Source of the DNA: Saprospiraceae bacterium
Lineage (GTDB): Bacteria > Bacteroidota > Bacteroidia > Chitinophagales > Saprospiraceae
Assembly (NCBI GenBank): GCA_022844565.1
Contig: JALHLK010000019.1
Coordinates: forward strand, 1-64,000
Direction: 5' to 3'
DNA: 64,000 nucleotides
The position numbers and the translations under genes were made by a program. Position 1 is the first letter of the stretch. Each line of letters opens with the position of its first letter. Below the pieces are notes generated by a model. It was not told the DNA's origin. It worked only from the letters and a program-made list of their open reading frames with translations, and searched no databases. Positions 1-64,000 of this stretch are shown piece after piece.

Positions 1-5
1 ATCCT

Positions 6-87
6 CGAACATAAGTCTAATATTTGTTATTATTTAATGATTTTGAACCACTAATATATACAATATTTTTCTTATGTTCGCTTTTTT
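6..87 (+). terminator. long-loop inverted repeat followed by a T-run
   Basis: Two perfect 10-base arms, CGAACATAAG at 6-15 and CTTATGTTCG at 71-80, enclose a 55-base AT-rich loop and are followed by CTTTTTT at 81-87. On the plus strand this has the form of a rho-independent terminator for a gene that would lie left of the window. The loop is far longer than usual, so it could also be a paired regulatory or recombination site. No gene is visible between 1 and 143. Confidence 0.35.
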
Positions 88-143
88 ATGCTATTTTTTT
101 ATCCATTATTCACGTTAAAGTAATAATTGACCTCATAACATAA

Positions 144-2777
<2,634 letters not shown>

Positions 2778-2850
2778 ATTAAATTGTATAAAATTTTTAT
2801 TAGGTTTTCTTTTTAGAATAAGACCAATAATTACTTTTTTAAAAATAGTA

Positions 2851-3492
2851 TTAATGATACCTAAGCGGTAATAAGATTTTTGATTTATCGACATTTTCAA
2901 ATATAAAAATCAAATTGTCATAATCATTCTCATCAAATATTTTATTGTAAATCTGCTTTCCATAAAGGTAATTGGTTAATACTGGGATCGTATTAGAATG
3001 CCCCACAATGAGCACATTATGTTCATTCAGTGAGGTCCTTACCTTTTCGACTAGATTTTTGAGTTCTTTGTTGTCATATGGATAAGTTGGTAATGATTTT
3101 ATATCACATAGGCTGTCTACGGTATATAATGTACGAGTTGTGATCGTAGAATATACAGCATCAATTCTAAAATTATCAAATATATCCGCTAATTTAGCTG
3201 CTCTCTTAAGACCCGCTTCATTAAGTGGTGCATCCCCACTTTTATCGCTTGTATCTTTTTCAGCGTGTCTTGTTAATATAAAAGTTTTAAGGTATTTCTT
3301 TTCATCGATTTTGTAATTAGTACCGTCCTCAAAAAATATGGTGTTATTGGCAATGTTTTTTACATATTTTTCTTTGTGTATTTCTATATCGTTAGCTTTA
3401 GAACTTTCTTTTGTTTGGGTCTCTTTGCAAGAGGATATGAATAACATAACAGAAGCAATAAAGAGAAAAATTCTGATTGTATTATTTTTCAT
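2851..3492 (-). CDS. histidine phosphatase (phosphoglycerate mutase-like) lipoprotein
   Basis: 213 aa. An N-terminal lipoprotein signal (hydrophobic stretch ending in FISSC, Cys22) predicts export and lipid anchoring. The mature part carries the RHAEK phospho-histidine motif (FILTRHAEKD, about residues 72-80) and a second catalytic His in VLIVGHSNT, the hallmarks of the branch-2/SixA-like histidine phosphatase fold. The substrate cannot be read from sequence; extracytoplasmic members act on small phospho-compounds. It lies 73 bp upstream of valS on the same strand, so co-transcription is possible, but no functional link is evident. Confidence 0.85.
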   Translation of the reverse strand: MKNNTIRIFLFIASVMLFISSCKETQTKESSKANDIEIHKEKYVKNIANNTIFFEDGTNYKIDEKKYLKTFILTRHAEKDTSDKSGDAPLNEAGLKRAAKLADIFDNFRIDAVYSTITTRTLYTVDSLCDIKSLPTYPYDNKELKNLVEKVRTSLNEHNVLIVGHSNTIPVLTNYLYGKQIYNKIFDENDYDNLIFIFENVDKSKILLPLRYH

Positions 3493-3555
3493 TTATTTAT
3501 ATTGAAATGATAAGTATAGTTTAAAAAATTAAGTGTAAAGTTACTTAAAATATCT

Positions 3556-3582
3556 AAAAAAAAAGGCAACACGGAGGTTGCC
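3556..3582 (-). terminator. rho-independent terminator of the DksA-like gene
   Basis: Arms GGCAAC (3565-3570) and GTTGCC (3577-3582) form a 6-bp stem. The nine A residues at 3556-3564 become a T-run on the minus strand. It lies 28 bp past the stop of the DksA-like gene and separates it from the phosphatase gene downstream. Confidence 0.8.
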
Positions 3583-3609
3583 AAATATTATTAACCTAAT
3601 TTTTAGGTT

Positions 3610-4314
3610 TTACATGTCTTCGTCCATATCGCCTCCATCATCAGCGATATCATAATCTTCATCTATTCCTGTAGTTTCGATATCATCATTATCAAAATCA
3701 TCATCGAACTCAACTTCTCCTTCAGATCCAAGATTATCAAGATCTTTTAGTATATCATCCAATTCGCTATCATCATCATCATCAAATACCTTAGTTGTTT
3801 TCGTAGCTGATGGTTTTTTAATAACTTTTGTAATAATTATAGGTTTTTTGACAACCAACTTTGCCTTTTTTCTTGCTTCCTCTTCTTCTTCAGCATCTTC
3901 ATCAGCTTTTCTTTTTGCTGCCATTGCTGCCATTGCTTGTTGCTCACCTTCTGTTTTTGCTATCACAGACTTTGTTGTAGTAGGTACAGCCATCAATCTT
4001 TTTTTATCGATCAGTTGTCCAGTCACTACACAAATACCATAGCTTTTATTTCTAATTCTTATTAAGGCGTTTTGAATATCCTGTATATAGGTTCTCTGTC
4101 GAGTTGCCATGTTATTGAGTAATTCTACCTCAGTTTGAGAAGAGGAAAAATCTGTAAGATCCTTTGTGAAATCACCTGAAGAATTCTCTGTGATTTCTTT
4201 TATTTGATTTATTAGATTTTCGTACTGGGCTTTGGCCTTATCGAGCTTGTCTTCTAAAATATTTCTAAACTCTTCAAGTTCAGAATCTGTATATCTTGTT
4301 ATCGTATTAGACAT
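3610..4314 (-). CDS. DksA/TraR-family protein lacking the zinc finger, with acidic tail
   Basis: 234 aa. Residues ~5-95 form the long helical coiled-coil hairpin of DksA/TraR proteins, followed by the family's YGICVVTGQLIDKKRLMAVP segment at ~92-111. Only one Cys remains where DksA has a four-Cys zinc finger. Such degenerate versions are usual in Bacteroidota. The C-terminal half is unlike classic DksA: a KK-rich Ala/Glu linker (~130-175) and then an Asp/Glu tail (~176-234). DksA proteins enter the RNA polymerase secondary channel and modulate initiation; that role here is inference. A TAnnTTTG element at 4389-4396 is its likely promoter and a terminator follows the gene. Confidence 0.8.
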   Translation of the reverse strand: MSNTITRYTDSELEEFRNILEDKLDKAKAQYENLINQIKEITENSSGDFTKDLTDFSSSQTEVELLNNMATRQRTYIQDIQNALIRIRNKSYGICVVTGQLIDKKRLMAVPTTTKSVIAKTEGEQQAMAAMAAKRKADEDAEEEEEARKKAKLVVKKPIIITKVIKKPSATKTTKVFDDDDDSELDDILKDLDNLGSEGEVEFDDDFDNDDIETTGIDEDYDIADDGGDMDEDM

Positions 4315-4388
4315 TTTAAAAAAAATTTAATTTAAAAATTTAAAAATTAAGACTTATCTATAATTTAGTAATAAAGTACTAAGAGATG

Positions 4389-4396
4389 CAAATTTA
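4389..4396 (-). promoter_or_regulatory. Bacteroidota -7 element for the DksA-like gene
   Basis: The minus strand reads TAAATTTG, an exact TAnnTTTG match, 75 bp upstream of the start codon. No clear TTG is found at the expected -33 distance. Confidence 0.45.
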
Positions 4397-4502
4397 TAAA
4401 TAGCTTTTACTTTTGATATGTTTTGTACCAAATTAATTTAATATTTTATTATTTGATATGTATTTGATACTTTATATGATATAGAATAAGATAGTCTTTT
4501 AA

Positions 4503-4538
4503 ATATAAAAAAGAGCGAAGAACAACGTTCTCCGCTCT
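4503..4538 (-). terminator. rho-independent terminator of rpsA
   Basis: AGAGCG (4512-4517) pairs with CGCTCT (4533-4538), and inside it AGAAC pairs with GTTCT, giving a near-perfect long stem. The A-run on the left becomes the T-run on the minus strand. It lies 28 bp beyond the rpsA stop. Confidence 0.85.
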
Positions 4539-4565
4539 AATATTAGTTAGACTTATAAATGAATA

Positions 4566-6872
4566 CTACGCTTTACCACCATTTAATTCGTCTTGCCAAG
4601 CCTTCAATTCGTCCATTTTACCGTCTCTTGCCATAGCACTTTGTTGTGCCCAGGTTGATGGGTCATGAATTTTGTAAGCAGAACCTGCATTATCAAGAAT
4701 CTCTTGCAAAGTTTCTACACTTGCATCAGCTAGTTGAGCAAATGTTGTAATACCTGCAGTATTTAAATGTTCTTCAATTTTTGGCCCAATTCCTTCAACA
4801 ATTTTTAAATCGTCGCCTTCTTTTTTAGACTTAGCTGGTTTTGAAACTGCTGGGATTGCAGTCTCAACTTCAGCTACTGCTTCAACTGTTTCTACCATCT
4901 CTGCCACTACTGGAGCTTCTTCTTTTTTAGCTTCTTCTACTTTAGCAGCATGTGCTTTTGCGGCAGCAGTTGCTTCAGCCTTTTTAGCTTTTGAAGATTC
5001 TTCCATTTGTTCTTTCAACTGGCTGAATGCATCAAGATCACCAAAAGTTGCTCTTTCTACTTTTTCATTCGTATTTTTTACAGCTTTTTTAGTTTCGTCA
5101 CGTTCTTTAGCCTGCTCTGTTTTAACAATTTCATCAGCTTCTCTCTTAATATCATTTACATAATTATTATGAGATACTATTATTCTCTTGTCGTCTCTAT
5201 TGAATTCAATGACTTTGAAAGTTAAAGTTTCTTCAACATTTGCATTTGAACCATCTTCTTTTTTAATGTGTCTGATTGGTGCATATGCTTCAAGACCATA
5301 AGGTAATTGTACAGTTGCTCCTCTATCATCTTTTTTGATGACGGTCGCTTCGTGATAAGATCCTACAGGGAAAACTGTTTCGAAGGTATCCCAAGGATTT
5401 TCTTCAACTTGTTTATGACCTAATGAAAGTTTTCTATTCTCAACGTCTAGTTCTAAAACTGCCACGTCTAGTTTATCTCCTACTTTAGTAAATTCACTAG
5501 GGTGAGAGAATCTCTTAGTCCATGAAAGATCTGAGATATGAATCATACCGCCAATACCTGGTTCTACTTCTACAAATACTCCATAAGGCGTTAAATTTTT
5601 CACTTCACCAGTATGTCTAGAGTCGATTGGATACTTTTGTGGCACGATGTCCCAAGGATCTTGAGTAAGTTGTTTTAATGAAAGAGACATTTTTCTTTCA
5701 TCTCTATCCAAAGTAACTACTTTAGCCTCATATTCAGTACCCAAAGTGAAGTACTCTCTTGCATTAACAGGTTGACTACTCCAAGTAACTTCTGATACGT
5801 GGATTAAGCCCTCAACACCTGGTATAATTTCAAGAAATGCTCCATAATCCTCGATGTTAACAATTTTACCCTTCACAGTACTACCTTCAGTTATTGCAAC
5901 CTCAAGCACGTCCCAAGGATGTGGATGTAATTGTTTTAAACCAAGAGAAATTCTTTTCTTATTCTCATCAAAGTCTAATACAACAACATTTATTTTCTGG
6001 TTCATTTCTAAAACTTCGTTAGGGTGGTTAATTCTACCCCAAGAAATATCCGTAATATATAATAAACCATCAACACCACCTAAGTCCATAAATGCACCAA
6101 AGTCAGTAACATTTTTCACAACACCTTCTAACACCTGACCTTTTTCAAGACCTGAGATGATAGCTTCTCTTTGCTCAGCAAGATCACTTTCGATAAGTGC
6201 TTTGTGAGAAACAACGGCATTTTTGATTGCTTCATTGATTTTTACGACTTTGAATTCCATAGTTTTACCAACATATGCATCATAGTCTACAACTGGTTTA
6301 ACATCAATTTGAGATCCTGGTAAGAAAGTCTCTAAACCATTACAGTCAGCAATTAAACCACCTTTAGTTTTAGAAACAATGATACCTTTAATAATCGTAC
6401 CATTTGTGAATGAATCAACAAGTATATCCCAAGATTTAAGCAATTTAGCTTTTCTTCTTGATAATACTAATTGTCCTTTTAAATCTTCTTTCGACTCAAT
6501 ATATACATCAACATAATCACCAACTTTAAGATCGGGTGTATCTCTAAATTCTGAAAGTGGTACTAGGCCATCTGATTTGTAATTTACATCTAGTAAAACA
6601 TCAGAGTGAGTTATTGATGTAACTCTGGCATTAACTACCTCAAATTCAGCGAGACTGTTGAGTGTTTGTTCGTAAGTATTTAAGTAATTTTCTTGATCTT
6701 TGTCTGAATAGTGGACAGTATTTCTTTTGCCAACAGACCAATCAAAATCGTCGTGAGGTGTAGACCGGTAGTCATCTTCCGCTTCAAATAAAAGATCATC
6801 AGCTGAATCTTCTATTTCAATTGCTTCTTTTGGAGCAGACGGAATTAGGATTTCTTTTTCTTCTTCTAACAT
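4566..6872 (-). CDS. rpsA: 30S ribosomal protein S1 with C-terminal HhH-like extension
   Basis: 768 aa. Six consecutive S1/OB-fold repeats span roughly residues 70-600; repeats 3-5 are the most canonical (for example GVVKNVTDFGAFMDLGGVDG and the closing KRISLGLKQL). S1 binds mRNA on the 30S subunit and helps recruit messages, which matters in Bacteroidota where Shine-Dalgarno sequences are mostly weak. After repeat 6 comes a Lys/Ala/Glu-rich linker (~600-690) and then a ~75-residue domain starting LKIVEGIGPKIEEHLNTAGI, the GIGPK-type helix-hairpin-helix seen in nucleic-acid-binding proteins. That tail is absent from ordinary S1. The gene has its own -7 element (6937-6944) and terminator. Confidence 0.95.
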   Translation of the reverse strand: MLEEEKEILIPSAPKEAIEIEDSADDLLFEAEDDYRSTPHDDFDWSVGKRNTVHYSDKDQENYLNTYEQTLNSLAEFEVVNARVTSITHSDVLLDVNYKSDGLVPLSEFRDTPDLKVGDYVDVYIESKEDLKGQLVLSRRKAKLLKSWDILVDSFTNGTIIKGIIVSKTKGGLIADCNGLETFLPGSQIDVKPVVDYDAYVGKTMEFKVVKINEAIKNAVVSHKALIESDLAEQREAIISGLEKGQVLEGVVKNVTDFGAFMDLGGVDGLLYITDISWGRINHPNEVLEMNQKINVVVLDFDENKKRISLGLKQLHPHPWDVLEVAITEGSTVKGKIVNIEDYGAFLEIIPGVEGLIHVSEVTWSSQPVNAREYFTLGTEYEAKVVTLDRDERKMSLSLKQLTQDPWDIVPQKYPIDSRHTGEVKNLTPYGVFVEVEPGIGGMIHISDLSWTKRFSHPSEFTKVGDKLDVAVLELDVENRKLSLGHKQVEENPWDTFETVFPVGSYHEATVIKKDDRGATVQLPYGLEAYAPIRHIKKEDGSNANVEETLTFKVIEFNRDDKRIIVSHNNYVNDIKREADEIVKTEQAKERDETKKAVKNTNEKVERATFGDLDAFSQLKEQMEESSKAKKAEATAAAKAHAAKVEEAKKEEAPVVAEMVETVEAVAEVETAIPAVSKPAKSKKEGDDLKIVEGIGPKIEEHLNTAGITTFAQLADASVETLQEILDNAGSAYKIHDPSTWAQQSAMARDGKMDELKAWQDELNGGKA

Positions 6873-6936
6873 TGTTTTTAAATTTGTATCTTACATATCT
6901 TTAATGCAAGAGGTTGTTAAATAAATTTTCGAGGCG

Positions 6937-6944
6937 CAAAGGTA
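6937..6944 (-). promoter_or_regulatory. Bacteroidota -7 element for rpsA
   Basis: The minus strand reads TACCTTTG, an exact TAnnTTTG match, 64 bp upstream of the rpsA ATG. The -33 region has no clean TTG. Confidence 0.55.
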
Positions 6945-7148
6945 ATATTTATTTTTAGAAATTACCTTACTGATTTGACATTTATTTTGTTTTTAGCATT
7001 TATTACAGCCATTTTACTGCATATTCACCTCGATTTTATTGATTGATATGTACTGGAAATGTTAAGAGGTTATACATAAATGATATTTCAAAGTATATTT
7101 AAAAGAAGAAAAAACACCTCAATATTTTAATCTGTAGCAATACTAACC

Positions 7149-7156
7149 TATTTTTG
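7149..7156 (+). promoter_or_regulatory. Bacteroidota -7 element for fabD
   Basis: TATTTTTG, an exact TAnnTTTG match, ends 15 bp before the fabD ATG. It lies in the 299-bp divergent rpsA/fabD gap, which otherwise shows only AT-rich sequence. Confidence 0.5.
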
Positions 7157-7171
7157 CGGAAAATTAAGGAG

Positions 7172-8050
7172 ATGAGAGCATTAGTATTCCCTGGACAAGG
7201 GGCTCAATTTGAAGGTATGGGCAAAGACTTATATGCAGAGCATGACAGCGCTAAAAGAATATTTGACGAGGCAGATGCTTTACTTGGGTACAAAATATCT
7301 GAAATTATGTTTCAAGGTTCTGCAGAAGACTTAAAGGCAACCAAAGTTACACAACCTGCTTTATTTATACATTCTATTGCAAAATTATCGCAAGGTGTTG
7401 ATACCAAAATCAACGGTGTTGCGGGGCATTCTTTGGGAGAGTTCAGTGCTTTAGTTGCATCTGAATGCTTGAGCTTTGAAGATGGCTTAAAATTAGTGTA
7501 TGAACGGGCCATGGCAATGCAAGATGCTTGTAATGATGCTCCAGGTACTATGGCAGCTATTCTGGGGTTGGATGATAGAATAGTAGAACAAATATGTAGT
7601 GACATCAGCGAAGGAATAGTCGTGGCTGCAAATTATAACTGCCCAGGCCAATTGGTAATTAGTGGTGATCTTGCAGCTGTAGAGGCAGCAAATGTAAGAT
7701 TAAAAGAAGCTGGTGCTAAGAGAGCACTATTATTACCAGTGGGTGGTGCATTTCACAGTCCTTTAATGGCATCAGCTAAACAAAGGCTAGCACAAGCTAT
7801 AAATTCTACTTATTTTGGTGTGCCAAAATACCCTATTTACCAAAACGTAACAGCAAAAGCGGAGGTAGATCCTGAGGTTATAAAGATAAATTTGATAGAA
7901 CAACTGACAGGTTCTGTCAAGTGGACCCAGACTATCTTACAGATGGTGACAGATGGATTCACCGATTTTATCGAAGTAGGTGGTAGTGGTAAAGTATTGG
8001 GAGGTTTGATTTCAAAAATAAATAGAGAAGCAAATACTTCTTCGTTATAG
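7172..8050 (+). CDS. fabD: malonyl-CoA:ACP transacylase
   Basis: 292 aa. Transfers the malonyl group from CoA to acyl carrier protein for fatty acid elongation; cytoplasmic. The protein starts with the conserved FPGQGAQ motif, and the catalytic serine lies in GHSLGE (Ser87, next to His86). The second active-site His is in the GGAFHSP segment around residue 195. The ATG at 7172 is chosen because it follows AAGGAG and puts FPGQGAQ at the usual N-terminal distance; a TTG 18 bp upstream would lie inside the promoter element. It is followed by the yqgE-like gene 56 bp downstream on the same strand. Confidence 0.96.
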   Translation: MRALVFPGQGAQFEGMGKDLYAEHDSAKRIFDEADALLGYKISEIMFQGSAEDLKATKVTQPALFIHSIAKLSQGVDTKINGVAGHSLGEFSALVASECLSFEDGLKLVYERAMAMQDACNDAPGTMAAILGLDDRIVEQICSDISEGIVVAANYNCPGQLVISGDLAAVEAANVRLKEAGAKRALLLPVGGAFHSPLMASAKQRLAQAINSTYFGVPKYPIYQNVTAKAEVDPEVIKINLIEQLTGSVKWTQTILQMVTDGFTDFIEVGGSGKVLGGLISKINREANTSSL

Positions 8051-8106
8051 AAATTAAGATAACTTTTGTAATTTAAAATACGTTTACTTAAAATAAAGAT
8101 AAAATA

Positions 8107-8664
8107 TTGAAAGAACAACTCCGAAATGGTATTCTATTGATAAGCGAGCCGTTTATGCAGGATCAGAATTTTAAAAAAACCGTAGTCTTATTGGCTGATT
8201 ATACAGCAGAAGAAGGTTCTGTAGGATTTGTTTTGAATAGACCCACAAACTTAAAGATCCATGAATTAATAAGTAGTTTTCCAGACTTTGACTCCAATGT
8301 GTATTATGGAGGTCCTGTAGGTATTGATACCATACATTATGTACACAGAAAAGGTGATTTAATAGAAGGGAGTAGATTGATCTGCGATGGCTTATACTGG
8401 GGAGGAGATTTTAATCAAATAAAATTTTTAGTCAAAAACGAAGTTTTAAAAAGATCAGATATACGATTTTACATAGGTTACTCAGGTTGGTCTCAAGGCC
8501 AATTGGACGAAGAAATGGAGATTAAATCTTGGTTAGTTGGAGATGTAGATTTCAATTACATATTTTCTAGTAAAATCCCGAACATGTGGAAACATGTGAT
8601 GAATATAAAAGGTGCAAATTTTCGTGTGATAGCAGATACTTCAGACTATCATAGTTTAAATTAA
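8107..8664 (+). CDS. YqgE/AlgH family protein
   Basis: 185 aa, the full family length. The N-terminus (NGILLISEPFMQDQNFKKTVVLL) and the GFVLNRPTN and VYYGGPVG segments are diagnostic of YqgE/AlgH. The biochemical role of this widespread cytoplasmic family is unsettled. The start is a TTG at 8107: an in-frame TAA lies just upstream at 8089-8091, and the next ATG would remove the conserved N-terminus. No separate promoter is evident, so it is probably co-transcribed with fabD. Confidence 0.9.
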   Translation: MKEQLRNGILLISEPFMQDQNFKKTVVLLADYTAEEGSVGFVLNRPTNLKIHELISSFPDFDSNVYYGGPVGIDTIHYVHRKGDLIEGSRLICDGLYWGGDFNQIKFLVKNEVLKRSDIRFYIGYSGWSQGQLDEEMEIKSWLVGDVDFNYIFSSKIPNMWKHVMNIKGANFRVIADTSDYHSLN

Positions 8665-8744
8665 TTTTACAATAGATTCATTTTTACTTTTCGAATTTTT
8701 GTCAGGTAGAAACACATTATAAAAAACTCAGGTAGAATATTCTT

Positions 8745-10658
8745 ATGGTATATGTAGAAAATATAAGTCTTACTTTCGGTGACAGAAGACTTCTTGATAA
8801 AATAACATTTGTACTTAATCATAAGGACAGAGTTGCTTTGGTAGGCCGTAATGGGGCAGGAAAGTCAACACTTCTAAAGATTATTGCAGGTATAGAGCAA
8901 GGTGATGGTGGTAATATTAGCTTCCCAAAAGAATTTAAAACTGGATATCTTAAGCAAGACTTGCATTTTGATAATGATATTCCATTGATAGAGGAAGTTA
9001 AAAATTGTTTCGTAGAATATAACGCCTTACATCAAAAATTAGTGAATATAACCGAAGAGATAGGAAGTCGAGTAGACTACGAATCTGAAGATTATCACAA
9101 GCTATTTGACGTAATGACTGAAGTTAATGACCGATTAGCCATCATCAGTGCTGGTAACATCGACGCAGATATCGAAAAGGTACTTAAAGGTCTTGGTTTT
9201 AAAACAACTGATTTTCAAAAGAAAATGCGTGAATTCAGTGGAGGTTGGCAAATGAGGGTAGAACTTGCTAAGTTGCTTCTGACCAAACCTAATCTATTGA
9301 TGCTCGATGAGCCTACTAACCACTTGGATATGGATGCCATCATTTGGTTAGAATCATATCTTTTGACTTATCCCGGTATTGTACTGATCATTTCTCACGA
9401 TAAGAAGTTTCTTAATAATGTAGCATCAAAAATTGTTGAATTAGAATTAGGAAGAGCATCAGAATATAGTGGTAACTACGATTTTTACATTAAGGAGCGT
9501 GTTGCACAAAGAGAAATTCTCCAAAATGCATATCAAAATCAACAAAAAGCCTTAGCACAAAAGGAGAAGACGATTAATCGATTTATGGCCAAAGCAACAA
9601 AAACATCTATGGCTCAGTCGATGCAAAAACAATTGGATAAAATAGAGCGAATTGAGATACCTGATGAGGATGATAGTGTATTTAATATCAAGTTTCCAAA
9701 ATCACCACACTGTGGGAATGTCGTACTCGAAGCAAAGGGGATATATCAATCTTTTGGAGAAAAACTAGTCCTTAAAGATGTGAATTTTATATTAGAAAAA
9801 GGAGATAGGATTGGTTTTGTAGGCCAAAATGGTATGGGAAAAACTACAATGGCCAAAATTATTAATAATGGTTTGACTCCTACTAAAGGTAGCATAAGAT
9901 TAGGTTCAAATGTGGCTATATCTTATTTTGCACAAAATCAAGCTGAATTATTAGATACCAAAAAAACAGTTTTGGACGTGATGGAAGATAATGCACCTGC
10001 CGACCAAAGATCGAGGGTAAGGTCTATTTTGGGTGCGTTTTTATTCTCTGGTGATGATGTCGACAAAAGAGTCAGCGTGCTAAGTGGTGGTGAAAGAGCA
10101 AGGTTAGCGATGGCATGTATGATCATAAAACCGGGTAATTTATTGATACTCGATGAGCCTACCAATCACTTGGATATGCAATCTAAAGAAATATTGAAAC
10201 AAGCTATAAAAGCATATGACGGTACCTTATTGGTAGTAAGTCATGATAGAGAGTTTTTAGAAGACTTAACTGATAAGACCTATGAGTTTGCAGACCAAAA
10301 CATTATTGAACATTTAGGAGACATTAATTATTTCTTAGATAGAAAAAAATATGCTGATGTAAGAGATATTGATTCTACATCGGGCAAAGTATCAGAAAGT
10401 GTTGCTCCAGCTCCTGTAAAAGTAATTGACCGAGAAGAACTTAAAAAACTGCAAAGAAAATTGCAGTATATTGAACGCGATATAGAAAAGTCTGAGAAAG
10501 AAATAGCTGAATTAGGTGAAAAAATGGCAGATCCTTCTTTTTATATGAAACCTGAATTTCAAAGTGTCTCAAGTAAGTCTAAAGATGCCAATTTAAAATT
10601 AGAAGCACTTATGGTGGAATGGGAAGAAGTTGCGGGAAAGATCGAAATTTTGGCATAA
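8745..10658 (+). CDS. ABC-F family ATPase
   Basis: 637 aa. Two ABC ATPase domains occur in one chain with no membrane segments. Walker A motifs are GRNGAGKST (~35-43) and GQNGMGKTT (~360), signature motifs FSGGWQMR and LSGGERAR, and Walker B motifs LLMLDEPTNHLD and LLILDEPTNHLD. The charged ~75-residue linker between them is the ABC-F P-site-tRNA interaction region. A C-terminal coiled coil (~565-637) resembles Uup/YdiF-type members. ABC-F proteins act on the ribosome in translation quality control or antibiotic protection; which one applies here cannot be read from sequence. Confidence 0.93.
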   Translation: MVYVENISLTFGDRRLLDKITFVLNHKDRVALVGRNGAGKSTLLKIIAGIEQGDGGNISFPKEFKTGYLKQDLHFDNDIPLIEEVKNCFVEYNALHQKLVNITEEIGSRVDYESEDYHKLFDVMTEVNDRLAIISAGNIDADIEKVLKGLGFKTTDFQKKMREFSGGWQMRVELAKLLLTKPNLLMLDEPTNHLDMDAIIWLESYLLTYPGIVLIISHDKKFLNNVASKIVELELGRASEYSGNYDFYIKERVAQREILQNAYQNQQKALAQKEKTINRFMAKATKTSMAQSMQKQLDKIERIEIPDEDDSVFNIKFPKSPHCGNVVLEAKGIYQSFGEKLVLKDVNFILEKGDRIGFVGQNGMGKTTMAKIINNGLTPTKGSIRLGSNVAISYFAQNQAELLDTKKTVLDVMEDNAPADQRSRVRSILGAFLFSGDDVDKRVSVLSGGERARLAMACMIIKPGNLLILDEPTNHLDMQSKEILKQAIKAYDGTLLVVSHDREFLEDLTDKTYEFADQNIIEHLGDINYFLDRKKYADVRDIDSTSGKVSESVAPAPVKVIDREELKKLQRKLQYIERDIEKSEKEIAELGEKMADPSFYMKPEFQSVSSKSKDANLKLEALMVEWEEVAGKIEILA

Positions 10659-10856
10659 AAATAATACCTAGTTCAAATTTTGTTTAGGCTTAATTTTTTA
10701 AATTTCATGGCTTATTTACCCAATGTTAACTTAAGATATTGTCATCTAAAATCTACTATCTTTACATTGTTTTATATTTAAACAGCATATTATCAGTTAT
10801 TTAAGTATAATTATTTTATTTAAATGAATTAATTGTTAACGATAAACTAATTCAGA

Positions 10857-10878
10857 CTTAACATTGGCTTAACATTGA
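10857..10878 (+). promoter_or_regulatory. 11-bp direct repeat, candidate Pho box
   Basis: CTTAACATTGG (10857-10867) is followed at once by CTTAACATTGA (10868-10878), so TTAACA recurs with an exact 11-bp period. That is the layout of PhoP boxes (TTAACA repeats in Bacillus) and of PhoB boxes. It ends 5 bp before CATCTTTG (10884-10891), a one-mismatch -7 element, which is where an activator replacing the -33 contact would sit. It precedes the TonB receptor ATG at 10908. Confidence 0.5.
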
Positions 10879-10907
10879 AGTCTCATCTTTGCAGCAAAAT
10901 ATATGAG

Positions 10908-13715
10908 ATGAGATTTAATACATTACTTAATTTAATTTTGATGATATTGCCTTTTGGTGTCATCGCCCAGACGGGGACGGTCGAGGGAGTAATTCTCGAC
11001 AAACAAACAAAGGAAACAATGATAGGAGCTTATGTCTTGGTAGATGGTACCACTGAAGGTACAACAACGGACATAGATGGTTTTTTTGTGCTTAGGCTAG
11101 CTCCTGGTACCTACAGCTTGACAGTTACCAATATTGGCTATGCAAGTGTAAATATTAAGGACATAGTGGTCGAGGCTGGTAAAAAAACGGAGGTCAACGC
11201 TTCCATTACTACGGAATCAATAACACTTGGTGAGGTTGTAATTACAGATGTCAGAAAAACAAATACGGATGTTGCTGTTTTGATGGAGATTAAGAAAGCA
11301 AAACAAGTAGTAAGTGCTATTTCTAGTCAACAAATAACAAAGTCTCAAGACAATAACGCAGCGCAGGTTATGCAGAGAATACCGGGTGTTACAATCATAG
11401 AGAATCGGTTTGTTATGGTCAGAGGATTAGCAGAGCGATATAATAATGTGATGATCAACAATGTGATTGCACCAAGTACAGAGGTTGACAAGAGGACATT
11501 CTCTTTTGACCTCATTTCAAGTGGAGCTTTAGATAGAATGTTGATATACAAATCAGGTTCTGCAGACTTACCAGGTGACTTTGCAGGTGCAGTAATAAAA
11601 GTATTCACTGTAGAGGATGTGGAAGAAAACTATTTCAAAATTAATTTAGGGCTTGGATATAGACAAAACACTTCCATGGCTGATTTTTATCAAAGTAAAG
11701 GATCATCCACTGACTTCTTGGGCTTTGACAATGGTTTTAGAAAACTGCCTAACACATTTCCTAACACCGCAAACCTACAAGGAAGTAATAGAAATGCTCA
11801 AGTAAGGAGAGATGCAGCAGTCAGTTTACCAAATAACTTCGTGGCAGAAAAAGGAATGGCTACTCCAGATTATTCAGTCGGGCTAAGCTTTGGAAGAAAT
11901 TTTGATTTTGGTAGTGGTAAAAGATTAACCACAATAAACAATGTCAGTCTTTCAAATAGTTTTTCTTTTTACCAAAGAGATTTTTTTAGATATCTTGAGT
12001 GGGAAGATAAATCACAACCTATTCTTAAACGTTTTGAGTATATAGACGATACTTACGAAAAAGAAAATAAGGTTTCTATCCTTTCTAACTGGAGTTTACA
12101 ACTGAATGATAAGAGCAGAATCAAATTTAAAAACCTGTTTAACCAAATTGGAGAAAATGAGACCGTCATAAGAGAAGGCACTGACAATATCCAGAGAGTA
12201 GGACAAGTGCTACAAAATTATCTATTAGGATACCGTTCGCGTTCTATTTATACTGGACAATTGGAAGGTGACCACATAATAAATGAAAAACTGGATTTAA
12301 ATTGGGTTACAGGAGGCAGTTTTTTAAATGAAAATGAACCTGACTTAAGAAGATTTAGAACTTTCAGAAGGACTGATGCTGGTGATATAAACTACACAGT
12401 GCAACTTCCTCCAAGCTCTAACTTATTTGAAACAGGTAGATATTTTGGTGAATTAAATGAATACAGTGTCAATAATGGTGTAAACATTACCTACAAACCA
12501 AATGGTAAAAACAAAGTTGGGCCAACTATCAAAGGTGGTTATTATGCTGACTACAGAGCTAGAGAATTTAATTCAAGATATATATCTTATTTGTACCCTG
12601 GATTTTTTGATTCCAATATAGGACAAGAACTCATCAATCTTCCACTTGATCAGGTTTTTGCACCAGAAAATATTAAGACAAAGGATGGATTTGTAATTGA
12701 AGAAGGTACAAGACCTATTGACTCTTATGATGCGTCAAATTTATTAGGGGCGGCCTATGCCAATGCGGATATTCCTCTAGGTAAAGTAAACTTAAATGGT
12801 GGGCTAAGAATAGAACACAATACCCAAATTCTTAACTCTAGGAATGACTTCGAAGTTATTACGGTAAATCAGCCAATATTGAGCTTACTTCCTTTTGCTA
12901 ATGCTGGATATAACCTTTCAGACAAATCGATATTAAGACTAGGCTACGGAAGAACAGTAAATAGACCTGAGTTTAGAGAATTAGCTCCATTCTTATTTTA
13001 CGATTACAATCTTGAGGCAGCAAAAGTTGGAAATCCAGATCTTAAGAATGCGACAATTGATAACATAGACTTGAGATATGAATACTATCCAAGAAATGGT
13101 GAGTTAATTTCCATTGCAGGTTTTTACAAATATTTTAATGACCCTATTGAAAACAAAACATTAATTACTACAGAGCAACCACAATTTACTTACATCAATG
13201 CTGATTTTGCCCAAAATTATGGCGTAGAGTTAGAATTGAGAAAATCATTAAGAGGTATGACTAGTAGCGCATTTGTTGATAATTTCTCTTTAAATCTAAA
13301 TGGGTCATTGATATTTTCAAATGTTGACTTAGGAGATATTCCTTTAGCGCAAGCTAGAAGCAGAGCGTTGCAAGGACAATCTCCATATATTGTCAATGCT
13401 GCAGTATATTATAGCGGACCAAAAAGAACCAATGTAAATCTTATTTATAATGTATTTGGTGCAAGGATTTTTTCAGTTGGAGATGTACTTTTTCCAACCA
13501 TTTATGAAAGACCAAGAAACAGTTTAGATATCAATTTTTCAAAAACCATTAAAGATAAGATAACCTACAAATTGGGTGTAACAGATTTATTAAACGCTCG
13601 ATATAGATTTTATCAAGATTCTGATCGAAATGAAAAAATTGATGGAAACGACGATGTTATTTTCTCTTTCCAAAGAGGCACTTTACTAACTTTTAATATT
13701 TCATATAAATTATAG
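10908..13715 (+). CDS. TonB-dependent outer-membrane receptor with carboxypeptidase-regulatory-like domain
   Basis: 935 aa. Signal peptide ~1-21 (hydrophobic, ending VIAQ). A CarboxypepD-reg-like beta-sandwich (~23-110; GVILDKQTKETMIGAYVLVDG) precedes the plug (~125-255; AAQVMQRIPGVTIIENRFVMVRG) and a ~22-strand barrel with the family signature TVNRPEFRELAPFLFYDYN in its second half. It imports an unknown substrate across the outer membrane using TonB energy. The ATG at 10908 is chosen over a TTG at 10875 because it begins the signal peptide and the TTG lies in the regulatory repeat. The beta-helix lipoprotein starts 28 bp downstream, and the two form a likely operon. The Pho-like box upstream suggests phosphate control (inference). 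Confidence 0.93.
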   Translation: MRFNTLLNLILMILPFGVIAQTGTVEGVILDKQTKETMIGAYVLVDGTTEGTTTDIDGFFVLRLAPGTYSLTVTNIGYASVNIKDIVVEAGKKTEVNASITTESITLGEVVITDVRKTNTDVAVLMEIKKAKQVVSAISSQQITKSQDNNAAQVMQRIPGVTIIENRFVMVRGLAERYNNVMINNVIAPSTEVDKRTFSFDLISSGALDRMLIYKSGSADLPGDFAGAVIKVFTVEDVEENYFKINLGLGYRQNTSMADFYQSKGSSTDFLGFDNGFRKLPNTFPNTANLQGSNRNAQVRRDAAVSLPNNFVAEKGMATPDYSVGLSFGRNFDFGSGKRLTTINNVSLSNSFSFYQRDFFRYLEWEDKSQPILKRFEYIDDTYEKENKVSILSNWSLQLNDKSRIKFKNLFNQIGENETVIREGTDNIQRVGQVLQNYLLGYRSRSIYTGQLEGDHIINEKLDLNWVTGGSFLNENEPDLRRFRTFRRTDAGDINYTVQLPPSSNLFETGRYFGELNEYSVNNGVNITYKPNGKNKVGPTIKGGYYADYRAREFNSRYISYLYPGFFDSNIGQELINLPLDQVFAPENIKTKDGFVIEEGTRPIDSYDASNLLGAAYANADIPLGKVNLNGGLRIEHNTQILNSRNDFEVITVNQPILSLLPFANAGYNLSDKSILRLGYGRTVNRPEFRELAPFLFYDYNLEAAKVGNPDLKNATIDNIDLRYEYYPRNGELISIAGFYKYFNDPIENKTLITTEQPQFTYINADFAQNYGVELELRKSLRGMTSSAFVDNFSLNLNGSLIFSNVDLGDIPLAQARSRALQGQSPYIVNAAVYYSGPKRTNVNLIYNVFGARIFSVGDVLFPTIYERPRNSLDINFSKTIKDKITYKLGVTDLLNARYRFYQDSDRNEKIDGNDDVIFSFQRGTLLTFNISYKL

Positions 13716-13743
13716 TTCAGATTAAATTAAAAACATTCTAAAC

Positions 13744-15270
13744 ATGAAAAAGAATTTTTATTTATTTTTGTTAGCCATCGGATCTTTGACGATTGTCTCG
13801 TGTGAAAAAGAGGAGGCTTGCACTAAGACATGTGCAACCAACGAAACATTGTCAGTAACGGATTGTACTTGTAAGTGCACATTAACTTGTCCTGCTGGAG
13901 AAGTTTTAACAGCGCAATGTACTTGTGTAAAAGAATTTGTACCACCACCACCTCCAAGATTCACAGAATTGACTGGTACTTTATCAACTCAAACACTTGT
14001 TGCTACAAAAACGTATTTATTAAAAGGTCAAGTTTTTGTAAATTCAGGTCAAACATTGACAATCGAGCCAGGTACAGTGATCATGGGTGACAAAGCTACA
14101 AAAGGCACTTTGATAATCAACAAAGGTGGTAAAATCAATGCAATTGGTACTGTAGACAAACCGATTGTATTCACTTCGGCCTTAGATGCTGGAATTAGAG
14201 ATAAAGGAGATTGGGGTGGATTGGTCATCTTAGGAAGCGCTAATGTTAACCAAGTAGGTCCAGTGATCGAGGGTATTACACCAGCAGTTGTATTTGGAAC
14301 AACCAACAGCACAGCTATGGATACAGAAAGTTCAGGAACCCTCAAATACGTAAGAGTTGAATTTGCAGGAATCGAGTTGACTCCTAATAATGAAACAAAC
14401 TCAATAACATTAGGTGGAGTAGGTAGTGGAACCACAATGGAATATTGCCAAGTATCTTTCGGAGGTGACGATGGATTCGAATGGTTTGGTGGAACGGTCA
14501 ATGCAAAATATCTTATATCATATGGTACTTGGGATGATTGTTTTGATGTTGATTTTGGTTACAACGGCAACGTACAGTATGGATTATCGGTAAGATATCC
14601 TTCATTTGCCGATCAATCAGGTTCTAATGCATTTGAAACAGATAATGGTCCTAATGATAACGATGTCAAGCCTTACACTACCGGAACATTCTCAAATATC
14701 ACAGTTATAGGTCCATTTATATCTGGAGGAAGTACACCAAATGCTAACTACCAACATGCTATCGATTTAAGGAGAAGAACGGCTCTTTCTATTGCAAACT
14801 CTGTATTCGTAGGATATAATTTTGGAATAAGAATGAATCAGCCATCTGTAGTAGCACAATACAAAGCGAATACCGGAACACTTTATAACAACGTGATGAT
14901 GGCTCCAGCAACAAGACAGTATGTAATTCCTACTACGGGTGTAACTGCAACGGAAATATCTGATCTTTGGCTAAATAATGGCAATACGATGATTACGGAA
15001 GCTACTCCAACAGAAGCAAACCTTACTACATTAGGTCTTAAGGCTGACTTTTTCTTCGCTAGAAGAGATAATAGAAGTTATAGTGCAACTCCTGATTTTA
15101 AATTGGGTGCGGGTACCTTAAATACGCCTTCAAAATTTGATAAGCCTGTATTTGAAGAAGCAAACAGAAAAGCATTTTTCCAAGCTTCTAACTATATTGG
15201 TGCATTTGGTGCAACAACAGATTGGACTGATGGTTGGGCTGAGTTCAAGCCTATAGCAAAATCATATTAA
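13744..15270 (+). CDS. Cys-rich beta-helix surface lipoprotein, partner of the TonB receptor
   Basis: 508 aa. Lipoprotein signal with lipobox Cys at ~20 (TIVSC). Residues ~25-62 hold two short tandem Cys-rich units (CTKTCATNE..., CTLTCPAGE...) ending in CTCV, then a PPPPP hinge. The rest has repeated turns typical of a right-handed parallel beta-helix (TLTIEPGTVIMGDKATKG, GGKINAIGTVDKPIVFTS, DWGGLVILG). Database homologues in Bacteroidota are often misnamed multidrug transporters; nothing here supports transport. It probably sits at the cell surface and binds or processes the substrate of the neighbouring receptor. A strong terminator follows. Confidence 0.8.
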   Translation: MKKNFYLFLLAIGSLTIVSCEKEEACTKTCATNETLSVTDCTCKCTLTCPAGEVLTAQCTCVKEFVPPPPPRFTELTGTLSTQTLVATKTYLLKGQVFVNSGQTLTIEPGTVIMGDKATKGTLIINKGGKINAIGTVDKPIVFTSALDAGIRDKGDWGGLVILGSANVNQVGPVIEGITPAVVFGTTNSTAMDTESSGTLKYVRVEFAGIELTPNNETNSITLGGVGSGTTMEYCQVSFGGDDGFEWFGGTVNAKYLISYGTWDDCFDVDFGYNGNVQYGLSVRYPSFADQSGSNAFETDNGPNDNDVKPYTTGTFSNITVIGPFISGGSTPNANYQHAIDLRRRTALSIANSVFVGYNFGIRMNQPSVVAQYKANTGTLYNNVMMAPATRQYVIPTTGVTATEISDLWLNNGNTMITEATPTEANLTTLGLKADFFFARRDNRSYSATPDFKLGAGTLNTPSKFDKPVFEEANRKAFFQASNYIGAFGATTDWTDGWAEFKPIAKSY

Positions 15271-15289
15271 ATCTCATTTATATTTTTAG

Positions 15290-15325
15290 GGCTTGGTGGA
15301 TTCATTTCTTCCAAGCCTTTTTTTA
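15290..15325 (+). terminator. rho-independent terminator of the TonB receptor operon
   Basis: GGCTTGG (15290-15296) pairs with CCAAGCC (15311-15317) across a 14-base loop and is followed by seven or more T residues. It lies 20 bp past the stop of the beta-helix lipoprotein. Confidence 0.88.
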
Positions 15326-15413
15326 TTAAATTATGTAGGTATCTTCATTTTTAATTAAGACAAAAAGGATGAAAAAACGTTTCAAATAGCCTGATATTGA
15401 CAGTAATTTAGCT

Positions 15414-15421
15414 TATTTTTG
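15414..15421 (+). promoter_or_regulatory. Bacteroidota -7 element for the 15478 lipoprotein
   Basis: TATTTTTG, an exact TAnnTTTG match, 56 bp before the ATG at 15478. A TTG at 15397-15399 is somewhat closer than the usual -33 spacing. Confidence 0.45.
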
Positions 15422-15477
15422 TTAATTGATATCAACCTGTAACTAACATTATAATTATATTTTAAAAAAAAAATCAT

Positions 15478-16098
15478 ATGAGATTTACTAAAATTATTTT
15501 ATTCTATATTATAATTGGTTTTATTGGTTCTTGTAAGAATGAACCTTTATTAATGCCTGCTAACCAACAGTATAGCAAAACAGAAATAGACAGTATCAAA
15601 TACAGCGTCATCAGATATCTGGGTAAATTGGCAGGAAAAGCCAACAATGGTACTAAGTTCAACACAGAATTTGATGAATATTATAAAAATCTAGCGAATA
15701 GTCACGACTTGGTTTATTTTATAAAAAATCAAAATGATGATTATTACTATTTTTTATTTACCAGAATAGCTCCAAGCTTATATGAAAAAAAAGTAGCTAT
15801 TGGAGGCAAGTTAATGGTTGAGAATGGTAAGCTTACGCACTACGAAGAAGCATTTCGAACATGGAAAATGTTGGTCCCCGAGTTAGAACAAAAAATGAAT
15901 ATTATCTTCCAAGATTACCTTGATGGTAAAGATCTTAGCCAATATTACACCAAAAACTCTAATAATGTCGAATATATCGAATTTCCAGACGATCAAAACT
16001 CTTTCGATATAGAGAAGAGAATGTGGGTATCCAGCATAGATTACATGGAGCCATATTACCAACTGAAAAGGGGAGTGGATACAGTAGCGAGTAAATAA
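15478..16098 (+). CDS. lipoprotein of unknown function
   Basis: 206 aa. N-terminal hydrophobic stretch followed by GFIGSCKN, a lipobox with Cys at ~19. The rest is a mixed alpha/beta, Tyr- and Lys-rich polypeptide (YYKNLANSHDLVYFIKNQND) with no motif I recognise. Its own -7 element lies upstream, and the previous operon ends in a terminator, so it appears monocistronic. It is likely to face the periplasm or the cell surface. Confidence 0.75.
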   Translation: MRFTKIILFYIIIGFIGSCKNEPLLMPANQQYSKTEIDSIKYSVIRYLGKLAGKANNGTKFNTEFDEYYKNLANSHDLVYFIKNQNDDYYYFLFTRIAPSLYEKKVAIGGKLMVENGKLTHYEEAFRTWKMLVPELEQKMNIIFQDYLDGKDLSQYYTKNSNNVEYIEFPDDQNSFDIEKRMWVSSIDYMEPYYQLKRGVDTVASK

Positions 16099-16212
16099 TT
16101 TAAAGCAATTATGGAAACCATCATTAGTAACTTAATTTGTTTTATTACTCACTATTAAGAAAATTAGGGTGTAATAATTCAAGAAAAAGTGAATGGCAAG
16201 CTAATTATCAAA

Positions 16213-16220
16213 TATATTTG
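16213..16220 (+). promoter_or_regulatory. Bacteroidota -7 element for the ATP-grasp gene
   Basis: TATATTTG, an exact TAnnTTTG match, 26 bp upstream of the ATG at 16247. There is no TTG at -33. Confidence 0.45.
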
Positions 16221-16246
16221 CTGTTAAAATATTTTATCTGAATCTT

Positions 16247-17089
16247 ATGCCAAAAATTGCCCTTGCAACTTATTATGAATTTCCGAATCTTACCGAAAAC
16301 GATAAGCTCTTAATTCCTATTTTTAATGAGTATGGTTATGAAATATCAGCAGAAATATGGGATGATGAAAAAGTAGATTGGAAAAAATATGATGCTGTAG
16401 TAATACGTAGCACTTGGGATTATTTTCTCAAATTTAACGAATTTTCCTTTTGGGTTTCTTCATTTATAGACTCATCAACCAAGCTACTTAATTCCCCTTC
16501 AATCGTTTTAGAAAATGCAAACAAGTTCTATTTAAAAAAGCTTCAGGAAAAGGGCATTTCAATCATTCCAACTTGGTTTTCGTGCGATGATATTACTTTT
16601 GAGCATGTAAATAAATATGATAGAATAGTAATAAAGCCAGCCATTTCTGCTGGTTCGCACAATACAGAAATTTTTGATACGCAAATGCTATCCAAAGAAG
16701 TTTTTGATGCCAAAATGAGTACAGATGAATGGTTGGTTCAACCTTTTATTTCAGCTATAGAAAAAGAGGGTGAAATTTCTTTGGTATTTATTGGCGGAAA
16801 ATATTCACATGCAGTGAGAAAAACCCCACAAGAAGGTGATTTTAGAGTTCAAAAACAATTTGGTGGTAAGTATGAAAAATATGAACCCAGCGAAAGTCTG
16901 ATTGCAATAGCAAATAACATTGTACATGTAGCAGCTGAAAATGCTTTGTATGCTAGAGTAGATGGTTTAATAGTGAACGATGATTTTTTACTGATGGAAA
17001 TAGAAATGGTAGAACCTGATTTGTTTTTTGAGTTTACAGAAAATGGTTCTCAAAATTTTGTACAGCGAACTTTAGAATATATGAAATGA
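16247..17089 (+). CDS. ATP-grasp family enzyme (RimK/DcsG-like)
   Basis: 280 aa, cytoplasmic, no signal. The N-terminal third carries the VVIRSTWDYF segment typical of small ATP-grasp ligases related to DcsG and RimK/glutathione-synthetase-like proteins. The ATP-grasp core follows: RIVIKPAISAGSHNT (phosphate-binding loop), EWLVQPFI, GEISLVFIGGKYSHAVRKTP, and a metal-binding acidic cluster LLMEIEMVEPDLFF near residues 245-260. Such enzymes join a carboxylate to an amine or hydroxyl nucleophile through an acyl-phosphate; the substrates are unknown. It is convergent with the dihydroorotase-like gene and has no partner gene that would indicate a pathway. Confidence 0.8.
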   Translation: MPKIALATYYEFPNLTENDKLLIPIFNEYGYEISAEIWDDEKVDWKKYDAVVIRSTWDYFLKFNEFSFWVSSFIDSSTKLLNSPSIVLENANKFYLKKLQEKGISIIPTWFSCDDITFEHVNKYDRIVIKPAISAGSHNTEIFDTQMLSKEVFDAKMSTDEWLVQPFISAIEKEGEISLVFIGGKYSHAVRKTPQEGDFRVQKQFGGKYEKYEPSESLIAIANNIVHVAAENALYARVDGLIVNDDFLLMEIEMVEPDLFFEFTENGSQNFVQRTLEYMK

Positions 17090-17153
17090 TGATAGAAAAA
17101 TTTATTAAAGTCGAAGTTTTTTAAAAACGGGTAATGATCATATCAGTTTAAAG

Positions 17154-18410
17154 TCAATTCATAAAAACCTCTCCCTTAACCAGTGTACCTAACACTTTTC
17201 CTTTTAAAGTTTGACCCAAATATGGATTGTTCTTAGATGCAGATTTTGTTTCTTGATATTCCCACTCTAAACTTGGGTCAAAGAATGTTAAATCTGCCTC
17301 TATGCCCTCATTTATTGTGTTAATAGAAAGGTTAAATATAGATTTCGGTCCATTTGTTAATTTGTCTATGATCGTTTCTAAGGGGAGCTTATCAATTGCA
17401 AAAGTATTTAACGCAGGAAATACGGTCTCTAGACCTGACGCTCCATATTTTGCATATGGAAACTCTAATTTTTTAGCATCTTCTTCGAGCGGGTAGTGAT
17501 TGCTAGAGATTGCCGTGATAATATCTGATTTCAAGGCTTTGAGTAGTTCATTTTGGTCTATTTTGGTCCTTAATGGTGGATATAATTTTAAGTTTGTATC
17601 AAAATCTGCTAAATCGGTGTCTTGCTTAACCAAATTGAGATAAGGTACAACGGAAAATAGATTCTTTTTACCAAATAACTTGATCAACTTCACGGACTCT
17701 TGTGTTGAGATACCGTATAGACAAAGCTTCGATCCCGAGTAGTTTAACAATTCGAGATCTCTTTGAATGCTGATATGTTCCGCAATCGAAGGAATACCTT
17801 TCATACCAAGCAGCGTACTTACTTTACCTTCATGTATCTGCCCACCATTCGAAAGATATTGATCTATTGGGTAATGAATGATCAATCCATCAAAAGTTTT
17901 TACATAATTAAGCGCATTCAAAAGTACACCATTGTGGTGGATAGATTTTAATCCATCACTAAATGCAACTGCCCCTGATTGATGAAGATCATACATCTCT
18001 ACCAATTCTTCGCCTTTGCAGTCTGTTGTTAATGCAGCTATCGGAAGAATATTTATTTTAGAATTCTTTGAGATAGAATGTAATACAGTAAGCGCTGCTT
18101 TATTTTGAAGTACTGGCAATGTATTGGGGAAAGGTATCAATGTAGTATAACCACCTACTCTTGCTGCTGCAATAGCGGAGGCAAATGTTTCTCTATGTTC
18201 TAAACCCGGCTCACCTAATTGGGTGCCAATGTCGACCCAGCCGGTAGAAACATGCAAATTATTGGAGGATACTACTTTTATACCTTCTTCATGCTTTATG
18301 TTTTTTGTTATTTTAACAATTTTCCCTTTCTCAACCAAAACGTCCAATGTTTGATTGTGATAAGGACCACTTTTATCAAGGATAGTAACATCTTTTAGAA
18401 GTAATTTCAT
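17154..18410 (-). CDS. dihydroorotase-like protein lacking the metal site (probable pseudoenzyme)
   Basis: 418 aa, with amidohydrolase fold of the class I dihydroorotase family along its whole length. The signature DxHxHxREPG is DIGTQLGEPG at residues 60-69: both metal His and the substrate Arg are replaced (Gly62, Gln64, Gly66). HAED is replaced by HYPI, the HISTA-type His by Tyr (YGISTQ), the EVTPHH region by VVPYLN, and the catalytic IATDHAPH by ISSNHYPL. The binuclear zinc site is therefore gone. Known relatives of this kind act as structural partners of aspartate transcarbamoylase (PyrC'-type); that role here is inference. It starts 8 bp after the stop of the BatA/VWA gene and is probably co-transcribed with it. 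Confidence 0.85.
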   Translation of the reverse strand: MKLLLKDVTILDKSGPYHNQTLDVLVEKGKIVKITKNIKHEEGIKVVSSNNLHVSTGWVDIGTQLGEPGLEHRETFASAIAAARVGGYTTLIPFPNTLPVLQNKAALTVLHSISKNSKINILPIAALTTDCKGEELVEMYDLHQSGAVAFSDGLKSIHHNGVLLNALNYVKTFDGLIIHYPIDQYLSNGGQIHEGKVSTLLGMKGIPSIAEHISIQRDLELLNYSGSKLCLYGISTQESVKLIKLFGKKNLFSVVPYLNLVKQDTDLADFDTNLKLYPPLRTKIDQNELLKALKSDIITAISSNHYPLEEDAKKLEFPYAKYGASGLETVFPALNTFAIDKLPLETIIDKLTNGPKSIFNLSINTINEGIEADLTFFDPSLEWEYQETKSASKNNPYLGQTLKGKVLGTLVKGEVFMN

Positions 18411-18418
18411 GTGTCTAT

Positions 18419-20437
18419 TTATTTCATAAACCTAATCAACAACATTTCTATCAATAAAAACACCAAAACAGCTATAAGAAAATATTTCCATAATGGTATG
18501 CCTACATCATTTTGTTTCAATAACTCGGTGATACCATTTTGAGCATCTTTATCAATAATGGAAAATGAAGGGTTTGCACTTATTTTTGTATTTAAATCAC
18601 TCGAAGTCAATACAGATAGATCTGATTCTTTTCTATTGAAGTTAAAGGCTAAATTTTTAAATACTTCCGTACCCAAGATGACTTGGTAATATCCAGCTTT
18701 AGAAATCTGATTGCCTACATCAAGGACCACTGTTTTTCCCAAATTGGACTGTCCAGGTATAAACTCGTTTTCTCCTTTTATTTTATATGTCATTTCACTA
18801 GACGATTGATTTATATTATCAATGTCTATTAATTTGTTTTTTCCAATTGTATAGGCTAGGTTGTCCGGTATATTTCTTGCAATGGCAATCTTATAAAGCA
18901 TAGGAACAAAAATCTCAGCATTTTGAACCAAGTTGTTCTTTTCTTCACTTAGCGGACTTGCAGATAAGTAAAGTTGACCACCATCAATTTTAAATTTCTT
19001 TAAAAAACTTGCCCCGTTCCTAAAATCTAGGATGGACTCACCTTGTACACCCGATTGACCAAATCCATAATAGGTTTGAGCTATCGGCAATTTTATGTTA
19101 CTTTTATTTAGTTCAAATACGTCACTAAAGATGAATTCTGTAGTATTCACATTTGCAACTTCAGCAACTTCGTCTTTCTTGCCGAGTAGAGATGAAGCTC
19201 CTACTGATGCTAGGAAGCTGTTGTATTCATTAACAGATGCAGTAAAAGATGGGAAAACTAAAACCTTACCTCCTGTTCTAATATATTTGTCTAATTCTGC
19301 CCCAAGTCCACTACTAATCTGATTTAAATCATTCAAGATGATCAATTGATAATCATTAAACTTTTGATACTGCACTTGATTGGTAAATTGTTCATCAAGG
19401 GCGAAATAAGAAACTCCTGTGAATAATGCCCTTAAATATTTATTTGAGCTATTTTCATTCAAAGCTAAAATAGTGATTTTTTCAGCTATTTCAAATGAAA
19501 TGTAATAGTCATCATCAAAAAGAATAGGGTAGTCTGTAATAGATATTTTGGCTTGCTTTTTACCTGCTGTGGTTAGACTGATGTTTACAGTGTCGATGAT
19601 TGAGCTGTTTGCTGGAATACTTTTTATACCAACAGGCTTATCCTGACCATCCATTGAAAAAGTAATCTTTATCCCTTCTGCTTCTACCTCTCCATAGTTT
19701 GTCAGTTTAATGACTAGTTTGTTGTTTTGATTTAAGATGGGAACAGGACTTGCGAACCATGCTGAATCAATACTCACATTTTTTTGAAAAGAGGCTTGTA
19801 TAGGAATTAAATTTACTTTCATAGTTGAATCTTGCCAAGAATCAATATCTGTGATGCTTTTTTGAAAATCAGTGATTAAATAGCTGATCTTGTTATCTGC
19901 TTTCAAAATGGCATTTTGTCTTTTCAAAACATTGCTAAGGTCATTTACAAAAGGAACTTCAGTGACACCATCGATTACAGAAAGTGCATCATCTTTTGAT
20001 ATCAATCTTTGAAATCTACCATCAAACTCATGTGTTAATATTTGAAATTTATCATTTGGCCCATACGCACTGACAATTTCTCTAGCTCTTTGTTTTGCCA
20101 ACTCTAATAATGGAACATTCTCTTGCTCTCCCAACATACTGTATGAATTGTCAATAAAAATACTGACTTCCTTTTGACCTGTTACTATTTCATCGGATTT
20201 TTTTATGAAGGGTTGTGCAAATGCGAATACAAGTGCTGCAATAGCTAAGCATCTTGCTAATAAAACTAGCAAATTTTTTAAGCGATTTCTAGAAGAAGTT
20301 TCTTCCTTTATTTCTTTTAGAAACTTGGTATTACTAAAATAAACTTTCTTAAATCGTTTAAAAAAAAAGAGGTGAATGATGATCGGAATAATCAGACCAA
20401 GCAACGCCCAAAGGAAAGAAGGATATATAAATGCCAT
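18419..20437 (-). CDS. BatA-domain / VWA-like membrane protein
   Basis: 672 aa. The N-terminal BatA domain has two membrane segments (~5-25 and ~55-78) flanking the conserved FFKRFKKVYFSNTKFLKEI segment. A von Willebrand A-like domain follows, starting EVSIFIDNSYSML; its DxSxS motif is changed to DNSYS. Then come beta-rich periplasmic-type regions, and a last membrane helix lies at ~648-668 (FLIAVLVFLLIEMLLI). Homologues are common in Bacteroidota as stand-alone BatA-like proteins; the function is poorly defined and is linked to envelope or chaperone-like complexes. A TAnnTTTG element lies just upstream of its start. Confidence 0.85.
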   Translation of the reverse strand: MAFIYPSFLWALLGLIIPIIIHLFFFKRFKKVYFSNTKFLKEIKEETSSRNRLKNLLVLLARCLAIAALVFAFAQPFIKKSDEIVTGQKEVSIFIDNSYSMLGEQENVPLLELAKQRAREIVSAYGPNDKFQILTHEFDGRFQRLISKDDALSVIDGVTEVPFVNDLSNVLKRQNAILKADNKISYLITDFQKSITDIDSWQDSTMKVNLIPIQASFQKNVSIDSAWFASPVPILNQNNKLVIKLTNYGEVEAEGIKITFSMDGQDKPVGIKSIPANSSIIDTVNISLTTAGKKQAKISITDYPILFDDDYYISFEIAEKITILALNENSSNKYLRALFTGVSYFALDEQFTNQVQYQKFNDYQLIILNDLNQISSGLGAELDKYIRTGGKVLVFPSFTASVNEYNSFLASVGASSLLGKKDEVAEVANVNTTEFIFSDVFELNKSNIKLPIAQTYYGFGQSGVQGESILDFRNGASFLKKFKIDGGQLYLSASPLSEEKNNLVQNAEIFVPMLYKIAIARNIPDNLAYTIGKNKLIDIDNINQSSSEMTYKIKGENEFIPGQSNLGKTVVLDVGNQISKAGYYQVILGTEVFKNLAFNFNRKESDLSVLTSSDLNTKISANPSFSIIDKDAQNGITELLKQNDVGIPLWKYFLIAVLVFLLIEMLLIRFMK

Positions 20438-20445
20438 ATTGAATG

Positions 20446-20453
20446 CAAAAATA
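20446..20453 (-). promoter_or_regulatory. Bacteroidota -7 element for the BatA-like gene
   Basis: The minus strand reads TATTTTTG, an exact TAnnTTTG match, but only 8 bp upstream of the ATG at 20437, which would give an almost leaderless message. Held at modest confidence for that reason. Confidence 0.35.
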
Positions 20454-20574
20454 ATCTAATTAGTCAATTTTTGTAGTGTGCGATTTAAAACATTTTGTTA
20501 ATTGTTTTACCGAATGTTTTATTTATCACTTCTTTTTGTTTTGATAGCCATTTTTATCCCTTTTCCACCACCAA

Positions 20575-20634
20575 ACTTCAACTTTTTAACTTTCCACTGC
20601 ATTCCTTTATTTTTCGACTTTTAACTTTGGCTTT
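20575..20634. repeat. degenerate pyrimidine-rich ACTTTTAACTTT repeats
   Basis: In the gap between the BatA-like and DUF6794-like genes, CAACTTTTTAACTTTCCAC is followed by CGACTTTTAACTTTGGC and CTTTCTACTTT. These read as imperfect copies of one short unit. No stem-loop or gene is seen here. Confidence 0.4.
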
Positions 20635-21144
20635 CTACTTTATAATCACTGAATCAATTCCATGAAGCTCTTTAAGTTTAGCCCTATATGCAAGTTCTCT
20701 ATTTTTTACAAAAGTTGTAGCTAGTTCTTTTTCCATAATCGGTGTCTTTTTAATGTGTCTATTGTAGCTGATCAACAAAAATTTTGTCATTTCATCTTCA
20801 CCGCGTAATCCTAAATCTGTAAGATATTTTAAGAATCTTGACCCCAGATTTAGTTGCCAATTTACAATCATCCACCTACCTAGCCCAAAGTGCAACTTTT
20901 TAGCCATTGTTTCTTCATCAATTGCCTTTAGTTTTGATACGGAATTAGGTGGAGATAGCCTATCCAATTCAGACATAGCTTCATTTATGTCTTTGGGAAT
21001 ATAAACCCCATCTATTCTCGATTTATTAACTTGTGATTGGTAGATACTGTCTTGAGTTCGAATAACCTCCTCTTTGGATTGACCAAAGGCACACATATCA
21101 ATAAAGAATATTAATGAAAAGGAAATAAATAATTTAAGTTTCAA
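20635..21144 (-). CDS. DUF6794-like exported protein
   Basis: 169 aa. Signal peptide ~1-21 (FSLIFFIDMCAFGQ). The core YIPKDINEAMSELDRLSPPNSVSKLKAIDEE...KLHFGLGRWMIVNWQLNLGSRFLKYLTDLGLRGEDEM matches the pattern of DUF6794 proteins, a family of unknown function common in Bacteroidota. The family assignment is from memory of its motifs and has not been checked. No catalytic residues are apparent. Confidence 0.75.
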   Translation of the reverse strand: MKLKLFISFSLIFFIDMCAFGQSKEEVIRTQDSIYQSQVNKSRIDGVYIPKDINEAMSELDRLSPPNSVSKLKAIDEETMAKKLHFGLGRWMIVNWQLNLGSRFLKYLTDLGLRGEDEMTKFLLISYNRHIKKTPIMEKELATTFVKNRELAYRAKLKELHGIDSVIIK

Positions 21145-21262
21145 GATTTTTTTATTTTACAACGGATTTATAGTTAAAAAAGTTATCAGTTTTCATCAGA
21201 ATTTCAATCGGTGGTAATATAACAGACCTTTATCTTATTTTTAACCCTAGTGTAGTTTAAAT

Positions 21263-21295
21263 AAAAAAACGCCTCAAAAGTAATCCTGAGGCGTT
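21263..21295 (-). terminator. bidirectional-form terminator after the subtilase gene
   Basis: AACGCCTCA (21268-21276) pairs perfectly with TGAGGCGTT (21287-21295), a 9-bp stem with a 10-base loop. The A-run 21263-21269 gives the minus-strand T-run. It lies 34 bp past the subtilase stop. Confidence 0.9.
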
Positions 21296-21328
21296 TTATT
21301 ATTCTTATTATTGTTGAATAGGTAATTA

Positions 21329-22984
21329 TTAGGCCCCTATTTGTTTAGTCTTCTTTTTACCTTTTGTCTTTTCAGCTAATTCATATGCTTTGAACATATT
21401 CACCACACCACCTGATACAGATAAAGTATTAAATGGCACTTCCTTGTCAGTTCCAGGTTTTTTGACCATAGTTGTAAATGGTACGACTGACTTCATCAAA
21501 ACTTCTTTAACTTGGACAGCACTAAGACTAGGAAATTGAGATCTTAGCACAGCAGCTACCCCTGCAACAACAGGTGATGCCATACTCGTACCTTGTAAAG
21601 ATGCATATTGATTATTAGGAGTAGTTGCAAAAATTTGAACACCAGGTGCAAAAAGATCTACCGTTTTTGCTCCATAATTTGAGAATCCAGCTACCATATC
21701 TGCATCTTTTTGGAATGATAGGGCACCGACTTCGATCCAGTTTTTAGCATATCGTTTCTTTTTGAAAATGAAACCTGATTTGCCTAAATATGCATTGGGA
21801 AAGTTTGGGGTTACATCATTATCCGCTTCACTATTACCCGCTGCGTGTACTAATAAAACATCATTTTTTTCAGCATATTTTACAGCTTCATCTACAATGT
21901 TCTTTTCTGGGGAATATCCCTTACCAAATGACATGTTGATGATAGAAGCACCATTATCAACTGCGTAACGAATAGCATTCGCTACATCTTTATCACGCTC
22001 ATCACCATCAGGCACGGCTCTGATTACCATTAATTTGACATTTGTAGCAATTCCGTCGTTTCCTTTTTTATTATCTCTTATAGCACCGACAATACCTCCT
22101 ACATGCGTACCGTGTGTTGCATCTGGACCTTCATAAATGTTATTTCCATAAATCTTTTCTAATTTATCTGCGTAGTTATCTTTTACAATATCAGACCTAG
22201 GATCAAAATCAGTATTATAAGCAATGTTTAATTTTTTCTCAGAATCTCTCTTTGCCTCAATAAGGTCAAAAAGTAAAAACTCTTTTACTTCTTCTACACT
22301 TTTAAGACCTTTTCTTGATTGCATTATTCTTTTTACAAGATTAACACCATAAGCCAATTCTGTACTTTCACTGACATCTAATTGACCTATTTCACCAATT
22401 CTCAAGCCTGATTTCGCCAATTTTTCAGCTGCTAAATCTAGACCTTTTGTAGCTCTAACTTCGATATCATCGATTTGCTTAATTTGAGCAGCAGCGCTTT
22501 CTCTAGCATCTTCTACTTCTTTTTTTGTCTTTAAATACAGGTCATACTCTTCTTTCTGAGTTTTGTTTAGTTTTGAAGGGTCTGCATCTTTGTATTTGTA
22601 TATTAATGAGCTATAAACTCTTGTTACTTCATAACTATCTCCAGCAACATTAGCACCATTTGGTCCACCCAAGAAGTTCCATCCATGTACATCGTCTATA
22701 TAACCATTTTTATCGTCATCAATTCCATTATCAGGAATTTCACGACTATTTACCCAAATATTATCCTTTAAGTCTTCATGATCTACATCTATACCAGAGT
22801 CTATAATAGCTACTATTACAGGTGAGCCACTTTTCTTGATTTTTTCTGTATAGGTTTTTATGGCACTTACTCCATTAACACCATCTGAAGCATCAAGATG
22901 AAACCAATTAGCCTTCTGAGCTTGCATGTTTCCTACAAAAAACAATGTACAAGTGAGTACAACAAATAATGAATTTTTTAACAT
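21329..22984 (-). CDS. S8 family (subtilisin-like) serine protease with large insertion
   Basis: 551 aa. Signal peptide ~1-22. The catalytic triad is complete: Asp62 in VAIIDSGID, His291 in THGTHVGG, Ser467 in GTSMASP. Asp and His are 229 residues apart, against ~30 in subtilisin. The insertion (~100-285) is Lys/Glu-rich and helical (KYKDADPSKLNKTQKEEY, AESAAAQIKQID-type stretches), perhaps a lid or substrate-binding module. No T9SS or other C-terminal sorting domain is present, so it is probably periplasmic or outer-membrane facing. It is divergently placed from the outer-membrane barrel gene. Confidence 0.93.
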   Translation of the reverse strand: MLKNSLFVVLTCTLFFVGNMQAQKANWFHLDASDGVNGVSAIKTYTEKIKKSGSPVIVAIIDSGIDVDHEDLKDNIWVNSREIPDNGIDDDKNGYIDDVHGWNFLGGPNGANVAGDSYEVTRVYSSLIYKYKDADPSKLNKTQKEEYDLYLKTKKEVEDARESAAAQIKQIDDIEVRATKGLDLAAEKLAKSGLRIGEIGQLDVSESTELAYGVNLVKRIMQSRKGLKSVEEVKEFLLFDLIEAKRDSEKKLNIAYNTDFDPRSDIVKDNYADKLEKIYGNNIYEGPDATHGTHVGGIVGAIRDNKKGNDGIATNVKLMVIRAVPDGDERDKDVANAIRYAVDNGASIINMSFGKGYSPEKNIVDEAVKYAEKNDVLLVHAAGNSEADNDVTPNFPNAYLGKSGFIFKKKRYAKNWIEVGALSFQKDADMVAGFSNYGAKTVDLFAPGVQIFATTPNNQYASLQGTSMASPVVAGVAAVLRSQFPSLSAVQVKEVLMKSVVPFTTMVKKPGTDKEVPFNTLSVSGGVVNMFKAYELAEKTKGKKKTKQIGA

Positions 22985-23258
22985 TCTACTTTTTCTAATT
23001 TTAGATAATGAAATTTAATAAACAAATTTTAATGGTTTCCTAGGACATTTTGGAGCGCAAAGTAAACACTTTTCTAGAAAACAGGACATTTAATTTGCAA
23101 TAAATTGAACTGTAAAACGGATTATGGTGCTTAATTGTTTTATATTTAAAAATTTAATCGCTTCTTTGCGGTTTTAAAAGTGCTACAAAATTTTAAAAAC
23201 TAGGGAAACTACTTAAAATATACCAAACAATATTTCGTTTTGTTTTAAAATTTTATCA

Positions 23259-24134
23259 TTGAAATATTCATTCATATCTACTTTACTGTTATCTATTTAT
23301 ACTTTAAATCCTGTTTATCTTCAAAATCTTAATGTTGGGGGGGGACTTTCTTTACCTACATATTGGGGAGATTTAAACAGTAATAATATTGTCAGAGATT
23401 TTAGAAATAATACAAATCTAGGAGTCAATGTTAAGGGTAGCTATCAGTTTTTTGATCAGCTATCTTTTGGTGTTTCGCTTAATTATGGAAGAATGCAAGG
23501 TGATGACGCTAAGTCAATTAAGGATTACCAGTTAGAGCGAAATTTGGATTTTTATACCAATATATTTGAGACATCATTTGGTTTAGAATACCACCCTTTT
23601 GCCTGGAGATTGTTAAAAACAAACAACATTTTAATACCTTTTATTCAATTAAATGCTGGTGTCTTTCATGTGAATCCTAAAACATCTTTTAATTCTCAAA
23701 TAATTGAATTACAACCATTAGGTACGGAAGGCCAAGGTATGCCAGGTTTCGATGATAGATATAAATTATGGAATATGAGTGGTGGGGCTGGTGGTGGTCT
23801 AAAGTTTGATATTAATGACCAATTTTTAATTGTCGTAGATGCTCGTTTAATGCTGAGTAGTACCGATTATATAGATGATGTTGCACGATTTTATGTTAAT
23901 TTTAATGAATTGAGAGCTGGCAATGGCTTACTCTCCGCCCAACTATCTGATAGGACACCTGAGGTTAGGAATTTAAATGAACCGCTCAATAGGGCAACTG
24001 GTTCACAAAGAGGGGGTGTGGCTAAGGATATGTATTTTATGACAAATATCACATTTATGTATAAATTAAATATTCTTCAAGGAAATCGAAAAAGTTTCAA
24101 TAAAAATAAAGTCCTTTGCCCTAAATTTGACTAG
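23259..24134 (+). CDS. outer-membrane beta-barrel protein (DUF6089/PorG-like)
   Basis: 291 aa. The start is a TTG at 23259 that opens a plausible signal peptide (KYSFISTLLLSIYTLNPVY). The mature sequence begins NLNVGGGLSLPTYWGDL, alternates polar and hydrophobic residues through to the end (GVSLNYGRMQGD, ETSFGLEYHPF, YFMTNITFMYKLNI), and ends with an aromatic-rich strand, as small outer-membrane barrels do. The Y-x-GDL and EYHPF features recall DUF6089/PorG-type proteins of the type IX secretion apparatus. PorG identity is inference; a generic barrel is certain enough. Confidence 0.7.
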   Translation: MKYSFISTLLLSIYTLNPVYLQNLNVGGGLSLPTYWGDLNSNNIVRDFRNNTNLGVNVKGSYQFFDQLSFGVSLNYGRMQGDDAKSIKDYQLERNLDFYTNIFETSFGLEYHPFAWRLLKTNNILIPFIQLNAGVFHVNPKTSFNSQIIELQPLGTEGQGMPGFDDRYKLWNMSGGAGGGLKFDINDQFLIVVDARLMLSSTDYIDDVARFYVNFNELRAGNGLLSAQLSDRTPEVRNLNEPLNRATGSQRGGVAKDMYFMTNITFMYKLNILQGNRKSFNKNKVLCPKFD

Positions 24135-24185
24135 TCATGTGTTTATTCTGATTAGTTTTGAAGGGTAAGATTATAAAGTTAAATT

Positions 24186-24695
24186 ATGTTATCGAAGATT
24201 TTAAATATTGTATTAGTACTTTTAATAGGAGGGTTGATCATACAATACATCTACAAAATCCCCAAATTTTCAAGAACCAATACCGTTCCAGATTTCACTG
24301 CGGTTGATTTAAATCAGAATTCATTTAATCTATATCAGCGAACCAAAAGCACATTTACTTTGCTAAGTTTTTGGGGAAGTTGGTGTGCTCCTTGCAGAAA
24401 AAAGAATAAAGAAATTGCTATTCTGAAAAAGGAAATTCCTAAAGATTTATTGCAAATTATATCGATCATTATTGAGCGAAATGACCGCACATATAGACAT
24501 GCCATTACGGTAGATTCGCTAGAAGGTCTGACCCACATCCCTCAATTGGAATATTTTTCATCAGATATTGCAAAATTATATGGAGTTAGGGAGATACCTA
24601 CCACTTACTTAATTAATGAAAACAATCAGATTGTTGCGGTAAATCCAAAAGTTGAAGAAATTAGATCAATTTTGACAGCTATAAAGACAAATTGA
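24186..24695 (+). CDS. membrane-anchored thioredoxin-like protein (TlpA/ResA type)
   Basis: 169 aa. An N-terminal membrane anchor (~5-23) is followed by a thioredoxin fold with the redox motif Cys67-Ala-Pro-Cys70 in FWGSWCAPCRKK and the cis-Pro loop REIPTTYLIN near residue 140. This is the TlpA/ResA architecture, which reduces cytochrome c apoproteins or other envelope disulfides. The catalytic domain would face the periplasm. It lies 51 bp after the barrel gene on the same strand and may share its transcript. Confidence 0.88.
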   Translation: MLSKILNIVLVLLIGGLIIQYIYKIPKFSRTNTVPDFTAVDLNQNSFNLYQRTKSTFTLLSFWGSWCAPCRKKNKEIAILKKEIPKDLLQIISIIIERNDRTYRHAITVDSLEGLTHIPQLEYFSSDIAKLYGVREIPTTYLINENNQIVAVNPKVEEIRSILTAIKTN

Positions 24696-24836
24696 CTACA
24701 TATTATATTATTTTATGGCACAATGTCATATTTTTCCTTTTGGCAAAATTATTGTTAATTTGCCAATGAATAATGTTAATTGACCTACATAATTTTAATA
24801 TAAAAAGTGTTTAAAAATTTCAAAAACAAGTATTTT

Positions 24837-25388
24837 ATGAAAGACGATAAAGAAATATTGCATAATGAGGTAGTTAATCCAAATGCAGAAAATGAGTTAA
24901 ATATTGAAAATGTGGAAGATACCACTCAAGCTGAACCTTCTGGAGAAAATGAATTGCAGAGCCAGATAGCAGAGTACAAAGATAAATATCTAAGGCTATT
25001 TGCGGAATTTGATAATTACAAAAAAAGGACGAGTCGCGAAATCCTTGATATTAGGGCAACCGCGTCTAAAGAAATGATGGTATCTTTACTCCCAATATTG
25101 GATGATTTTAAAAGAGCAAAAAAAGCATCAGATGAAGGAGCTGAGGTCGAAAAATTTAGTGAAGGAGTAAATTTAGTTTTCCAAAAATTTCTTCATACAC
25201 TAGAATCTAAGGGTTTAAAAGCTATAGATTCAAATGGAGTAGAATTTAATGCAGAGTATCACGAAGCAATAACCGAGATTCCAGCACCTACTGAAGATTT
25301 AAAAGGCAAAATCATGGATACTGTTGAAAGTGGCTACACACTAAATGATCGTATAATAAGATATCCGAAAGTCGTAGTAGGCAAATAA
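24837..25388 (+). CDS. grpE: nucleotide exchange factor GrpE
   Basis: 183 aa. It has an acidic, low-complexity N-terminus, a long helix (ELQSQIAEYKDKYLRLFAEFDNYKKRTSRE, ~45-75), and the C-terminal beta domain with GVEFNAEYHEAITEIP and GYTLNDRIIRYPKVVVGK. It releases ADP from DnaK. The ATG at 24837 is preferred to a GTG at 24807 because the extra residues are not part of the family. dnaJ begins 23 bp downstream, the standard chaperone operon order; dnaK is not in this window. Confidence 0.95.
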   Translation: MKDDKEILHNEVVNPNAENELNIENVEDTTQAEPSGENELQSQIAEYKDKYLRLFAEFDNYKKRTSREILDIRATASKEMMVSLLPILDDFKRAKKASDEGAEVEKFSEGVNLVFQKFLHTLESKGLKAIDSNGVEFNAEYHEAITEIPAPTEDLKGKIMDTVESGYTLNDRIIRYPKVVVGK

Positions 25389-25411
25389 ATATAACTAGCG
25401 CGTAGATAATA

Positions 25412-26566
25412 ATGGCAAAAAAAGATTTTTACGAAATATTGGGGGTGTCAAAAAGTGCAGATGCTGATACCATTAAGAAGGCATATCGCAAGGTTGCTAT
25501 GCAGTATCACCCCGACAGAAATCCAGACAACAAAGAGGCAGAAGACAAGTTTAAAGAAGCTGCAGAAGCATATGAAATTTTAAGCAATGACGATAAAAAG
25601 GCAAGATACGATAGGTACGGTCATGCTGGTGTAGATCCGAATATGGGAGGAGGAGGATTTCAAGGTAGATCAGCCGAAGATGTATTCTCACAATTTGGTG
25701 ATATATTTGGAGATTCTGGTAGTCCTTTTGAGTCTTTTTTTGGTGGAGGGTCATCTAGGTCGAAATCTACAGGACAAAAAGGTAGTAACCTTAGGATCAA
25801 AGTGACAATGACGCTAGAGGAAGTCCTTGCCGGTGTAAATAAAAAAATCAAGGTTAAAAAGCAGAAGACGTGTTACAATTGTAATGGGTCTGGAGCAAAA
25901 GACGCTGCAAGTGTCCAAAACTGTAACACTTGTGGAGGTTCGGGTTATGTAAAGCAAATAAGAAATACCTTCATGGGGCAAATGGCTACGACCTCCGTAT
26001 GTCCAACTTGTAATGGCTCAGGTAAAAAAATTACAGCCTCTTGTACCGTTTGTAAAGGAGGCGGCGTTACTACTGAAGATGAAACCATAGATATCGAAAT
26101 CCCAGCAGGAGTAGAAGATGGTATGCAGTTATCAATGAGAGGAAAAGGTAATGCTGGTAAAAATGGAGGTCCTGCAGGAGATCTTTTGATTACCATAGAA
26201 GTTATAGAGCATGCTAGTTTTGTAAGAGATGGACAAAATATTATTCATGATCTTTACATCAATATTGCAGAAGCGGCTCTAGGAACAAATGTTGAAGTAC
26301 CAAGTCTAAACGGTAAATTAAAGATAAAAATTCCAGAAGGAACGCAATCAGGGAAGGTGCTTAGATTAAAAGGAAAAGGGTTACCTTCAGTACAAGCATA
26401 TGGTGAGGGAGATCTTTTAGTCAATGTAAATGTCTGGACGCCTAAGGAATTAACAAGTCAAGAAAGAGAAATTTTAGAAAAAATTAGAACAATGCCTAAT
26501 TTCCAGCCTAACCCAGGTAAGGACGAAAAGGGGTTTTTTGATAGGATGAAAGATATGTTCAAATAA
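25412..26566 (+). CDS. dnaJ: chaperone protein DnaJ
   Basis: 384 aa, type I J-protein. J domain ~1-70 with HPD at 33-35; Gly/Phe-rich region ~75-130; four CxxCxGxG-type zinc motifs ([32 protein letters not shown]; ~152-212); and C-terminal substrate-binding and dimerisation domains. It stimulates DnaK ATPase and presents clients. All key residues are intact. gldH starts on the base after the stop codon. Confidence 0.98.
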
Positions 26567-27028
26567 ATGGCATATAAAGGTTTATTTGTATTGTTGTTAT
26601 TCGCTTTTGTTTCATGTAATAATAAGGAATGGTTTTCGGAGTCTCAAGACTTTGAAGGAGAAGAATGGCTTTACAACAACCCACTTTCTTACAAGTTTAA
26701 TGTGACAGATACTTCAAGTCTAAATGAAATCAATCTTGATGTGACTTATAATCAGAATAATTTTGGTTATCAAAATCTTTATGTAAACATTCAAACTATT
26801 TTTCCAAATGGAAAGAATACAGAGCAAATTGTTTCATTAGAAGTTTTAGGTGAAGAAGCACAAATGAACCAAAAGTGTTCTGACGAAGAATGTACTGTCT
26901 CCATCTTGTTATTGGGCAGTTTTAAGTTTTATGAAATAGGAGAACATACTATTAAAATTTCGCAACATAGCCGAGAGAATAAATTGGTTGGAATAGAGAA
27001 ACTCAAAATGAGGATCCTCCGTATTTGA
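26567..27028 (+). CDS. gldH: gliding motility lipoprotein GldH
   Basis: 153 aa. Lipoprotein signal with Cys ~17 (LFAFVSCNNKEW). The body carries the GldH pattern: W near the lipobox, YNNPLSYKFNVTDTSS, and a beta-rich core with YQNLYVNIQTIFPNG. GldH is required for gliding in Flavobacterium and belongs to the T9SS/gliding accessory set of Bacteroidota; many non-gliding members keep it. The ATG directly abuts the dnaJ stop (TAAATG), so translation is probably coupled. Sequence is short and fast-evolving, hence not full confidence. Confidence 0.8.
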   Translation: MAYKGLFVLLLFAFVSCNNKEWFSESQDFEGEEWLYNNPLSYKFNVTDTSSLNEINLDVTYNQNNFGYQNLYVNIQTIFPNGKNTEQIVSLEVLGEEAQMNQKCSDEECTVSILLLGSFKFYEIGEHTIKISQHSRENKLVGIEKLKMRILRI

Positions 27029-27132
27029 TGTATTTTATAAAACTATATTCAAAACTTAACTTCAGGATTTTTCTTTTAAATTAAAATCCCAAATATTTGA
27101 GGGAAGTAAAAAACATGATTAATCTATAAAGA

Positions 27133-27163
27133 TTGTGAAAAATGTATTATAATAATATCTTTG
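27133..27163 (+). promoter_or_regulatory. Bacteroidota promoter for lspA-purM
   Basis: TTG at 27133-27135, a 20-base spacer and TATCTTTG at 27156-27163 form a full -33/-7 promoter. It ends 19 bp before the lspA ATG. Confidence 0.7.
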
Positions 27164-27182
27164 CCATCGAATTAATTAAAAT

Positions 27183-27824
27183 ATGATTTGGAGTAGATCT
27201 TATATAGCGTACCTTACCATTATTGCCTTTATTTTTATAGATCAGGCGCTCAAGATTTGGATTAAAACCAATATAGAATATGGAGGTGGATTTGATATTT
27301 TAGGCTTATCATGGGCCAAAATTCATTTTGTAGAAAACGAAGGTATGGCTTTTGGATTAAGCTATGGTGGAGTGTTTGGAAAGTACATCCTAAGTGTTTT
27401 TAGGATTTTAATGGTTGGCTTTTTAATTTATTTACTAAAAGGTCTTATAAAGGAGAATGAGCCGAAAGGTCTTATTATTAGTTTTTCATTGATTGTATCA
27501 GGTGCTATTGGAAATATAATAGATTCCGTCATATATGGCTTAATCTTTTCGCAATCGTATTATCACGGAGGTGTCGCAGAGTTTGTACCTTTTGGGACAG
27601 GTTATGCCCCATTTTTGCAAGGCAGTGTTGTGGATATGTTCTATTTTCCATTATTTGACATAGTTCTACCAGAATGGGTACCTTTTAAAGGTGGTGACAG
27701 ATTTGAGTTTTTTAGGCCCGTTTTTAATGTAGCAGACAGTTGTATTACCGTGGGAGTATTTTCTATATTAATTTTTTACAGAAAGATATTTTTTGGTAAA
27801 GAGGCAAAACCTGAAAATTCATAA
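27183..27824 (+). CDS. lspA: lipoprotein signal peptidase (signal peptidase II)
   Basis: 213 aa, inner-membrane aspartic protease that cleaves prolipoproteins below the lipobox Cys. Four membrane segments are visible. Conserved blocks are IDQALKIWIK (Asp20), FVENEGMAFGL, GAIGNIIDS (catalytic Asp114) and FNVADSCIT (catalytic Asp185). The usual Arg after the first catalytic Asp is Ser here, and the loop before the second Asp is long (~60 residues), as in other Bacteroidota LspA. It has its own promoter; purM starts 3 bp after the stop, so the pair is one transcript. It would process the many lipoproteins encoded nearby. Confidence 0.95.
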   Translation: MIWSRSYIAYLTIIAFIFIDQALKIWIKTNIEYGGGFDILGLSWAKIHFVENEGMAFGLSYGGVFGKYILSVFRILMVGFLIYLLKGLIKENEPKGLIISFSLIVSGAIGNIIDSVIYGLIFSQSYYHGGVAEFVPFGTGYAPFLQGSVVDMFYFPLFDIVLPEWVPFKGGDRFEFFRPVFNVADSCITVGVFSILIFYRKIFFGKEAKPENS

Positions 27825-27827
27825 AAA

Positions 27828-29012
27828 ATGTCGTCTGATAAATACTTGAGTAGGGGAGTATCTGCTGATAAGGCGGAGGTACATGAAGCAATAAAAGGAT
27901 TAGATAAGGGTCTGTTTCCTCATTCTTTTTGTAAAATATTACCTGACTTTCTTACAGGTGACAAAGATTATTGTACGGTCATGCACGCTGATACAGCTGG
28001 TACCAAGACATCATTGGCATATATGTATTGGAAAGAAACTGGAGATATTTCTATTTGGAAAGGCATAGTACAAGACGCCCTAGTTATGAATACTGACGAT
28101 ATGGCTTGTTCAGGTTTTTTGGACAATATGATCGTTTCCTCCACCATAGGAAGAAATAAACATCTGGTAAGCGGGGAGGTCATTAAAGTATTAATTAGTG
28201 CTGCACAGGAGTTTTTTGAGGTCATGAATCAACATGGTGTGACTATTCACAGTGCGGGTGGTGAGACAGCAGATGTTGGTGATATTGTACGAACAGCAGA
28301 TGTGGGATTTACCGCTTTTGCTCGCATGAAGCGCTCAGAAGTGATAGATGTTAAGATATCTGAAGGTGATTATATTGTCGGTTTAGCATCTTATGGACAA
28401 TCGACTTATGAACACGAATATAATGGTGGAATGGGCAGTAATGGATTGACAAGTGCGAGACATGATGTTTTTTCTTCAATCTACAGATCAAAATATCCCG
28501 AAACTTTCGATCCAAATACTAATATTGATTTCATTTATTCAGGATCTAAACTTCTTACGAACACAATAGAAGTAGAAGGAAAACAAATACCCATCGGTAA
28601 ATTAATACTTTCTCCTACAAGGACTTACCTACCCATACTTAAACAAATAATTTCATCATACAGAAGTCATATCAAAGGTATAATTCATAATACAGGTGGA
28701 GCACATACCAAGGTCACTAAATATCTATCGAATCCTTTGACAATTATAAAAGATAATTTATTACCAGTTCCTCCATTATTTAGACTTATACAGTCCGAGT
28801 CAGGATCTTCCTTAGAAGAAATGTACAAAGTCTTTAATATGGGGACAAGGTTAGAAATCTATGTATCTGATCTATCTGTAGCTCATGAATTAGTTAAAAT
28901 AAGCCAATCGTTTAAGGTGGATGCAAACATAATAGGGAGAGTTGAAGCTACAAGAACTAATAAATCTTCTGTTCTTGTTACTGCTGATGGTTCAGATATT
29001 GAATTAATGTAA
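27828..29012 (+). CDS. purM: phosphoribosylformylglycinamidine cyclo-ligase (AIR synthase)
   Basis: 394 aa, the longer Bacteroidota form of PurM. Forms aminoimidazole ribonucleotide from FGAM with ATP in purine synthesis; cytoplasmic. Seen: SRGVSADKAEV at the N-terminus, HADTAGTKTSLAYMYW, the MNTDDMACSG nucleotide-binding block, GGETADVGDIVRT, and GLTSARHDVF with a C-terminal AIRS_C-type domain (IHNTGGAHTKV). Co-transcribed with lspA; there is no pathway link between the two. Confidence 0.92.
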   Translation: MSSDKYLSRGVSADKAEVHEAIKGLDKGLFPHSFCKILPDFLTGDKDYCTVMHADTAGTKTSLAYMYWKETGDISIWKGIVQDALVMNTDDMACSGFLDNMIVSSTIGRNKHLVSGEVIKVLISAAQEFFEVMNQHGVTIHSAGGETADVGDIVRTADVGFTAFARMKRSEVIDVKISEGDYIVGLASYGQSTYEHEYNGGMGSNGLTSARHDVFSSIYRSKYPETFDPNTNIDFIYSGSKLLTNTIEVEGKQIPIGKLILSPTRTYLPILKQIISSYRSHIKGIIHNTGGAHTKVTKYLSNPLTIIKDNLLPVPPLFRLIQSESGSSLEEMYKVFNMGTRLEIYVSDLSVAHELVKISQSFKVDANIIGRVEATRTNKSSVLVTADGSDIELM

Positions 29013-29098
29013 TCTTTCATATTTTAGAAAAGATTTAATCACTTTTCGCTTGTAATATTCGAGTAATTTCCTAAAATTACACCTCAAATCGAATTGAC

Positions 29099-30481
29099 AT
29101 GAGTAGTAGACGAAATTTTATAAAAAATATTGGAACTAGCGTTGCTGGTGCTGGAGTATATAAAGTCTTAGAATCTTTAGAATACAACAACTCAGTTACC
29201 CTAAAGTCAAAAATAAAAGTATCATCTAATGACAAAATTAGAATTGCTTTAATTGGAAGTGGTATCATTGGTCATTTTGATACAGATACTGCCTTGAAGG
29301 TGCCTGGGGTTGAGTTGGTGGCAGTATGTGACTTATATGATGGAAGATTGATCAGAGCTAAAGAAAAGTGGGGCATTACCATTTTTACAACTAGAGATTA
29401 CAGAGAAATATTGGTAAGAAAGGATGTCGATGCAGTATTAATTTGTACCCCAGATCATTGGCATCAGAAAATAGCTATAGATGCTATGAATGCCGGAAAA
29501 CATGTATATTGCGAGAAACCTATGGTTCAAAAGATTGCTGAAGGTAAAGCATTAATTGATACAGAAAAGAAAACAGGCAAAGTCTTTCAAGTTGGTAGTC
29601 AAAGAGCAAGTAGCGTAGCCATCCTCGAGGCAAAGAAAGTATTTGAAAGTGGTGTAATCGGTGAGTTGTGCTATGTCGAATCTTTTTGTGATCGTTCTGA
29701 CGCGCGTGGTGCATGGCAATATTCTATTCCACTTGATGCTTCACCTGATAATATAGATTTTAATTCTTTTTTAGGTCAAGCTCCCAAGGTTCCATTCAGC
29801 ACGGAGAGATTTTTTAGGTGGAGAAATTTTAAAGATTATGGTACAGGTGCAGCAGGAGATCTGATTGTCCATTTATTGACTGGAATACACGTGGTTACGA
29901 GTTCAATAGGTCCAAATAAAATTTATGCTACAGCAGGGTTAAAGCTTTGGAAAGACGGAAGGGATGCATATGATATTGTGAATGCAATAATGACTTACTC
30001 CAAAACACAAAATTTGCCTAATTTTCAGGTAATCAATCGAGTAAATTTAGCTGATGGATCGGGTGATGGTGCTTTAGGGATCAAATTTGTTGGAACAGAA
30101 GGCGTAATTAACATGGGGTGGAATGACTTTACTGTTCAAACATTAAAACGAAATAATGCTCCAGGTTATGGAGGTTATGATTCTTTTGAAAGCTTTTCAG
30201 CTAAACAACAAGAAGATTTTAAAAAATGGTACAAAGATAAATACGGTGACTCAAAAGCTGGATTTACTAAGAATGAAGCAACTAAATTTAATTCTCCAAA
30301 AGGATATGATGATCGTTATGACCATTTTGTCGTTTTTTTTAATGCGATAAGAGACGGTAAGCAAGTAGTAGAAGATGCAACTTTTGGTTTTAGAGCTGCG
30401 GCACCATCTATCGCCTGCAATTTAAGTGCTGAAAGGGAGGCACCTGTGAGTTGGGATCCAGTGAAAATGGTTTTAATCTAA
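29099..30481 (+). CDS. Gfo/Idh/MocA family oxidoreductase with Tat signal
   Basis: 460 aa. The N-terminus SSRRNFIKNIG followed by a hydrophobic stretch is a twin-arginine signal, so the folded, cofactor-loaded enzyme is probably exported. The Rossmann domain has IALIGSGIIGHFDTD (~53-66), and the family motif VYCEKPMVQ is followed by the GGYTTL-like core replaced by the usual C-terminal alpha/beta domain. These enzymes oxidise or epimerise sugars and cyclitols with NAD(P). The Tat-exported subgroup is common in Bacteroidota and Planctomycetes. No sugar-utilisation genes adjoin, so the substrate is unknown. Confidence 0.88.
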   Translation: MSSRRNFIKNIGTSVAGAGVYKVLESLEYNNSVTLKSKIKVSSNDKIRIALIGSGIIGHFDTDTALKVPGVELVAVCDLYDGRLIRAKEKWGITIFTTRDYREILVRKDVDAVLICTPDHWHQKIAIDAMNAGKHVYCEKPMVQKIAEGKALIDTEKKTGKVFQVGSQRASSVAILEAKKVFESGVIGELCYVESFCDRSDARGAWQYSIPLDASPDNIDFNSFLGQAPKVPFSTERFFRWRNFKDYGTGAAGDLIVHLLTGIHVVTSSIGPNKIYATAGLKLWKDGRDAYDIVNAIMTYSKTQNLPNFQVINRVNLADGSGDGALGIKFVGTEGVINMGWNDFTVQTLKRNNAPGYGGYDSFESFSAKQQEDFKKWYKDKYGDSKAGFTKNEATKFNSPKGYDDRYDHFVVFFNAIRDGKQVVEDATFGFRAAAPSIACNLSAEREAPVSWDPVKMVLI

Positions 30482-30518
30482 AAAACATTAATTGTGATGA
30501 CCTTCTCAATTTGTTCAT

Positions 30519-31691
30519 ATGACCAAAAACAAGTATTTTAATTTTATACTCCTTTTCTTGACATGTCCTCTATTATACGGACAAACTATATTAGGCTCTG
30601 AAAATTATATCGAATATAGCGTCGGGACTTTACCAATATTAATTAGTATTCCCCACGGTGGTAATGTTGTACCTTCGACGATTCCAAATCGTACGTGTAA
30701 TAACCCGACTACGGTTACAGACGCAAATACCATTGATCTAGGTATAAAAATTGACAGCGTTTTCAAAGCACGAACTGGTTGTCGGCCACATTTGGTCTAT
30801 TGCCATTTAAGAAGAACAAAACTAGATGCGAATAGAAGTTTAGCAGATGGAGCTTGTGGTAACCCTATAGCAGAAAATGCCTGGCAAGAATTTCATAAAT
30901 TTATAGACACAGCTCGGTTTGTCATACATCAAAAATATGGTAATAATTCTTTCTACTTTGACTTACACGGTCATGGCAATCCAATACAAAGGATTGAGCT
31001 AGGTTATTTATTGAGGGCAAGCGAACTCATGCAAAACGATGATAGTTTGAATTTGGCAAAGTTTATCAGTTTAAGTTCTATTCAAAATTTGGTACGTAAT
31101 AATGCTTCAAAACTTACTCATGCTCAACTGTTAAGGGGCGTTCATTCCTTTGGGTCGATGTTAGAAAAAAGGTCTTTTCCTGCAGTGCCTAGTGAAAGTA
31201 ATCCTAACCCAGGTTTAAATAATGGTTACTTCAGTGGGGGATACAATACGGCCACACATACATGCTTTAACCCAATGCTCGAAATGAATGGCGTGCAAGT
31301 AGAGTGCAATTTTCAAAACGTAAGGAATTCTGAGATCAATAGAATTGCCTACGCAGTGGCCTTCGTCGAGTCAGTAATAGAGTATATTAAAATACATTTT
31401 AATCTTGATTTGATAAATTGTAATGCCATAACGGATTTAACTTCCTTAGAAAGTAAAAATATTTATGTCTATCCAACGATAATTAAATCGAATGATATTT
31501 TGAAAATTTATAATACTTTGGCTCCTGTCAAAGTAACATGGTATGACGTTTATGGAAAAGTGATACGACAAGATCTATCCAGTAACCAACAAATTATACT
31601 ACCAATAAATCTGGCGAATGGTACATATTATCTTAAGATAGAAGAAGAAGGATTAAAACACATAACGCAAAGAGTGATTATATTAAAATAA
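30519..31691 (+). CDS. N-formylglutamate amidohydrolase-like enzyme with T9SS sorting domain
   Basis: 390 aa. Signal peptide ~1-21 (ending LLYGQ). Residues ~30-290 resemble the N-formylglutamate amidohydrolase fold: ISIPHGGNVVP near the N-terminus, a DLHGHG block (FYFDLHGHGN, ~148) and EMNGVQVECN, which give candidate zinc ligands His, Asp/His and Glu. The last ~75 residues (IYVYPTIIKSND, WYDVYGKVIR, ANGTYYLKIEE) form a type A T9SS C-terminal sorting domain, so the enzyme is secreted or cell-surface bound. The classical enzyme is cytoplasmic (histidine degradation), so the exported form probably acts on another amide or N-acyl amino acid. Its stop adjoins the stop of the convergent LysM gene. 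Confidence 0.8.
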   Translation: MTKNKYFNFILLFLTCPLLYGQTILGSENYIEYSVGTLPILISIPHGGNVVPSTIPNRTCNNPTTVTDANTIDLGIKIDSVFKARTGCRPHLVYCHLRRTKLDANRSLADGACGNPIAENAWQEFHKFIDTARFVIHQKYGNNSFYFDLHGHGNPIQRIELGYLLRASELMQNDDSLNLAKFISLSSIQNLVRNNASKLTHAQLLRGVHSFGSMLEKRSFPAVPSESNPNPGLNNGYFSGGYNTATHTCFNPMLEMNGVQVECNFQNVRNSEINRIAYAVAFVESVIEYIKIHFNLDLINCNAITDLTSLESKNIYVYPTIIKSNDILKIYNTLAPVKVTWYDVYGKVIRQDLSSNQQIILPINLANGTYYLKIEEEGLKHITQRVIILK

Positions 31692-32501
31692 TTAATCTTC
31701 TTTTTGGACATACTTAATCTCAACCATAAATCTTGCATCAAGTGCTCCTAGAGACTTTGCTGTAGCACTTGATAAAACTACGTTTATATCAGAATTATAA
31801 ATTCCATCTGGTATTCTACCCTTAACTTTAGCTTTCACCGTTCTTCTCCCCATAGGGTTATAGATTTCTATTTCACTGTTGGGTTCAGCTTGAGAATGTA
31901 AAACATAGTATCCTTTTTGAGCATTATTTCTGCCATTCACATATGCGATCCCTTTTTGCTTGATAAAAGTTACTTTTGGTAATTCTATCGTGCTTGTGTC
32001 TATAGTATCTCTAGAATTTACTTCGGAGGTGGCAAGATCAATCTCCAATGATTTAGCTGACCTTAAATAACCGATGATGAATACATTATCTTTTTTTATG
32101 GTATGATCAGCCATTTGGTTTCTCTCCATAAAATCATTGATATCTTGATTAAGGTAGGTTTTCGCTATTCTATATAATGTTTCACCACTTTTTACTTTGT
32201 AATAAATTGGCAATGAACCTGTGTTTTGCTTGCTTTGTAGCATATTGTTAATCTTGACTTTAATAATTTTATCACTTTTTATAGTATTAAAATCTTCAAT
32301 TTTGTTGTAATTTGCTATTTCGTCTAGGCTCACACCAAAAGTCTGTGAGATTTTATAGATTGAGCCAAAATCTGCCAGCTTACATTGGATTTCAATTGTT
32401 TCATTTTCACTTATGGTAGCAAAATATTGATGCGTATCTTGTGAAAAAGTAACTAAAGAAGATAACAAAAGTAAGATTGTGATTATATTTGCTTTTTTCA
32501 T
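31692..32501 (-). CDS. LysM-domain exported protein
   Basis: 269 aa. Signal peptide ~1-20. A degenerate N-terminal LysM-like segment (~30-85; ISQTFGVSLDEIANYNKI) precedes a canonical LysM repeat (~98-148; YKVKSGETLYRIAKTYLNQDINDFMERN). LysM binds peptidoglycan N-acetylglucosamine chains. The C-terminal ~90 residues (IAYVNGRNNAQKGYYVLHS...AKSLGALDARFMVEIKYV) form a beta-rich domain reminiscent of the RlpA-like double-psi barrel region, without clear catalytic residues. Probably periplasmic and cell-wall associated. A TAnnTTTG element lies 18 bp upstream. Confidence 0.85.
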   Translation of the reverse strand: MKKANIITILLLLSSLVTFSQDTHQYFATISENETIEIQCKLADFGSIYKISQTFGVSLDEIANYNKIEDFNTIKSDKIIKVKINNMLQSKQNTGSLPIYYKVKSGETLYRIAKTYLNQDINDFMERNQMADHTIKKDNVFIIGYLRSAKSLEIDLATSEVNSRDTIDTSTIELPKVTFIKQKGIAYVNGRNNAQKGYYVLHSQAEPNSEIEIYNPMGRRTVKAKVKGRIPDGIYNSDINVVLSSATAKSLGALDARFMVEIKYVQKED

Positions 32502-32518
32502 AATTTCTAAATTTACTG

Positions 32519-32526
32519 CAAATATA
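32519..32526 (-). promoter_or_regulatory. Bacteroidota -7 element for the LysM gene
   Basis: The minus strand reads TATATTTG, an exact TAnnTTTG match, 17 bp upstream of the LysM-protein start. The 69-bp divergent gap also has to serve the acetyltransferase gene. Confidence 0.45.
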
Positions 32527-32570
32527 TGATAAATATTTGTAATTTATAATATATTAATAAACAATTTTAT

Positions 32571-33071
32571 ATGACACATATTAGATCAATTTTTGAACAC
32601 GAGATTTCATTTGTAAAAAAAATGGCTTACGAGATTTGGAGATCTTGGTATTTAGACGTGATTATGGATGAAAAACAAATGTTGTACATGCTAAATATGA
32701 TGTATAACGAAGATAAGATTAAATCTGATATTGATTCAGGGGTTATTTATTTAGTAATTATCGATGAGGAAAAAATCCGTGGTTTTGCATCTTATCAAAA
32801 TGGTTTAGGTGAGGGAGGAAATATGACCAAAATACATAAATTATATGTGCAGCCGGATGTACATAAAAAAGGTTTGGGCAATAAATTATTTGATTATATG
32901 GAGATGAGAGCTAAGGAAGCAGCATCAAATGGGGTATTTCTCCATGTAAATAGGGAGAATAAGTCAATTGGTTTTTACGAGCGTAAAGGTATGAGTATTA
33001 TGAAGTCAGAAGATAATGATATTGGAGAAGGCTATTTTATGTATGACTATGTAATGGAGAAGGTTTTTTAA
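32571..33071 (+). CDS. GNAT family N-acetyltransferase
   Basis: 166 aa, cytoplasmic. Acetyl-CoA-binding motif A is seen as IHKLYVQPDVHKKGLGNKLFDYM (KKGLGN at the pyrophosphate loop), followed by LHVNRENKSIGFYERKGM, the motif B region with the conserved N-x-x-x-x-x-F-Y. The acceptor substrate (protein N-terminus, amino acid or drug) cannot be predicted. Confidence 0.9.
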   Translation: MTHIRSIFEHEISFVKKMAYEIWRSWYLDVIMDEKQMLYMLNMMYNEDKIKSDIDSGVIYLVIIDEEKIRGFASYQNGLGEGGNMTKIHKLYVQPDVHKKGLGNKLFDYMEMRAKEAASNGVFLHVNRENKSIGFYERKGMSIMKSEDNDIGEGYFMYDYVMEKVF

Positions 33072-33154
33072 TAAAGCCGCCACATTGCCAATTATAAAGT
33101 ATTCTTCGTCATTTAGTAAAATTGCTTAAACTTGTTCTTTGAAAATTAATATCT

Positions 33155-34468
33155 ATGAAAAGTGTTCTTCCTTTACTCATTTTTAGTTTTAATATTGGTT
33201 TAAGTTTTGGCCAATCTTATACCAGCTTTTTTACGGGCAATCGTGAAGATGTAGAGACAAAACCAATGGGTGGAGTTTGCCTTATGGGTGGTGCAGCAGA
33301 GAATGACAGTGCTATGGTTTGGTTTTTGAATCGAGCGAGTGGGGGAGATGTCTTGGTCATTAGAGCTAGCGGTTCTAATGGTTACAACAACTACATGTAT
33401 TCAAATTTGGGTGTGAAGGTAAACAGTGTAGAATCTATCGTATTCAATAATCGTAGTGCATCCTTTAATCCTTATGTGATCGATAGAATCAAAAAAGCAG
33501 AAGCAATATGGATGGCTGGCGGTGATCAATGGAATTATGTGCGTTATTGGCGAAATAGCCCTGTAGATAGTTTGATCAATCAATTAATTCTAAAGAAAAA
33601 TATTGTCGTCGGTGGTACCAGTGCAGGTATGGCCGTATTGGGTCAATACTATTTTTCAGCGGAAAACAATACGGTTACCACCATAGAAGCATTGGCTAAT
33701 CCCTATGATACTAAAGTAATGGTGGATTCCACTTCCTTTTTTAATGTTCCTGTACTTAAACATGTCATCACCGACAGTCACTATGATGAGCGTGACCGAA
33801 GAGGAAGACACACTGTATTTATGTCAAGAATACTCAAAGATTATAATGACCCAAAAGTACTCGGTATAGCCAGTAATGAGTCAGCTGCGGTATGTATAGA
33901 AGGGGATGGTAGGGCACGTGTTTTCGGTACTTATCCTGATAAAAATACTAAAGCATACTTTATCATGCCCAATTGCGAAAATATTGATATTACACCTGAG
34001 CAACTTTCGACCAATAAACCCCTCATTTGGGATAAGAATGGAAAAGCGTTAGTTGTTTACTCCGTGAATGGTACACCAAATGGGTCTAACTACTTCCAAA
34101 TGCATGATAAAGGAAAATCCGCAGGTGGAAATTGGAATTTTTGGTCTGTTCGTAATGGGTTGGTTAATGAGGTTGCTGGCATGGCACCCAATTGTGTGTT
34201 GAGTTCTTTTGGATTAGAGGAAACTGATATGAGTATTGTGGTTTATCCTAATCCTAGTGGTGATACTTTATATCTTGAAAATATTTCTTCTTCTATTTCT
34301 TCTCTGGAAATCATAACTCTTCATGGGCAAAGGTTGGTTCCTGAAAAAATTAAAAAAGAGCGTTCTTCATATCATGTTGAGATAAGTAATTTACCTCCCG
34401 GAAATTATTCTCTTGTTCTTTTACTCACCGATGGAAAGAAGACTATTAGGAAATTTGTTAAACAATAG
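33155..34468 (+). CDS. cyanophycinase-like (S51) peptidase with T9SS sorting domain
   Basis: 437 aa. Signal peptide ~1-20. The S51 core includes GGVCLMGGAAEND, IWMAGGDQWNY, the nucleophile elbow GGTSAGMAV with Ser156, and a DSHYDERDRRGR block, as in cyanophycinases and exported relatives. The last ~80 residues (VVYPNPSGDTLYLEN...LPPGNYSLVLLLTDGKKTIRKFVKQ) form a type A T9SS sorting domain, so the enzyme is secreted or surface attached. Family members hydrolyse the beta-Asp-Arg bonds of cyanophycin or related isopeptides. Extracellular cyanophycin use would fit scavenging of lysed cyanobacteria, but that is inference. Confidence 0.88.
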   Translation: MKSVLPLLIFSFNIGLSFGQSYTSFFTGNREDVETKPMGGVCLMGGAAENDSAMVWFLNRASGGDVLVIRASGSNGYNNYMYSNLGVKVNSVESIVFNNRSASFNPYVIDRIKKAEAIWMAGGDQWNYVRYWRNSPVDSLINQLILKKNIVVGGTSAGMAVLGQYYFSAENNTVTTIEALANPYDTKVMVDSTSFFNVPVLKHVITDSHYDERDRRGRHTVFMSRILKDYNDPKVLGIASNESAAVCIEGDGRARVFGTYPDKNTKAYFIMPNCENIDITPEQLSTNKPLIWDKNGKALVVYSVNGTPNGSNYFQMHDKGKSAGGNWNFWSVRNGLVNEVAGMAPNCVLSSFGLEETDMSIVVYPNPSGDTLYLENISSSISSLEIITLHGQRLVPEKIKKERSSYHVEISNLPPGNYSLVLLLTDGKKTIRKFVKQ

Positions 34469-34476
34469 TATATTTG
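34469..34476 (+). promoter_or_regulatory. Bacteroidota -7 element for the exported thioredoxin gene
   Basis: TATATTTG, an exact TAnnTTTG match, directly after the stop of the peptidase gene and 23 bp before the ATG at 34500. Confidence 0.45.
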
Positions 34477-34499
34477 TCTATAAATTAAAAATTATTAAA

Positions 34500-35732
34500 A
34501 TGAAAAAATCTCTTTTCTTACTTTTCACTTGTTTACTATCTCTAAATCTCTTCTCTCAAGGTATGAATTTTGAAAAAAATACTACATGGGAAAAAGTTGT
34601 CGCTAAGGCCAAGGCAGAAAACAAACTTATTTTTGTAGATTGCTACACCACATGGTGTGGGCCGTGCAAAAAATTGGATGCAGAAGTATTTCCAAATCCT
34701 GAGGTAGGAGAATTCTTTAATAAGCACTTTGTTAATCTGAAAGTACAAATGGATACAACCAAGAATGATAGTGAATACATCAGAAATTGGTGGGCAATAG
34801 GGCAGGAATGGCATAAGACTTATGGAGTATGGGCTTACCCAAGTTTTTTGGTGTTTGACTCAAATGGTGAGATAGCAGATAGGGGAGTGGGCTTTGCTCC
34901 GGTACCGCAGTTTTTAGAAAAAGGCAAGGCATTGATCAATAGAGATAATCATTATTATCCAATGAAAAAGAAATATGAAGAAGGAAAGCTTGTTGGTGCT
35001 GACCTTCCTAAATTGGCAAAACGAGCTTTGGATGCATATGATAGAAACTTTATTGGTATAATTGGACCTGACTATTTAAGTAAAGAATCTAATCTACTTA
35101 CAGGAGATAATATCAGATATATCATCCAAATGAATCCAAAAATGGGTACAAAATACTTTAATGTCATCAAAGATAATACTGCGAAAGTGGATGAAGTAAT
35201 GGAAAGAAAGGGTACTGCTGAGAACTTTTTATTCAGAACAGCTCAAGTAAATTTTATAAGTAAATTAGCACCAAATAAAGCTGGTACAGAAGCGAACTGG
35301 ACAGCCGTAGCCGATTCGTTGAATTTGTATTTTCCAGAATTTGCAGAAAAGTATACAATAAAAGCAAAAATCACAAGAGCCAATGCTTTAAGACAATGGC
35401 CAGAATTTAGTGCAAATGTTCAAACCTACTTTGAGAAATACATCAATGAGGTTGACTTTATGCAACTCAACAGCTATGCATGGAGCATATTCGAAAACTG
35501 TGAAGATGAAAATTGTATAAATATGGCTTTAGGTTGGGCAAAACATGCAGCTAGCAAGGATGATCCAATGATTTTGGACACATATGCTAATCTTTTGTAC
35601 AAATTGGGTAAAAACTCAGATGCTATCACTACTCAAGAAAAAGCAATTGCTATCTTAAAAGAAAAAGGAGAAGACCCTGCCGACCAGCAAATTACGTTAG
35701 AAAAGATGAAAAAGGGAGAGAAAACTTGGTAG
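34500..35732 (+). CDS. exported thioredoxin-fold protein with C-terminal helical domain
   Basis: 410 aa from the ATG at 34500. Signal peptide ~1-20 (ending LFSQ). The thioredoxin domain (~25-145) has Cys53-Gly-Pro-Cys56 in TTWCGPCKK and AYPSFLVFDSNG as the cis-Pro loop. About 250 C-terminal residues are helical and TPR-like (ALRQWPEFSANVQTYFEKY, DTYANLLYKLGKNSDAITTQEKAIAIL). Likely a periplasmic disulfide reductase or isomerase with a protein-binding tail. The frame is open upstream to 34413 through the preceding gene's end, but the signal peptide and -7 element fix the start at 34500. Confidence 0.87.
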   Translation: MKKSLFLLFTCLLSLNLFSQGMNFEKNTTWEKVVAKAKAENKLIFVDCYTTWCGPCKKLDAEVFPNPEVGEFFNKHFVNLKVQMDTTKNDSEYIRNWWAIGQEWHKTYGVWAYPSFLVFDSNGEIADRGVGFAPVPQFLEKGKALINRDNHYYPMKKKYEEGKLVGADLPKLAKRALDAYDRNFIGIIGPDYLSKESNLLTGDNIRYIIQMNPKMGTKYFNVIKDNTAKVDEVMERKGTAENFLFRTAQVNFISKLAPNKAGTEANWTAVADSLNLYFPEFAEKYTIKAKITRANALRQWPEFSANVQTYFEKYINEVDFMQLNSYAWSIFENCEDENCINMALGWAKHAASKDDPMILDTYANLLYKLGKNSDAITTQEKAIAILKEKGEDPADQQITLEKMKKGEKTW

Positions 35733-35760
35733 GTTGATTTCTGAGAATAAAGTTATAATT

Positions 35761-35799
35761 AAAGGCAAAAATGTTGGGTTATACCCTTGTTTTTGCCTT
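35761..35799 (+). terminator. strong rho-independent terminator
   Basis: AAAGGCAAAAA pairs with TTTTTGCCTTT, with an inner GGGT/ACCC pairing, then a T-run. It lies 28 bp after the thioredoxin gene. Confidence 0.9.
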
Positions 35800-35819
35800 T
35801 TTTTATAAGGAGCACTCGA

Positions 35820-36035
35820 ATTACGGAATTGTTAAACTGCTAATTTACTGGATTGCTAATTTGCCAAATAGCTAAAATAATAAATAGTCAATTTGCTAAA
35901 ATACTAAATTGCTAAACTAATAAAATACTACCTTTTTAATTTTCTGAATCACAAAAATGCTATAATAGGAAGGTGCTAATCTGCCAATTTGCTAAACTAA
36001 TAAAATGACTAACCCTCCAAAGCGCTAAAAAGCTA
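35820..36035. repeat. degenerate GCTAA/TTGCCAA short repeats in a gene-free gap
   Basis: The gap 35733-36062 has no gene. After the terminator it is filled with imperfect copies of units such as GCTAATTTGCCAA and ATTTGCTAAA. An exact 18-base copy, TTGCTAAACTAATAAAAT, occurs at 35909-35926 and again at 35989-36006, 80 bp apart. The spacing between units is irregular, so this is not a CRISPR array. Confidence 0.7.
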
Positions 36036-36062
36036 ATTTACAAAATGAGCCGTTTCAATTTT

Positions 36063-37427
36063 CTACCCAAACACACTTTGCTCAATCAAAAATACAATAG
36101 TACCGGCTACATATCCAGCAAATGCCAACAATGATATTTTCTTAACGTACCAAATAAAATTGATTTTTTCCATTCCCATAGCAGCTACTCCTGCTGCTGA
36201 ACCAATGATCAACATACTTCCTCCTGTACCAGCGGCATAGGCTATATAATGCCATATTTTTGCGTCTATAGGCTCGGTAAACATTCCCATAGTGGCTGCA
36301 ACTAAAGGCACATTATCGATCACTGCGCTGAATATACCCAAAATAAATATAACGATATCCATATTGGGAATTGATTTTTCAAGACCTTCTGCTGCATATC
36401 TTAAAGTACCTACATCTCCCATTTTTAAGGTCTCCAAACAAGCAACAGTCATTAAGATACCCAAAAAGAACAAGATACTTGACATTTCAATCTTTGTTAA
36501 AGCCTTATGAGCCGAATATAAGTGTCTCTTTTCTTTGTCAAAATTTTCCTCTGGATGGATGTACTCTGATACTAACCAAACAATACCCAAACTAAACATC
36601 ATTCCAACATAAGGAGGCAAGGATGTTATCGTTTTAAAAATAGGTACAAAAACAATCATTCCCAATCCTAAGTACAGCATGGTTTTACTGGATAACAATT
36701 TTTTTTCTTCTTCTATATGTATACCATCGATATCCGTAGTCAGATTGCCCTTAAATGGTTTCATGAAACTAGCAATTGCAAAGGGTATTGCAAAACAAAC
36801 GATTGAAGGCAATGCCAACCAAGTTACTAAACCTCCTGCGGTTACTTTTTTACCTATCCAAAGCATGGTGGTTGTCACATCACCTATGGGAGACCAAGCA
36901 CCGCCAGCGTTGGCTGCCAAAACGATTAAAGACACATACCATATTCTTTCGACTTTATCTGGAACTAACTTTCTTAAAATGGATACCAAGACAATCGTAG
37001 CTGTCAAATTATCGATTACAGCCGATAAGAAAAATCCCAACAAACCCATTATCCAAAGTAGACTAAGTTTGTTACGCGTTTTAATCCAATCTTTAATTAT
37101 TGAAAACCCTCGATGAAGGTCCACAATTTCAACAATTGTCATTGCACCAATTAAAAATATCAAAATCTCTGCTATTTTACTAAGGTGGTGTATCAATGCT
37201 GCTGAGAAACCTTCCTCAGCAGCAAGGGAATATCCTTCAACCATACTAAAAATATGATTGTGTGAATCTACTATTTCTAAACTACCATTTTTAAAACCAA
37301 TAGCTAACACAGCCCAGGAAAGTGCCCCCATAAATAATGCTGGTACTGCTTTGTCTAGATGTAATTTGTGCTCAAATACGATTGCTAAATATCCAACAAT
37401 AAAAATCAAAATTACAATAGCTGCCAT
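36063..37427 (-). CDS. nhaD: NhaD-type Na+/H+ antiporter
   Basis: 454 aa, with about 11-13 membrane segments along the whole protein. The conserved block SAVIDNLTATIVLVSILRKL (~130-150), the AGGAWSPIGDVTTTMLW block (~185) and the later FSAVIDNVPLVAATMGMF repeat match NhaD/ArsB-superfamily antiporters. It exports Na+ (or Li+) for H+ at the inner membrane. It lies 206 bp downstream of the SulP gene, on the same strand, and has its own full promoter. The neighbourhood suggests it sets the Na+ or pH balance for the bicarbonate transporters, which is inference. Confidence 0.92.
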   Translation of the reverse strand: MAAIVILIFIVGYLAIVFEHKLHLDKAVPALFMGALSWAVLAIGFKNGSLEIVDSHNHIFSMVEGYSLAAEEGFSAALIHHLSKIAEILIFLIGAMTIVEIVDLHRGFSIIKDWIKTRNKLSLLWIMGLLGFFLSAVIDNLTATIVLVSILRKLVPDKVERIWYVSLIVLAANAGGAWSPIGDVTTTMLWIGKKVTAGGLVTWLALPSIVCFAIPFAIASFMKPFKGNLTTDIDGIHIEEEKKLLSSKTMLYLGLGMIVFVPIFKTITSLPPYVGMMFSLGIVWLVSEYIHPEENFDKEKRHLYSAHKALTKIEMSSILFFLGILMTVACLETLKMGDVGTLRYAAEGLEKSIPNMDIVIFILGIFSAVIDNVPLVAATMGMFTEPIDAKIWHYIAYAAGTGGSMLIIGSAAGVAAMGMEKINFIWYVKKISLLAFAGYVAGTIVFLIEQSVFG

Positions 37428-37451
37428 ATGGTTTGTGTTTGTCTAAGTCGG

Positions 37452-37482
37452 CAAACATAAAAGGAAGTTACTAAGTATCCAA
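37452..37482 (-). promoter_or_regulatory. Bacteroidota promoter for nhaD
   Basis: The minus strand reads TTG (plus-strand CAA at 37480-37482), a 20-base spacer and TATGTTTG (37452-37459), the same -33/-7 spacing as the lspA promoter. It lies 24 bp upstream of the nhaD start. Confidence 0.7.
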
Positions 37483-37633
37483 AATTTTTTATTTATTTCT
37501 GTTCAAAAAGGATATATTTTTTTTTCCTACAAAATTTTCTAAATTAAAAATTAAATTCAACAAAATTTAATACCATAAAATAATAAATAGAACCAATGTT
37601 TTATTTTTTTTTGTTAAAATTTTAAGCTGATTT

Positions 37634-39229
37634 TTACTTCTTTACTAATTTTTTTGTTGATAAATCATGAGTAGACAGTGACTTGTGGTCATCAAGACCA
37701 TGAATCTTAAAAATACCACCTTCCAAAGAATAATCACTTTGGTATTGATGAAGAAATGATAAAAATGAATGATCTACTAGTTTGGCACTTTCCAAGTCTA
37801 TATAAATATGAGTATCTCTTGGTAGGCTATCAAGCATTTTTTTGAATCCTATTAGATTAGAAAAAATGGCATTTTCATAGACTTTAATTCTTGTTGTATT
37901 TTCATGTTGATCAAGGCTGTATTTTGCTTTAAATAAAGATTTTAAGGAAGCACCATTAGCTAAATGGAAGATAAATTTTATGATTATTCCAGCTGCAACT
38001 CCCAAAAGTAAATCTTCAACTAACGTCACAAATATCGTTACTAAAAAAATGGCCAACTGCTCTTTTCCAATATGGTAAACGTGCAAAAATTCTTTAGGAG
38101 CTGCAAGTCTGTATCCAGCGTAAATAAGCATAGCAGCAAGAGCCGCATTAGGTATTAACTCAATAAGCGGTATAATCAAAATCATGGCTAACAACAAGAA
38201 TAATCCATGAAAAAAGTTTGACCATTTGGTTCTCCCACCGAATCCAATATTTGAAGAACTTCGTACCACTTCTGAAATCATAGGCAGACCTCCAAATGTG
38301 GCTGCAACAAAGTTGCCCATGCCAATACCCAATAAGTCGCCATTAAAATTTGACGTTCTTTTATAAGGATCTAAATTGTCTACAGCTTTAACCGTAAGTA
38401 GGGATTCTAAGCTATTCACAAATAAAAACATCATGACAAATTTCCAGAAGATAAATTTTCCAATCCAAGAAAAATCAAAATTTAACCCAAGAGAACCCCA
38501 AAAGTCACCTATGGTAACTAAAGTGTAATCTGGCTCTGTCGTTTTAAAATGCCAATAAATGGACAAAGGAATAGCAAAAAGCAAAACGATCATGGGTGCG
38601 GGCACTTTTTTGAAAAACTTTAAGCCAATTTTAGGTAATCCAAACATTATGAATAAGCCTAAAATTCCGACTACCGCTATATGCCAATGTGCGTGCGTAA
38701 TGAATTTTGGAATATCCATTAATAGCTCTAACGGACCTTCTCCCTTGTAAAGTGAAGGATCATCGCCCAATAATACTGGAATTTGCTTAGCTATGATAAT
38801 AATTCCTATGGCTGCAAGCATACCATGTACCACAGCATGTGGGAAAAAGTCACTGAGAGAACCAAGTTTTAACAAAGCAAATACTACTTGAATGATTGCT
38901 GCCACCATAATTGCTGCAGTTGTGATTTTCCATCCTTCATCACCTCCTCCAAAAGCCAAGATAGCTCCAGAACAAATGGTAATTAAACCTGCTGCTGGAC
39001 CTTTGATGGTTAATTCAGAAACTCTAAACAATGGCGTAAATAATCCTCCAATTATTGCTGTAAGAACCCCCATAGCAGCAGGAAATCCACTTGCTTTGGC
39101 GATGCCCAAACTTAATGGTAATGCTAATAGAAATACCATAAATCCAGATACCAAATCGGCTTTATAGTTTTCTTTCAGTCCTTTTTTTAGTTTTGGGGTG
39201 GTGGTGTGATGTATTGTTGTATTTTTCAT
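37634..39229 (-). CDS. SulP family anion (probable bicarbonate) transporter
   Basis: 531 aa. The N-terminal membrane domain has ~12-14 segments with the SulP signature region (DLVSGFMVFLLALPLSLGIAKASG, ~25-48) and LTIKGPAAGLITICSGAI. A C-terminal STAS-like domain (~435-525; HIYIDLESAKLVDHSFLSFLHQYQ) is cytoplasmic. SulP proteins move sulfate, bicarbonate or other anions, often with Na+. It starts 4 bp after the dabB stop, so it is part of the dabA-dabB transcript, which points to bicarbonate. The proton- or sodium-coupling cannot be read here. Confidence 0.9.
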   Translation of the reverse strand: MKNTTIHHTTTPKLKKGLKENYKADLVSGFMVFLLALPLSLGIAKASGFPAAMGVLTAIIGGLFTPLFRVSELTIKGPAAGLITICSGAILAFGGGDEGWKITTAAIMVAAIIQVVFALLKLGSLSDFFPHAVVHGMLAAIGIIIIAKQIPVLLGDDPSLYKGEGPLELLMDIPKFITHAHWHIAVVGILGLFIMFGLPKIGLKFFKKVPAPMIVLLFAIPLSIYWHFKTTEPDYTLVTIGDFWGSLGLNFDFSWIGKFIFWKFVMMFLFVNSLESLLTVKAVDNLDPYKRTSNFNGDLLGIGMGNFVAATFGGLPMISEVVRSSSNIGFGGRTKWSNFFHGLFLLLAMILIIPLIELIPNAALAAMLIYAGYRLAAPKEFLHVYHIGKEQLAIFLVTIFVTLVEDLLLGVAAGIIIKFIFHLANGASLKSLFKAKYSLDQHENTTRIKVYENAIFSNLIGFKKMLDSLPRDTHIYIDLESAKLVDHSFLSFLHQYQSDYSLEGGIFKIHGLDDHKSLSTHDLSTKKLVKK

Positions 39230-39233
39230 TTTT

Positions 39234-41108
39234 TTAAATTGATAAGTCTGATGAATTTTGAAAATTGTGTGAATAATGACCTAGGAAGATTCTAGAATAA
39301 ATTCGAATTACGGCTATACCGTTGATAATAAATGTTAATGAAACAAGGGCTGCTAAAGCCACTTGTTTTTCATGAATGTGTGTCAAGATGAGATCTTCAC
39401 CTAAGAAGGAGGTGGTAATTGGAAAACCTGCAATGCCAAGACAAGACAGTAAGAATACGAAGCCCAATAATTTATGTTTTGTCACAAACCCGTGAAATTT
39501 ATTGAGACTAATATTATTATGTTCTGAAATTCCTACACTCTTTAAACAAAAATAGCCAAGTAGCCCCGATATCGTAATACCACTCAGATATAAGGTAGCT
39601 TCTTTAATATCTACATGATCATTTAATGTCACCGCTAAATCTATATAAAAATGAGCAAAAACGACAAGTGTCCATGCTAGAAGTGTATTGGATCGCTCAT
39701 TGTATGCTTTTGCTACCATTAACAGAGCAACGATACCTGCAGCTATTGCTAGTCCGTATCTAAGATTGTGCGGTATTCCATAATTTGAATTTGCAATATA
39801 GATACCAATAATGTAAACTAGAATAAAAAGATATACCACAGATTTATACTTAAAAATATGGAGCATCCGCTCTAACTTTTTTAATGGCATAAATATCAAC
39901 CGAAACACTACAGACTCCAAATGCCACTCTTTTAAAGACAGAATAAAAATAGCATTCTTGATTCGTGATGGTATCCAAGAATTTTTTTCCTTATCTTTAC
40001 TTGGTTCATAATTATAAAATTGCTCTCTAATTAGATAAGTTATCACTGAAGGAGAAATTAATAATTGATAAGTCCTCAAAAATGCATTGCCTGCAAAGTG
40101 TATTAAAGCTAATACTTCTAATCCTGCTGCAATTTCTACAAAAATAAAACCAATTTGAGCTGCGGAACTATAGGCAATTTTACCTTTTATTGTAGATTGT
40201 ACTCGACCTATCAATGTGGTAATAATGGCTGTACTTAACCCAATAATGGCGATAAGCCAACGAATGGATACTTGATGTTCCCAAAATGGGTGTGTTCTCA
40301 TTAATAAAAAAGCTCCAATATGGACAGATAATGACCCATAAAAAATGGCACTTGATGGGGTAGGGCCTTCCATAGCTCTTGGCAACCATGCAGAGAATGG
40401 CAGTTGTGCCGATTTTGCAGTTGCCGCAATCAAAATCATTAATGATATAAATATTCCAATGTCGCTATGTGATTCTAATTGTTGGTGTACCAGCTCGTAA
40501 TTATGCAGCTTAAAAAAGGTTACATTATCACTCCACAAGTGATGACTCATCCACATAGCCAATAATATTCCAATGTCGCCAATTCGATAGATAGTAAATA
40601 CACGAATCGCATTTTTTACAGGTAAATATCGCAATCGATAAAAGGCAATTAAAAGAAATGATGAGAGCCCTAATATTTCCCATCCAACAAATAATGTTTC
40701 AAAATTACCAGCCATCACGGTCAAAACATAACCAATGTAGAAAAACAGAATTGTATTGAAATACCTTTTGTATCCAGGATCTTTATGCAAATAGAAACGA
40801 CTATATTTTACCACCATAAATGTAATTATGGTGCCTACAACAATGTAGGTTGCCGTTATTCTATCAAAAAAGAAGTCAATAAAAAAATTATAGTCTTGCT
40901 CATTATAGACTGTAAACTCCTTCAGGTTGATGGATTTGCCACCTTGAAATAACCAATAAATCGAGAAACCTAAAGTAAACAAAAGATTTGTTCCAATCGT
41001 GTAAAATGCAATTTGAGAAAGGATAGCTTCTTTTGAATTGTTAACTAAAAGACTTAACACAAATCCAACTAAGGGAATAATAAAAAATAGATGAATTACA
41101 TTTTCCAT
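39234..41108 (-). CDS. dabB: DabB, NuoL-like membrane subunit of the inorganic-carbon pump
   Basis: 624 aa, with about 15 membrane segments. It belongs to the proton-pumping NADH-dehydrogenase subunit (NuoL/MrpA) superfamily: GNFETLFVGWEILGLSSFLLIAFY (~130-155) and the discontinuous-helix block SAQLPFSAWLPRAMEGPTPSSAIFYGSLSVHIGAF (~225-260). No other complex I or Mrp subunits adjoin; instead the partner is DabA, 4 bp upstream. In characterised DAB/MpsAB systems this subunit couples the proton (or sodium) gradient to CO2-to-bicarbonate conversion by DabA. The C-terminal part (~360-600) is divergent. Confidence 0.9.
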   Translation of the reverse strand: MENVIHLFFIIPLVGFVLSLLVNNSKEAILSQIAFYTIGTNLLFTLGFSIYWLFQGGKSINLKEFTVYNEQDYNFFIDFFFDRITATYIVVGTIITFMVVKYSRFYLHKDPGYKRYFNTILFFYIGYVLTVMAGNFETLFVGWEILGLSSFLLIAFYRLRYLPVKNAIRVFTIYRIGDIGILLAMWMSHHLWSDNVTFFKLHNYELVHQQLESHSDIGIFISLMILIAATAKSAQLPFSAWLPRAMEGPTPSSAIFYGSLSVHIGAFLLMRTHPFWEHQVSIRWLIAIIGLSTAIITTLIGRVQSTIKGKIAYSSAAQIGFIFVEIAAGLEVLALIHFAGNAFLRTYQLLISPSVITYLIREQFYNYEPSKDKEKNSWIPSRIKNAIFILSLKEWHLESVVFRLIFMPLKKLERMLHIFKYKSVVYLFILVYIIGIYIANSNYGIPHNLRYGLAIAAGIVALLMVAKAYNERSNTLLAWTLVVFAHFYIDLAVTLNDHVDIKEATLYLSGITISGLLGYFCLKSVGISEHNNISLNKFHGFVTKHKLLGFVFLLSCLGIAGFPITTSFLGEDLILTHIHEKQVALAALVSLTFIINGIAVIRIYSRIFLGHYSHNFQNSSDLSI

Positions 41109-41112
41109 TTCC

Positions 41113-43620
41113 TTAGTTTTTAAATGTGAGTAAAACGGGTTCCTCCTTTCTTAGTACAGTCAGAAGGTCTTTTTCACTATTTGCACTTTGCAAAGTATAT
41201 ATTGGCTCATAGAGCAAAAACGCTTCGTCTTTAAATCGGTAGACTTGCTGATCTATTGGATTTTTGACACTGAGCAGAACCCATTCATTTTTAATCCATT
41301 CGTAAATGTTTGGATTAGACTGGATCGTTTTTAATACGACATCAGGTAAATGTTCTATAATATATAAAATGCGCACTGGATCATGTATTTCGATCATTTG
41401 ACTAGGTAATCCAGTCCTCAAATCTCCATCTATTCCCGTATTCACAGCAAATAAGCCAACTATGTTGTGGGGAAGTTTTGTGCCAGCTCCTAATTTTTGT
41501 TGGTCAACTCTTGAAAAGTAATATTCCAAGTTAATACCTCCACATACAGGTATTGCGGCGTTAAGTATCGTAAGTAGATACTTTCCGTCTAGATCCATAG
41601 TATAATCATATGAATTGATGAATGGACGCTTATCTAAATATAAAGTGTCATACACAGATTTTCTACCTACAATGCACAATGCATTATCGGTATGATTCCA
41701 TTCTGGCCGCGGTTCAAAAATTGACACGGATCGCTTCTTAATTTCTTTATGAATTTTAGTAAGCGGAAGGTTGCTGTCAAGAGTATCAAATCTGTAAGAC
41801 CGTTCTTTTGCATTTTGCACTAAAGCATCATTAAAAATTTCGATCGCATTTTCATGAAGTTGTTGTGATTCGGGTGATAAATGAATTTCATCGTAAAATT
41901 CAATTTCATCTCGCGTCGTATCATGCATTGCTCCTATAAATATTGTAGAGTCCGGTATTTGAATACCTTGCTCGTCCAAAATTTTGCGTACTTCTTTGTG
42001 ATTGGCCATGTAAGCAAATACTCTTGCATTGACTGCCCCAGGGCGACCACAACAAGCCCCGCAATCATACCCCGCGTAGTATGGATTATTTACAGAACTA
42101 CCGCCATGCCCTACAATGTAAACTAAGAAAGCAAAATCTCTAGTCAGACCGATACTTCTCAATACATTGCCAACTCTTTGAGCCATTTGTACTGGTGTAA
42201 ATCCGATACTCAACCCTTCATCTGTCACTCCTTCATATTCTATCTGCAGATCAGAGTGTTTGTCCATATGAGAAAAAGAATGCGCTGTAATTGGACTGAT
42301 TGAAGGCTTAAACAAATTTATAAATAGCTTTAATGCTGACCAAAACCCCATCGTACTTGATATCAACCCACCTCTGATTAAGGAGTGAGAATGCTGATTA
42401 AAATGTGGATCAGATTTTTGGTTACTTTTTCGATTTGTTTCCCTTATTAAAGTAGTGGGTGTAACCGGTGCAGGACATGCCTTGGTGTAAAACTTACCAT
42501 TTTCAGGTTGAAAGTAAAACTCCACTCCAAAAAAACCAGGGGTACCAAAAGTTTCGAATGAGGCGTCAATTTTTTCGATGTGTCTTCTAAAAGAGTATTC
42601 TCTATCATCAATACAAAATAAACCTTGGATGGGCTTGGATTGTAAATTTTTGGGTGGTGATGATTGCCTAACTCCACTTAAAACACCATCAAAATAACTC
42701 CATTCATATGCTTCCTGCCATATTTGTAATAGGGTGTTTAGTTCCCCATTTGGTACTTTTTCAAATAAAGGTACGATTAAATCTTTATCTATATTTGTAT
42801 GAAGTGGGAGCCATTTAGTGCCAAACTTGTGGTCTAAAGCATCAATTTCAAGTAGTAATTCCAGAAAAATGACTTCGCTCAAACTGATTTTTTTATACTT
42901 CAGCAATGTTTCTGGCTGGTTTTCTAAAACAGATACAAAGCCAGACCACCCAGGATGACCAAATTGTTGATCAAAAAGATATTGTTCGAAATACTTTTCA
43001 TCACCTATCAAAACTTGAAGTAAATTCGAAATAGTGAGATTTTGATTTAAAAAAATGTCTTGAATCCTTTTTGATTTAAAAATACTAATGAAACTATTTT
43101 TCTCTAATACTTTTAAAGACTCTATAAAACCTAAATCAGATTTTGGAAATTTCCATGTCGAGATACCTTGGTCAAGAAACGATGATAATAATCTGAATAA
43201 CCATGGATGGACTACCTTGTCCATATTAAATTTATAGCTATCCTTCCAATATTTTCTTATTTGAAAAAGCCTGCTAGTGAGCTCAAGGTTAAAGTTCTGG
43301 TTTAAAATTTTATACTTCCACGCTTCAATTTCAGCCCCAGTATTATCCGTCTTGGTAAAATGTTCAGAAATCACTTTGTCTAGTATTTCTGGCTTTATCC
43401 TCCCACTGCGATAATGTGCTCTGAATTCATCTATAGAAAGATATGTTCTGAATCCAAAAATATTGCTCGCTTCCCATAATGCTGTATGAAATTTTAGATG
43501 TTGAAATCCATGTAGGGTATTATGATGAACAAAGTCTTTTAAAGCAGCTTGGCTTGGTAAATAATGCCTTAAATGCTCAATAACATGATGTTCATCAAAT
43601 ACAACTTTATTTTGTTCCAT
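41113..43620 (-). CDS. dabA: DabA, DUF2309 carbonic-anhydrase-like subunit of the inorganic-carbon pump
   Basis: 835 aa, DUF2309/UPF0753 family. The beta-carbonic-anhydrase-like zinc site is complete: Cys336 and Asp338 in LFCIDDREYSFRRHIE, His505 in VGHGGSSVNNPYY and Cys520 in YDCGACCGRPG. The His-to-Cys distance is 15, as in characterised DabA. The N-terminus HHNTLHGFQHLKF (~31-45) is also a family hallmark. It sits on the cytoplasmic face of DabB and hydrates CO2 to bicarbonate vectorially. It is first gene of the dabA-dabB-sulP operon. The host shows no carbon-fixation genes in this window, so the bicarbonate probably feeds anaplerotic carboxylases or pH control. Confidence 0.95.
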   Translation of the reverse strand: MEQNKVVFDEHHVIEHLRHYLPSQAALKDFVHHNTLHGFQHLKFHTALWEASNIFGFRTYLSIDEFRAHYRSGRIKPEILDKVISEHFTKTDNTGAEIEAWKYKILNQNFNLELTSRLFQIRKYWKDSYKFNMDKVVHPWLFRLLSSFLDQGISTWKFPKSDLGFIESLKVLEKNSFISIFKSKRIQDIFLNQNLTISNLLQVLIGDEKYFEQYLFDQQFGHPGWSGFVSVLENQPETLLKYKKISLSEVIFLELLLEIDALDHKFGTKWLPLHTNIDKDLIVPLFEKVPNGELNTLLQIWQEAYEWSYFDGVLSGVRQSSPPKNLQSKPIQGLFCIDDREYSFRRHIEKIDASFETFGTPGFFGVEFYFQPENGKFYTKACPAPVTPTTLIRETNRKSNQKSDPHFNQHSHSLIRGGLISSTMGFWSALKLFINLFKPSISPITAHSFSHMDKHSDLQIEYEGVTDEGLSIGFTPVQMAQRVGNVLRSIGLTRDFAFLVYIVGHGGSSVNNPYYAGYDCGACCGRPGAVNARVFAYMANHKEVRKILDEQGIQIPDSTIFIGAMHDTTRDEIEFYDEIHLSPESQQLHENAIEIFNDALVQNAKERSYRFDTLDSNLPLTKIHKEIKKRSVSIFEPRPEWNHTDNALCIVGRKSVYDTLYLDKRPFINSYDYTMDLDGKYLLTILNAAIPVCGGINLEYYFSRVDQQKLGAGTKLPHNIVGLFAVNTGIDGDLRTGLPSQMIEIHDPVRILYIIEHLPDVVLKTIQSNPNIYEWIKNEWVLLSVKNPIDQQVYRFKDEAFLLYEPIYTLQSANSEKDLLTVLRKEEPVLLTFKN

Positions 43621-43783
43621 TTGATTAAAAGATTAAATGAATAGAATACAAAGTATTGAATACCTTGCTTTTAGAAATTTTTAACTTTAAAATGATCTGA
43701 TAAAAACCAAATAAAATAAAGACACAGATTATAGTGCCAATAAAAACATATTTGATTAAATTTTAAAGTTTGTGGTAGAAAGT

Positions 43784-44209
43784 CTAACCTAGATGAAGTT
43801 TCCAACAATGGTTGAGAATATATAATGTCACAAATTTACGAAGGTTAAAACTAACCTCTTGACATTTTATAATCAATAAATTATAAAAAAAGACGTGTTG
43901 AGTTTTATCTTTATTAGCAAAATTCAATGACGGTGTTCCATCATTTTCAACTACTTCTTCTTTCTCCTCAAATCTTTCTTCTGTAGTTGGGGTAGGGGTT
44001 GCGTCAGATGGTAAATCTATATAAAATTCAGGCTGAAAAGCTTTTTCTGAATTTTGTAAGCTTTTGAGATGTGTAGAAAGATTATCTGGATCTATGCATA
44101 AATTTGAATATGCCTTAGGTAGGAAATTACTAAGTAAAATGAGAACTAAAAATAAACTTTTTAATTCTGATTTGGTACTGTTTTTTAAATGTAATGTATC
44201 TAATCCCAT
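43784..44209 (-). CDS. small exported protein of unknown function
   Basis: 141 aa from the ATG at 44209. It has a hydrophobic N-terminal segment (~15-32; SLFLVLILLSNFLPKAYS) with a plausible signal cleavage, then a polar Pro/Thr/Glu-rich stretch (~70-95) and a C-terminal segment rich in aromatic and hydrophobic residues. I recognise no family. A full TTG-N17-TACATTTG promoter lies just upstream, which argues that it is real. The next ATG upstream (44221) overlaps that element and is disfavoured. It lies between the pbpC and dabA genes, all on the minus strand. Confidence 0.55.
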   Translation of the reverse strand: MGLDTLHLKNSTKSELKSLFLVLILLSNFLPKAYSNLCIDPDNLSTHLKSLQNSEKAFQPEFYIDLPSDATPTPTTEERFEEKEEVVENDGTPSLNFANKDKTQHVFFYNLLIIKCQEVSFNLRKFVTLYILNHCWKLHLG

Positions 44210-44218
44210 ATGCAGACA

Positions 44219-44246
44219 CAAATGTACAAAACAACTATATAATCAA
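44219..44246 (-). promoter_or_regulatory. Bacteroidota promoter for the 44209 small gene
   Basis: The minus strand reads TTG (plus CAA 44244-44246), a 17-base spacer and TACATTTG (44219-44226), an exact -7 match ending 9 bp before the ATG at 44209. Confidence 0.5.
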
Positions 44247-44315
44247 AGTATAAAAATTAATTAAATTTATATCCTATAATTAATATTATGTTAAATAGAC
44301 AAATTTGACTTTCCC

Positions 44316-46514
44316 CTAGTTTTCAATGATTTCAAATGATATATCATCTTGTACTCCACTTTCATTTATCACAAGCAATTGATTTAATCCATTTGGAGCA
44401 TTGATGATCATCTGACCACCGTCTGACTTACCAATATACTTTTTATTCAAATACCAATACAGTGATCTCCCTTTGTAATTGGTTTTTGCCAAGAATCCGT
44501 TTTGTAAGTTCGTATTAGTTTTGGGTAAATATATTTTCAAACCTTGATCTGGATAAATTATTTTTAAAGACTTGTCATCTGTTCTGTTTTTAAATTGAGG
44601 ATTTTGTAATGTGTAATAAAATTCTACAACAGGATGAAATTTTAAAGAAGTATCACCTTCGTTTATCTGGTGAAAGTCACAAGTTTTCAAAGAATGTGAA
44701 ATTTTATCAATTTTCATAGTTTTTAGATGTTGACAAAGATCTCCTTTCAGTCGGCCTGTTTCTTTACAAACGGTAATCAGTGTTTGACTTGAGGAATAAG
44801 GCTTTGTATCAAACCAACGTTGATCAGGGAGCGCATTAAAGATTTTAAAGAGTATAGGTGCTGCCCTTACAATACCTGTCAAATCCTTTCTTCCTTCCCC
44901 ATATTCGTTGCCAACCCATACGGTGACTTGATATTTTTTATTAAATCCTGCTGCCCAAGCGTCTTTATGTCCATAACTTGTTCCTGTCTTCCACGCTATT
45001 TTATGATCATAGCCAAATAACTGCCACGATTTATCTTCTCTTGGTCTGCTAAGATTTGACATGGCTTTTATAGTATGTTCTATAGTGTAAGGGTTAAAAG
45101 AAAATGACGTTAAGTGTTCCGGTATTTCATTATAAAGTATTTTTATAGGATTGTATGGCTTAGATAATCCCATATAGTTTTGGGCTAATCCTTTGTAAAT
45201 ACGGGATATTTCCCACGGACTAGTCTCTCCCCCACCCAATATGATGGACAATCCGTAGTGATCTACTCCCCTATTGAGATGCTTAATTTTTAGATTCTGA
45301 AGTAAGGCATAAAAATTATTTAAACCATATTCATATAAGAGTCTTACACTTGGGACATTCAAAGATTGAGTGATGATATCATCTAAAGGTACAATACCTC
45401 TGTATTTCCGATCGAAGTTTTCAGGTCTAAACTCTCCATAATTTGTAGGAATATCGAGAATGAATTCGTTTGGTAAGAAATTACCACTTTCTAAAGCTGA
45501 AGCATAAAGTAAAGGTTTAAGTAATGAACCATAAGACCGCTGTGATTGCAATACATCCACGTAACTATAATCTTGATTGACTTGATTAGAATTGCCAACA
45601 TATGCTACTAATTCATTCTTTTCTATGTCTACGACCATAGCGGCCATGGCATTGATATCTTCTTTTTGAAGGTAAGTAGACTCCTCATTAATCAATTCTG
45701 TGAGATTATTTTGAATTGTTCTATCTAATGTGGTTTTAAAAAGTGCCTGATCTTTATATTTTAAGCTGAGATAATCAAGTAAATGTTGGGCATCTGAAGG
45801 TACAGTTATTGGGTCACTTGGCAAATCTTCACCAACAGCAAGCTCATAATCCTCATGTGTGATGACTTGATGGGTTACCATTTTTTTGAGTAGATTATTT
45901 CTCCGTTGGGTAAGAAGCAATCGATTTTTAGCTAAGTTTACAGAACTGGGAGTGTTGGGTAATACAGCCAAAAGTGCTATTTCTGCTGGAGACAATTGAT
46001 CTAAATTTCTATTAAAATATCTGAAGGCAGCCGTTTTCACACCAATGGTATTTCCTCCAAATGGAGCTATATCACACCATTCTTCTAATACCCTATTTTT
46101 ACTACGTAGAAATGAATACTTTACAGCTGCAACACTTTCAAAGAGTTTGGTGCTCAATGTTCTAGATTTTGATCTATTTCTCATACGCATCACTTGCATG
46201 GTGATAGTGCTAGCCCCTCTTTTTATTTTTCTACTTTTTACATTGACGGCTAAGCTTTTTACCACAGACATCGGATTTATGCCTAGATGCCAATAAAAGT
46301 ACTCATCTTCATACAGTATAATAGCCATCTTTAGTTGCTCCGGTATTTTTACATCCAGAGGTAAATGCCATTGTTGCTCACTTGATACATTTGAGCTAAC
46401 TACATTACCTTCTTTATCAATGATCGTCTTACTATAGGTAGGCTTTATATTGGGTAATGGAATACAAAACAAAAGTATAAAAAAGACCAAACCAAAGTAA
46501 ATGACTTTCTTCAT
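44316..46514 (-). CDS. pbpC: penicillin-binding protein 1C
   Basis: 732 aa. One N-terminal membrane anchor (~5-22). The GT51 glycosyltransferase domain (~50-215) has the catalytic Glu in LYEDEYFYWHLG and the RGASTITMQVMRM block. The transpeptidase has the SxxK nucleophile Ser330 (SLLK), SLN in TQSLNVPS and KTG in AWKTGTSYGHKDA. A C-terminal BiPBP_C-like beta domain (~640-730) ends the protein. It polymerises and cross-links peptidoglycan in the periplasm. Its ATG overlaps the stop of the macroglobulin gene (TGATG), so the two are translationally coupled; a GTG one codon earlier is also possible. Confidence 0.96.
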   Translation of the reverse strand: MKKVIYFGLVFFILLFCIPLPNIKPTYSKTIIDKEGNVVSSNVSSEQQWHLPLDVKIPEQLKMAIILYEDEYFYWHLGINPMSVVKSLAVNVKSRKIKRGASTITMQVMRMRNRSKSRTLSTKLFESVAAVKYSFLRSKNRVLEEWCDIAPFGGNTIGVKTAAFRYFNRNLDQLSPAEIALLAVLPNTPSSVNLAKNRLLLTQRRNNLLKKMVTHQVITHEDYELAVGEDLPSDPITVPSDAQHLLDYLSLKYKDQALFKTTLDRTIQNNLTELINEESTYLQKEDINAMAAMVVDIEKNELVAYVGNSNQVNQDYSYVDVLQSQRSYGSLLKPLLYASALESGNFLPNEFILDIPTNYGEFRPENFDRKYRGIVPLDDIITQSLNVPSVRLLYEYGLNNFYALLQNLKIKHLNRGVDHYGLSIILGGGETSPWEISRIYKGLAQNYMGLSKPYNPIKILYNEIPEHLTSFSFNPYTIEHTIKAMSNLSRPREDKSWQLFGYDHKIAWKTGTSYGHKDAWAAGFNKKYQVTVWVGNEYGEGRKDLTGIVRAAPILFKIFNALPDQRWFDTKPYSSSQTLITVCKETGRLKGDLCQHLKTMKIDKISHSLKTCDFHQINEGDTSLKFHPVVEFYYTLQNPQFKNRTDDKSLKIIYPDQGLKIYLPKTNTNLQNGFLAKTNYKGRSLYWYLNKKYIGKSDGGQMIINAPNGLNQLLVINESGVQDDISFEIIEN

Positions 46515-49500
46515 CACTTGATAACCAATCGACCTGTACTACTTTTTGCATAAACATCACCTCGATACATTTGCTCACATTGGTTGACTGGTATGAAGAA
46601 GTCTCCTTTGAAAGCTGCTTTTGTTTTAAAGTTTAGGTTAAGTGAACTCCCAGGGCTTAATTCGAAAAAAGAATATACGCGATCATCTTTATAATCTTGG
46701 TATTGCACACCTTGAGGCGCAGGTTCTTGATTATTAATTCTAGGATTAATAAGTTCTAGACCACTTGGCATTCTTAGGTTTAGCGCTAAATTTTCGTGGT
46801 AAAATGTTGTAGGATTGTTCACCTTTACGTTGATGGTTATATCATCACCAAGATTCACATTGTCTAATCCAGCACTTCCTTTTGATGCATTATAGTAAGA
46901 AATGGTCATATTGAGGTTTTCAGATTCAGCGGCTTTGATTAGTTTGTCATCTATATACCTACTTGTTTGATTTATGGTCAAATCATCATTACCTGTATTT
47001 TTTATGGTGATGCTTTTTAAGCCTCCACTTTTAGAATTTAACGACCATGTCTTTCCAGCTGCCATATTGACGTTCTCTGACTTATTGCTAGTGGTTACAG
47101 CAAATTTTAGATTTTTATTGGATAGTTTAATAGATCCGAATTTTCTATAAAGTGCCAAGAAAGTAGACCCTTTGTCATAGGTAGACATCCAAGATTTATT
47201 GGCCAAATCTACCAAGTCAGAATAGTACTGATCCATATTCTTTTTTTGAGAAGGAATATATGATAAACTCTCTACGATCAATGCGTGATTGGCTACTGTA
47301 GAATGATAGTAGTTATAACCATAAAAATTATCTTTACTTTGATCTTTAATATACTTTTCAGCTTGCTTGATAAGTTCGGAAGCTTTAGAATCAAAACCGG
47401 CCATTTGGTATGTTGCAGCTAGAAGATAGTAGACTACCCCATTTTTGGAGTCTAATTGATTGATCACTCTATTCATGGCTGATTTAGCTGGTTTTCCTGC
47501 TTTTGCTAAGATAAATAAGCGATATGCCTGATTAAAATAGCCATTTTCTCTATAATAAAGATCCTCACTTTTGTTATCTACCCAGTTACTGGCAGATTTA
47601 TTGGCATTTTCAATCCAAGACTTCAGACTTTCTGAGACTATCCCACTTTTTTGTTTTTTCTGGTATTCTATCAAAAAATTGCCAGCGTAAAGGTCAGCCC
47701 ATGAATCATAATATCCATTTGACCAATAATTGAAGCTTCCTTTACCATTTGCCATCCGTAGTATACTCGCTACGCCACCCTCAAGGTTTACTTTTTGCTC
47801 ATTTAATTCTTGCGGACTTAAATCAAGCAGTTCATCAAGATACAGTTGACTAAATGCACCAGAAGTGGTCTGTTCTAGGCATCCATAAGGATATTGTATC
47901 AAGTCGCCTGCATATTTTAATACATTTGGCGTCTTAAATCCACTTACTTGAATTTGATTGGTAAAAACCTCTTTATACCCTATCACATTTATGTTAAATG
48001 TTTTTGACTCCCCTGCTTTTATTGTGGAAGATACAAACTTGCTTTCATATGGATTGGGATAGTTCACGAGGATTGAAGTAGACTCCTTCATGTCTTTGTT
48101 ACCAGATTTTACTTCAAGATCTATCTTTGTTCTACCGGCCTTTTTTAGTACTTCTATGTCGTAATTTACATAATTTACATCTTGATTTAATGCTATCTTT
48201 TGTTTTGAAGTATATCCTTTTATCATGCCATTATCAGCTACTGCACTAAGATCTGCACTTTTGATGGTGCTGACACTTCTAGTTATCGTGACAGGAATAG
48301 ACACTTTGTCACTGATGTTCAGTGATCTAGGATGTGCAGATTGTACCATAATAGGATTTACCACGGTTAGATTCTTAGACATCTTACCAAAAGACCCGCT
48401 GTCATTGCCTGCTACTATCCTTAGTCTCAATTTCCCAACATAATTTGGAATTTGGATGGTATGGGTGTTTTTGCCATTTGCCTTTAAGGTAAACACTCCT
48501 TGATGGATCACGATTGGTTTAAACCTACTGATCTCGGGTACATTATCTAAACTGTAAGCATCATCACCCCCTATAGAGATAATTCCTGCAAAATTTCCTT
48601 TGAAATATCGCATCAGTTTATCGTAGATATCCCATGTTTTTACCAATAATGGATATTTCGCATGAAAATGTTGCTTTGGATCTGGTGTTGCAAATCCTGT
48701 GATATTAAGTAATCCTTCATCTACAAGTGCCAAAGTATACTGTGCTGATTTACCTGTCGCCTCTGAAATAGTGAAATTATATTTCGTGTTTGACTCTAAG
48801 ACATCCTTTATATTTGTTTGAATATCAAGGGTTTTGTTTTTGCCTAATAAATCAATGTGGGTAATGCCATAAGTCCTAATTGGTAAGTCATTATCATTGA
48901 TGTGTGGTTGAATTTGCAAGACACTAATATACGCATTAGGAAGCCAATTTTCATTAGATTGTAGAATAACCTCTTGACTATCATCGCCCGTTTCTACCCA
49001 TCTTTTTTCTACAATCTGATTCCCTCTTTCTATCGTAATCAAAGCTCGGGAATTTTTGATTTTAGGAATGTTCAGCTTGATATCACTACCTACTTCATAG
49101 GATGTTTTATCTGTAGAAATTCTTATTGTTTTTACATCTTTTTGATCTGTGCGGTAGTATTCATAAGAGTAGATACTAAAATAATCAGCGGTGGTATGTT
49201 GTGATTTACCATCTTCAAAAACCACTTTATACAATCCTGGTTCTAATGCGATGTCTTTTAAGCTAAGTGTGCCTTTCCCCGCTATATTTATTGATTTTGA
49301 GTACAATTCTCTCCAATTACCTTCTTGATAAAACTTGCCTTGAGTTCTTAGACTATATTTGTCCAACCACCATGTTTGATCATTCCGGTAGATTTTATAA
49401 TTTATGGTGTTTGACGAAGAATGGAGTTTGCCATTTCTGGACAAATTTACTACTTCAAAACTTATTTTGTCCGTTTTTTCATAAGTGTCATCCCAAAGTG

Positions 49501-52012
49501 ACCCTTTATTCTTCTTGACCCCTACGAATGAAGCGTATGGAAATATGGTCAAATGTTTACCTTCTAAACTTGTACCACCATTGGGCAAGGTAGTTTCTGT
49601 TTGTATAGATAAGTTTACAGGACTTTGATATTCAGCAAAATTTTCTGAACTTTGGAATGAAAGACTTCCATTGTCATTAGTTTTGGATTCCAATAATACA
49701 AAACTTGGGTTAGTAATATGTGAATACCCTGTGAAGTTATAATCAGTAAAATTCTTGAATGCTTTGTGATTGATTGTAGGTTTAACATTCACTTGTACTC
49801 TTGCATCATTTACTTTAAATCCAGTAAGGTAATTGACAGATATTGAGCCACTTAAATTATCGGACAATACATTATTACCCTCAAGTCCATTGATAGAGTA
49901 TAAGGATTCAGTGATATTGGGTTTGATGGTTTCAATATTGATATTTTTTACAATCTTTTCACTTCCTAGATTTATCACACATCGATATCTGCCCGTTTTG
50001 GCCTGTGGTTGTGTAGCCAGAATAAAATGGTAAATCAACTTATTTTTTAAATCAATTGTTTGAATTTTTCGGTCTATGACTAGATTATCAGGATTATAAA
50101 ATTCTACTACAGCAGGAATACCATCTGGATGCTGAAAATCACTCTTGTTGATCATTATGTCTAGATAGATAGAATCTCCAGGTCTATAAACTCCCCTATC
50201 GGTGTAAGCAAAAGTCTCTATCTCTGCCCCTGACCGCTCACCTGCCACGTCAAATTGTGTGATGTCATTGGCTTCGGAAGTTTGCATTTTTAGGTATGTG
50301 ATCTTTTTGTTGTGCGTTAATTGCACGGCAAGCATATCGCTGTACACACCATTAAGTTCTACAAATCCATCAGCATCTGTGTTTCCTTTTTTTAGTTCTT
50401 CTCCTTGTAATGAATAAAATATTACCTCAGCATTGTTAACAGGCAATGCATCTTTTAAGCTGGTAATTGCTGCTAAATAATTATTTCCTGCTTTTTTAGT
50501 AATCAACCCATAGTCAGAACAGATGAGTATTTTTGAATTGAGGTTTCTATTTTGGTAATATTCGATTTTACAAGGATCATTCGTGTCATAACCGCCTTCA
50601 CCACCGTCTTCTGAGTAATAATAGTAATAGTCTCTATAAGCATATTCCCATCTATTGTAAAATTCTGCATCTTGGATATTCGACTCAAGTTTATGCTTTT
50701 TTAATGCATTTGCGCAAGCTAAATCAACATGTTCAATATTATAATCTAAAGAAACATGATAAATTGATCCTGGATTTCTTGCCACCAAACTACTTAAGTC
50801 AATACCATGAACCAAATAACCATCTGTATCTGTCTTACCATCATTAAGTTGTACGATCTGATCATAAACAGGTTTGCCCAAAAATCGTAGGTTGTACGAA
50901 TCCGGATACTCTAAACTCTGCCAAGTTAAAAATTGAAGGACATTCTTTTGCTTGATTTCTAATACATGAATTCTTACAGCATTTAGATTTCGTGTTTTAA
51001 TAGGAATTTTAAAATCTCCATCTGTTGGAAAATACACGCCCTTATCTAAGAAACCTACTTCAGGTGCTGGTGGCTTATTGATAAAGGTGAAACTTTTCTT
51101 CTCCTTAAGCAGCAAATTATCGGTACTTTTTATTCCCTTTTCAAGCTCTACATTGAGAGATTCGTCTAACACATTGATATTGGCAATAAGGATATTTCTA
51201 TCTATAGTTGTTGTGGTATTTTGTCCATTAATTCTCACCAAACCTGTTAAATCTTGTCTTGGGTCGATCACTTTGGAAAACAAAAACTTGATTTCTTTAG
51301 AACCTGCTTCAAATTGCTCTTCAATTACGGTGAAATTATTGCCTAGAGGATAGTGATTTACCTTGCCACTATTTTCTACTCCCAAAGACTTTCCATCATA
51401 TTCTATAATGCCTTTGCCGTACTCAGCTGATTTAAATTTAAATATGACTTCATGCTCATTATTATTGATTACATTGATAGACTGGATATTGCTTTGATTA
51501 GAAAAACATTTTCTTAAGCTACTCGTATCAATTACATCAGCTGTAAATATGCTCAATGTGTGGGAGATTGTATTATTCTCGTTAATATAAAAACTTATAT
51601 TAGCAACACTAATAGATTGTTTCTTTGTCTTCAATTCATACTCAATCCCTTTTTCATAAGTATCAGACAGGAGCGGTAAATCAACAAATACACTATAAGT
51701 AGTAGATGAGGTGAGTGGTTCTAATGGTTTGAATATTAATAAATTACCATTTATTAATGTTGTACTACCCTTTACTTCAGGATCTAATGAAATCAATTGA
51801 GCCAACATCTTGTCAGATACATTCGAACTATCTACTTGATTTTTTAACACAAACCTAATATCATCATTTGTGGAGATGTAGCCAGTGGTTGCGGCTTCAA
51901 AATAATTAGACAATTCGTCTATGTTTGTCAAAGTATCTACATCCTGTTTTTTCTTACAAGAATAGGTGGTTAAGATAAAAAAAACCAAAGAGTATGCTAT
52001 TAAATTTTTCAT
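46514..52012 (-). CDS. bacterial alpha-2-macroglobulin lipoprotein
   Basis: 1832 aa. Lipoprotein signal with Cys ~19 (LTTYSCKKKQ). A long series of MG beta-sandwich domains follows, including the MG-type RGVYRPGDSIYLDIMINK block (~635-655), an A2M domain around residue 1190-1250, and the thioester motif C1378-L-E-Q1381 in PYGCLEQTT with the alpha/alpha toroid beyond it. It traps attacking proteases by covalent thioester bonding in the periplasm. The pairing with pbpC is the classic yfhM-pbpC association: trap invaders and repair the wall they breach. This thioester-bearing, PBP1C-linked form is type 1-like. No frameshift is seen over the full 5.5 kb. Confidence 0.95.
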   Translation of the reverse strand: MKNLIAYSLVFFILTTYSCKKKQDVDTLTNIDELSNYFEAATTGYISTNDDIRFVLKNQVDSSNVSDKMLAQLISLDPEVKGSTTLINGNLLIFKPLEPLTSSTTYSVFVDLPLLSDTYEKGIEYELKTKKQSISVANISFYINENNTISHTLSIFTADVIDTSSLRKCFSNQSNIQSINVINNNEHEVIFKFKSAEYGKGIIEYDGKSLGVENSGKVNHYPLGNNFTVIEEQFEAGSKEIKFLFSKVIDPRQDLTGLVRINGQNTTTTIDRNILIANINVLDESLNVELEKGIKSTDNLLLKEKKSFTFINKPPAPEVGFLDKGVYFPTDGDFKIPIKTRNLNAVRIHVLEIKQKNVLQFLTWQSLEYPDSYNLRFLGKPVYDQIVQLNDGKTDTDGYLVHGIDLSSLVARNPGSIYHVSLDYNIEHVDLACANALKKHKLESNIQDAEFYNRWEYAYRDYYYYYSEDGGEGGYDTNDPCKIEYYQNRNLNSKILICSDYGLITKKAGNNYLAAITSLKDALPVNNAEVIFYSLQGEELKKGNTDADGFVELNGVYSDMLAVQLTHNKKITYLKMQTSEANDITQFDVAGERSGAEIETFAYTDRGVYRPGDSIYLDIMINKSDFQHPDGIPAVVEFYNPDNLVIDRKIQTIDLKNKLIYHFILATQPQAKTGRYRCVINLGSEKIVKNINIETIKPNITESLYSINGLEGNNVLSDNLSGSISVNYLTGFKVNDARVQVNVKPTINHKAFKNFTDYNFTGYSHITNPSFVLLESKTNDNGSLSFQSSENFAEYQSPVNLSIQTETTLPNGGTSLEGKHLTIFPYASFVGVKKNKGSLWDDTYEKTDKISFEVVNLSRNGKLHSSSNTINYKIYRNDQTWWLDKYSLRTQGKFYQEGNWRELYSKSINIAGKGTLSLKDIALEPGLYKVVFEDGKSQHTTADYFSIYSYEYYRTDQKDVKTIRISTDKTSYEVGSDIKLNIPKIKNSRALITIERGNQIVEKRWVETGDDSQEVILQSNENWLPNAYISVLQIQPHINDNDLPIRTYGITHIDLLGKNKTLDIQTNIKDVLESNTKYNFTISEATGKSAQYTLALVDEGLLNITGFATPDPKQHFHAKYPLLVKTWDIYDKLMRYFKGNFAGIISIGGDDAYSLDNVPEISRFKPIVIHQGVFTLKANGKNTHTIQIPNYVGKLRLRIVAGNDSGSFGKMSKNLTVVNPIMVQSAHPRSLNISDKVSIPVTITRSVSTIKSADLSAVADNGMIKGYTSKQKIALNQDVNYVNYDIEVLKKAGRTKIDLEVKSGNKDMKESTSILVNYPNPYESKFVSSTIKAGESKTFNINVIGYKEVFTNQIQVSGFKTPNVLKYAGDLIQYPYGCLEQTTSGAFSQLYLDELLDLSPQELNEQKVNLEGGVASILRMANGKGSFNYWSNGYYDSWADLYAGNFLIEYQKKQKSGIVSESLKSWIENANKSASNWVDNKSEDLYYRENGYFNQAYRLFILAKAGKPAKSAMNRVINQLDSKNGVVYYLLAATYQMAGFDSKASELIKQAEKYIKDQSKDNFYGYNYYHSTVANHALIVESLSYIPSQKKNMDQYYSDLVDLANKSWMSTYDKGSTFLALYRKFGSIKLSNKNLKFAVTTSNKSENVNMAAGKTWSLNSKSGGLKSITIKNTGNDDLTINQTSRYIDDKLIKAAESENLNMTISYYNASKGSAGLDNVNLGDDITINVKVNNPTTFYHENLALNLRMPSGLELINPRINNQEPAPQGVQYQDYKDDRVYSFFELSPGSSLNLNFKTKAAFKGDFFIPVNQCEQMYRGDVYAKSSTGRLVIK

Positions 52013-52432
52013 GAGTCAGATATTTTTAGAATAAAAAGCTAAAGATACATGTGAACGTGAATAAGCGATGAATTTATTATTAATTAAGTCATTAAATTTT
52101 AGAAAATTCTATCGTTTACCTTTATAAAATCAATCTCCATATATGCAAGTGAAAAGTCTAATTATCTATCCTAATTTTATTGAATAATGATGTTAATGGT
52201 AGGGTCTATTTAATTTTTTTCAAGATCTGCTTAAAATCTTTCGTTATTGTCTTGATTTTAAAGGTTACAATTTTGTAAATTAAAAGAGGATTCATACAAT
52301 ATCTCGAGAAAGCTAAACAATTTATTAACTGCGCTGTATAAAGTTAATAAGATGTAGTGATAATAATTTTGCATTTATTAGCAATATTGTAAGTTAATTC
52401 AGCTATTTTTGGCCAAGAATAAATTCAAATAT
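52013..52432. other. 420-bp divergent intergenic region
   Basis: This gap lies between the macroglobulin gene (minus) and the amidase gene (plus). It is AT-rich, with no open frame of note. The only regulatory signal I see is the -7 element at 52364-52371. No clear minus-strand TAnnTTTG element for the macroglobulin operon was found. Confidence 0.6.
52364..52371 (+). promoter_or_regulatory. Bacteroidota -7 element for the amidase gene
   Basis: TAATTTTG, an exact TAnnTTTG match, 61 bp upstream of the amidase ATG. Confidence 0.4.
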
Positions 52433-53980
52433 ATGAAAAACAATTACCTATACTTTTTACTTTTATTATTGATACCCACCCTATTTATCTCTTGTAATTC
52501 TTCTAACAAAGTAAATAAAAAAGTTAAGATTGCTTGGGAAAACATGACGGTAGAAGATATATCTATTGCTATAAAAAGTGAAAAAGTCACCGTCCGAGAG
52601 GTAACAGAATATTTTATAGCAAGAATCAAAAGGATGGATAAATCTATGGACTTAAACGCTGTAGTAATGATCAATCCAGATGCCATTTCCATAGCAGAAA
52701 AGCTAGATAAGGAGATAGCTAAAGGAAATTATAGAGGTATGTTATACGGTATACCCATTTTGATCAAAGATAACATTGATACCAAAGATAAAATGCCTAA
52801 TACGGCGGGTTCTCTATTGTTGAAAGATAACTTTCCAAAAGAAGATGCTCATATTATTAAATTACTGCGAGAATCTGGTGCAGTATTGTTGGGCAAAACA
52901 AATTTGAGTGAGTGGGCCAATTTCAGGTCTGAAAACTCGTCAAGTGGATGGAGTAGCGTTGGTGGTCAAACAAAAAACTTTCATGACCAAAAGATGACAC
53001 CATGCGGATCATCAGCAGGTTCTGCCGTTGCTGCTGCAGCCAGTTTTGCACCGATCACTATTGGTACAGAAACCAATGGATCAATAGCTTGCCCAGCCTC
53101 TGTAAATGGTGTAGTAGGCATAAAACCTACCGTTGGTGTATGGAGTAGATCAGGTATTATTCCTATCAGTCATACGCAAGATACAGGAGGACCTATGGCT
53201 AAATCGGTTAAAGATGCTGCATACTTACTTGGCCCTTTGTCAAAAATAGATGAAACAGACGAAAAAAGTCTGTCTGCAACGCGGTATTCAGATTATACCG
53301 TATATTGTAGACCAGGTGCCTTAAAAGCGAAGAGACTGGGAATCGATAGTACGCTCTTGAACATTCCAGGTGAGCTAGGAGAAATTATGAAAATCACTTT
53401 AGAAAAACTTAAAAATGCCGGAAGTGAAATCGTAATCGTAAACTATAGAAGGTCCCTTAGTAACACTTCTGGTGCTAGTTATGAAATTTTGTTATATGAA
53501 TTTAAAGATGGAGTAGAAAAATACCTTGCAAATACCAATAGTAAGTATAAAACACTAGAACAACTTATAGCAGGTAACAATGAAATGAAAGATAAGATTA
53601 TGCCTATCTTTGGTCAAGAAATATTTGAAAAGTCGGTTTTAAGAAAATCTTTGAAAGACTCAATTTATCAAAATGCAATGGTCAGCTCTTATCAAGCTGT
53701 GAAAAATGCTATTGACAAAACGATCAAAGATAATAATCTTGATGCTATCATTGGACCGACTCTTGGACATGCTTGGCCTATTAATTACGAAAAACCAGGT
53801 GGATTTAATGGGCCGTCTACCTATGGTCATGCAGCAAGAGCAGGCTATCCACACATTACATTACCTATGGGCAAAGTTAATAACCTTCCTGTGGGATTTT
53901 GTTTTTTTGGATTACCATACACTGAAAGAGAATTGATTGGTATGGCATTTGATTATGAGCGAATTAGAGATGTAAAGTAA
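52433..53980 (+). CDS. amidase-signature family lipoprotein
   Basis: 515 aa. Lipoprotein signal with Cys ~21 (TLFISCNSS). The Ser-cisSer-Lys triad of the amidase signature family is complete: Lys112 in IPILIKDNID, the cis-Ser in GSSAGSAVA (Ser193/194), and the nucleophile Ser217 in ETNGSIACPAS. Exported relatives hydrolyse amides, including peptide amides; they are not GatA, which is cytoplasmic and lacks a signal. The start at 52433 opens the signal peptide; an upstream TTG (52409) adds eight charged residues and is less likely. Confidence 0.9.
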   Translation: MKNNYLYFLLLLLIPTLFISCNSSNKVNKKVKIAWENMTVEDISIAIKSEKVTVREVTEYFIARIKRMDKSMDLNAVVMINPDAISIAEKLDKEIAKGNYRGMLYGIPILIKDNIDTKDKMPNTAGSLLLKDNFPKEDAHIIKLLRESGAVLLGKTNLSEWANFRSENSSSGWSSVGGQTKNFHDQKMTPCGSSAGSAVAAAASFAPITIGTETNGSIACPASVNGVVGIKPTVGVWSRSGIIPISHTQDTGGPMAKSVKDAAYLLGPLSKIDETDEKSLSATRYSDYTVYCRPGALKAKRLGIDSTLLNIPGELGEIMKITLEKLKNAGSEIVIVNYRRSLSNTSGASYEILLYEFKDGVEKYLANTNSKYKTLEQLIAGNNEMKDKIMPIFGQEIFEKSVLRKSLKDSIYQNAMVSSYQAVKNAIDKTIKDNNLDAIIGPTLGHAWPINYEKPGGFNGPSTYGHAARAGYPHITLPMGKVNNLPVGFCFFGLPYTERELIGMAFDYERIRDVK

Positions 53981-53996
53981 AATAAAAAATTTAAGT

Positions 53997-55631
53997 GTGA
54001 TTTCTGAAGAAGCATTAACTAAAAACAAAAACGAAGACACCAATAAACTCCTTTGGTCTGATATTCAACGCAAGTTGGACAAGGTGTATCAAGGAGGAGG
54101 TAAAAGCCGGCTTGAAAAAATAACAGCACAAGGTAAATTACAAGCTAGAGAACGTGTCACTTACCTACTGGATGAAGATAGACCCTTTATGGAGATTGGA
54201 GCATTGACAGGGTATGGTATGTACGAAGAGCACGGTGGATGCCCTTCGGGTGGCGTAATAGTGGTAGTTGGTTATGTATCCAATAGACTCTGCGTCGTAG
54301 TTGCTAACGACCCATCAGTAAAGGCAGGTGCATGGTTTCCCATCACCGGGAAGAAAAACCTTAGAGCCCAAGAAATTGCTAATGATAACAATTTGCCCAT
54401 CATATACTTAGTAGACAGTGCTGGAATATACCTTCCGCTACAAGGTGAAATATTTGCTGATAAAGAACATTTTGGTAGAATATTTAGAAACAATGCCCAG
54501 ATGAGCGCAACAGGTATTCCCCAGATTGCTGCAATTATGGGTTCATGTGTTGCTGGAGGTGCGTACTTACCCATCATGTCTGACGAAGCATTAATTGTAG
54601 AAAACACGGGTTCCATCTATTTAGCAGGTCCATATTTAGTCAAAGCTGCCATTGGTGAGGACGTTGATAATGAAACATTAGGTGGAGCTACTACACACAG
54701 CTCAATCAGTGGAGTGACAGATTATAAACTGCCAAATGACCAAGCTTGCCTAGATAAAATTAAAGAACTTGTTGCCTTACAAGGTCATAAACCTAAGTCC
54801 GGAGTTGATCGTATAGAAAGTATCGCTCCAGAAGTAGATCCATCAGAGGTCATGTCTGTTTACCCAGCTGGTGGATTAAAACCTTACGATATTCGCAATT
54901 TGATCAAAACTTTTATCGATGCCAATTCATTATTGGAGTACAAAGAAGAATATGGCAAGAGCATTGTTTGTGGTTATGCTCGCATAGATGGTTGGGCCAT
55001 CGGAATTGTGGCCAATCAACGGATAATCACTAAAAATGGCAAAGGAGAGATGCAATTTGGTGGGGTGATCTACTCTGATTCTGCAGATAAAGCAACAAGA
55101 TTTATATTAAATTGTAATCAGAAAAAAGTACCTCTACTATTCATTCACGACGTCACAGGCTTCATGGTAGGCACAAAATCAGAACATGGAGGCATTATTA
55201 AAGACGGTGCAAAAATGGTCAATGCCGTTGCCAACTCTACCGTACCAAAAATCACCATGGTCGTAGGTAACTCGTATGGTGCGGGCAATTACGCCATGTG
55301 CGGCAAAGCATACGACCCAAGATTTATGATCGCTTGGCCTTCTGCCAAAATAGCCGTCATGGGTGGAAATCAGGCTTCTAGTGTTTTGGCTCAGATTCAA
55401 TTGGCAAGTAAAAAAGACGGCTCAGTCACCTCAAAAGAAGACGAAATCAAACTCACCAACGAAATAAAAGCCAAATATGAGGAACAAACCACAGCCACCT
55501 ATGCCGCTGCAAGACTTTGGGTAGATATGATCATCGACCCCAGAAAGACAAGAGACCACATCAGCCTCTGTTTGTCGGTGACGGATCATAGTAAGATTGA
55601 GGAGTTTAAGTTGGGGGTGATACAGACGTAG
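53997..55631 (+). CDS. acyl-CoA carboxylase carboxyltransferase subunit (3-methylcrotonyl-CoA carboxylase beta type)
   Basis: 544 aa, two crotonase-like carboxyltransferase domains. Blocks YLVDSAGIYLPLQGEIF, DKEHFGRIFRNNAQMSA and IMGSCVAGGAYLPIMSDEALIV, and in the second half GAKMVNAVANSTVPKITMVVG with GNSYGAGNYAMCG, place it closest to methylcrotonyl-CoA carboxylase beta subunits; propionyl- or geranyl-CoA specificity is possible. It transfers the carboxyl group from biotin to the acyl-CoA (leucine degradation if MCC). The start is a GTG 16 bp after the amidase stop. The biotin-carboxylase partner is not in the window. Confidence 0.9.
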   Translation: MISEEALTKNKNEDTNKLLWSDIQRKLDKVYQGGGKSRLEKITAQGKLQARERVTYLLDEDRPFMEIGALTGYGMYEEHGGCPSGGVIVVVGYVSNRLCVVVANDPSVKAGAWFPITGKKNLRAQEIANDNNLPIIYLVDSAGIYLPLQGEIFADKEHFGRIFRNNAQMSATGIPQIAAIMGSCVAGGAYLPIMSDEALIVENTGSIYLAGPYLVKAAIGEDVDNETLGGATTHSSISGVTDYKLPNDQACLDKIKELVALQGHKPKSGVDRIESIAPEVDPSEVMSVYPAGGLKPYDIRNLIKTFIDANSLLEYKEEYGKSIVCGYARIDGWAIGIVANQRIITKNGKGEMQFGGVIYSDSADKATRFILNCNQKKVPLLFIHDVTGFMVGTKSEHGGIIKDGAKMVNAVANSTVPKITMVVGNSYGAGNYAMCGKAYDPRFMIAWPSAKIAVMGGNQASSVLAQIQLASKKDGSVTSKEDEIKLTNEIKAKYEEQTTATYAAARLWVDMIIDPRKTRDHISLCLSVTDHSKIEEFKLGVIQT

Positions 55632-55727
55632 AGATGAAACCAATAGCTATCGTGACATCGAAAATGGCATTGAGTATTTAAAACTTAACCTAGCCGACAG
55701 AAAAATATAAAATAGTAACACCATAAA

Positions 55728-57296
55728 ATGGCAAAACAGAAGAAAGAAGTAAAAGAAAAAGCAATTGAAGTTACCCTTTGGGAAGCTGCAAATAAATTGA
55801 GAGGAAGCGTTGAGCCAGCTGAGTACAAACACGTTGTATTAGGACTAGTATTCTTAAAGTTTGCCAGCGATAAGTTTGAAGAACACCGAGCCAAAATCAT
55901 TGCAGAAGGCAAAGAAAAATATATTGAGATGCCTGAGTTTTACAATATGAGTAATGTGTTTTTTTTAGAAGAAATATCACGTTGGAACTACATTGTAAAA
56001 AAGGCAAGACAAAATGATATTGCCTTAATCATTGACACAGCTCTGCATACAATTGAAAAAGACAACAAGGCTCTGAAAGGGGCCCTGCCCGACAATTATT
56101 TTTCTCGTTTGGGTTTAGACATTACCAAATTGGCTTCTTTGATTAGCGAAATTGACAGCATAAATACACTCAAAGACAAAGAACAAGATTTGGTTGGTCG
56201 TGTGTATGAATACTTCCTGAAAAAGTTTGCGATTGCAGAAGGAAAGGGCAAAGGAGAATTCTATACGCCAAAAACAATTGTAAGCCTTATTTCAGAAATG
56301 ATTGAACCATACAAAGGCATTATCTATGATCCTGCTTGTGGTTCGGGTGGTATGTTTGTGCAATCCATCAAGTTTATAGAAGCACACCACGGAAACCAAA
56401 AAGAGGTTTCTATTTACGGGCAGGAATATACCAAAACCACGTATAAACTGGCAAAGATGAATCTTGCCATTAGAGGAATTTCTGCAAACCTTGGTGAAAA
56501 AGATGCAGACACATTTGCGGACGACCAACACAAAGACTTGAAAGCCGATTACATTATGGCAAACCCACCTTTTAACCAAAAAGACTGGAGAGGCGAAAAT
56601 GAATTGATTGACGACCCACGCTGGAGAGGTTATGATGTGCCACCCAAAAGCAACGCCAACTATGGTTGGATTTTGAATATGGTTTCTAAACTCTCCGAAA
56701 ACGGAATTGCAGGTTTTATATTGGCGAATGGTGCATTGAGTGGCGGTGGCGAAGAATACAAAATACGCAGAAAGCTCATTGAAAATAATTTGGTAGAAGC
56801 AATTGTAGTAATTCCAAGAGAGGTATTCTACACTACCGACATCAGTGTTACGCTTTGGATTTTAAATAAAAACAAAAAGGCAAGAGCTATGGAGATTAAC
56901 GGTAAACAGAAAAACTACCGTGACCGTGAGAAGGAAATTTTGTTTGTGGATTTGAGGCGTTGGGGAACTGAATTTGAAAAAATGTTCATAGAACTTTCAG
57001 AAGAAGATATTAATAACGTAACCAAAAATTTTCATAACTGGCAACAGATTGATTACAAAACTACTTATAAAAACATTCCTGAATATTGCTATTCCGCAAG
57101 TTTTGAAGAAATAAAAGCTAACAATTTTTCTCTCATACCTAGTAAATATATTGAATTTGTTGATACTGATAGTAAAATCGACTTTGAACAGGAAATGAAA
57201 CGTATCCAAAAAGACTTTAAAACATTAATTATTGAAGAAAAACAATCGCAAGAGCAATTAATTAACGCTTTTAAAACTTTAGGCTATGAGTTATAA
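55728..57296 (+). CDS. hsdM: type I restriction-modification methyltransferase subunit HsdM
   Basis: 522 aa. An N-terminal helical N6-Mtase domain (~10-140) precedes the SAM-binding motif I DPACGSGG (201-208) and the catalytic NPPF (279-282), as expected for N6-adenine methylation. GKGEFYTPKTIV before motif I is the family hallmark. A C-terminal helical tail would pair with HsdS. It is the first gene of the island and starts 96 bp after the carboxylase stop; no promoter was recognised. HsdS overlaps its end by 11 bp. Confidence 0.97.
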   Translation: MAKQKKEVKEKAIEVTLWEAANKLRGSVEPAEYKHVVLGLVFLKFASDKFEEHRAKIIAEGKEKYIEMPEFYNMSNVFFLEEISRWNYIVKKARQNDIALIIDTALHTIEKDNKALKGALPDNYFSRLGLDITKLASLISEIDSINTLKDKEQDLVGRVYEYFLKKFAIAEGKGKGEFYTPKTIVSLISEMIEPYKGIIYDPACGSGGMFVQSIKFIEAHHGNQKEVSIYGQEYTKTTYKLAKMNLAIRGISANLGEKDADTFADDQHKDLKADYIMANPPFNQKDWRGENELIDDPRWRGYDVPPKSNANYGWILNMVSKLSENGIAGFILANGALSGGGEEYKIRRKLIENNLVEAIVVIPREVFYTTDISVTLWILNKNKKARAMEINGKQKNYRDREKEILFVDLRRWGTEFEKMFIELSEEDINNVTKNFHNWQQIDYKTTYKNIPEYCYSASFEEIKANNFSLIPSKYIEFVDTDSKIDFEQEMKRIQKDFKTLIIEEKQSQEQLINAFKTLGYEL

Positions 57297-58404
57297 GCGA
57301 ATTGGAGATTACATACGGTTATCGGATAAACGCAATTCTGATTTAAAAATAAATCGATTAAGAGGAGTTTCTACAACTAAACAATTAATTGTTTCTGTTG
57401 CAAATATGTCGGGAGTTAGTCTTGGTAATTATAAAGTTGTAGAGAAAAATCAATTTGTTTATGTTGCAGACACTTCCAGAAGAGGAGAAAAAATAGGGCT
57501 AGCATTAAATGACGGTGACCCTTGTATTGTTTCTAGCATATATACAGTTTTTGAAGTTATTGATACAAAAATTCTGTTATCAGAGTATCTATTTATTTGG
57601 TTTAATCGGTCCGAATTTGACAGATATGCCCGATTTAATTCTTGGGGTAGTGCAAGAGAAACTTTTAACTGGGAAGATATGTGTGAAGTAAAAATGCCAA
57701 TACCACACATTGACGAGCAAAGAAAATATGTTGCACTTTATACGGGTTTACTTTCCAATCAAAAAACTTATGAAAACAGCTTAACAGATTTGCAATTGAT
57801 TTGTGACACCTACATTGAAAATTTAATAAATACTGAAAATCGTAAATTACTCGGACAATATATAGAATTGTATGAAGAAAGAAATACTAGTATGAGTATT
57901 AAAAGAGTACAAGGTGTATCAATTTCTAAAGTATTTATTGAGACTAGAGCAAATATGAGTGGCGTAAGTATTCATGATTATAAGGTTGTCAGAAAAGGAC
58001 ATTTTGCCTTTAATCCTAATACAGCTCGTATGGGAGAAAAAATTTGTGTTGCATTAAATGATGGCGAAGTTTGCATTGTTTCTAAGATTTACCCTGTTTT
58101 TAAGGTAATTGACACAAGTAAATTGTTGCCAGAATATTTATTACTATGGTTTACCAGACCTGATTTTGACCGCTACGCAAGATTTCATTCTTGGGGTAGT
58201 GCAAGAGAAACTTTTGATTGGGCTGATATGTGCAATGTAAAATTGCCAATCCCAGATATTAAAATTCAGGAAGCCATTGTAACCATTTACCACACGTTGG
58301 AAACACGTAAACGAATCAATGAGCAATTAAAAAACACCATTAAACCGCTTTGTCCTGTGCTGATGAAAGGTGTGGTGGAGAGTATGAAATTAGAAACTGT
58401 ATAA
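57286..58404 (+). CDS. hsdS: type I restriction specificity subunit HsdS with two near-duplicate halves
   Basis: 372 aa. Two target-recognition domains, ~1-150 and ~185-345, each followed by a helical conserved region. The two halves are strikingly alike (both contain LNDG-(D/E)-x-CIVS, FDRYARF-(N/H)-SWGSARETF and a PIPxI end), unlike normal HsdS, whose two domains differ. A 29-base stretch is identical at 57638-57666 and 58187-58215. HsdS binds the bipartite DNA target; two similar domains predict a near-palindromic target. The start ATG lies within hsdM. Confidence 0.93.
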   Translation: MSYKRIGDYIRLSDKRNSDLKINRLRGVSTTKQLIVSVANMSGVSLGNYKVVEKNQFVYVADTSRRGEKIGLALNDGDPCIVSSIYTVFEVIDTKILLSEYLFIWFNRSEFDRYARFNSWGSARETFNWEDMCEVKMPIPHIDEQRKYVALYTGLLSNQKTYENSLTDLQLICDTYIENLINTENRKLLGQYIELYEERNTSMSIKRVQGVSISKVFIETRANMSGVSIHDYKVVRKGHFAFNPNTARMGEKICVALNDGEVCIVSKIYPVFKVIDTSKLLPEYLLLWFTRPDFDRYARFHSWGSARETFDWADMCNVKLPIPDIKIQEAIVTIYHTLETRKRINEQLKNTIKPLCPVLMKGVVESMKLETV

Positions 58405-58414
58405 TATTTAGAGA

Positions 58415-60502
58415 ATGGATTTTGTAATTAGAAATTGTAACAACATAGATACTGGTAGTATTCAAATTGTAAAAGGTAAACTTAATATTAAATTTGGTGT
58501 TAATGGTACAGGAAAAAGTACAATAGCAAAAGCAATAAAGTACAGTATTGAAGCACCCGAAAAGTTAACTGAATTACTACCTTTTAAGTTAAGAAAAATA
58601 GAAACCGAGCTTGTACCAGAAGTTGAAAAGTCGGAAGAAATTTCAAGTGTTTTTATTTTTAATGAAGAGTACCTTAATCAATTTTTATACAGGCAAGATG
58701 AATTAATTTCAAATAGCTTTGAAATATTTATAAAAACACCAAATTACCTTTTATCTCTTGAAAAAATTGAAGAATTATTGGTAGGTATAAAAAACGTTTT
58801 TACCCTTAATGCAGAACTAAATCAAATTATAAAAGACTTCGAAAGTTTGTCAAATAGCTTTGTAATTACTAAATCTGGTATCTCTAAAAAATCAGCTATT
58901 TACAAAGGTTTAGAAGATGGCAATAAAATTGAGCATATTCCCGAACACTTAAAAGGGTATTCTACATTTTTGAAAAATAGCAACTGCACTAGTTGGTTAG
59001 ATTGGCAAATAAAGGGAGAAGCTTTTGTTGACATATCAGACGATTGCCCTTATTGTACATCTTCTACGGTAGAAAAAAAAGAAACTATTAAATCTGTTGC
59101 TAAAACCTATGATAAAAATGTAATAAAAAATTTCTCTGCAATTATAGAAGCAATTAAAAATCTTGGAGATTATTTCTCTGATGACACTAAAAATACACTA
59201 GAAATAATTACTAAAAAACATTCTGGCTTAGAAGACCCTGAAATTAATTTTCTTGTATTTGTAAAACAACAAATTGATGATCTTCTTCAAAAACTAAAAG
59301 ATTTAAGGGATATATCACCCAAGAGTTTTAAGGAAGTTGAAAACGTAAGAGATAAAATAACCAACTTAAAAATAAACATTAATTTGTTCGACAGATTTAA
59401 GTCTGACAAATCAGTAACAATTGTCAATTCTTTAAATGATTCCTTAGACGAAGTTCTTGATAAAGTTGGATTGCTTCAGGGTGAGATTAGTAGACAAAAA
59501 CAACAAACAAGGAAGTTAATCGAACAGCATCAAAATGGCATTAATTCATTTCTTGAAAACGCTGGGTATAAATATGTAGTTGAGATAACAGATGAACAAA
59601 GTGAAGATTATAAACTGAGGTTGCGGCATATTGAATCTGTTGAGAAAATTTCAGGTGGGAATCAGCATTTGAGTTTTGGAGAGAAAAATGCTTTTGCACT
59701 CGTTTTATTTATGTACGAAGCACTATCAAAAGATCCTGATTTGATAATCTTAGATGACCCAATCTCTTCATTCGATAAAAATAAAAAGTATGCTATAATG
59801 CATATGCTATTTAGAATGGATGTATGTTTGAAAAATAGGTCAGTTCTAATGCTTACCCACGACCTTGAACCAGTTATAGATACAGTTAAAGTTCTACAAG
59901 AATTTCATAACCTAACAGTCGCTAAATTTTTATCGTCAAAAAATGGTATTTTATCTGAAAAAGCTATCACCAGAAATAATATTCTAACCTTTTCGCAAAT
60001 TTGCAATAATGTTCTTTTAACTGATGTAGATGAAATAATCAAGCTAATTTATCTACGAAGAAAATTGGAAACCATTGATGATAAAGGAGATGGTTATGAA
60101 GTGTTGTCAAATCTATTTCATAAAAGAACTCATGTTGAATGTAGAGATTTTAGGAAAGATCCTGAAGACGATTTAATGGATGATGCTACTTTTATTCGTG
60201 GTATTGAATTAATAATAGAATCCATTCCAACATTCAACTACGGGGCTACTCTAGTAAAAATATCAAATGATGAAGTAGTAAAAGATCTTTATAACCTTAC
60301 TGAAAATGGATATTTAAAACTTCAGCTATTTAGACTACTTTATGAAAACTCTTTAAAGGGCAAAGATAGTATTTTGCAAAAATTTGTGAACGAAACTTAT
60401 CACATCGAAAACGAGTTAATTTGTCAATTGGATCCAATTGAATTTGACCTAATACCTTCATCTATTATTGAAAAATGTAATATTCACATTTTAACCCACT
60501 AA
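58415..60502 (+). CDS. zinc-hook ABC-type ATPase, RloC/PrrC-like candidate anticodon nuclease
   Basis: 695 aa, soluble. Walker A GVNGTGKST (28-36), a central coiled-coil with a CPYC zinc-hook-like motif (211-214), signature LSFGEKNAFA (~420), Walker B LIILDDPISSFD (446-454), and H-loop LTHDLEP. The LDDPxSSFD form and zinc hook are typical of RloC-type proteins. Beyond the ATPase, the C-terminal region has Arg548-x3-Glu552 followed by His569/His573, which recalls the Arg-Glu-His triad of PrrC/RloC; the His spacing differs from PrrC, so nuclease activity is inference. It sits between hsdS and hsdR, as prrC does. Its composition is more AT-rich than the genes after it. Confidence 0.85.
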   Translation: MDFVIRNCNNIDTGSIQIVKGKLNIKFGVNGTGKSTIAKAIKYSIEAPEKLTELLPFKLRKIETELVPEVEKSEEISSVFIFNEEYLNQFLYRQDELISNSFEIFIKTPNYLLSLEKIEELLVGIKNVFTLNAELNQIIKDFESLSNSFVITKSGISKKSAIYKGLEDGNKIEHIPEHLKGYSTFLKNSNCTSWLDWQIKGEAFVDISDDCPYCTSSTVEKKETIKSVAKTYDKNVIKNFSAIIEAIKNLGDYFSDDTKNTLEIITKKHSGLEDPEINFLVFVKQQIDDLLQKLKDLRDISPKSFKEVENVRDKITNLKININLFDRFKSDKSVTIVNSLNDSLDEVLDKVGLLQGEISRQKQQTRKLIEQHQNGINSFLENAGYKYVVEITDEQSEDYKLRLRHIESVEKISGGNQHLSFGEKNAFALVLFMYEALSKDPDLIILDDPISSFDKNKKYAIMHMLFRMDVCLKNRSVLMLTHDLEPVIDTVKVLQEFHNLTVAKFLSSKNGILSEKAITRNNILTFSQICNNVLLTDVDEIIKLIYLRRKLETIDDKGDGYEVLSNLFHKRTHVECRDFRKDPEDDLMDDATFIRGIELIIESIPTFNYGATLVKISNDEVVKDLYNLTENGYLKLQLFRLLYENSLKGKDSILQKFVNETYHIENELICQLDPIEFDLIPSSIIEKCNIHILTH

Positions 60503-60546
60503 TCATAAAATATGTTTAAATAAGAAAACTATTCAAATTTTAAAAA

Positions 60547-60576
60547 TGTCCAGTTATTTTGCTAAGAAACTGGACA
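60547..60576. promoter_or_regulatory. perfect 9-bp inverted repeat upstream of the DUF6088 gene
   Basis: TGTCCAGTT (60547-60555) and AACTGGACA (60568-60576) are perfect complements across a 12-base gap, 31 bp before the DUF6088 start. No T-run follows, so a plain terminator of the ATPase gene is less likely than an operator. AbiEi-like regulators bind such repeats upstream of their own genes (family knowledge); binding here is inference. Confidence 0.55.
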
Positions 60577-60607
60577 AATAAATTATCTTTATACGACAAT
60601 AAAATGG

Positions 60608-61333
60608 ATGAAAACATCGGAATACATAGCATTTACCATAGATAGGCTGCCCAAAGGCTATGTATTCACCTATACCGACTTTACCACGGAGGTGAGCCAA
60701 AAAGAAGCTGTCATAAAAGCACTGAACCGTATGGTGGCTTCGGGTAAAATCGTCAAACTGTCCAAAGGAAAATACTATAAACCCGAAAATACCCCTTTTG
60801 GTAATCTTCAACCCAATCAGGCACAAGTAGTAAAAGATTTGTTGGAAGAAAACGGAAAAACAACAGGCTATCTCACAGGTTACAGCATTTACAACCAATT
60901 GGGCTTAACCACACAGGTAAGCAATATCATACAAATCGGGAAAAATCAGATTCGCCCCAATTTTAAACGAGAACGCTATACGATTGCTTTTGTAAGGCAA
61001 AAAAACACCTTCACCAAAGAGAACACTCCATTGTTGCAATTACTGGATGCCATTCGCTACATCAAAAAAATACCTGATGCCAGTATAGAAGCATCCTGTA
61101 AGCGGTTTTTAGCCATTATCAAAAACTTTACGGATAAAGAAATCTATACCTTGGCTCGCTTGGCATTAAAATATCCGCCCGTTACAAGGGCTTTGGCAGG
61201 TGCTTTGTTAGACTCTTTGCAACAAGGCAAAGCAACAGAACCACTTTTCAAATTATTGAACCCAATTACGAAGTATAAACTGGCAGGTGCAACGAAAGCT
61301 TTATCCACCACCGAAAAATGGAACATAATATGA
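60608..61333 (+). CDS. DUF6088 / AbiEi-antitoxin-like winged-helix protein
   Basis: 241 aa, cytoplasmic. The N-terminal ~60 residues (YTDFTTEVSQKEAVIKALNRMVASGKIVKLSKGKYYKP) form the winged helix and wing typical of AbiEi-type antitoxins, followed by the TGYSIYNQLGLTTQV block of DUF6088 proteins. No AbiEii nucleotidyltransferase toxin lies next to it; instead rhuM follows, with ATGA-type overlap. It probably regulates its own cassette through the inverted repeat upstream. An ATG 4 bp earlier is in another frame. Confidence 0.85.
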   Translation: MKTSEYIAFTIDRLPKGYVFTYTDFTTEVSQKEAVIKALNRMVASGKIVKLSKGKYYKPENTPFGNLQPNQAQVVKDLLEENGKTTGYLTGYSIYNQLGLTTQVSNIIQIGKNQIRPNFKRERYTIAFVRQKNTFTKENTPLLQLLDAIRYIKKIPDASIEASCKRFLAIIKNFTDKEIYTLARLALKYPPVTRALAGALLDSLQQGKATEPLFKLLNPITKYKLAGATKALSTTEKWNII

Positions 61334-62322
61334 ACAGCGAAATCATCATATACCAAAATCCTGACGGCAGCATAAAAATCGACGTTCGGCTGGAAGAAGA
61401 AACCGTTTGGCTTACGCAAGCACAAATGGCGGAACTGTTTGGCAAAAGTAGAACTACCATTACCGAACATATCCAAAATGTATTTAAAGAAGGTGAATTG
61501 GATGAAAATTCAGTATGTCGGAATTTCCGACATACTGCCGCAGATGGGAAAAGTTATGATACCAATTACTACAACCTTGACGTTATCATTTCGGTAGGTT
61601 ACAGGGTCAAATCGCCTCAAGGTACCCAGTTTCGCATTTGGGCTACTCAACGGTTGAAAGAATACATTATCAAGGGTTTTGCACTGAATGATGATCGTTT
61701 TAAGTCGGGTAACTCGATGAACTATTTCAACGAACTGCAGGAACGCATTCGGGAAATACGTCTTTCGGAAAGGTTTTTTTATCAGAAAATAAAGGATATT
61801 TACACGACTAGTATTGATTATGAAGCCAAGGATGAAAAAACGATAGAGTTTTTTAAGGTGGTACAAAACAAATTATTGTGGGCTATCAGTGAACAAACAG
61901 CAGCAGAGCTGATCTATCGGAGAGTAGATGCTGATTTGCCATTATTGGGTATGCAATCGTATGATAAGAAAAATTCAGCTTCAATAAATAAATCAGATGT
62001 AAGTATTGCAAAAAACTATCTGAAAGAAGACGAAATAAAACTACTTGGTTTGTTGGTGGAGCAATATTTGGCCTTTGCCGAAACAATGGCTCAACAGCGC
62101 ACTCCAATGTATATGGCCGATTGGATACAGCGCTTGGATAGTATTTTGCAACTCAACGGCAGAGAGCTTTTGACACATGCAGGAAAAATAAGCCATGAGA
62201 GGGCTCTTAAAAAGTCAAGTGAAGAGCTAGAAAAATACCGCTTATCTCAAAAAGTATTAGATAAGGAACTAAGTCTAAAAGAGTTGGAGCTGGACATAAA
62301 AAAACTGAAACCTAAAAAATGA
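61330..62322 (+). CDS. rhuM: RhuM family protein
   Basis: 330 aa. The N-terminal half is the RhuM/Fic-associated HTH-like domain: VWLTQAQMAELFGKSRTTITEHIQNVFKEGEL (~21-52), then SYDTNYYNLDVIISVGYRVKSPQGTQFRIWATQRLKEYI, which is diagnostic. The C-terminal ~120 residues are helical. RhuM proteins recur inside type I restriction loci; their function is not established. The ATG at 61330 overlaps the DUF6088 stop (ATGA) and is preferred over 61318. Its stop overlaps the hsdR start in the same way, so three genes are translationally linked. Confidence 0.88.
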   Translation: MNSEIIIYQNPDGSIKIDVRLEEETVWLTQAQMAELFGKSRTTITEHIQNVFKEGELDENSVCRNFRHTAADGKSYDTNYYNLDVIISVGYRVKSPQGTQFRIWATQRLKEYIIKGFALNDDRFKSGNSMNYFNELQERIREIRLSERFFYQKIKDIYTTSIDYEAKDEKTIEFFKVVQNKLLWAISEQTAAELIYRRVDADLPLLGMQSYDKKNSASINKSDVSIAKNYLKEDEIKLLGLLVEQYLAFAETMAQQRTPMYMADWIQRLDSILQLNGRELLTHAGKISHERALKKSSEELEKYRLSQKVLDKELSLKELELDIKKLKPKK

Positions 62323-64000
62323 AGTTTACAGAAGCAAGTTTAGAAAAAGCGTTCATTGAATTGTTGGGGCAAGAAGGATTTCCTCAACACCTTGGTATTA
62401 TGATAACTCGTAAGCCAGATGAAGTATTGATCGAAGAAGATTTGCAAAGCTTCCTGTTGGCCGAATACGACCTTCAAGGAATTACGGGAAGCGAAGTCAA
62501 ATCGATCATTCTCCAACTCAAAACCCTTTCTGCATCCGACCTTTACGAAAGTAACAAAACATTTTTGAGAATGCTTTCAGACGGTTTTATTCTCAAACGA
62601 GAAGACCGAAGCCAAAAAGACATTTACATTCAACTGATTGATTATAGGGGGTTGAATAGACAGAAAAAGCCCGAAAATGAATATCTTATTTCAATAGCAG
62701 CAGAACCCGAAGTAGAATATGGTAGTGACAATAATATTTACAAGTTTGTCAATCAATTAGAAATTGTTGGTTCAGAAAAACGCATACCTGATGGTATTGT
62801 GTACATCAATGGTTTGCCTTTGGTGGTATTTGAGTTTAAATCTGCTATACGTGAAGATGCTACGATACATGATGCCTACAAACAATTGACGGTTCGTTAT
62901 CGCAGAGATATTCCCGAACTGTTTAAGTACAATGCTTTTTGCGTAATCAGCGATGGCGTAAACAACAAAGCAGGTTCGTTCTTTGCCCCTTATGAGTTTT
63001 TCTATGCGTGGCGGTCTGAGCCTGACAGACGTATCTTTGATGCTGATGGTTTTAATTCTATGTTCTCTATGATCCAAGGGATGTTTAACCAAAGGATACT
63101 AAGAGATATCATTCGCAACTTCATTTACATTCCTGATACTTCTAAGAAAAACGAAAAAATAGTTTGTCGCTATCCGCAATACTATGCAGCAAGAGCTTTG
63201 TACGACAACATCAAGTTAGCTCAAAAGCCCGAAGGTAACGGAAAAGGTGGAACATATTTTGGTGCTACTGGTTGTGGGAAGAGTTTCACAATGCTTTATC
63301 TGACAAGGTTGTTGATGAAAAGTGAATACTTTGGAAGCCCGACCATTGTATTAATTACGGATAGAACCGACTTAGACGACCAACTATCAGGTCAATTTAC
63401 CAATGCTAAAAATTTTATTGGCGACAATACAGTGGTAAGTGTTGAGAGTAGAGCCAATCTGAGAGAATTAATTCAAGGCAGGCAAAGCGGAGGTGTTTTC
63501 TTAACCACCATCCACAAGTTTACAGAAGATACCCAACTGCTCACCGATAGAACCAATGTGATTTGTATATCTGACGAAGCACACAGAAGCCAAGTAAACC
63601 TTGACCAAAAAGTAAAAGTTACCGATAAAGGTGTTACCAAAACTTATGGCTTCGCCAAATATTTACACGATTCGTTGCCCAATGCTACTTTTGTAGGTTT
63701 CACAGGAACACCTATTGATGCGACACTAGATGTATTTGGTCGAGTGGTAGATGCTTATACGATGACTGAATCAGTGAAAGATGAAATCACCGTAAGAATT
63801 GTATATGAAGGCAGAGCCGCTAAGGTTGCTCTAAATAATAGCGAATTAGAGAAAATAGAAAGATATTACGAAGAGGCTGCCAATGCAGGTGCCAATGAAT
63901 ATCAGATAGAAAAAAGTAAAGAAGAAACTACTAGCATGAACGCTATTTTGGGCGATCCTAAACGTCTTTTGACCTTAGCGGATGACTTTATTAAACATTA
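62319..64000 (+). CDS. hsdR: type I restriction endonuclease subunit HsdR, 3' end beyond the window
   Basis: The frame is open for 560 codons and runs off the right edge, so about half to two thirds of the gene is here. The PD-(D/E)xK nuclease core is Asp158 in IPDGIVY and Glu172-x-Lys174 in VFEFKSA. The SF2 motor has Walker A GATGCGKS (315-322), DEAH 419-422 in CISDEAHRS, and VGFTGTPID. It translocates DNA and cuts unmodified host-foreign DNA with HsdM and HsdS. The ATG at 62319 overlaps the rhuM stop. No stop codon or frameshift is seen in the visible part. Confidence 0.95.
   Translation, partial: MKFTEASLEKAFIELLGQEGFPQHLGIMITRKPDEVLIEEDLQSFLLAEYDLQGITGSEVKSIILQLKTLSASDLYESNKTFLRMLSDGFILKREDRSQKDIYIQLIDYRGLNRQKKPENEYLISIAAEPEVEYGSDNNIYKFVNQLEIVGSEKRIPDGIVYINGLPLVVFEFKSAIREDATIHDAYKQLTVRYRRDIPELFKYNAFCVISDGVNNKAGSFFAPYEFFYAWRSEPDRRIFDADGFNSMFSMIQGMFNQRILRDIIRNFIYIPDTSKKNEKIVCRYPQYYAARALYDNIKLAQKPEGNGKGGTYFGATGCGKSFTMLYLTRLLMKSEYFGSPTIVLITDRTDLDDQLSGQFTNAKNFIGDNTVVSVESRANLRELIQGRQSGGVFLTTIHKFTEDTQLLTDRTNVICISDEAHRSQVNLDQKVKVTDKGVTKTYGFAKYLHDSLPNATFVGFTGTPIDATLDVFGRVVDAYTMTESVKDEITVRIVYEGRAAKVALNNSELEKIERYYEEAANAGANEYQIEKSKEETTSMNAILGDPKRLLTLADDFIKH

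Follow-up and report, generated by a model that had tools for sequence, protein, structure and literature searches.

A cargo slot within a type I restriction operon and a rhuM gene probably bound by its own product

Introduction

RloC and PrrC, the ABC ATPases of the anticodon-nuclease type, differ in size and architecture: according to PMC2610378, RloC has 658–897 amino acids, a CxxC zinc hook and the motif Arg-X3-Glu-X36–52-His, whereas PrrC has 341–416 amino acids and is without the zinc-hook insert. RloC is described in the same source as rarely linked to restriction genes (8/73). A further mark of PrrC is linkage to a type Ic system. Foreign genes are known within restriction operons; in the RptR-RMS-DarTG2-M48 island of enteropathogenic E. 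coli, a toxin-antitoxin pair lies between hsdS and hsdR of a type I operon, and this site is termed a potential recombination hotspot (PMC12255303). A toxin-antitoxin pair of another kind is AbiE, a type IV system in which an AbiEi-family protein is encoded directly 5' of its partner AbiEii, with two 23-bp inverted repeats in the promoter (PMC7319586). PADLOC also holds candidate families found by guilt-by-embedding, among them PDC-S05 and PDC-S06, and validation is pending for most of these candidates (PMC12988326).

Here we describe a restriction locus with similarities to, and differences from, these systems. The DNA analysed (the window) comprises 64,000 nt from Saprospiraceae bacterium, assembly GCA_022844565.1, contig JALHLK010000019.1, positions 1–64,000 of the forward strand.

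Results

Layout of the locus

ORF calls and family searches of the window gave tightly packed genes in the order hsdM-hsdS-ATPase-DUF6088-rhuM-hsdR (Table 1), in agreement with a preceding sequence-only reading of this DNA. Also borne out were the overlap of hsdM and hsdS (11 bp), the start of the ATPase gene 10 bp after hsdS (58415 vs 58404) and the ATGA overlap of rhuM and hsdR (62319–62322); the same overlap between DUF6088 and rhuM (61330–61333) holds if translation of rhuM begins at the second ATG (61330), which is favoured by the homologues, while the first ATG (61318) would give a 16-bp overlap. The "four accessory layers" of that reading need correction, however, as only three accessory genes are counted between hsdS and hsdR. 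The operon is of type I, in that hsdM, an hsdS with two recognition halves (51% identical to each other over 177 residues) and an hsdR with HSDR_N and translocase domains stand together. The window ends inside hsdR, which continues without internal stop to contig base 65534 and encodes 1071 aa in full.

Table 1. Positions of genes and sequence elements at the restriction locus
Feature	Position	Strand	Basis
hsdM, methyltransferase subunit	55728..57296	+	ORF call, HsdM family match
hsdS, specificity subunit	57286..58404	+	ORF call, HsdS family match
ABC-type ATPase with zinc hook, PADLOC PDC-S06	58415..60502	+	ORF call, PADLOC match
Putative DUF6088 (AbiEi-type) operator palindrome	60547..60576	.	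Sequence symmetry, conservation upstream of homologues
TATCTTTA, similar to Bacteroidetes -7 element	60584..60591	+	TAnnTTTG likeness
DUF6088, AbiEi-family regulator	60608..61333	+	ORF call, Pfam DUF6088 and PADLOC AbiEi
rhuM	likely 61330..62322; ORF open from 61318	+	ORF call, PF13310, homologue starts
RhuM codons 40–49, recognition-helix start, co-varying with palindrome arms	61447..61476	+	Structure model and co-variation
Palindrome within rhuM, encoding wing residues 61–69	61511..61537	.	Core arms 61512–61521 and 61527–61536, spacer 61522–61526
hsdR	62319..64000 in the window, on to contig base 65534	+	ORF call, HsdR family match

The ATPase

The ATPase (695 aa) has a Rad50/SMC-like head, matches PDC-S06 at 899 bits and gives a partial match to Pfam AAA_13. 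Like RloC, it is an ABC ATPase interrupted by a CxxC zinc-hook insert, which sits between Walker A and the signature (C211-P-x-C214), and both this hook and an R-x3-E motif (R548, E552) are invariant in 66/66 aligned sequences. No conserved His at the RloC spacing E-X36–52-H was found in these 66 sequences; the nearest conserved one is H663 (X110), and H570 (X17) is not invariant, leaving the Arg-X3-Glu-X36–52-His triad incomplete. Its length and its insert both set it apart from PrrC. The sequence-only reading took the protein as an anticodon nuclease of the RloC/PrrC type that backs up restriction, and we consider this unlikely: the head, the invariant CPxC hook and R-x3-E, and a length inside the RloC range (PMC2610378) all fit, but the His does not, and restriction genes are near in just 19/79 copies, though such linkage is rare for RloC itself as well (8/73; PMC2610378). 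The label "RloC/PrrC-like" fits the hook and R-x3-E, does not fit the His, and is unproven as a whole; PADLOC assigns the gene to PDC-S06.

The gap between hsdS and hsdR

Judged from its contents among relatives, the gap ahead of hsdR is a cargo slot within the type I operon. Near relatives carry SIR2-HerA plus AbiE, Shedu, OLD- or Hachiman-like genes there, or nothing; other genes stand immediately 5' of hsdR in 10/16 near HsdR relatives, and 14 of the 20 scanned ORFs from relatives' gaps match PADLOC models (E <= 1e-10). A lack of association between the central genes and type I systems would have told against the sequence-only reading, and here the outcome is split: within a distance of 3 kb, at least one type I or type III gene accompanies RhuM in 33/60 loci, the ATPase in 19/79 and DUF6088 in 2/19. 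All of these are lower bounds because the restriction-gene models were built from few seeds; one scoring took only two candidates per genome, and the 60 RhuM loci are the best plus a hand-picked subset of those listed rather than a random sample. Because the counts are split in this way, the three genes are not a single co-inherited type I module but cargo that met in the slot. A restriction gene is within 150 bp of RhuM in 19/60 loci, and 8 of 12 plasmid copies lie inside restriction operons. In 27/60 RhuM loci no scored restriction gene was found within 3 kb; therefore, control of hsdR cannot be the general job of RhuM.

These results bear on a different possibility, in which the ATPase, DUF6088 and RhuM entered a defence hotspot by separate insertions, shared transcripts are their only functional tie to HsdR, and RhuM regulates nothing but itself. 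The differing slot contents of near relatives, the location of most ATPase and DUF6088 copies away from restriction genes and the frequent solitary occurrence of RhuM would all be expected from such insertions. RhuM nonetheless adjoins restriction genes frequently, down to the plasmid copies inside operons, and the ATGA overlap ties rhuM and hsdR translationally; we hence regard independent insertion as a serious but less probable account.

DUF6088 and its operator

With matches to Pfam DUF6088 and PADLOC AbiEi (PDLC02226, 194 bits), the DUF6088 protein is, by family, an AbiEi-type regulator. Its gene is preceded by a perfect inverted repeat, TGTCCAGTT-N12-AACTGGACA, which had 0 matches in 100 shuffles with up to three mismatches allowed. 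The repeat is present 5' of 21/22 DUF6088 genes, two with one mismatch, and of the 15 exact copies of its C-form in 395 genomes, 13 are upstream of DUF6088 (reversed-pattern control, 0). This palindrome is a conserved putative operator travelling with DUF6088, and the earlier proposal that a second transcription unit begins behind a palindrome has gained support from sequence. What we take to be a likeness to the Bacteroidetes -7 element TAnnTTTG is seen in TATCTTTA, and TAnnTTTG is found at the equivalent place in 9/14 upstream regions with the C-type operator. Two exact palindromes of the DUF6088 type without DUF6088 (G132 and G171) were set aside as they are just 3' of genes and resemble terminators; remnants of DUF6088 or AbiEii were not found beside them. 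No DUF6088 relatives were found among viral contigs.

The gene following DUF6088 is AbiEii in 19/22 cases, Fic in 2/22 and RhuM only in this locus, so that the DUF6088-RhuM pairing is a single observed instance. On contig C82 of the same genome, a DUF6088 copy of 86% identity is followed by AbiEii. In the window, rhuM replaces the AbiEii toxin gene exactly, to the base, the exchange point being the overlapping start codon. As in AbiE, the first gene is of the AbiEi family and has inverted repeats at its promoter, but the second is rhuM and not the AbiEii nucleotidyltransferase.

RhuM

The name of RhuM derives from virulence, and no mechanism is given in the literature that we found. The protein matches PF13310 (336 bits vs a curated cut-off of 33.7) and PADLOC PDC-S05; in a sample of 395 genomes from the phylum of the window, 104 contain it. 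A single-sequence query gave one relative on viral contigs, and an alignment query gave 80 that were kept; a DNA-similarity search of E. coli genomes found none, which says little at such divergence. The predicted structure consists of a winged helix plus helices and had no PDB match at E <= 0.001, and a sequence search against solved structures gave nothing convincing. The top fold match is DdrC, which is weak (E 1.4e-3, TM-score about 0.2–0.3) and serves as a lead. No catalytic motif was recognised.

Given its position, RhuM might be a substitute toxin with DUF6088 as the antitoxin, bringing about AbiE-like abortive infection upon failure of restriction. RhuM indeed takes the place of AbiEii to the base, Fic, also a toxin-like fold, follows DUF6088 in two cases, and AbiE itself is established as a toxin-antitoxin system (PMC7319586). 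DUF6088 is usually absent beside RhuM, however, and the lack of a recognised catalytic motif and the modelled winged helix plus helices also speak against a toxin, which makes this option rather doubtful. RhuM resembles a DNA-binding protein, and one that has its own site.

A palindrome inside rhuM

The coding sequence of rhuM contains a second palindrome, which spans the codons of the winged-helix wing; it is a new observation outside the sequence-only reading. The best repeat with 10-bp arms is perfect in 94/136 distinct rhuM genes (other genes, 1/371) and scores 9/10 in 30/136 (other genes, 38/371), with at most 8/10 arm pairs in 12/136; at the homology-defined centre, 17/155 genes have seven pairs or fewer, partly by alignment shift (e.g., L025). 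An exact 10-5-10 repeat was found in 52/69 RhuM ORFs vs 15/2093 other ORFs. The palindrome varies in sequence from gene to gene with its symmetry retained: double changes from one Watson-Crick pair to another numbered 226 at offsets 3–12 vs 4 at offsets 14–16, pairing being less strict at the two central pairs. At third-codon-position pairs, 26, 27, 6 and 18 double changes were counted at offsets 3, 6, 9 and 12, respectively, and the arm was longer than in all 10 synonymous-codon shuffles in 50/67 genes. A chance palindrome is ruled out by the comparison with other genes, these shuffles and the third-position double changes. A cause at the protein level was also rejected, as the encoded peptide varies widely among homologues while the symmetry persists, and helix columns encoded outside the palindrome still track it.

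As would be expected of an autoregulator reading its own gene, the palindrome is conserved and co-varying, and the specificity residues follow the site. Among 74 genes (<70% identity), RhuM residues 39–50 co-vary with the inner and middle bases of the arms (p 8e-6 and 2e-5), and wing residues 70–80 with the outer bases (p 3e-4); four control labels gave p 0.96–1.00, and some columns in neither the helix nor the wing score as well (K94, z 6.3; Q32, z 4.9). A two-residue rule gave the correct inner bases in 9/10 predictable new genes (chance agreement 0.21). In this new-gene test the centre was located by search, by which 8/10 pairs are frequent by chance, and the informative figure is therefore the 10/12 new genes with 9 or 10 arm pairs. 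Since the palindrome is conserved, its arms compensate and co-vary with the recognition helix, and the rule predicts, RhuM probably binds the palindrome of its own gene.

No further RhuM site with up to three mismatches was found in its own genome. In the loci of 130 rhuM genes, extra sites numbered 2 at <=3 mismatches (control 0), 3 at 4 mismatches (control 1.0) and 12 at 5 mismatches (control 5.8), a slight excess over control. As no second site was found in the genome itself and the loci have few, there is no support for RhuM acting on a promoter.

The palindrome could act instead as an mRNA hairpin governing translation or mRNA decay. In folding, the transcript of the window's palindrome gives an 11-bp stem (-19.4 kcal/mol, z -4.0), and the laxer central pairs are loop-like. 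GT/TG and AC/CA mismatches are, however, both rare (11 vs 13 of 1380 cells), and G-U pairs, allowed in mRNA, are no commoner than forbidden A-C also in an unselected set (27 vs 39 of 1550 cells) and a non-redundant set (7 vs 5 of 730 cells); this equal rarity argues for DNA rather than RNA. Together with the co-variation of the arms with a DNA-recognition helix, it makes the hairpin quite improbable.

The most far-reaching interpretation, to which we give a probability of roughly 0.6, is that RhuM-family genes are self-reading: the wing codons would form a palindrome bound by the same winged helix, and site and reader would have diversified together across many phyla by a code of residues 40–46 for the inner and middle bases and wing residues 70–76 for the outer ones. 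In restriction operons, RhuM would then be a controller of a new kind that throttles downstream genes from its own frame.

Discussion

For the locus as a whole, we lean towards a type I operon whose cargo slot holds a PDC-S06 ATPase and an AbiE-antitoxin unit that brings its promoter and operator and has rhuM in the position of AbiEii, and where DUF6088 and RhuM feed back on hsdR. In this scheme, DUF6088 would repress the promoter at about 60584–60591 in the manner of AbiEi, and a RhuM dimer would occupy, via its winged helix, the palindrome in its own codons 61–69, impeding RNA polymerase on its way to hsdR. With polymerase hindered by bound RhuM, HsdR would therefore be under two nested feedback loops from which the upstream hsdM and hsdS are exempt, and release from either loop, on entry into a new host or during phage attack, would give more HsdR. 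The ATPase gene would serve defence separately, transcribed together with hsdM and hsdS. The sequence-only reading also had DUF6088 and RhuM govern hsdR; both are likely regulators, given the operator and the RhuM site, and precede hsdR, while we infer the nested control itself from gene order and overlap.

Through the palindrome and its code, RhuM becomes a DNA-binding protein that can be put to the test, and a site can be predicted for nearly every member. Should the site indeed be in its own codons, reader and site could not diverge when the gene is transferred; rhuM would take its operator along everywhere, which suits genes hopping between restriction operons. Type I and III systems would also acquire a counterpart to the feedback control that C proteins exert in type II, which would explain how an operon can delay its cutting subunit. 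The operator found with DUF6088 illustrates, furthermore, how the promoter of a toxin-antitoxin system can be taken over for the expression of a different gene.

In comparison with known systems, the ATPase shares with RloC/PrrC the ABC ATPase, the zinc hook (RloC) and R-x3-E, but is without the His at the spacing stated in PMC2610378. RhuM and the ATPase match PDC-S05 and PDC-S06, respectively, and the available text of PMC12988326 does not mention the palindrome. The RptR island likewise has foreign genes between hsdS and hsdR and is likewise regulated, by a small repressor; RptR is encoded ahead of hsdM and recognises direct repeats of the promoter (PMC12255303), whereas here the regulators are in the gap and the probable site of RhuM is in its own codons. 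The DUF6088 unit resembles AbiE in its AbiEi-family protein, promoter inverted repeats and partner gene directly 3', but has RhuM in place of AbiEii and one pair of 8–9 bp arms in place of the two repeats (PMC7319586). Type II C proteins are similarly in-operon controllers with a palindromic box and feedback on endonuclease output; C-boxes are in the promoter (PMC4824078), while the rhuM palindrome belongs to the reading frame itself and codes for a portion of the DNA-binding domain. The internal operator OI of GalR in galE is also a site for a repressor dimer that RNA polymerase meets within a coding sequence; OI lies in the gene of another protein, where elongation can override the block (PMC4693257), whereas the candidate site of RhuM lies in its own gene.

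Results

In the type I operon hsdM-hsdS-ATPase-DUF6088-rhuM-hsdR, which lies at the end of the window with all genes on the plus strand and whose hsdR is complete in the parent contig (1071 aa), a self-match flagged a palindrome inside rhuM (see the table). A long inverted repeat was found at the same position in most of the 67 RhuM ORFs that are 300 aa or longer, and the longest perfect repeat reached at least 12 bp in 45/69 RhuM genes; perfect repeats of that length were found in 0/84 ATPase, 0/84 HsdM, 0/74 HsdS, 0/82 HsdR, 0/16 AbiEii, 0/14 AlbA, 1/22 DUF6088 and 1/23 Fic genes. With arms of 10 bp, the best repeat was perfect in 94 of 136 distinct RhuM genes and had 9/10 pairs in 30, and 119 of the 124 repeats have a spacer of exactly 5 nt; among 371 other genes, one was perfect and 38 had 9/10 pairs. 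The repeat was perfect also in 15 of 19 additional homologues previously matched in the N-domain only; 9 or 10 of 10 pairs were present at the homology-defined centre in 130/155 RhuM genes, and 9 or 10 pairs in 69 of 82 genes (<70% identity) picked regardless of the repeat. Furthermore, perfect repeats were found in Chlorobium (L022; L-numbers denote the loci compared), Nitrospira (L027), a myxococcote (L040), a lentisphaerote (L083) and a paceibacterote (L025). The longest arms seen, perfect over 20 bp with a 5-nt spacer, belong to the rhuM of L202.

On a RhuM tree made without the palindrome region, both arms shifted from one Watson-Crick pair to another on 226 branches at offsets 3-12 and on 4 at offsets 14-16, and such compensating change persists at pairs made of two third codon positions. 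G-T mismatches, which pair in mRNA, were counted against A-C mismatches: 11 versus 13 of 1380 cells, 27 versus 39 of 1550 in the unselected set, and 7 versus 5 of 730 in the non-redundant set. Because G-T is as rare as A-C, the aligned genes point to a palindrome acting as duplex DNA; even so, the rhuM mRNA could fold there.

In an AlphaFold2 model of RhuM (mean pLDDT 81.1, pTM 0.53), helices 30-37 and 41-53 with strands 63-69 and 75-81 form a predicted winged helix, and the palindrome encodes residues 61-69. When covariation was examined in 74 non-redundant RhuM genes with the palindrome-encoded columns left aside, the inner arm bases co-varied with E46, T43, S40 and T42, the middle bases with T45, R41 and T42, and the outer bases with D72, A70 and Y76. 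Helix columns scored above the rest for inner (p 8e-6) and middle bases (p 2e-5), and wing columns for outer bases (p 3e-4); in these 74 genes the wing did not track inner or middle bases (p 0.34 and 0.39), nor did the helix track four control labels from other codons (p 0.96-1.00). K94 and Q32 likewise score for the inner bases. The inner triplet varies with the helix: CGG accompanies a KSKxTISEH-like helix, GCA R or K at 46, AAG N43 with L46, TCC A43 with K46, and CGA Y46.

A rule for the inner triplet based on residues 43 and 46, drawn up after the covariation analysis and fitting 116/127 source genes, was tested on a new set of 12 plasmid RhuM genes (Pseudomonadota, Bacillota, Actinomycetota, Campylobacterota and Bacteroidota; 44-85% identical to the nearest known copy). 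All 12 carried the repeat, with 10 pairs in 8, 9 in 2 and 8 in 2. For 10 of them the inner triplet could be predicted from the rule, and 9 of these predictions were correct (chance agreement 0.21); the wrong one, CGG for AGG, was off by a single base. Type I or III operons enclose 8 of the 12 genes.

RhuM is present in 104/395 genomes, and in 60 loci examined a type I or III gene lies within 3 kb in 33 and, on the same strand, within 150 bp in 19. RhuM was also seen in or beside type III operons: Mod is near it in L185, L188, L201, L206, L217 and L218, and L025 has the order Mod-ATPase-RhuM, a PDC-S06 ATPase adjoining RhuM behind the type III methylase.

DUF6088, an AbiEi-type regulator gene, was matched at 22 places in 19/395 genomes and is followed by the AbiEii toxin gene in 19, by Fic in 2 and by RhuM in the window only. 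Contig C82 of the window's own genome carries another copy, with the same operator and then AbiEii; its DNA is 86% identical to the window over 60533-61334, and the identity ends at the overlapping start codon, so that rhuM sits in the toxin position. The gene spacings of the sequence-only reading were correct, and its ATGA overlap between DUF6088 and rhuM holds provided that rhuM starts at 61330, the start used by homologues; the four extra residues from 61318 match the AbiEii start in the paralogous locus. The palindrome which that reading placed before this second unit recurs as TGTC(C/A)AGT-N14-ACT(G/T)GACA upstream of 21/22 DUF6088 genes, mostly at about 30 bp from the start and at about 65 bp in five. 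In its exact C-form it was found 15 times across the 395 genomes, 13 times upstream of DUF6088; the reversed pattern used as a control was found nowhere. Behind the palindrome, 9 of the 14 listed upstream regions of the C type have TAnnTTTG, a Bacteroidetes -7 element. We infer that DUF6088 represses its promoter via the palindrome, because AbiEi of Streptococcus agalactiae uses inverted repeats to repress its promoter (PMC7319586).

HsdR relatives, sought in 395 genomes of the window's phylum, were matched in 80 (E <= 1e-100). In 16 near loci (L270-L284 and L123; 40-81% identity), non-hsdS genes directly precede hsdR in 10, three of these with a stretch lacking hsdS; hsdS is followed directly by hsdR in 5, and the remaining one was assigned to neither arrangement. 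PADLOC was run on 20 of the cargo ORFs, and 14 of these match defence models (E <= 1e-10), namely SIR2, HerA, OLD/Gabija-like ATPases, HEC-05, HEC-06, SduA (Shedu), AriA-like, HamB (Hachiman) and PDC families. In other loci this cargo slot before hsdR is occupied by Fic-RhuM (L022, L174, L178), an AlbA/Schlafen gene (L010) or, in genome G016, SIR2-HerA-DUF6088-AbiEii with a 4-bp AbiEii/hsdR overlap. A fuller relative island (L022, L024, L027, L178) has the order Bro-N gene, hsdS, DUF2188 (77 aa), PDC-S06 ATPase, Fic-RhuM or AlbA, hsdR; a YgjP metallopeptidase gene lies behind hsdR in L022 (Pfam), and L024 and L027 have a clustered homologue in that place. Also, the HsdS halves of the window share 51% identity over 177 residues, the top value among 55 HsdS compared; with recognition domains so alike, the target may be near-palindromic. 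Similar halves were seen in L280, L282 and L284.

The ATPase had been proposed as an RloC/PrrC-like backup of restriction. Its 66 aligned sequences conserve the Walker motifs, C211-P-x-C214, R548, R549, E552, H663 and E665, and none of the conserved histidines sits at the triad spacing of RloC, which speaks against an RloC-like identity. The model (pLDDT 86.0, pTM 0.71) resembles SMC, Rad50, RecN and RecF heads, and no anticodon nuclease is among the 50 structure matches listed. The ATPase occurs in type I operons, with RhuM in a type III operon (L025), and behind the BREX genes pglZ-brxL (L018, L032, L048, L081); at 60/79 loci no restriction gene was scored within 3 kb of it.

Positions of the features discussed
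Feature	Location	Positions	Remark
hsdS	window	57286-58404	
ATPase gene	window	58415-60502	
DUF6088 operator	window	60547-60576	
TAnnTTTG counterpart	window		TATCTTTA
DUF6088 gene	window	60608-61333	
rhuM	window	61330-62322 (probable start)	
Palindrome in rhuM	window	61511-61537	
DUF6088-AbiEii pair with the second DUF6088 copy	L005 (contig C82)	1505-3234	
Two-mismatch DUF6088 operator	L009 (contig C31)	1501-1530	no adjacent DUF6088
RhuM-like fragment	L009 (contig C31)	2828-3028	by eye; ~1.3 kb from the two-mismatch operator
rhuM with longest arms	L202	8935-9960	

Discussion

The island of the window consists of known parts in a new arrangement. Foreign genes between hsdS and hsdR are already published, DarTG2 being an example (PMC12255303). 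Since no second putative RhuM site is known in the window's own genome and few are found in RhuM loci, action on its own transcript would be the simplest role of RhuM: a RhuM roadblock 190 nt into its own gene would dampen rhuM and the downstream genes, here hsdR. Our literature searches, whose coverage did not extend to a key preprint, found no description of a self-encoded palindrome co-varying with RhuM, and as far as they show it is undescribed. Intragenic operators and controller proteins are nonetheless kinds already known: C proteins exert comparable control, but from promoters (PMC4824078), and GalR has an operator within galE, that is, an intragenic one (PMC4693257).
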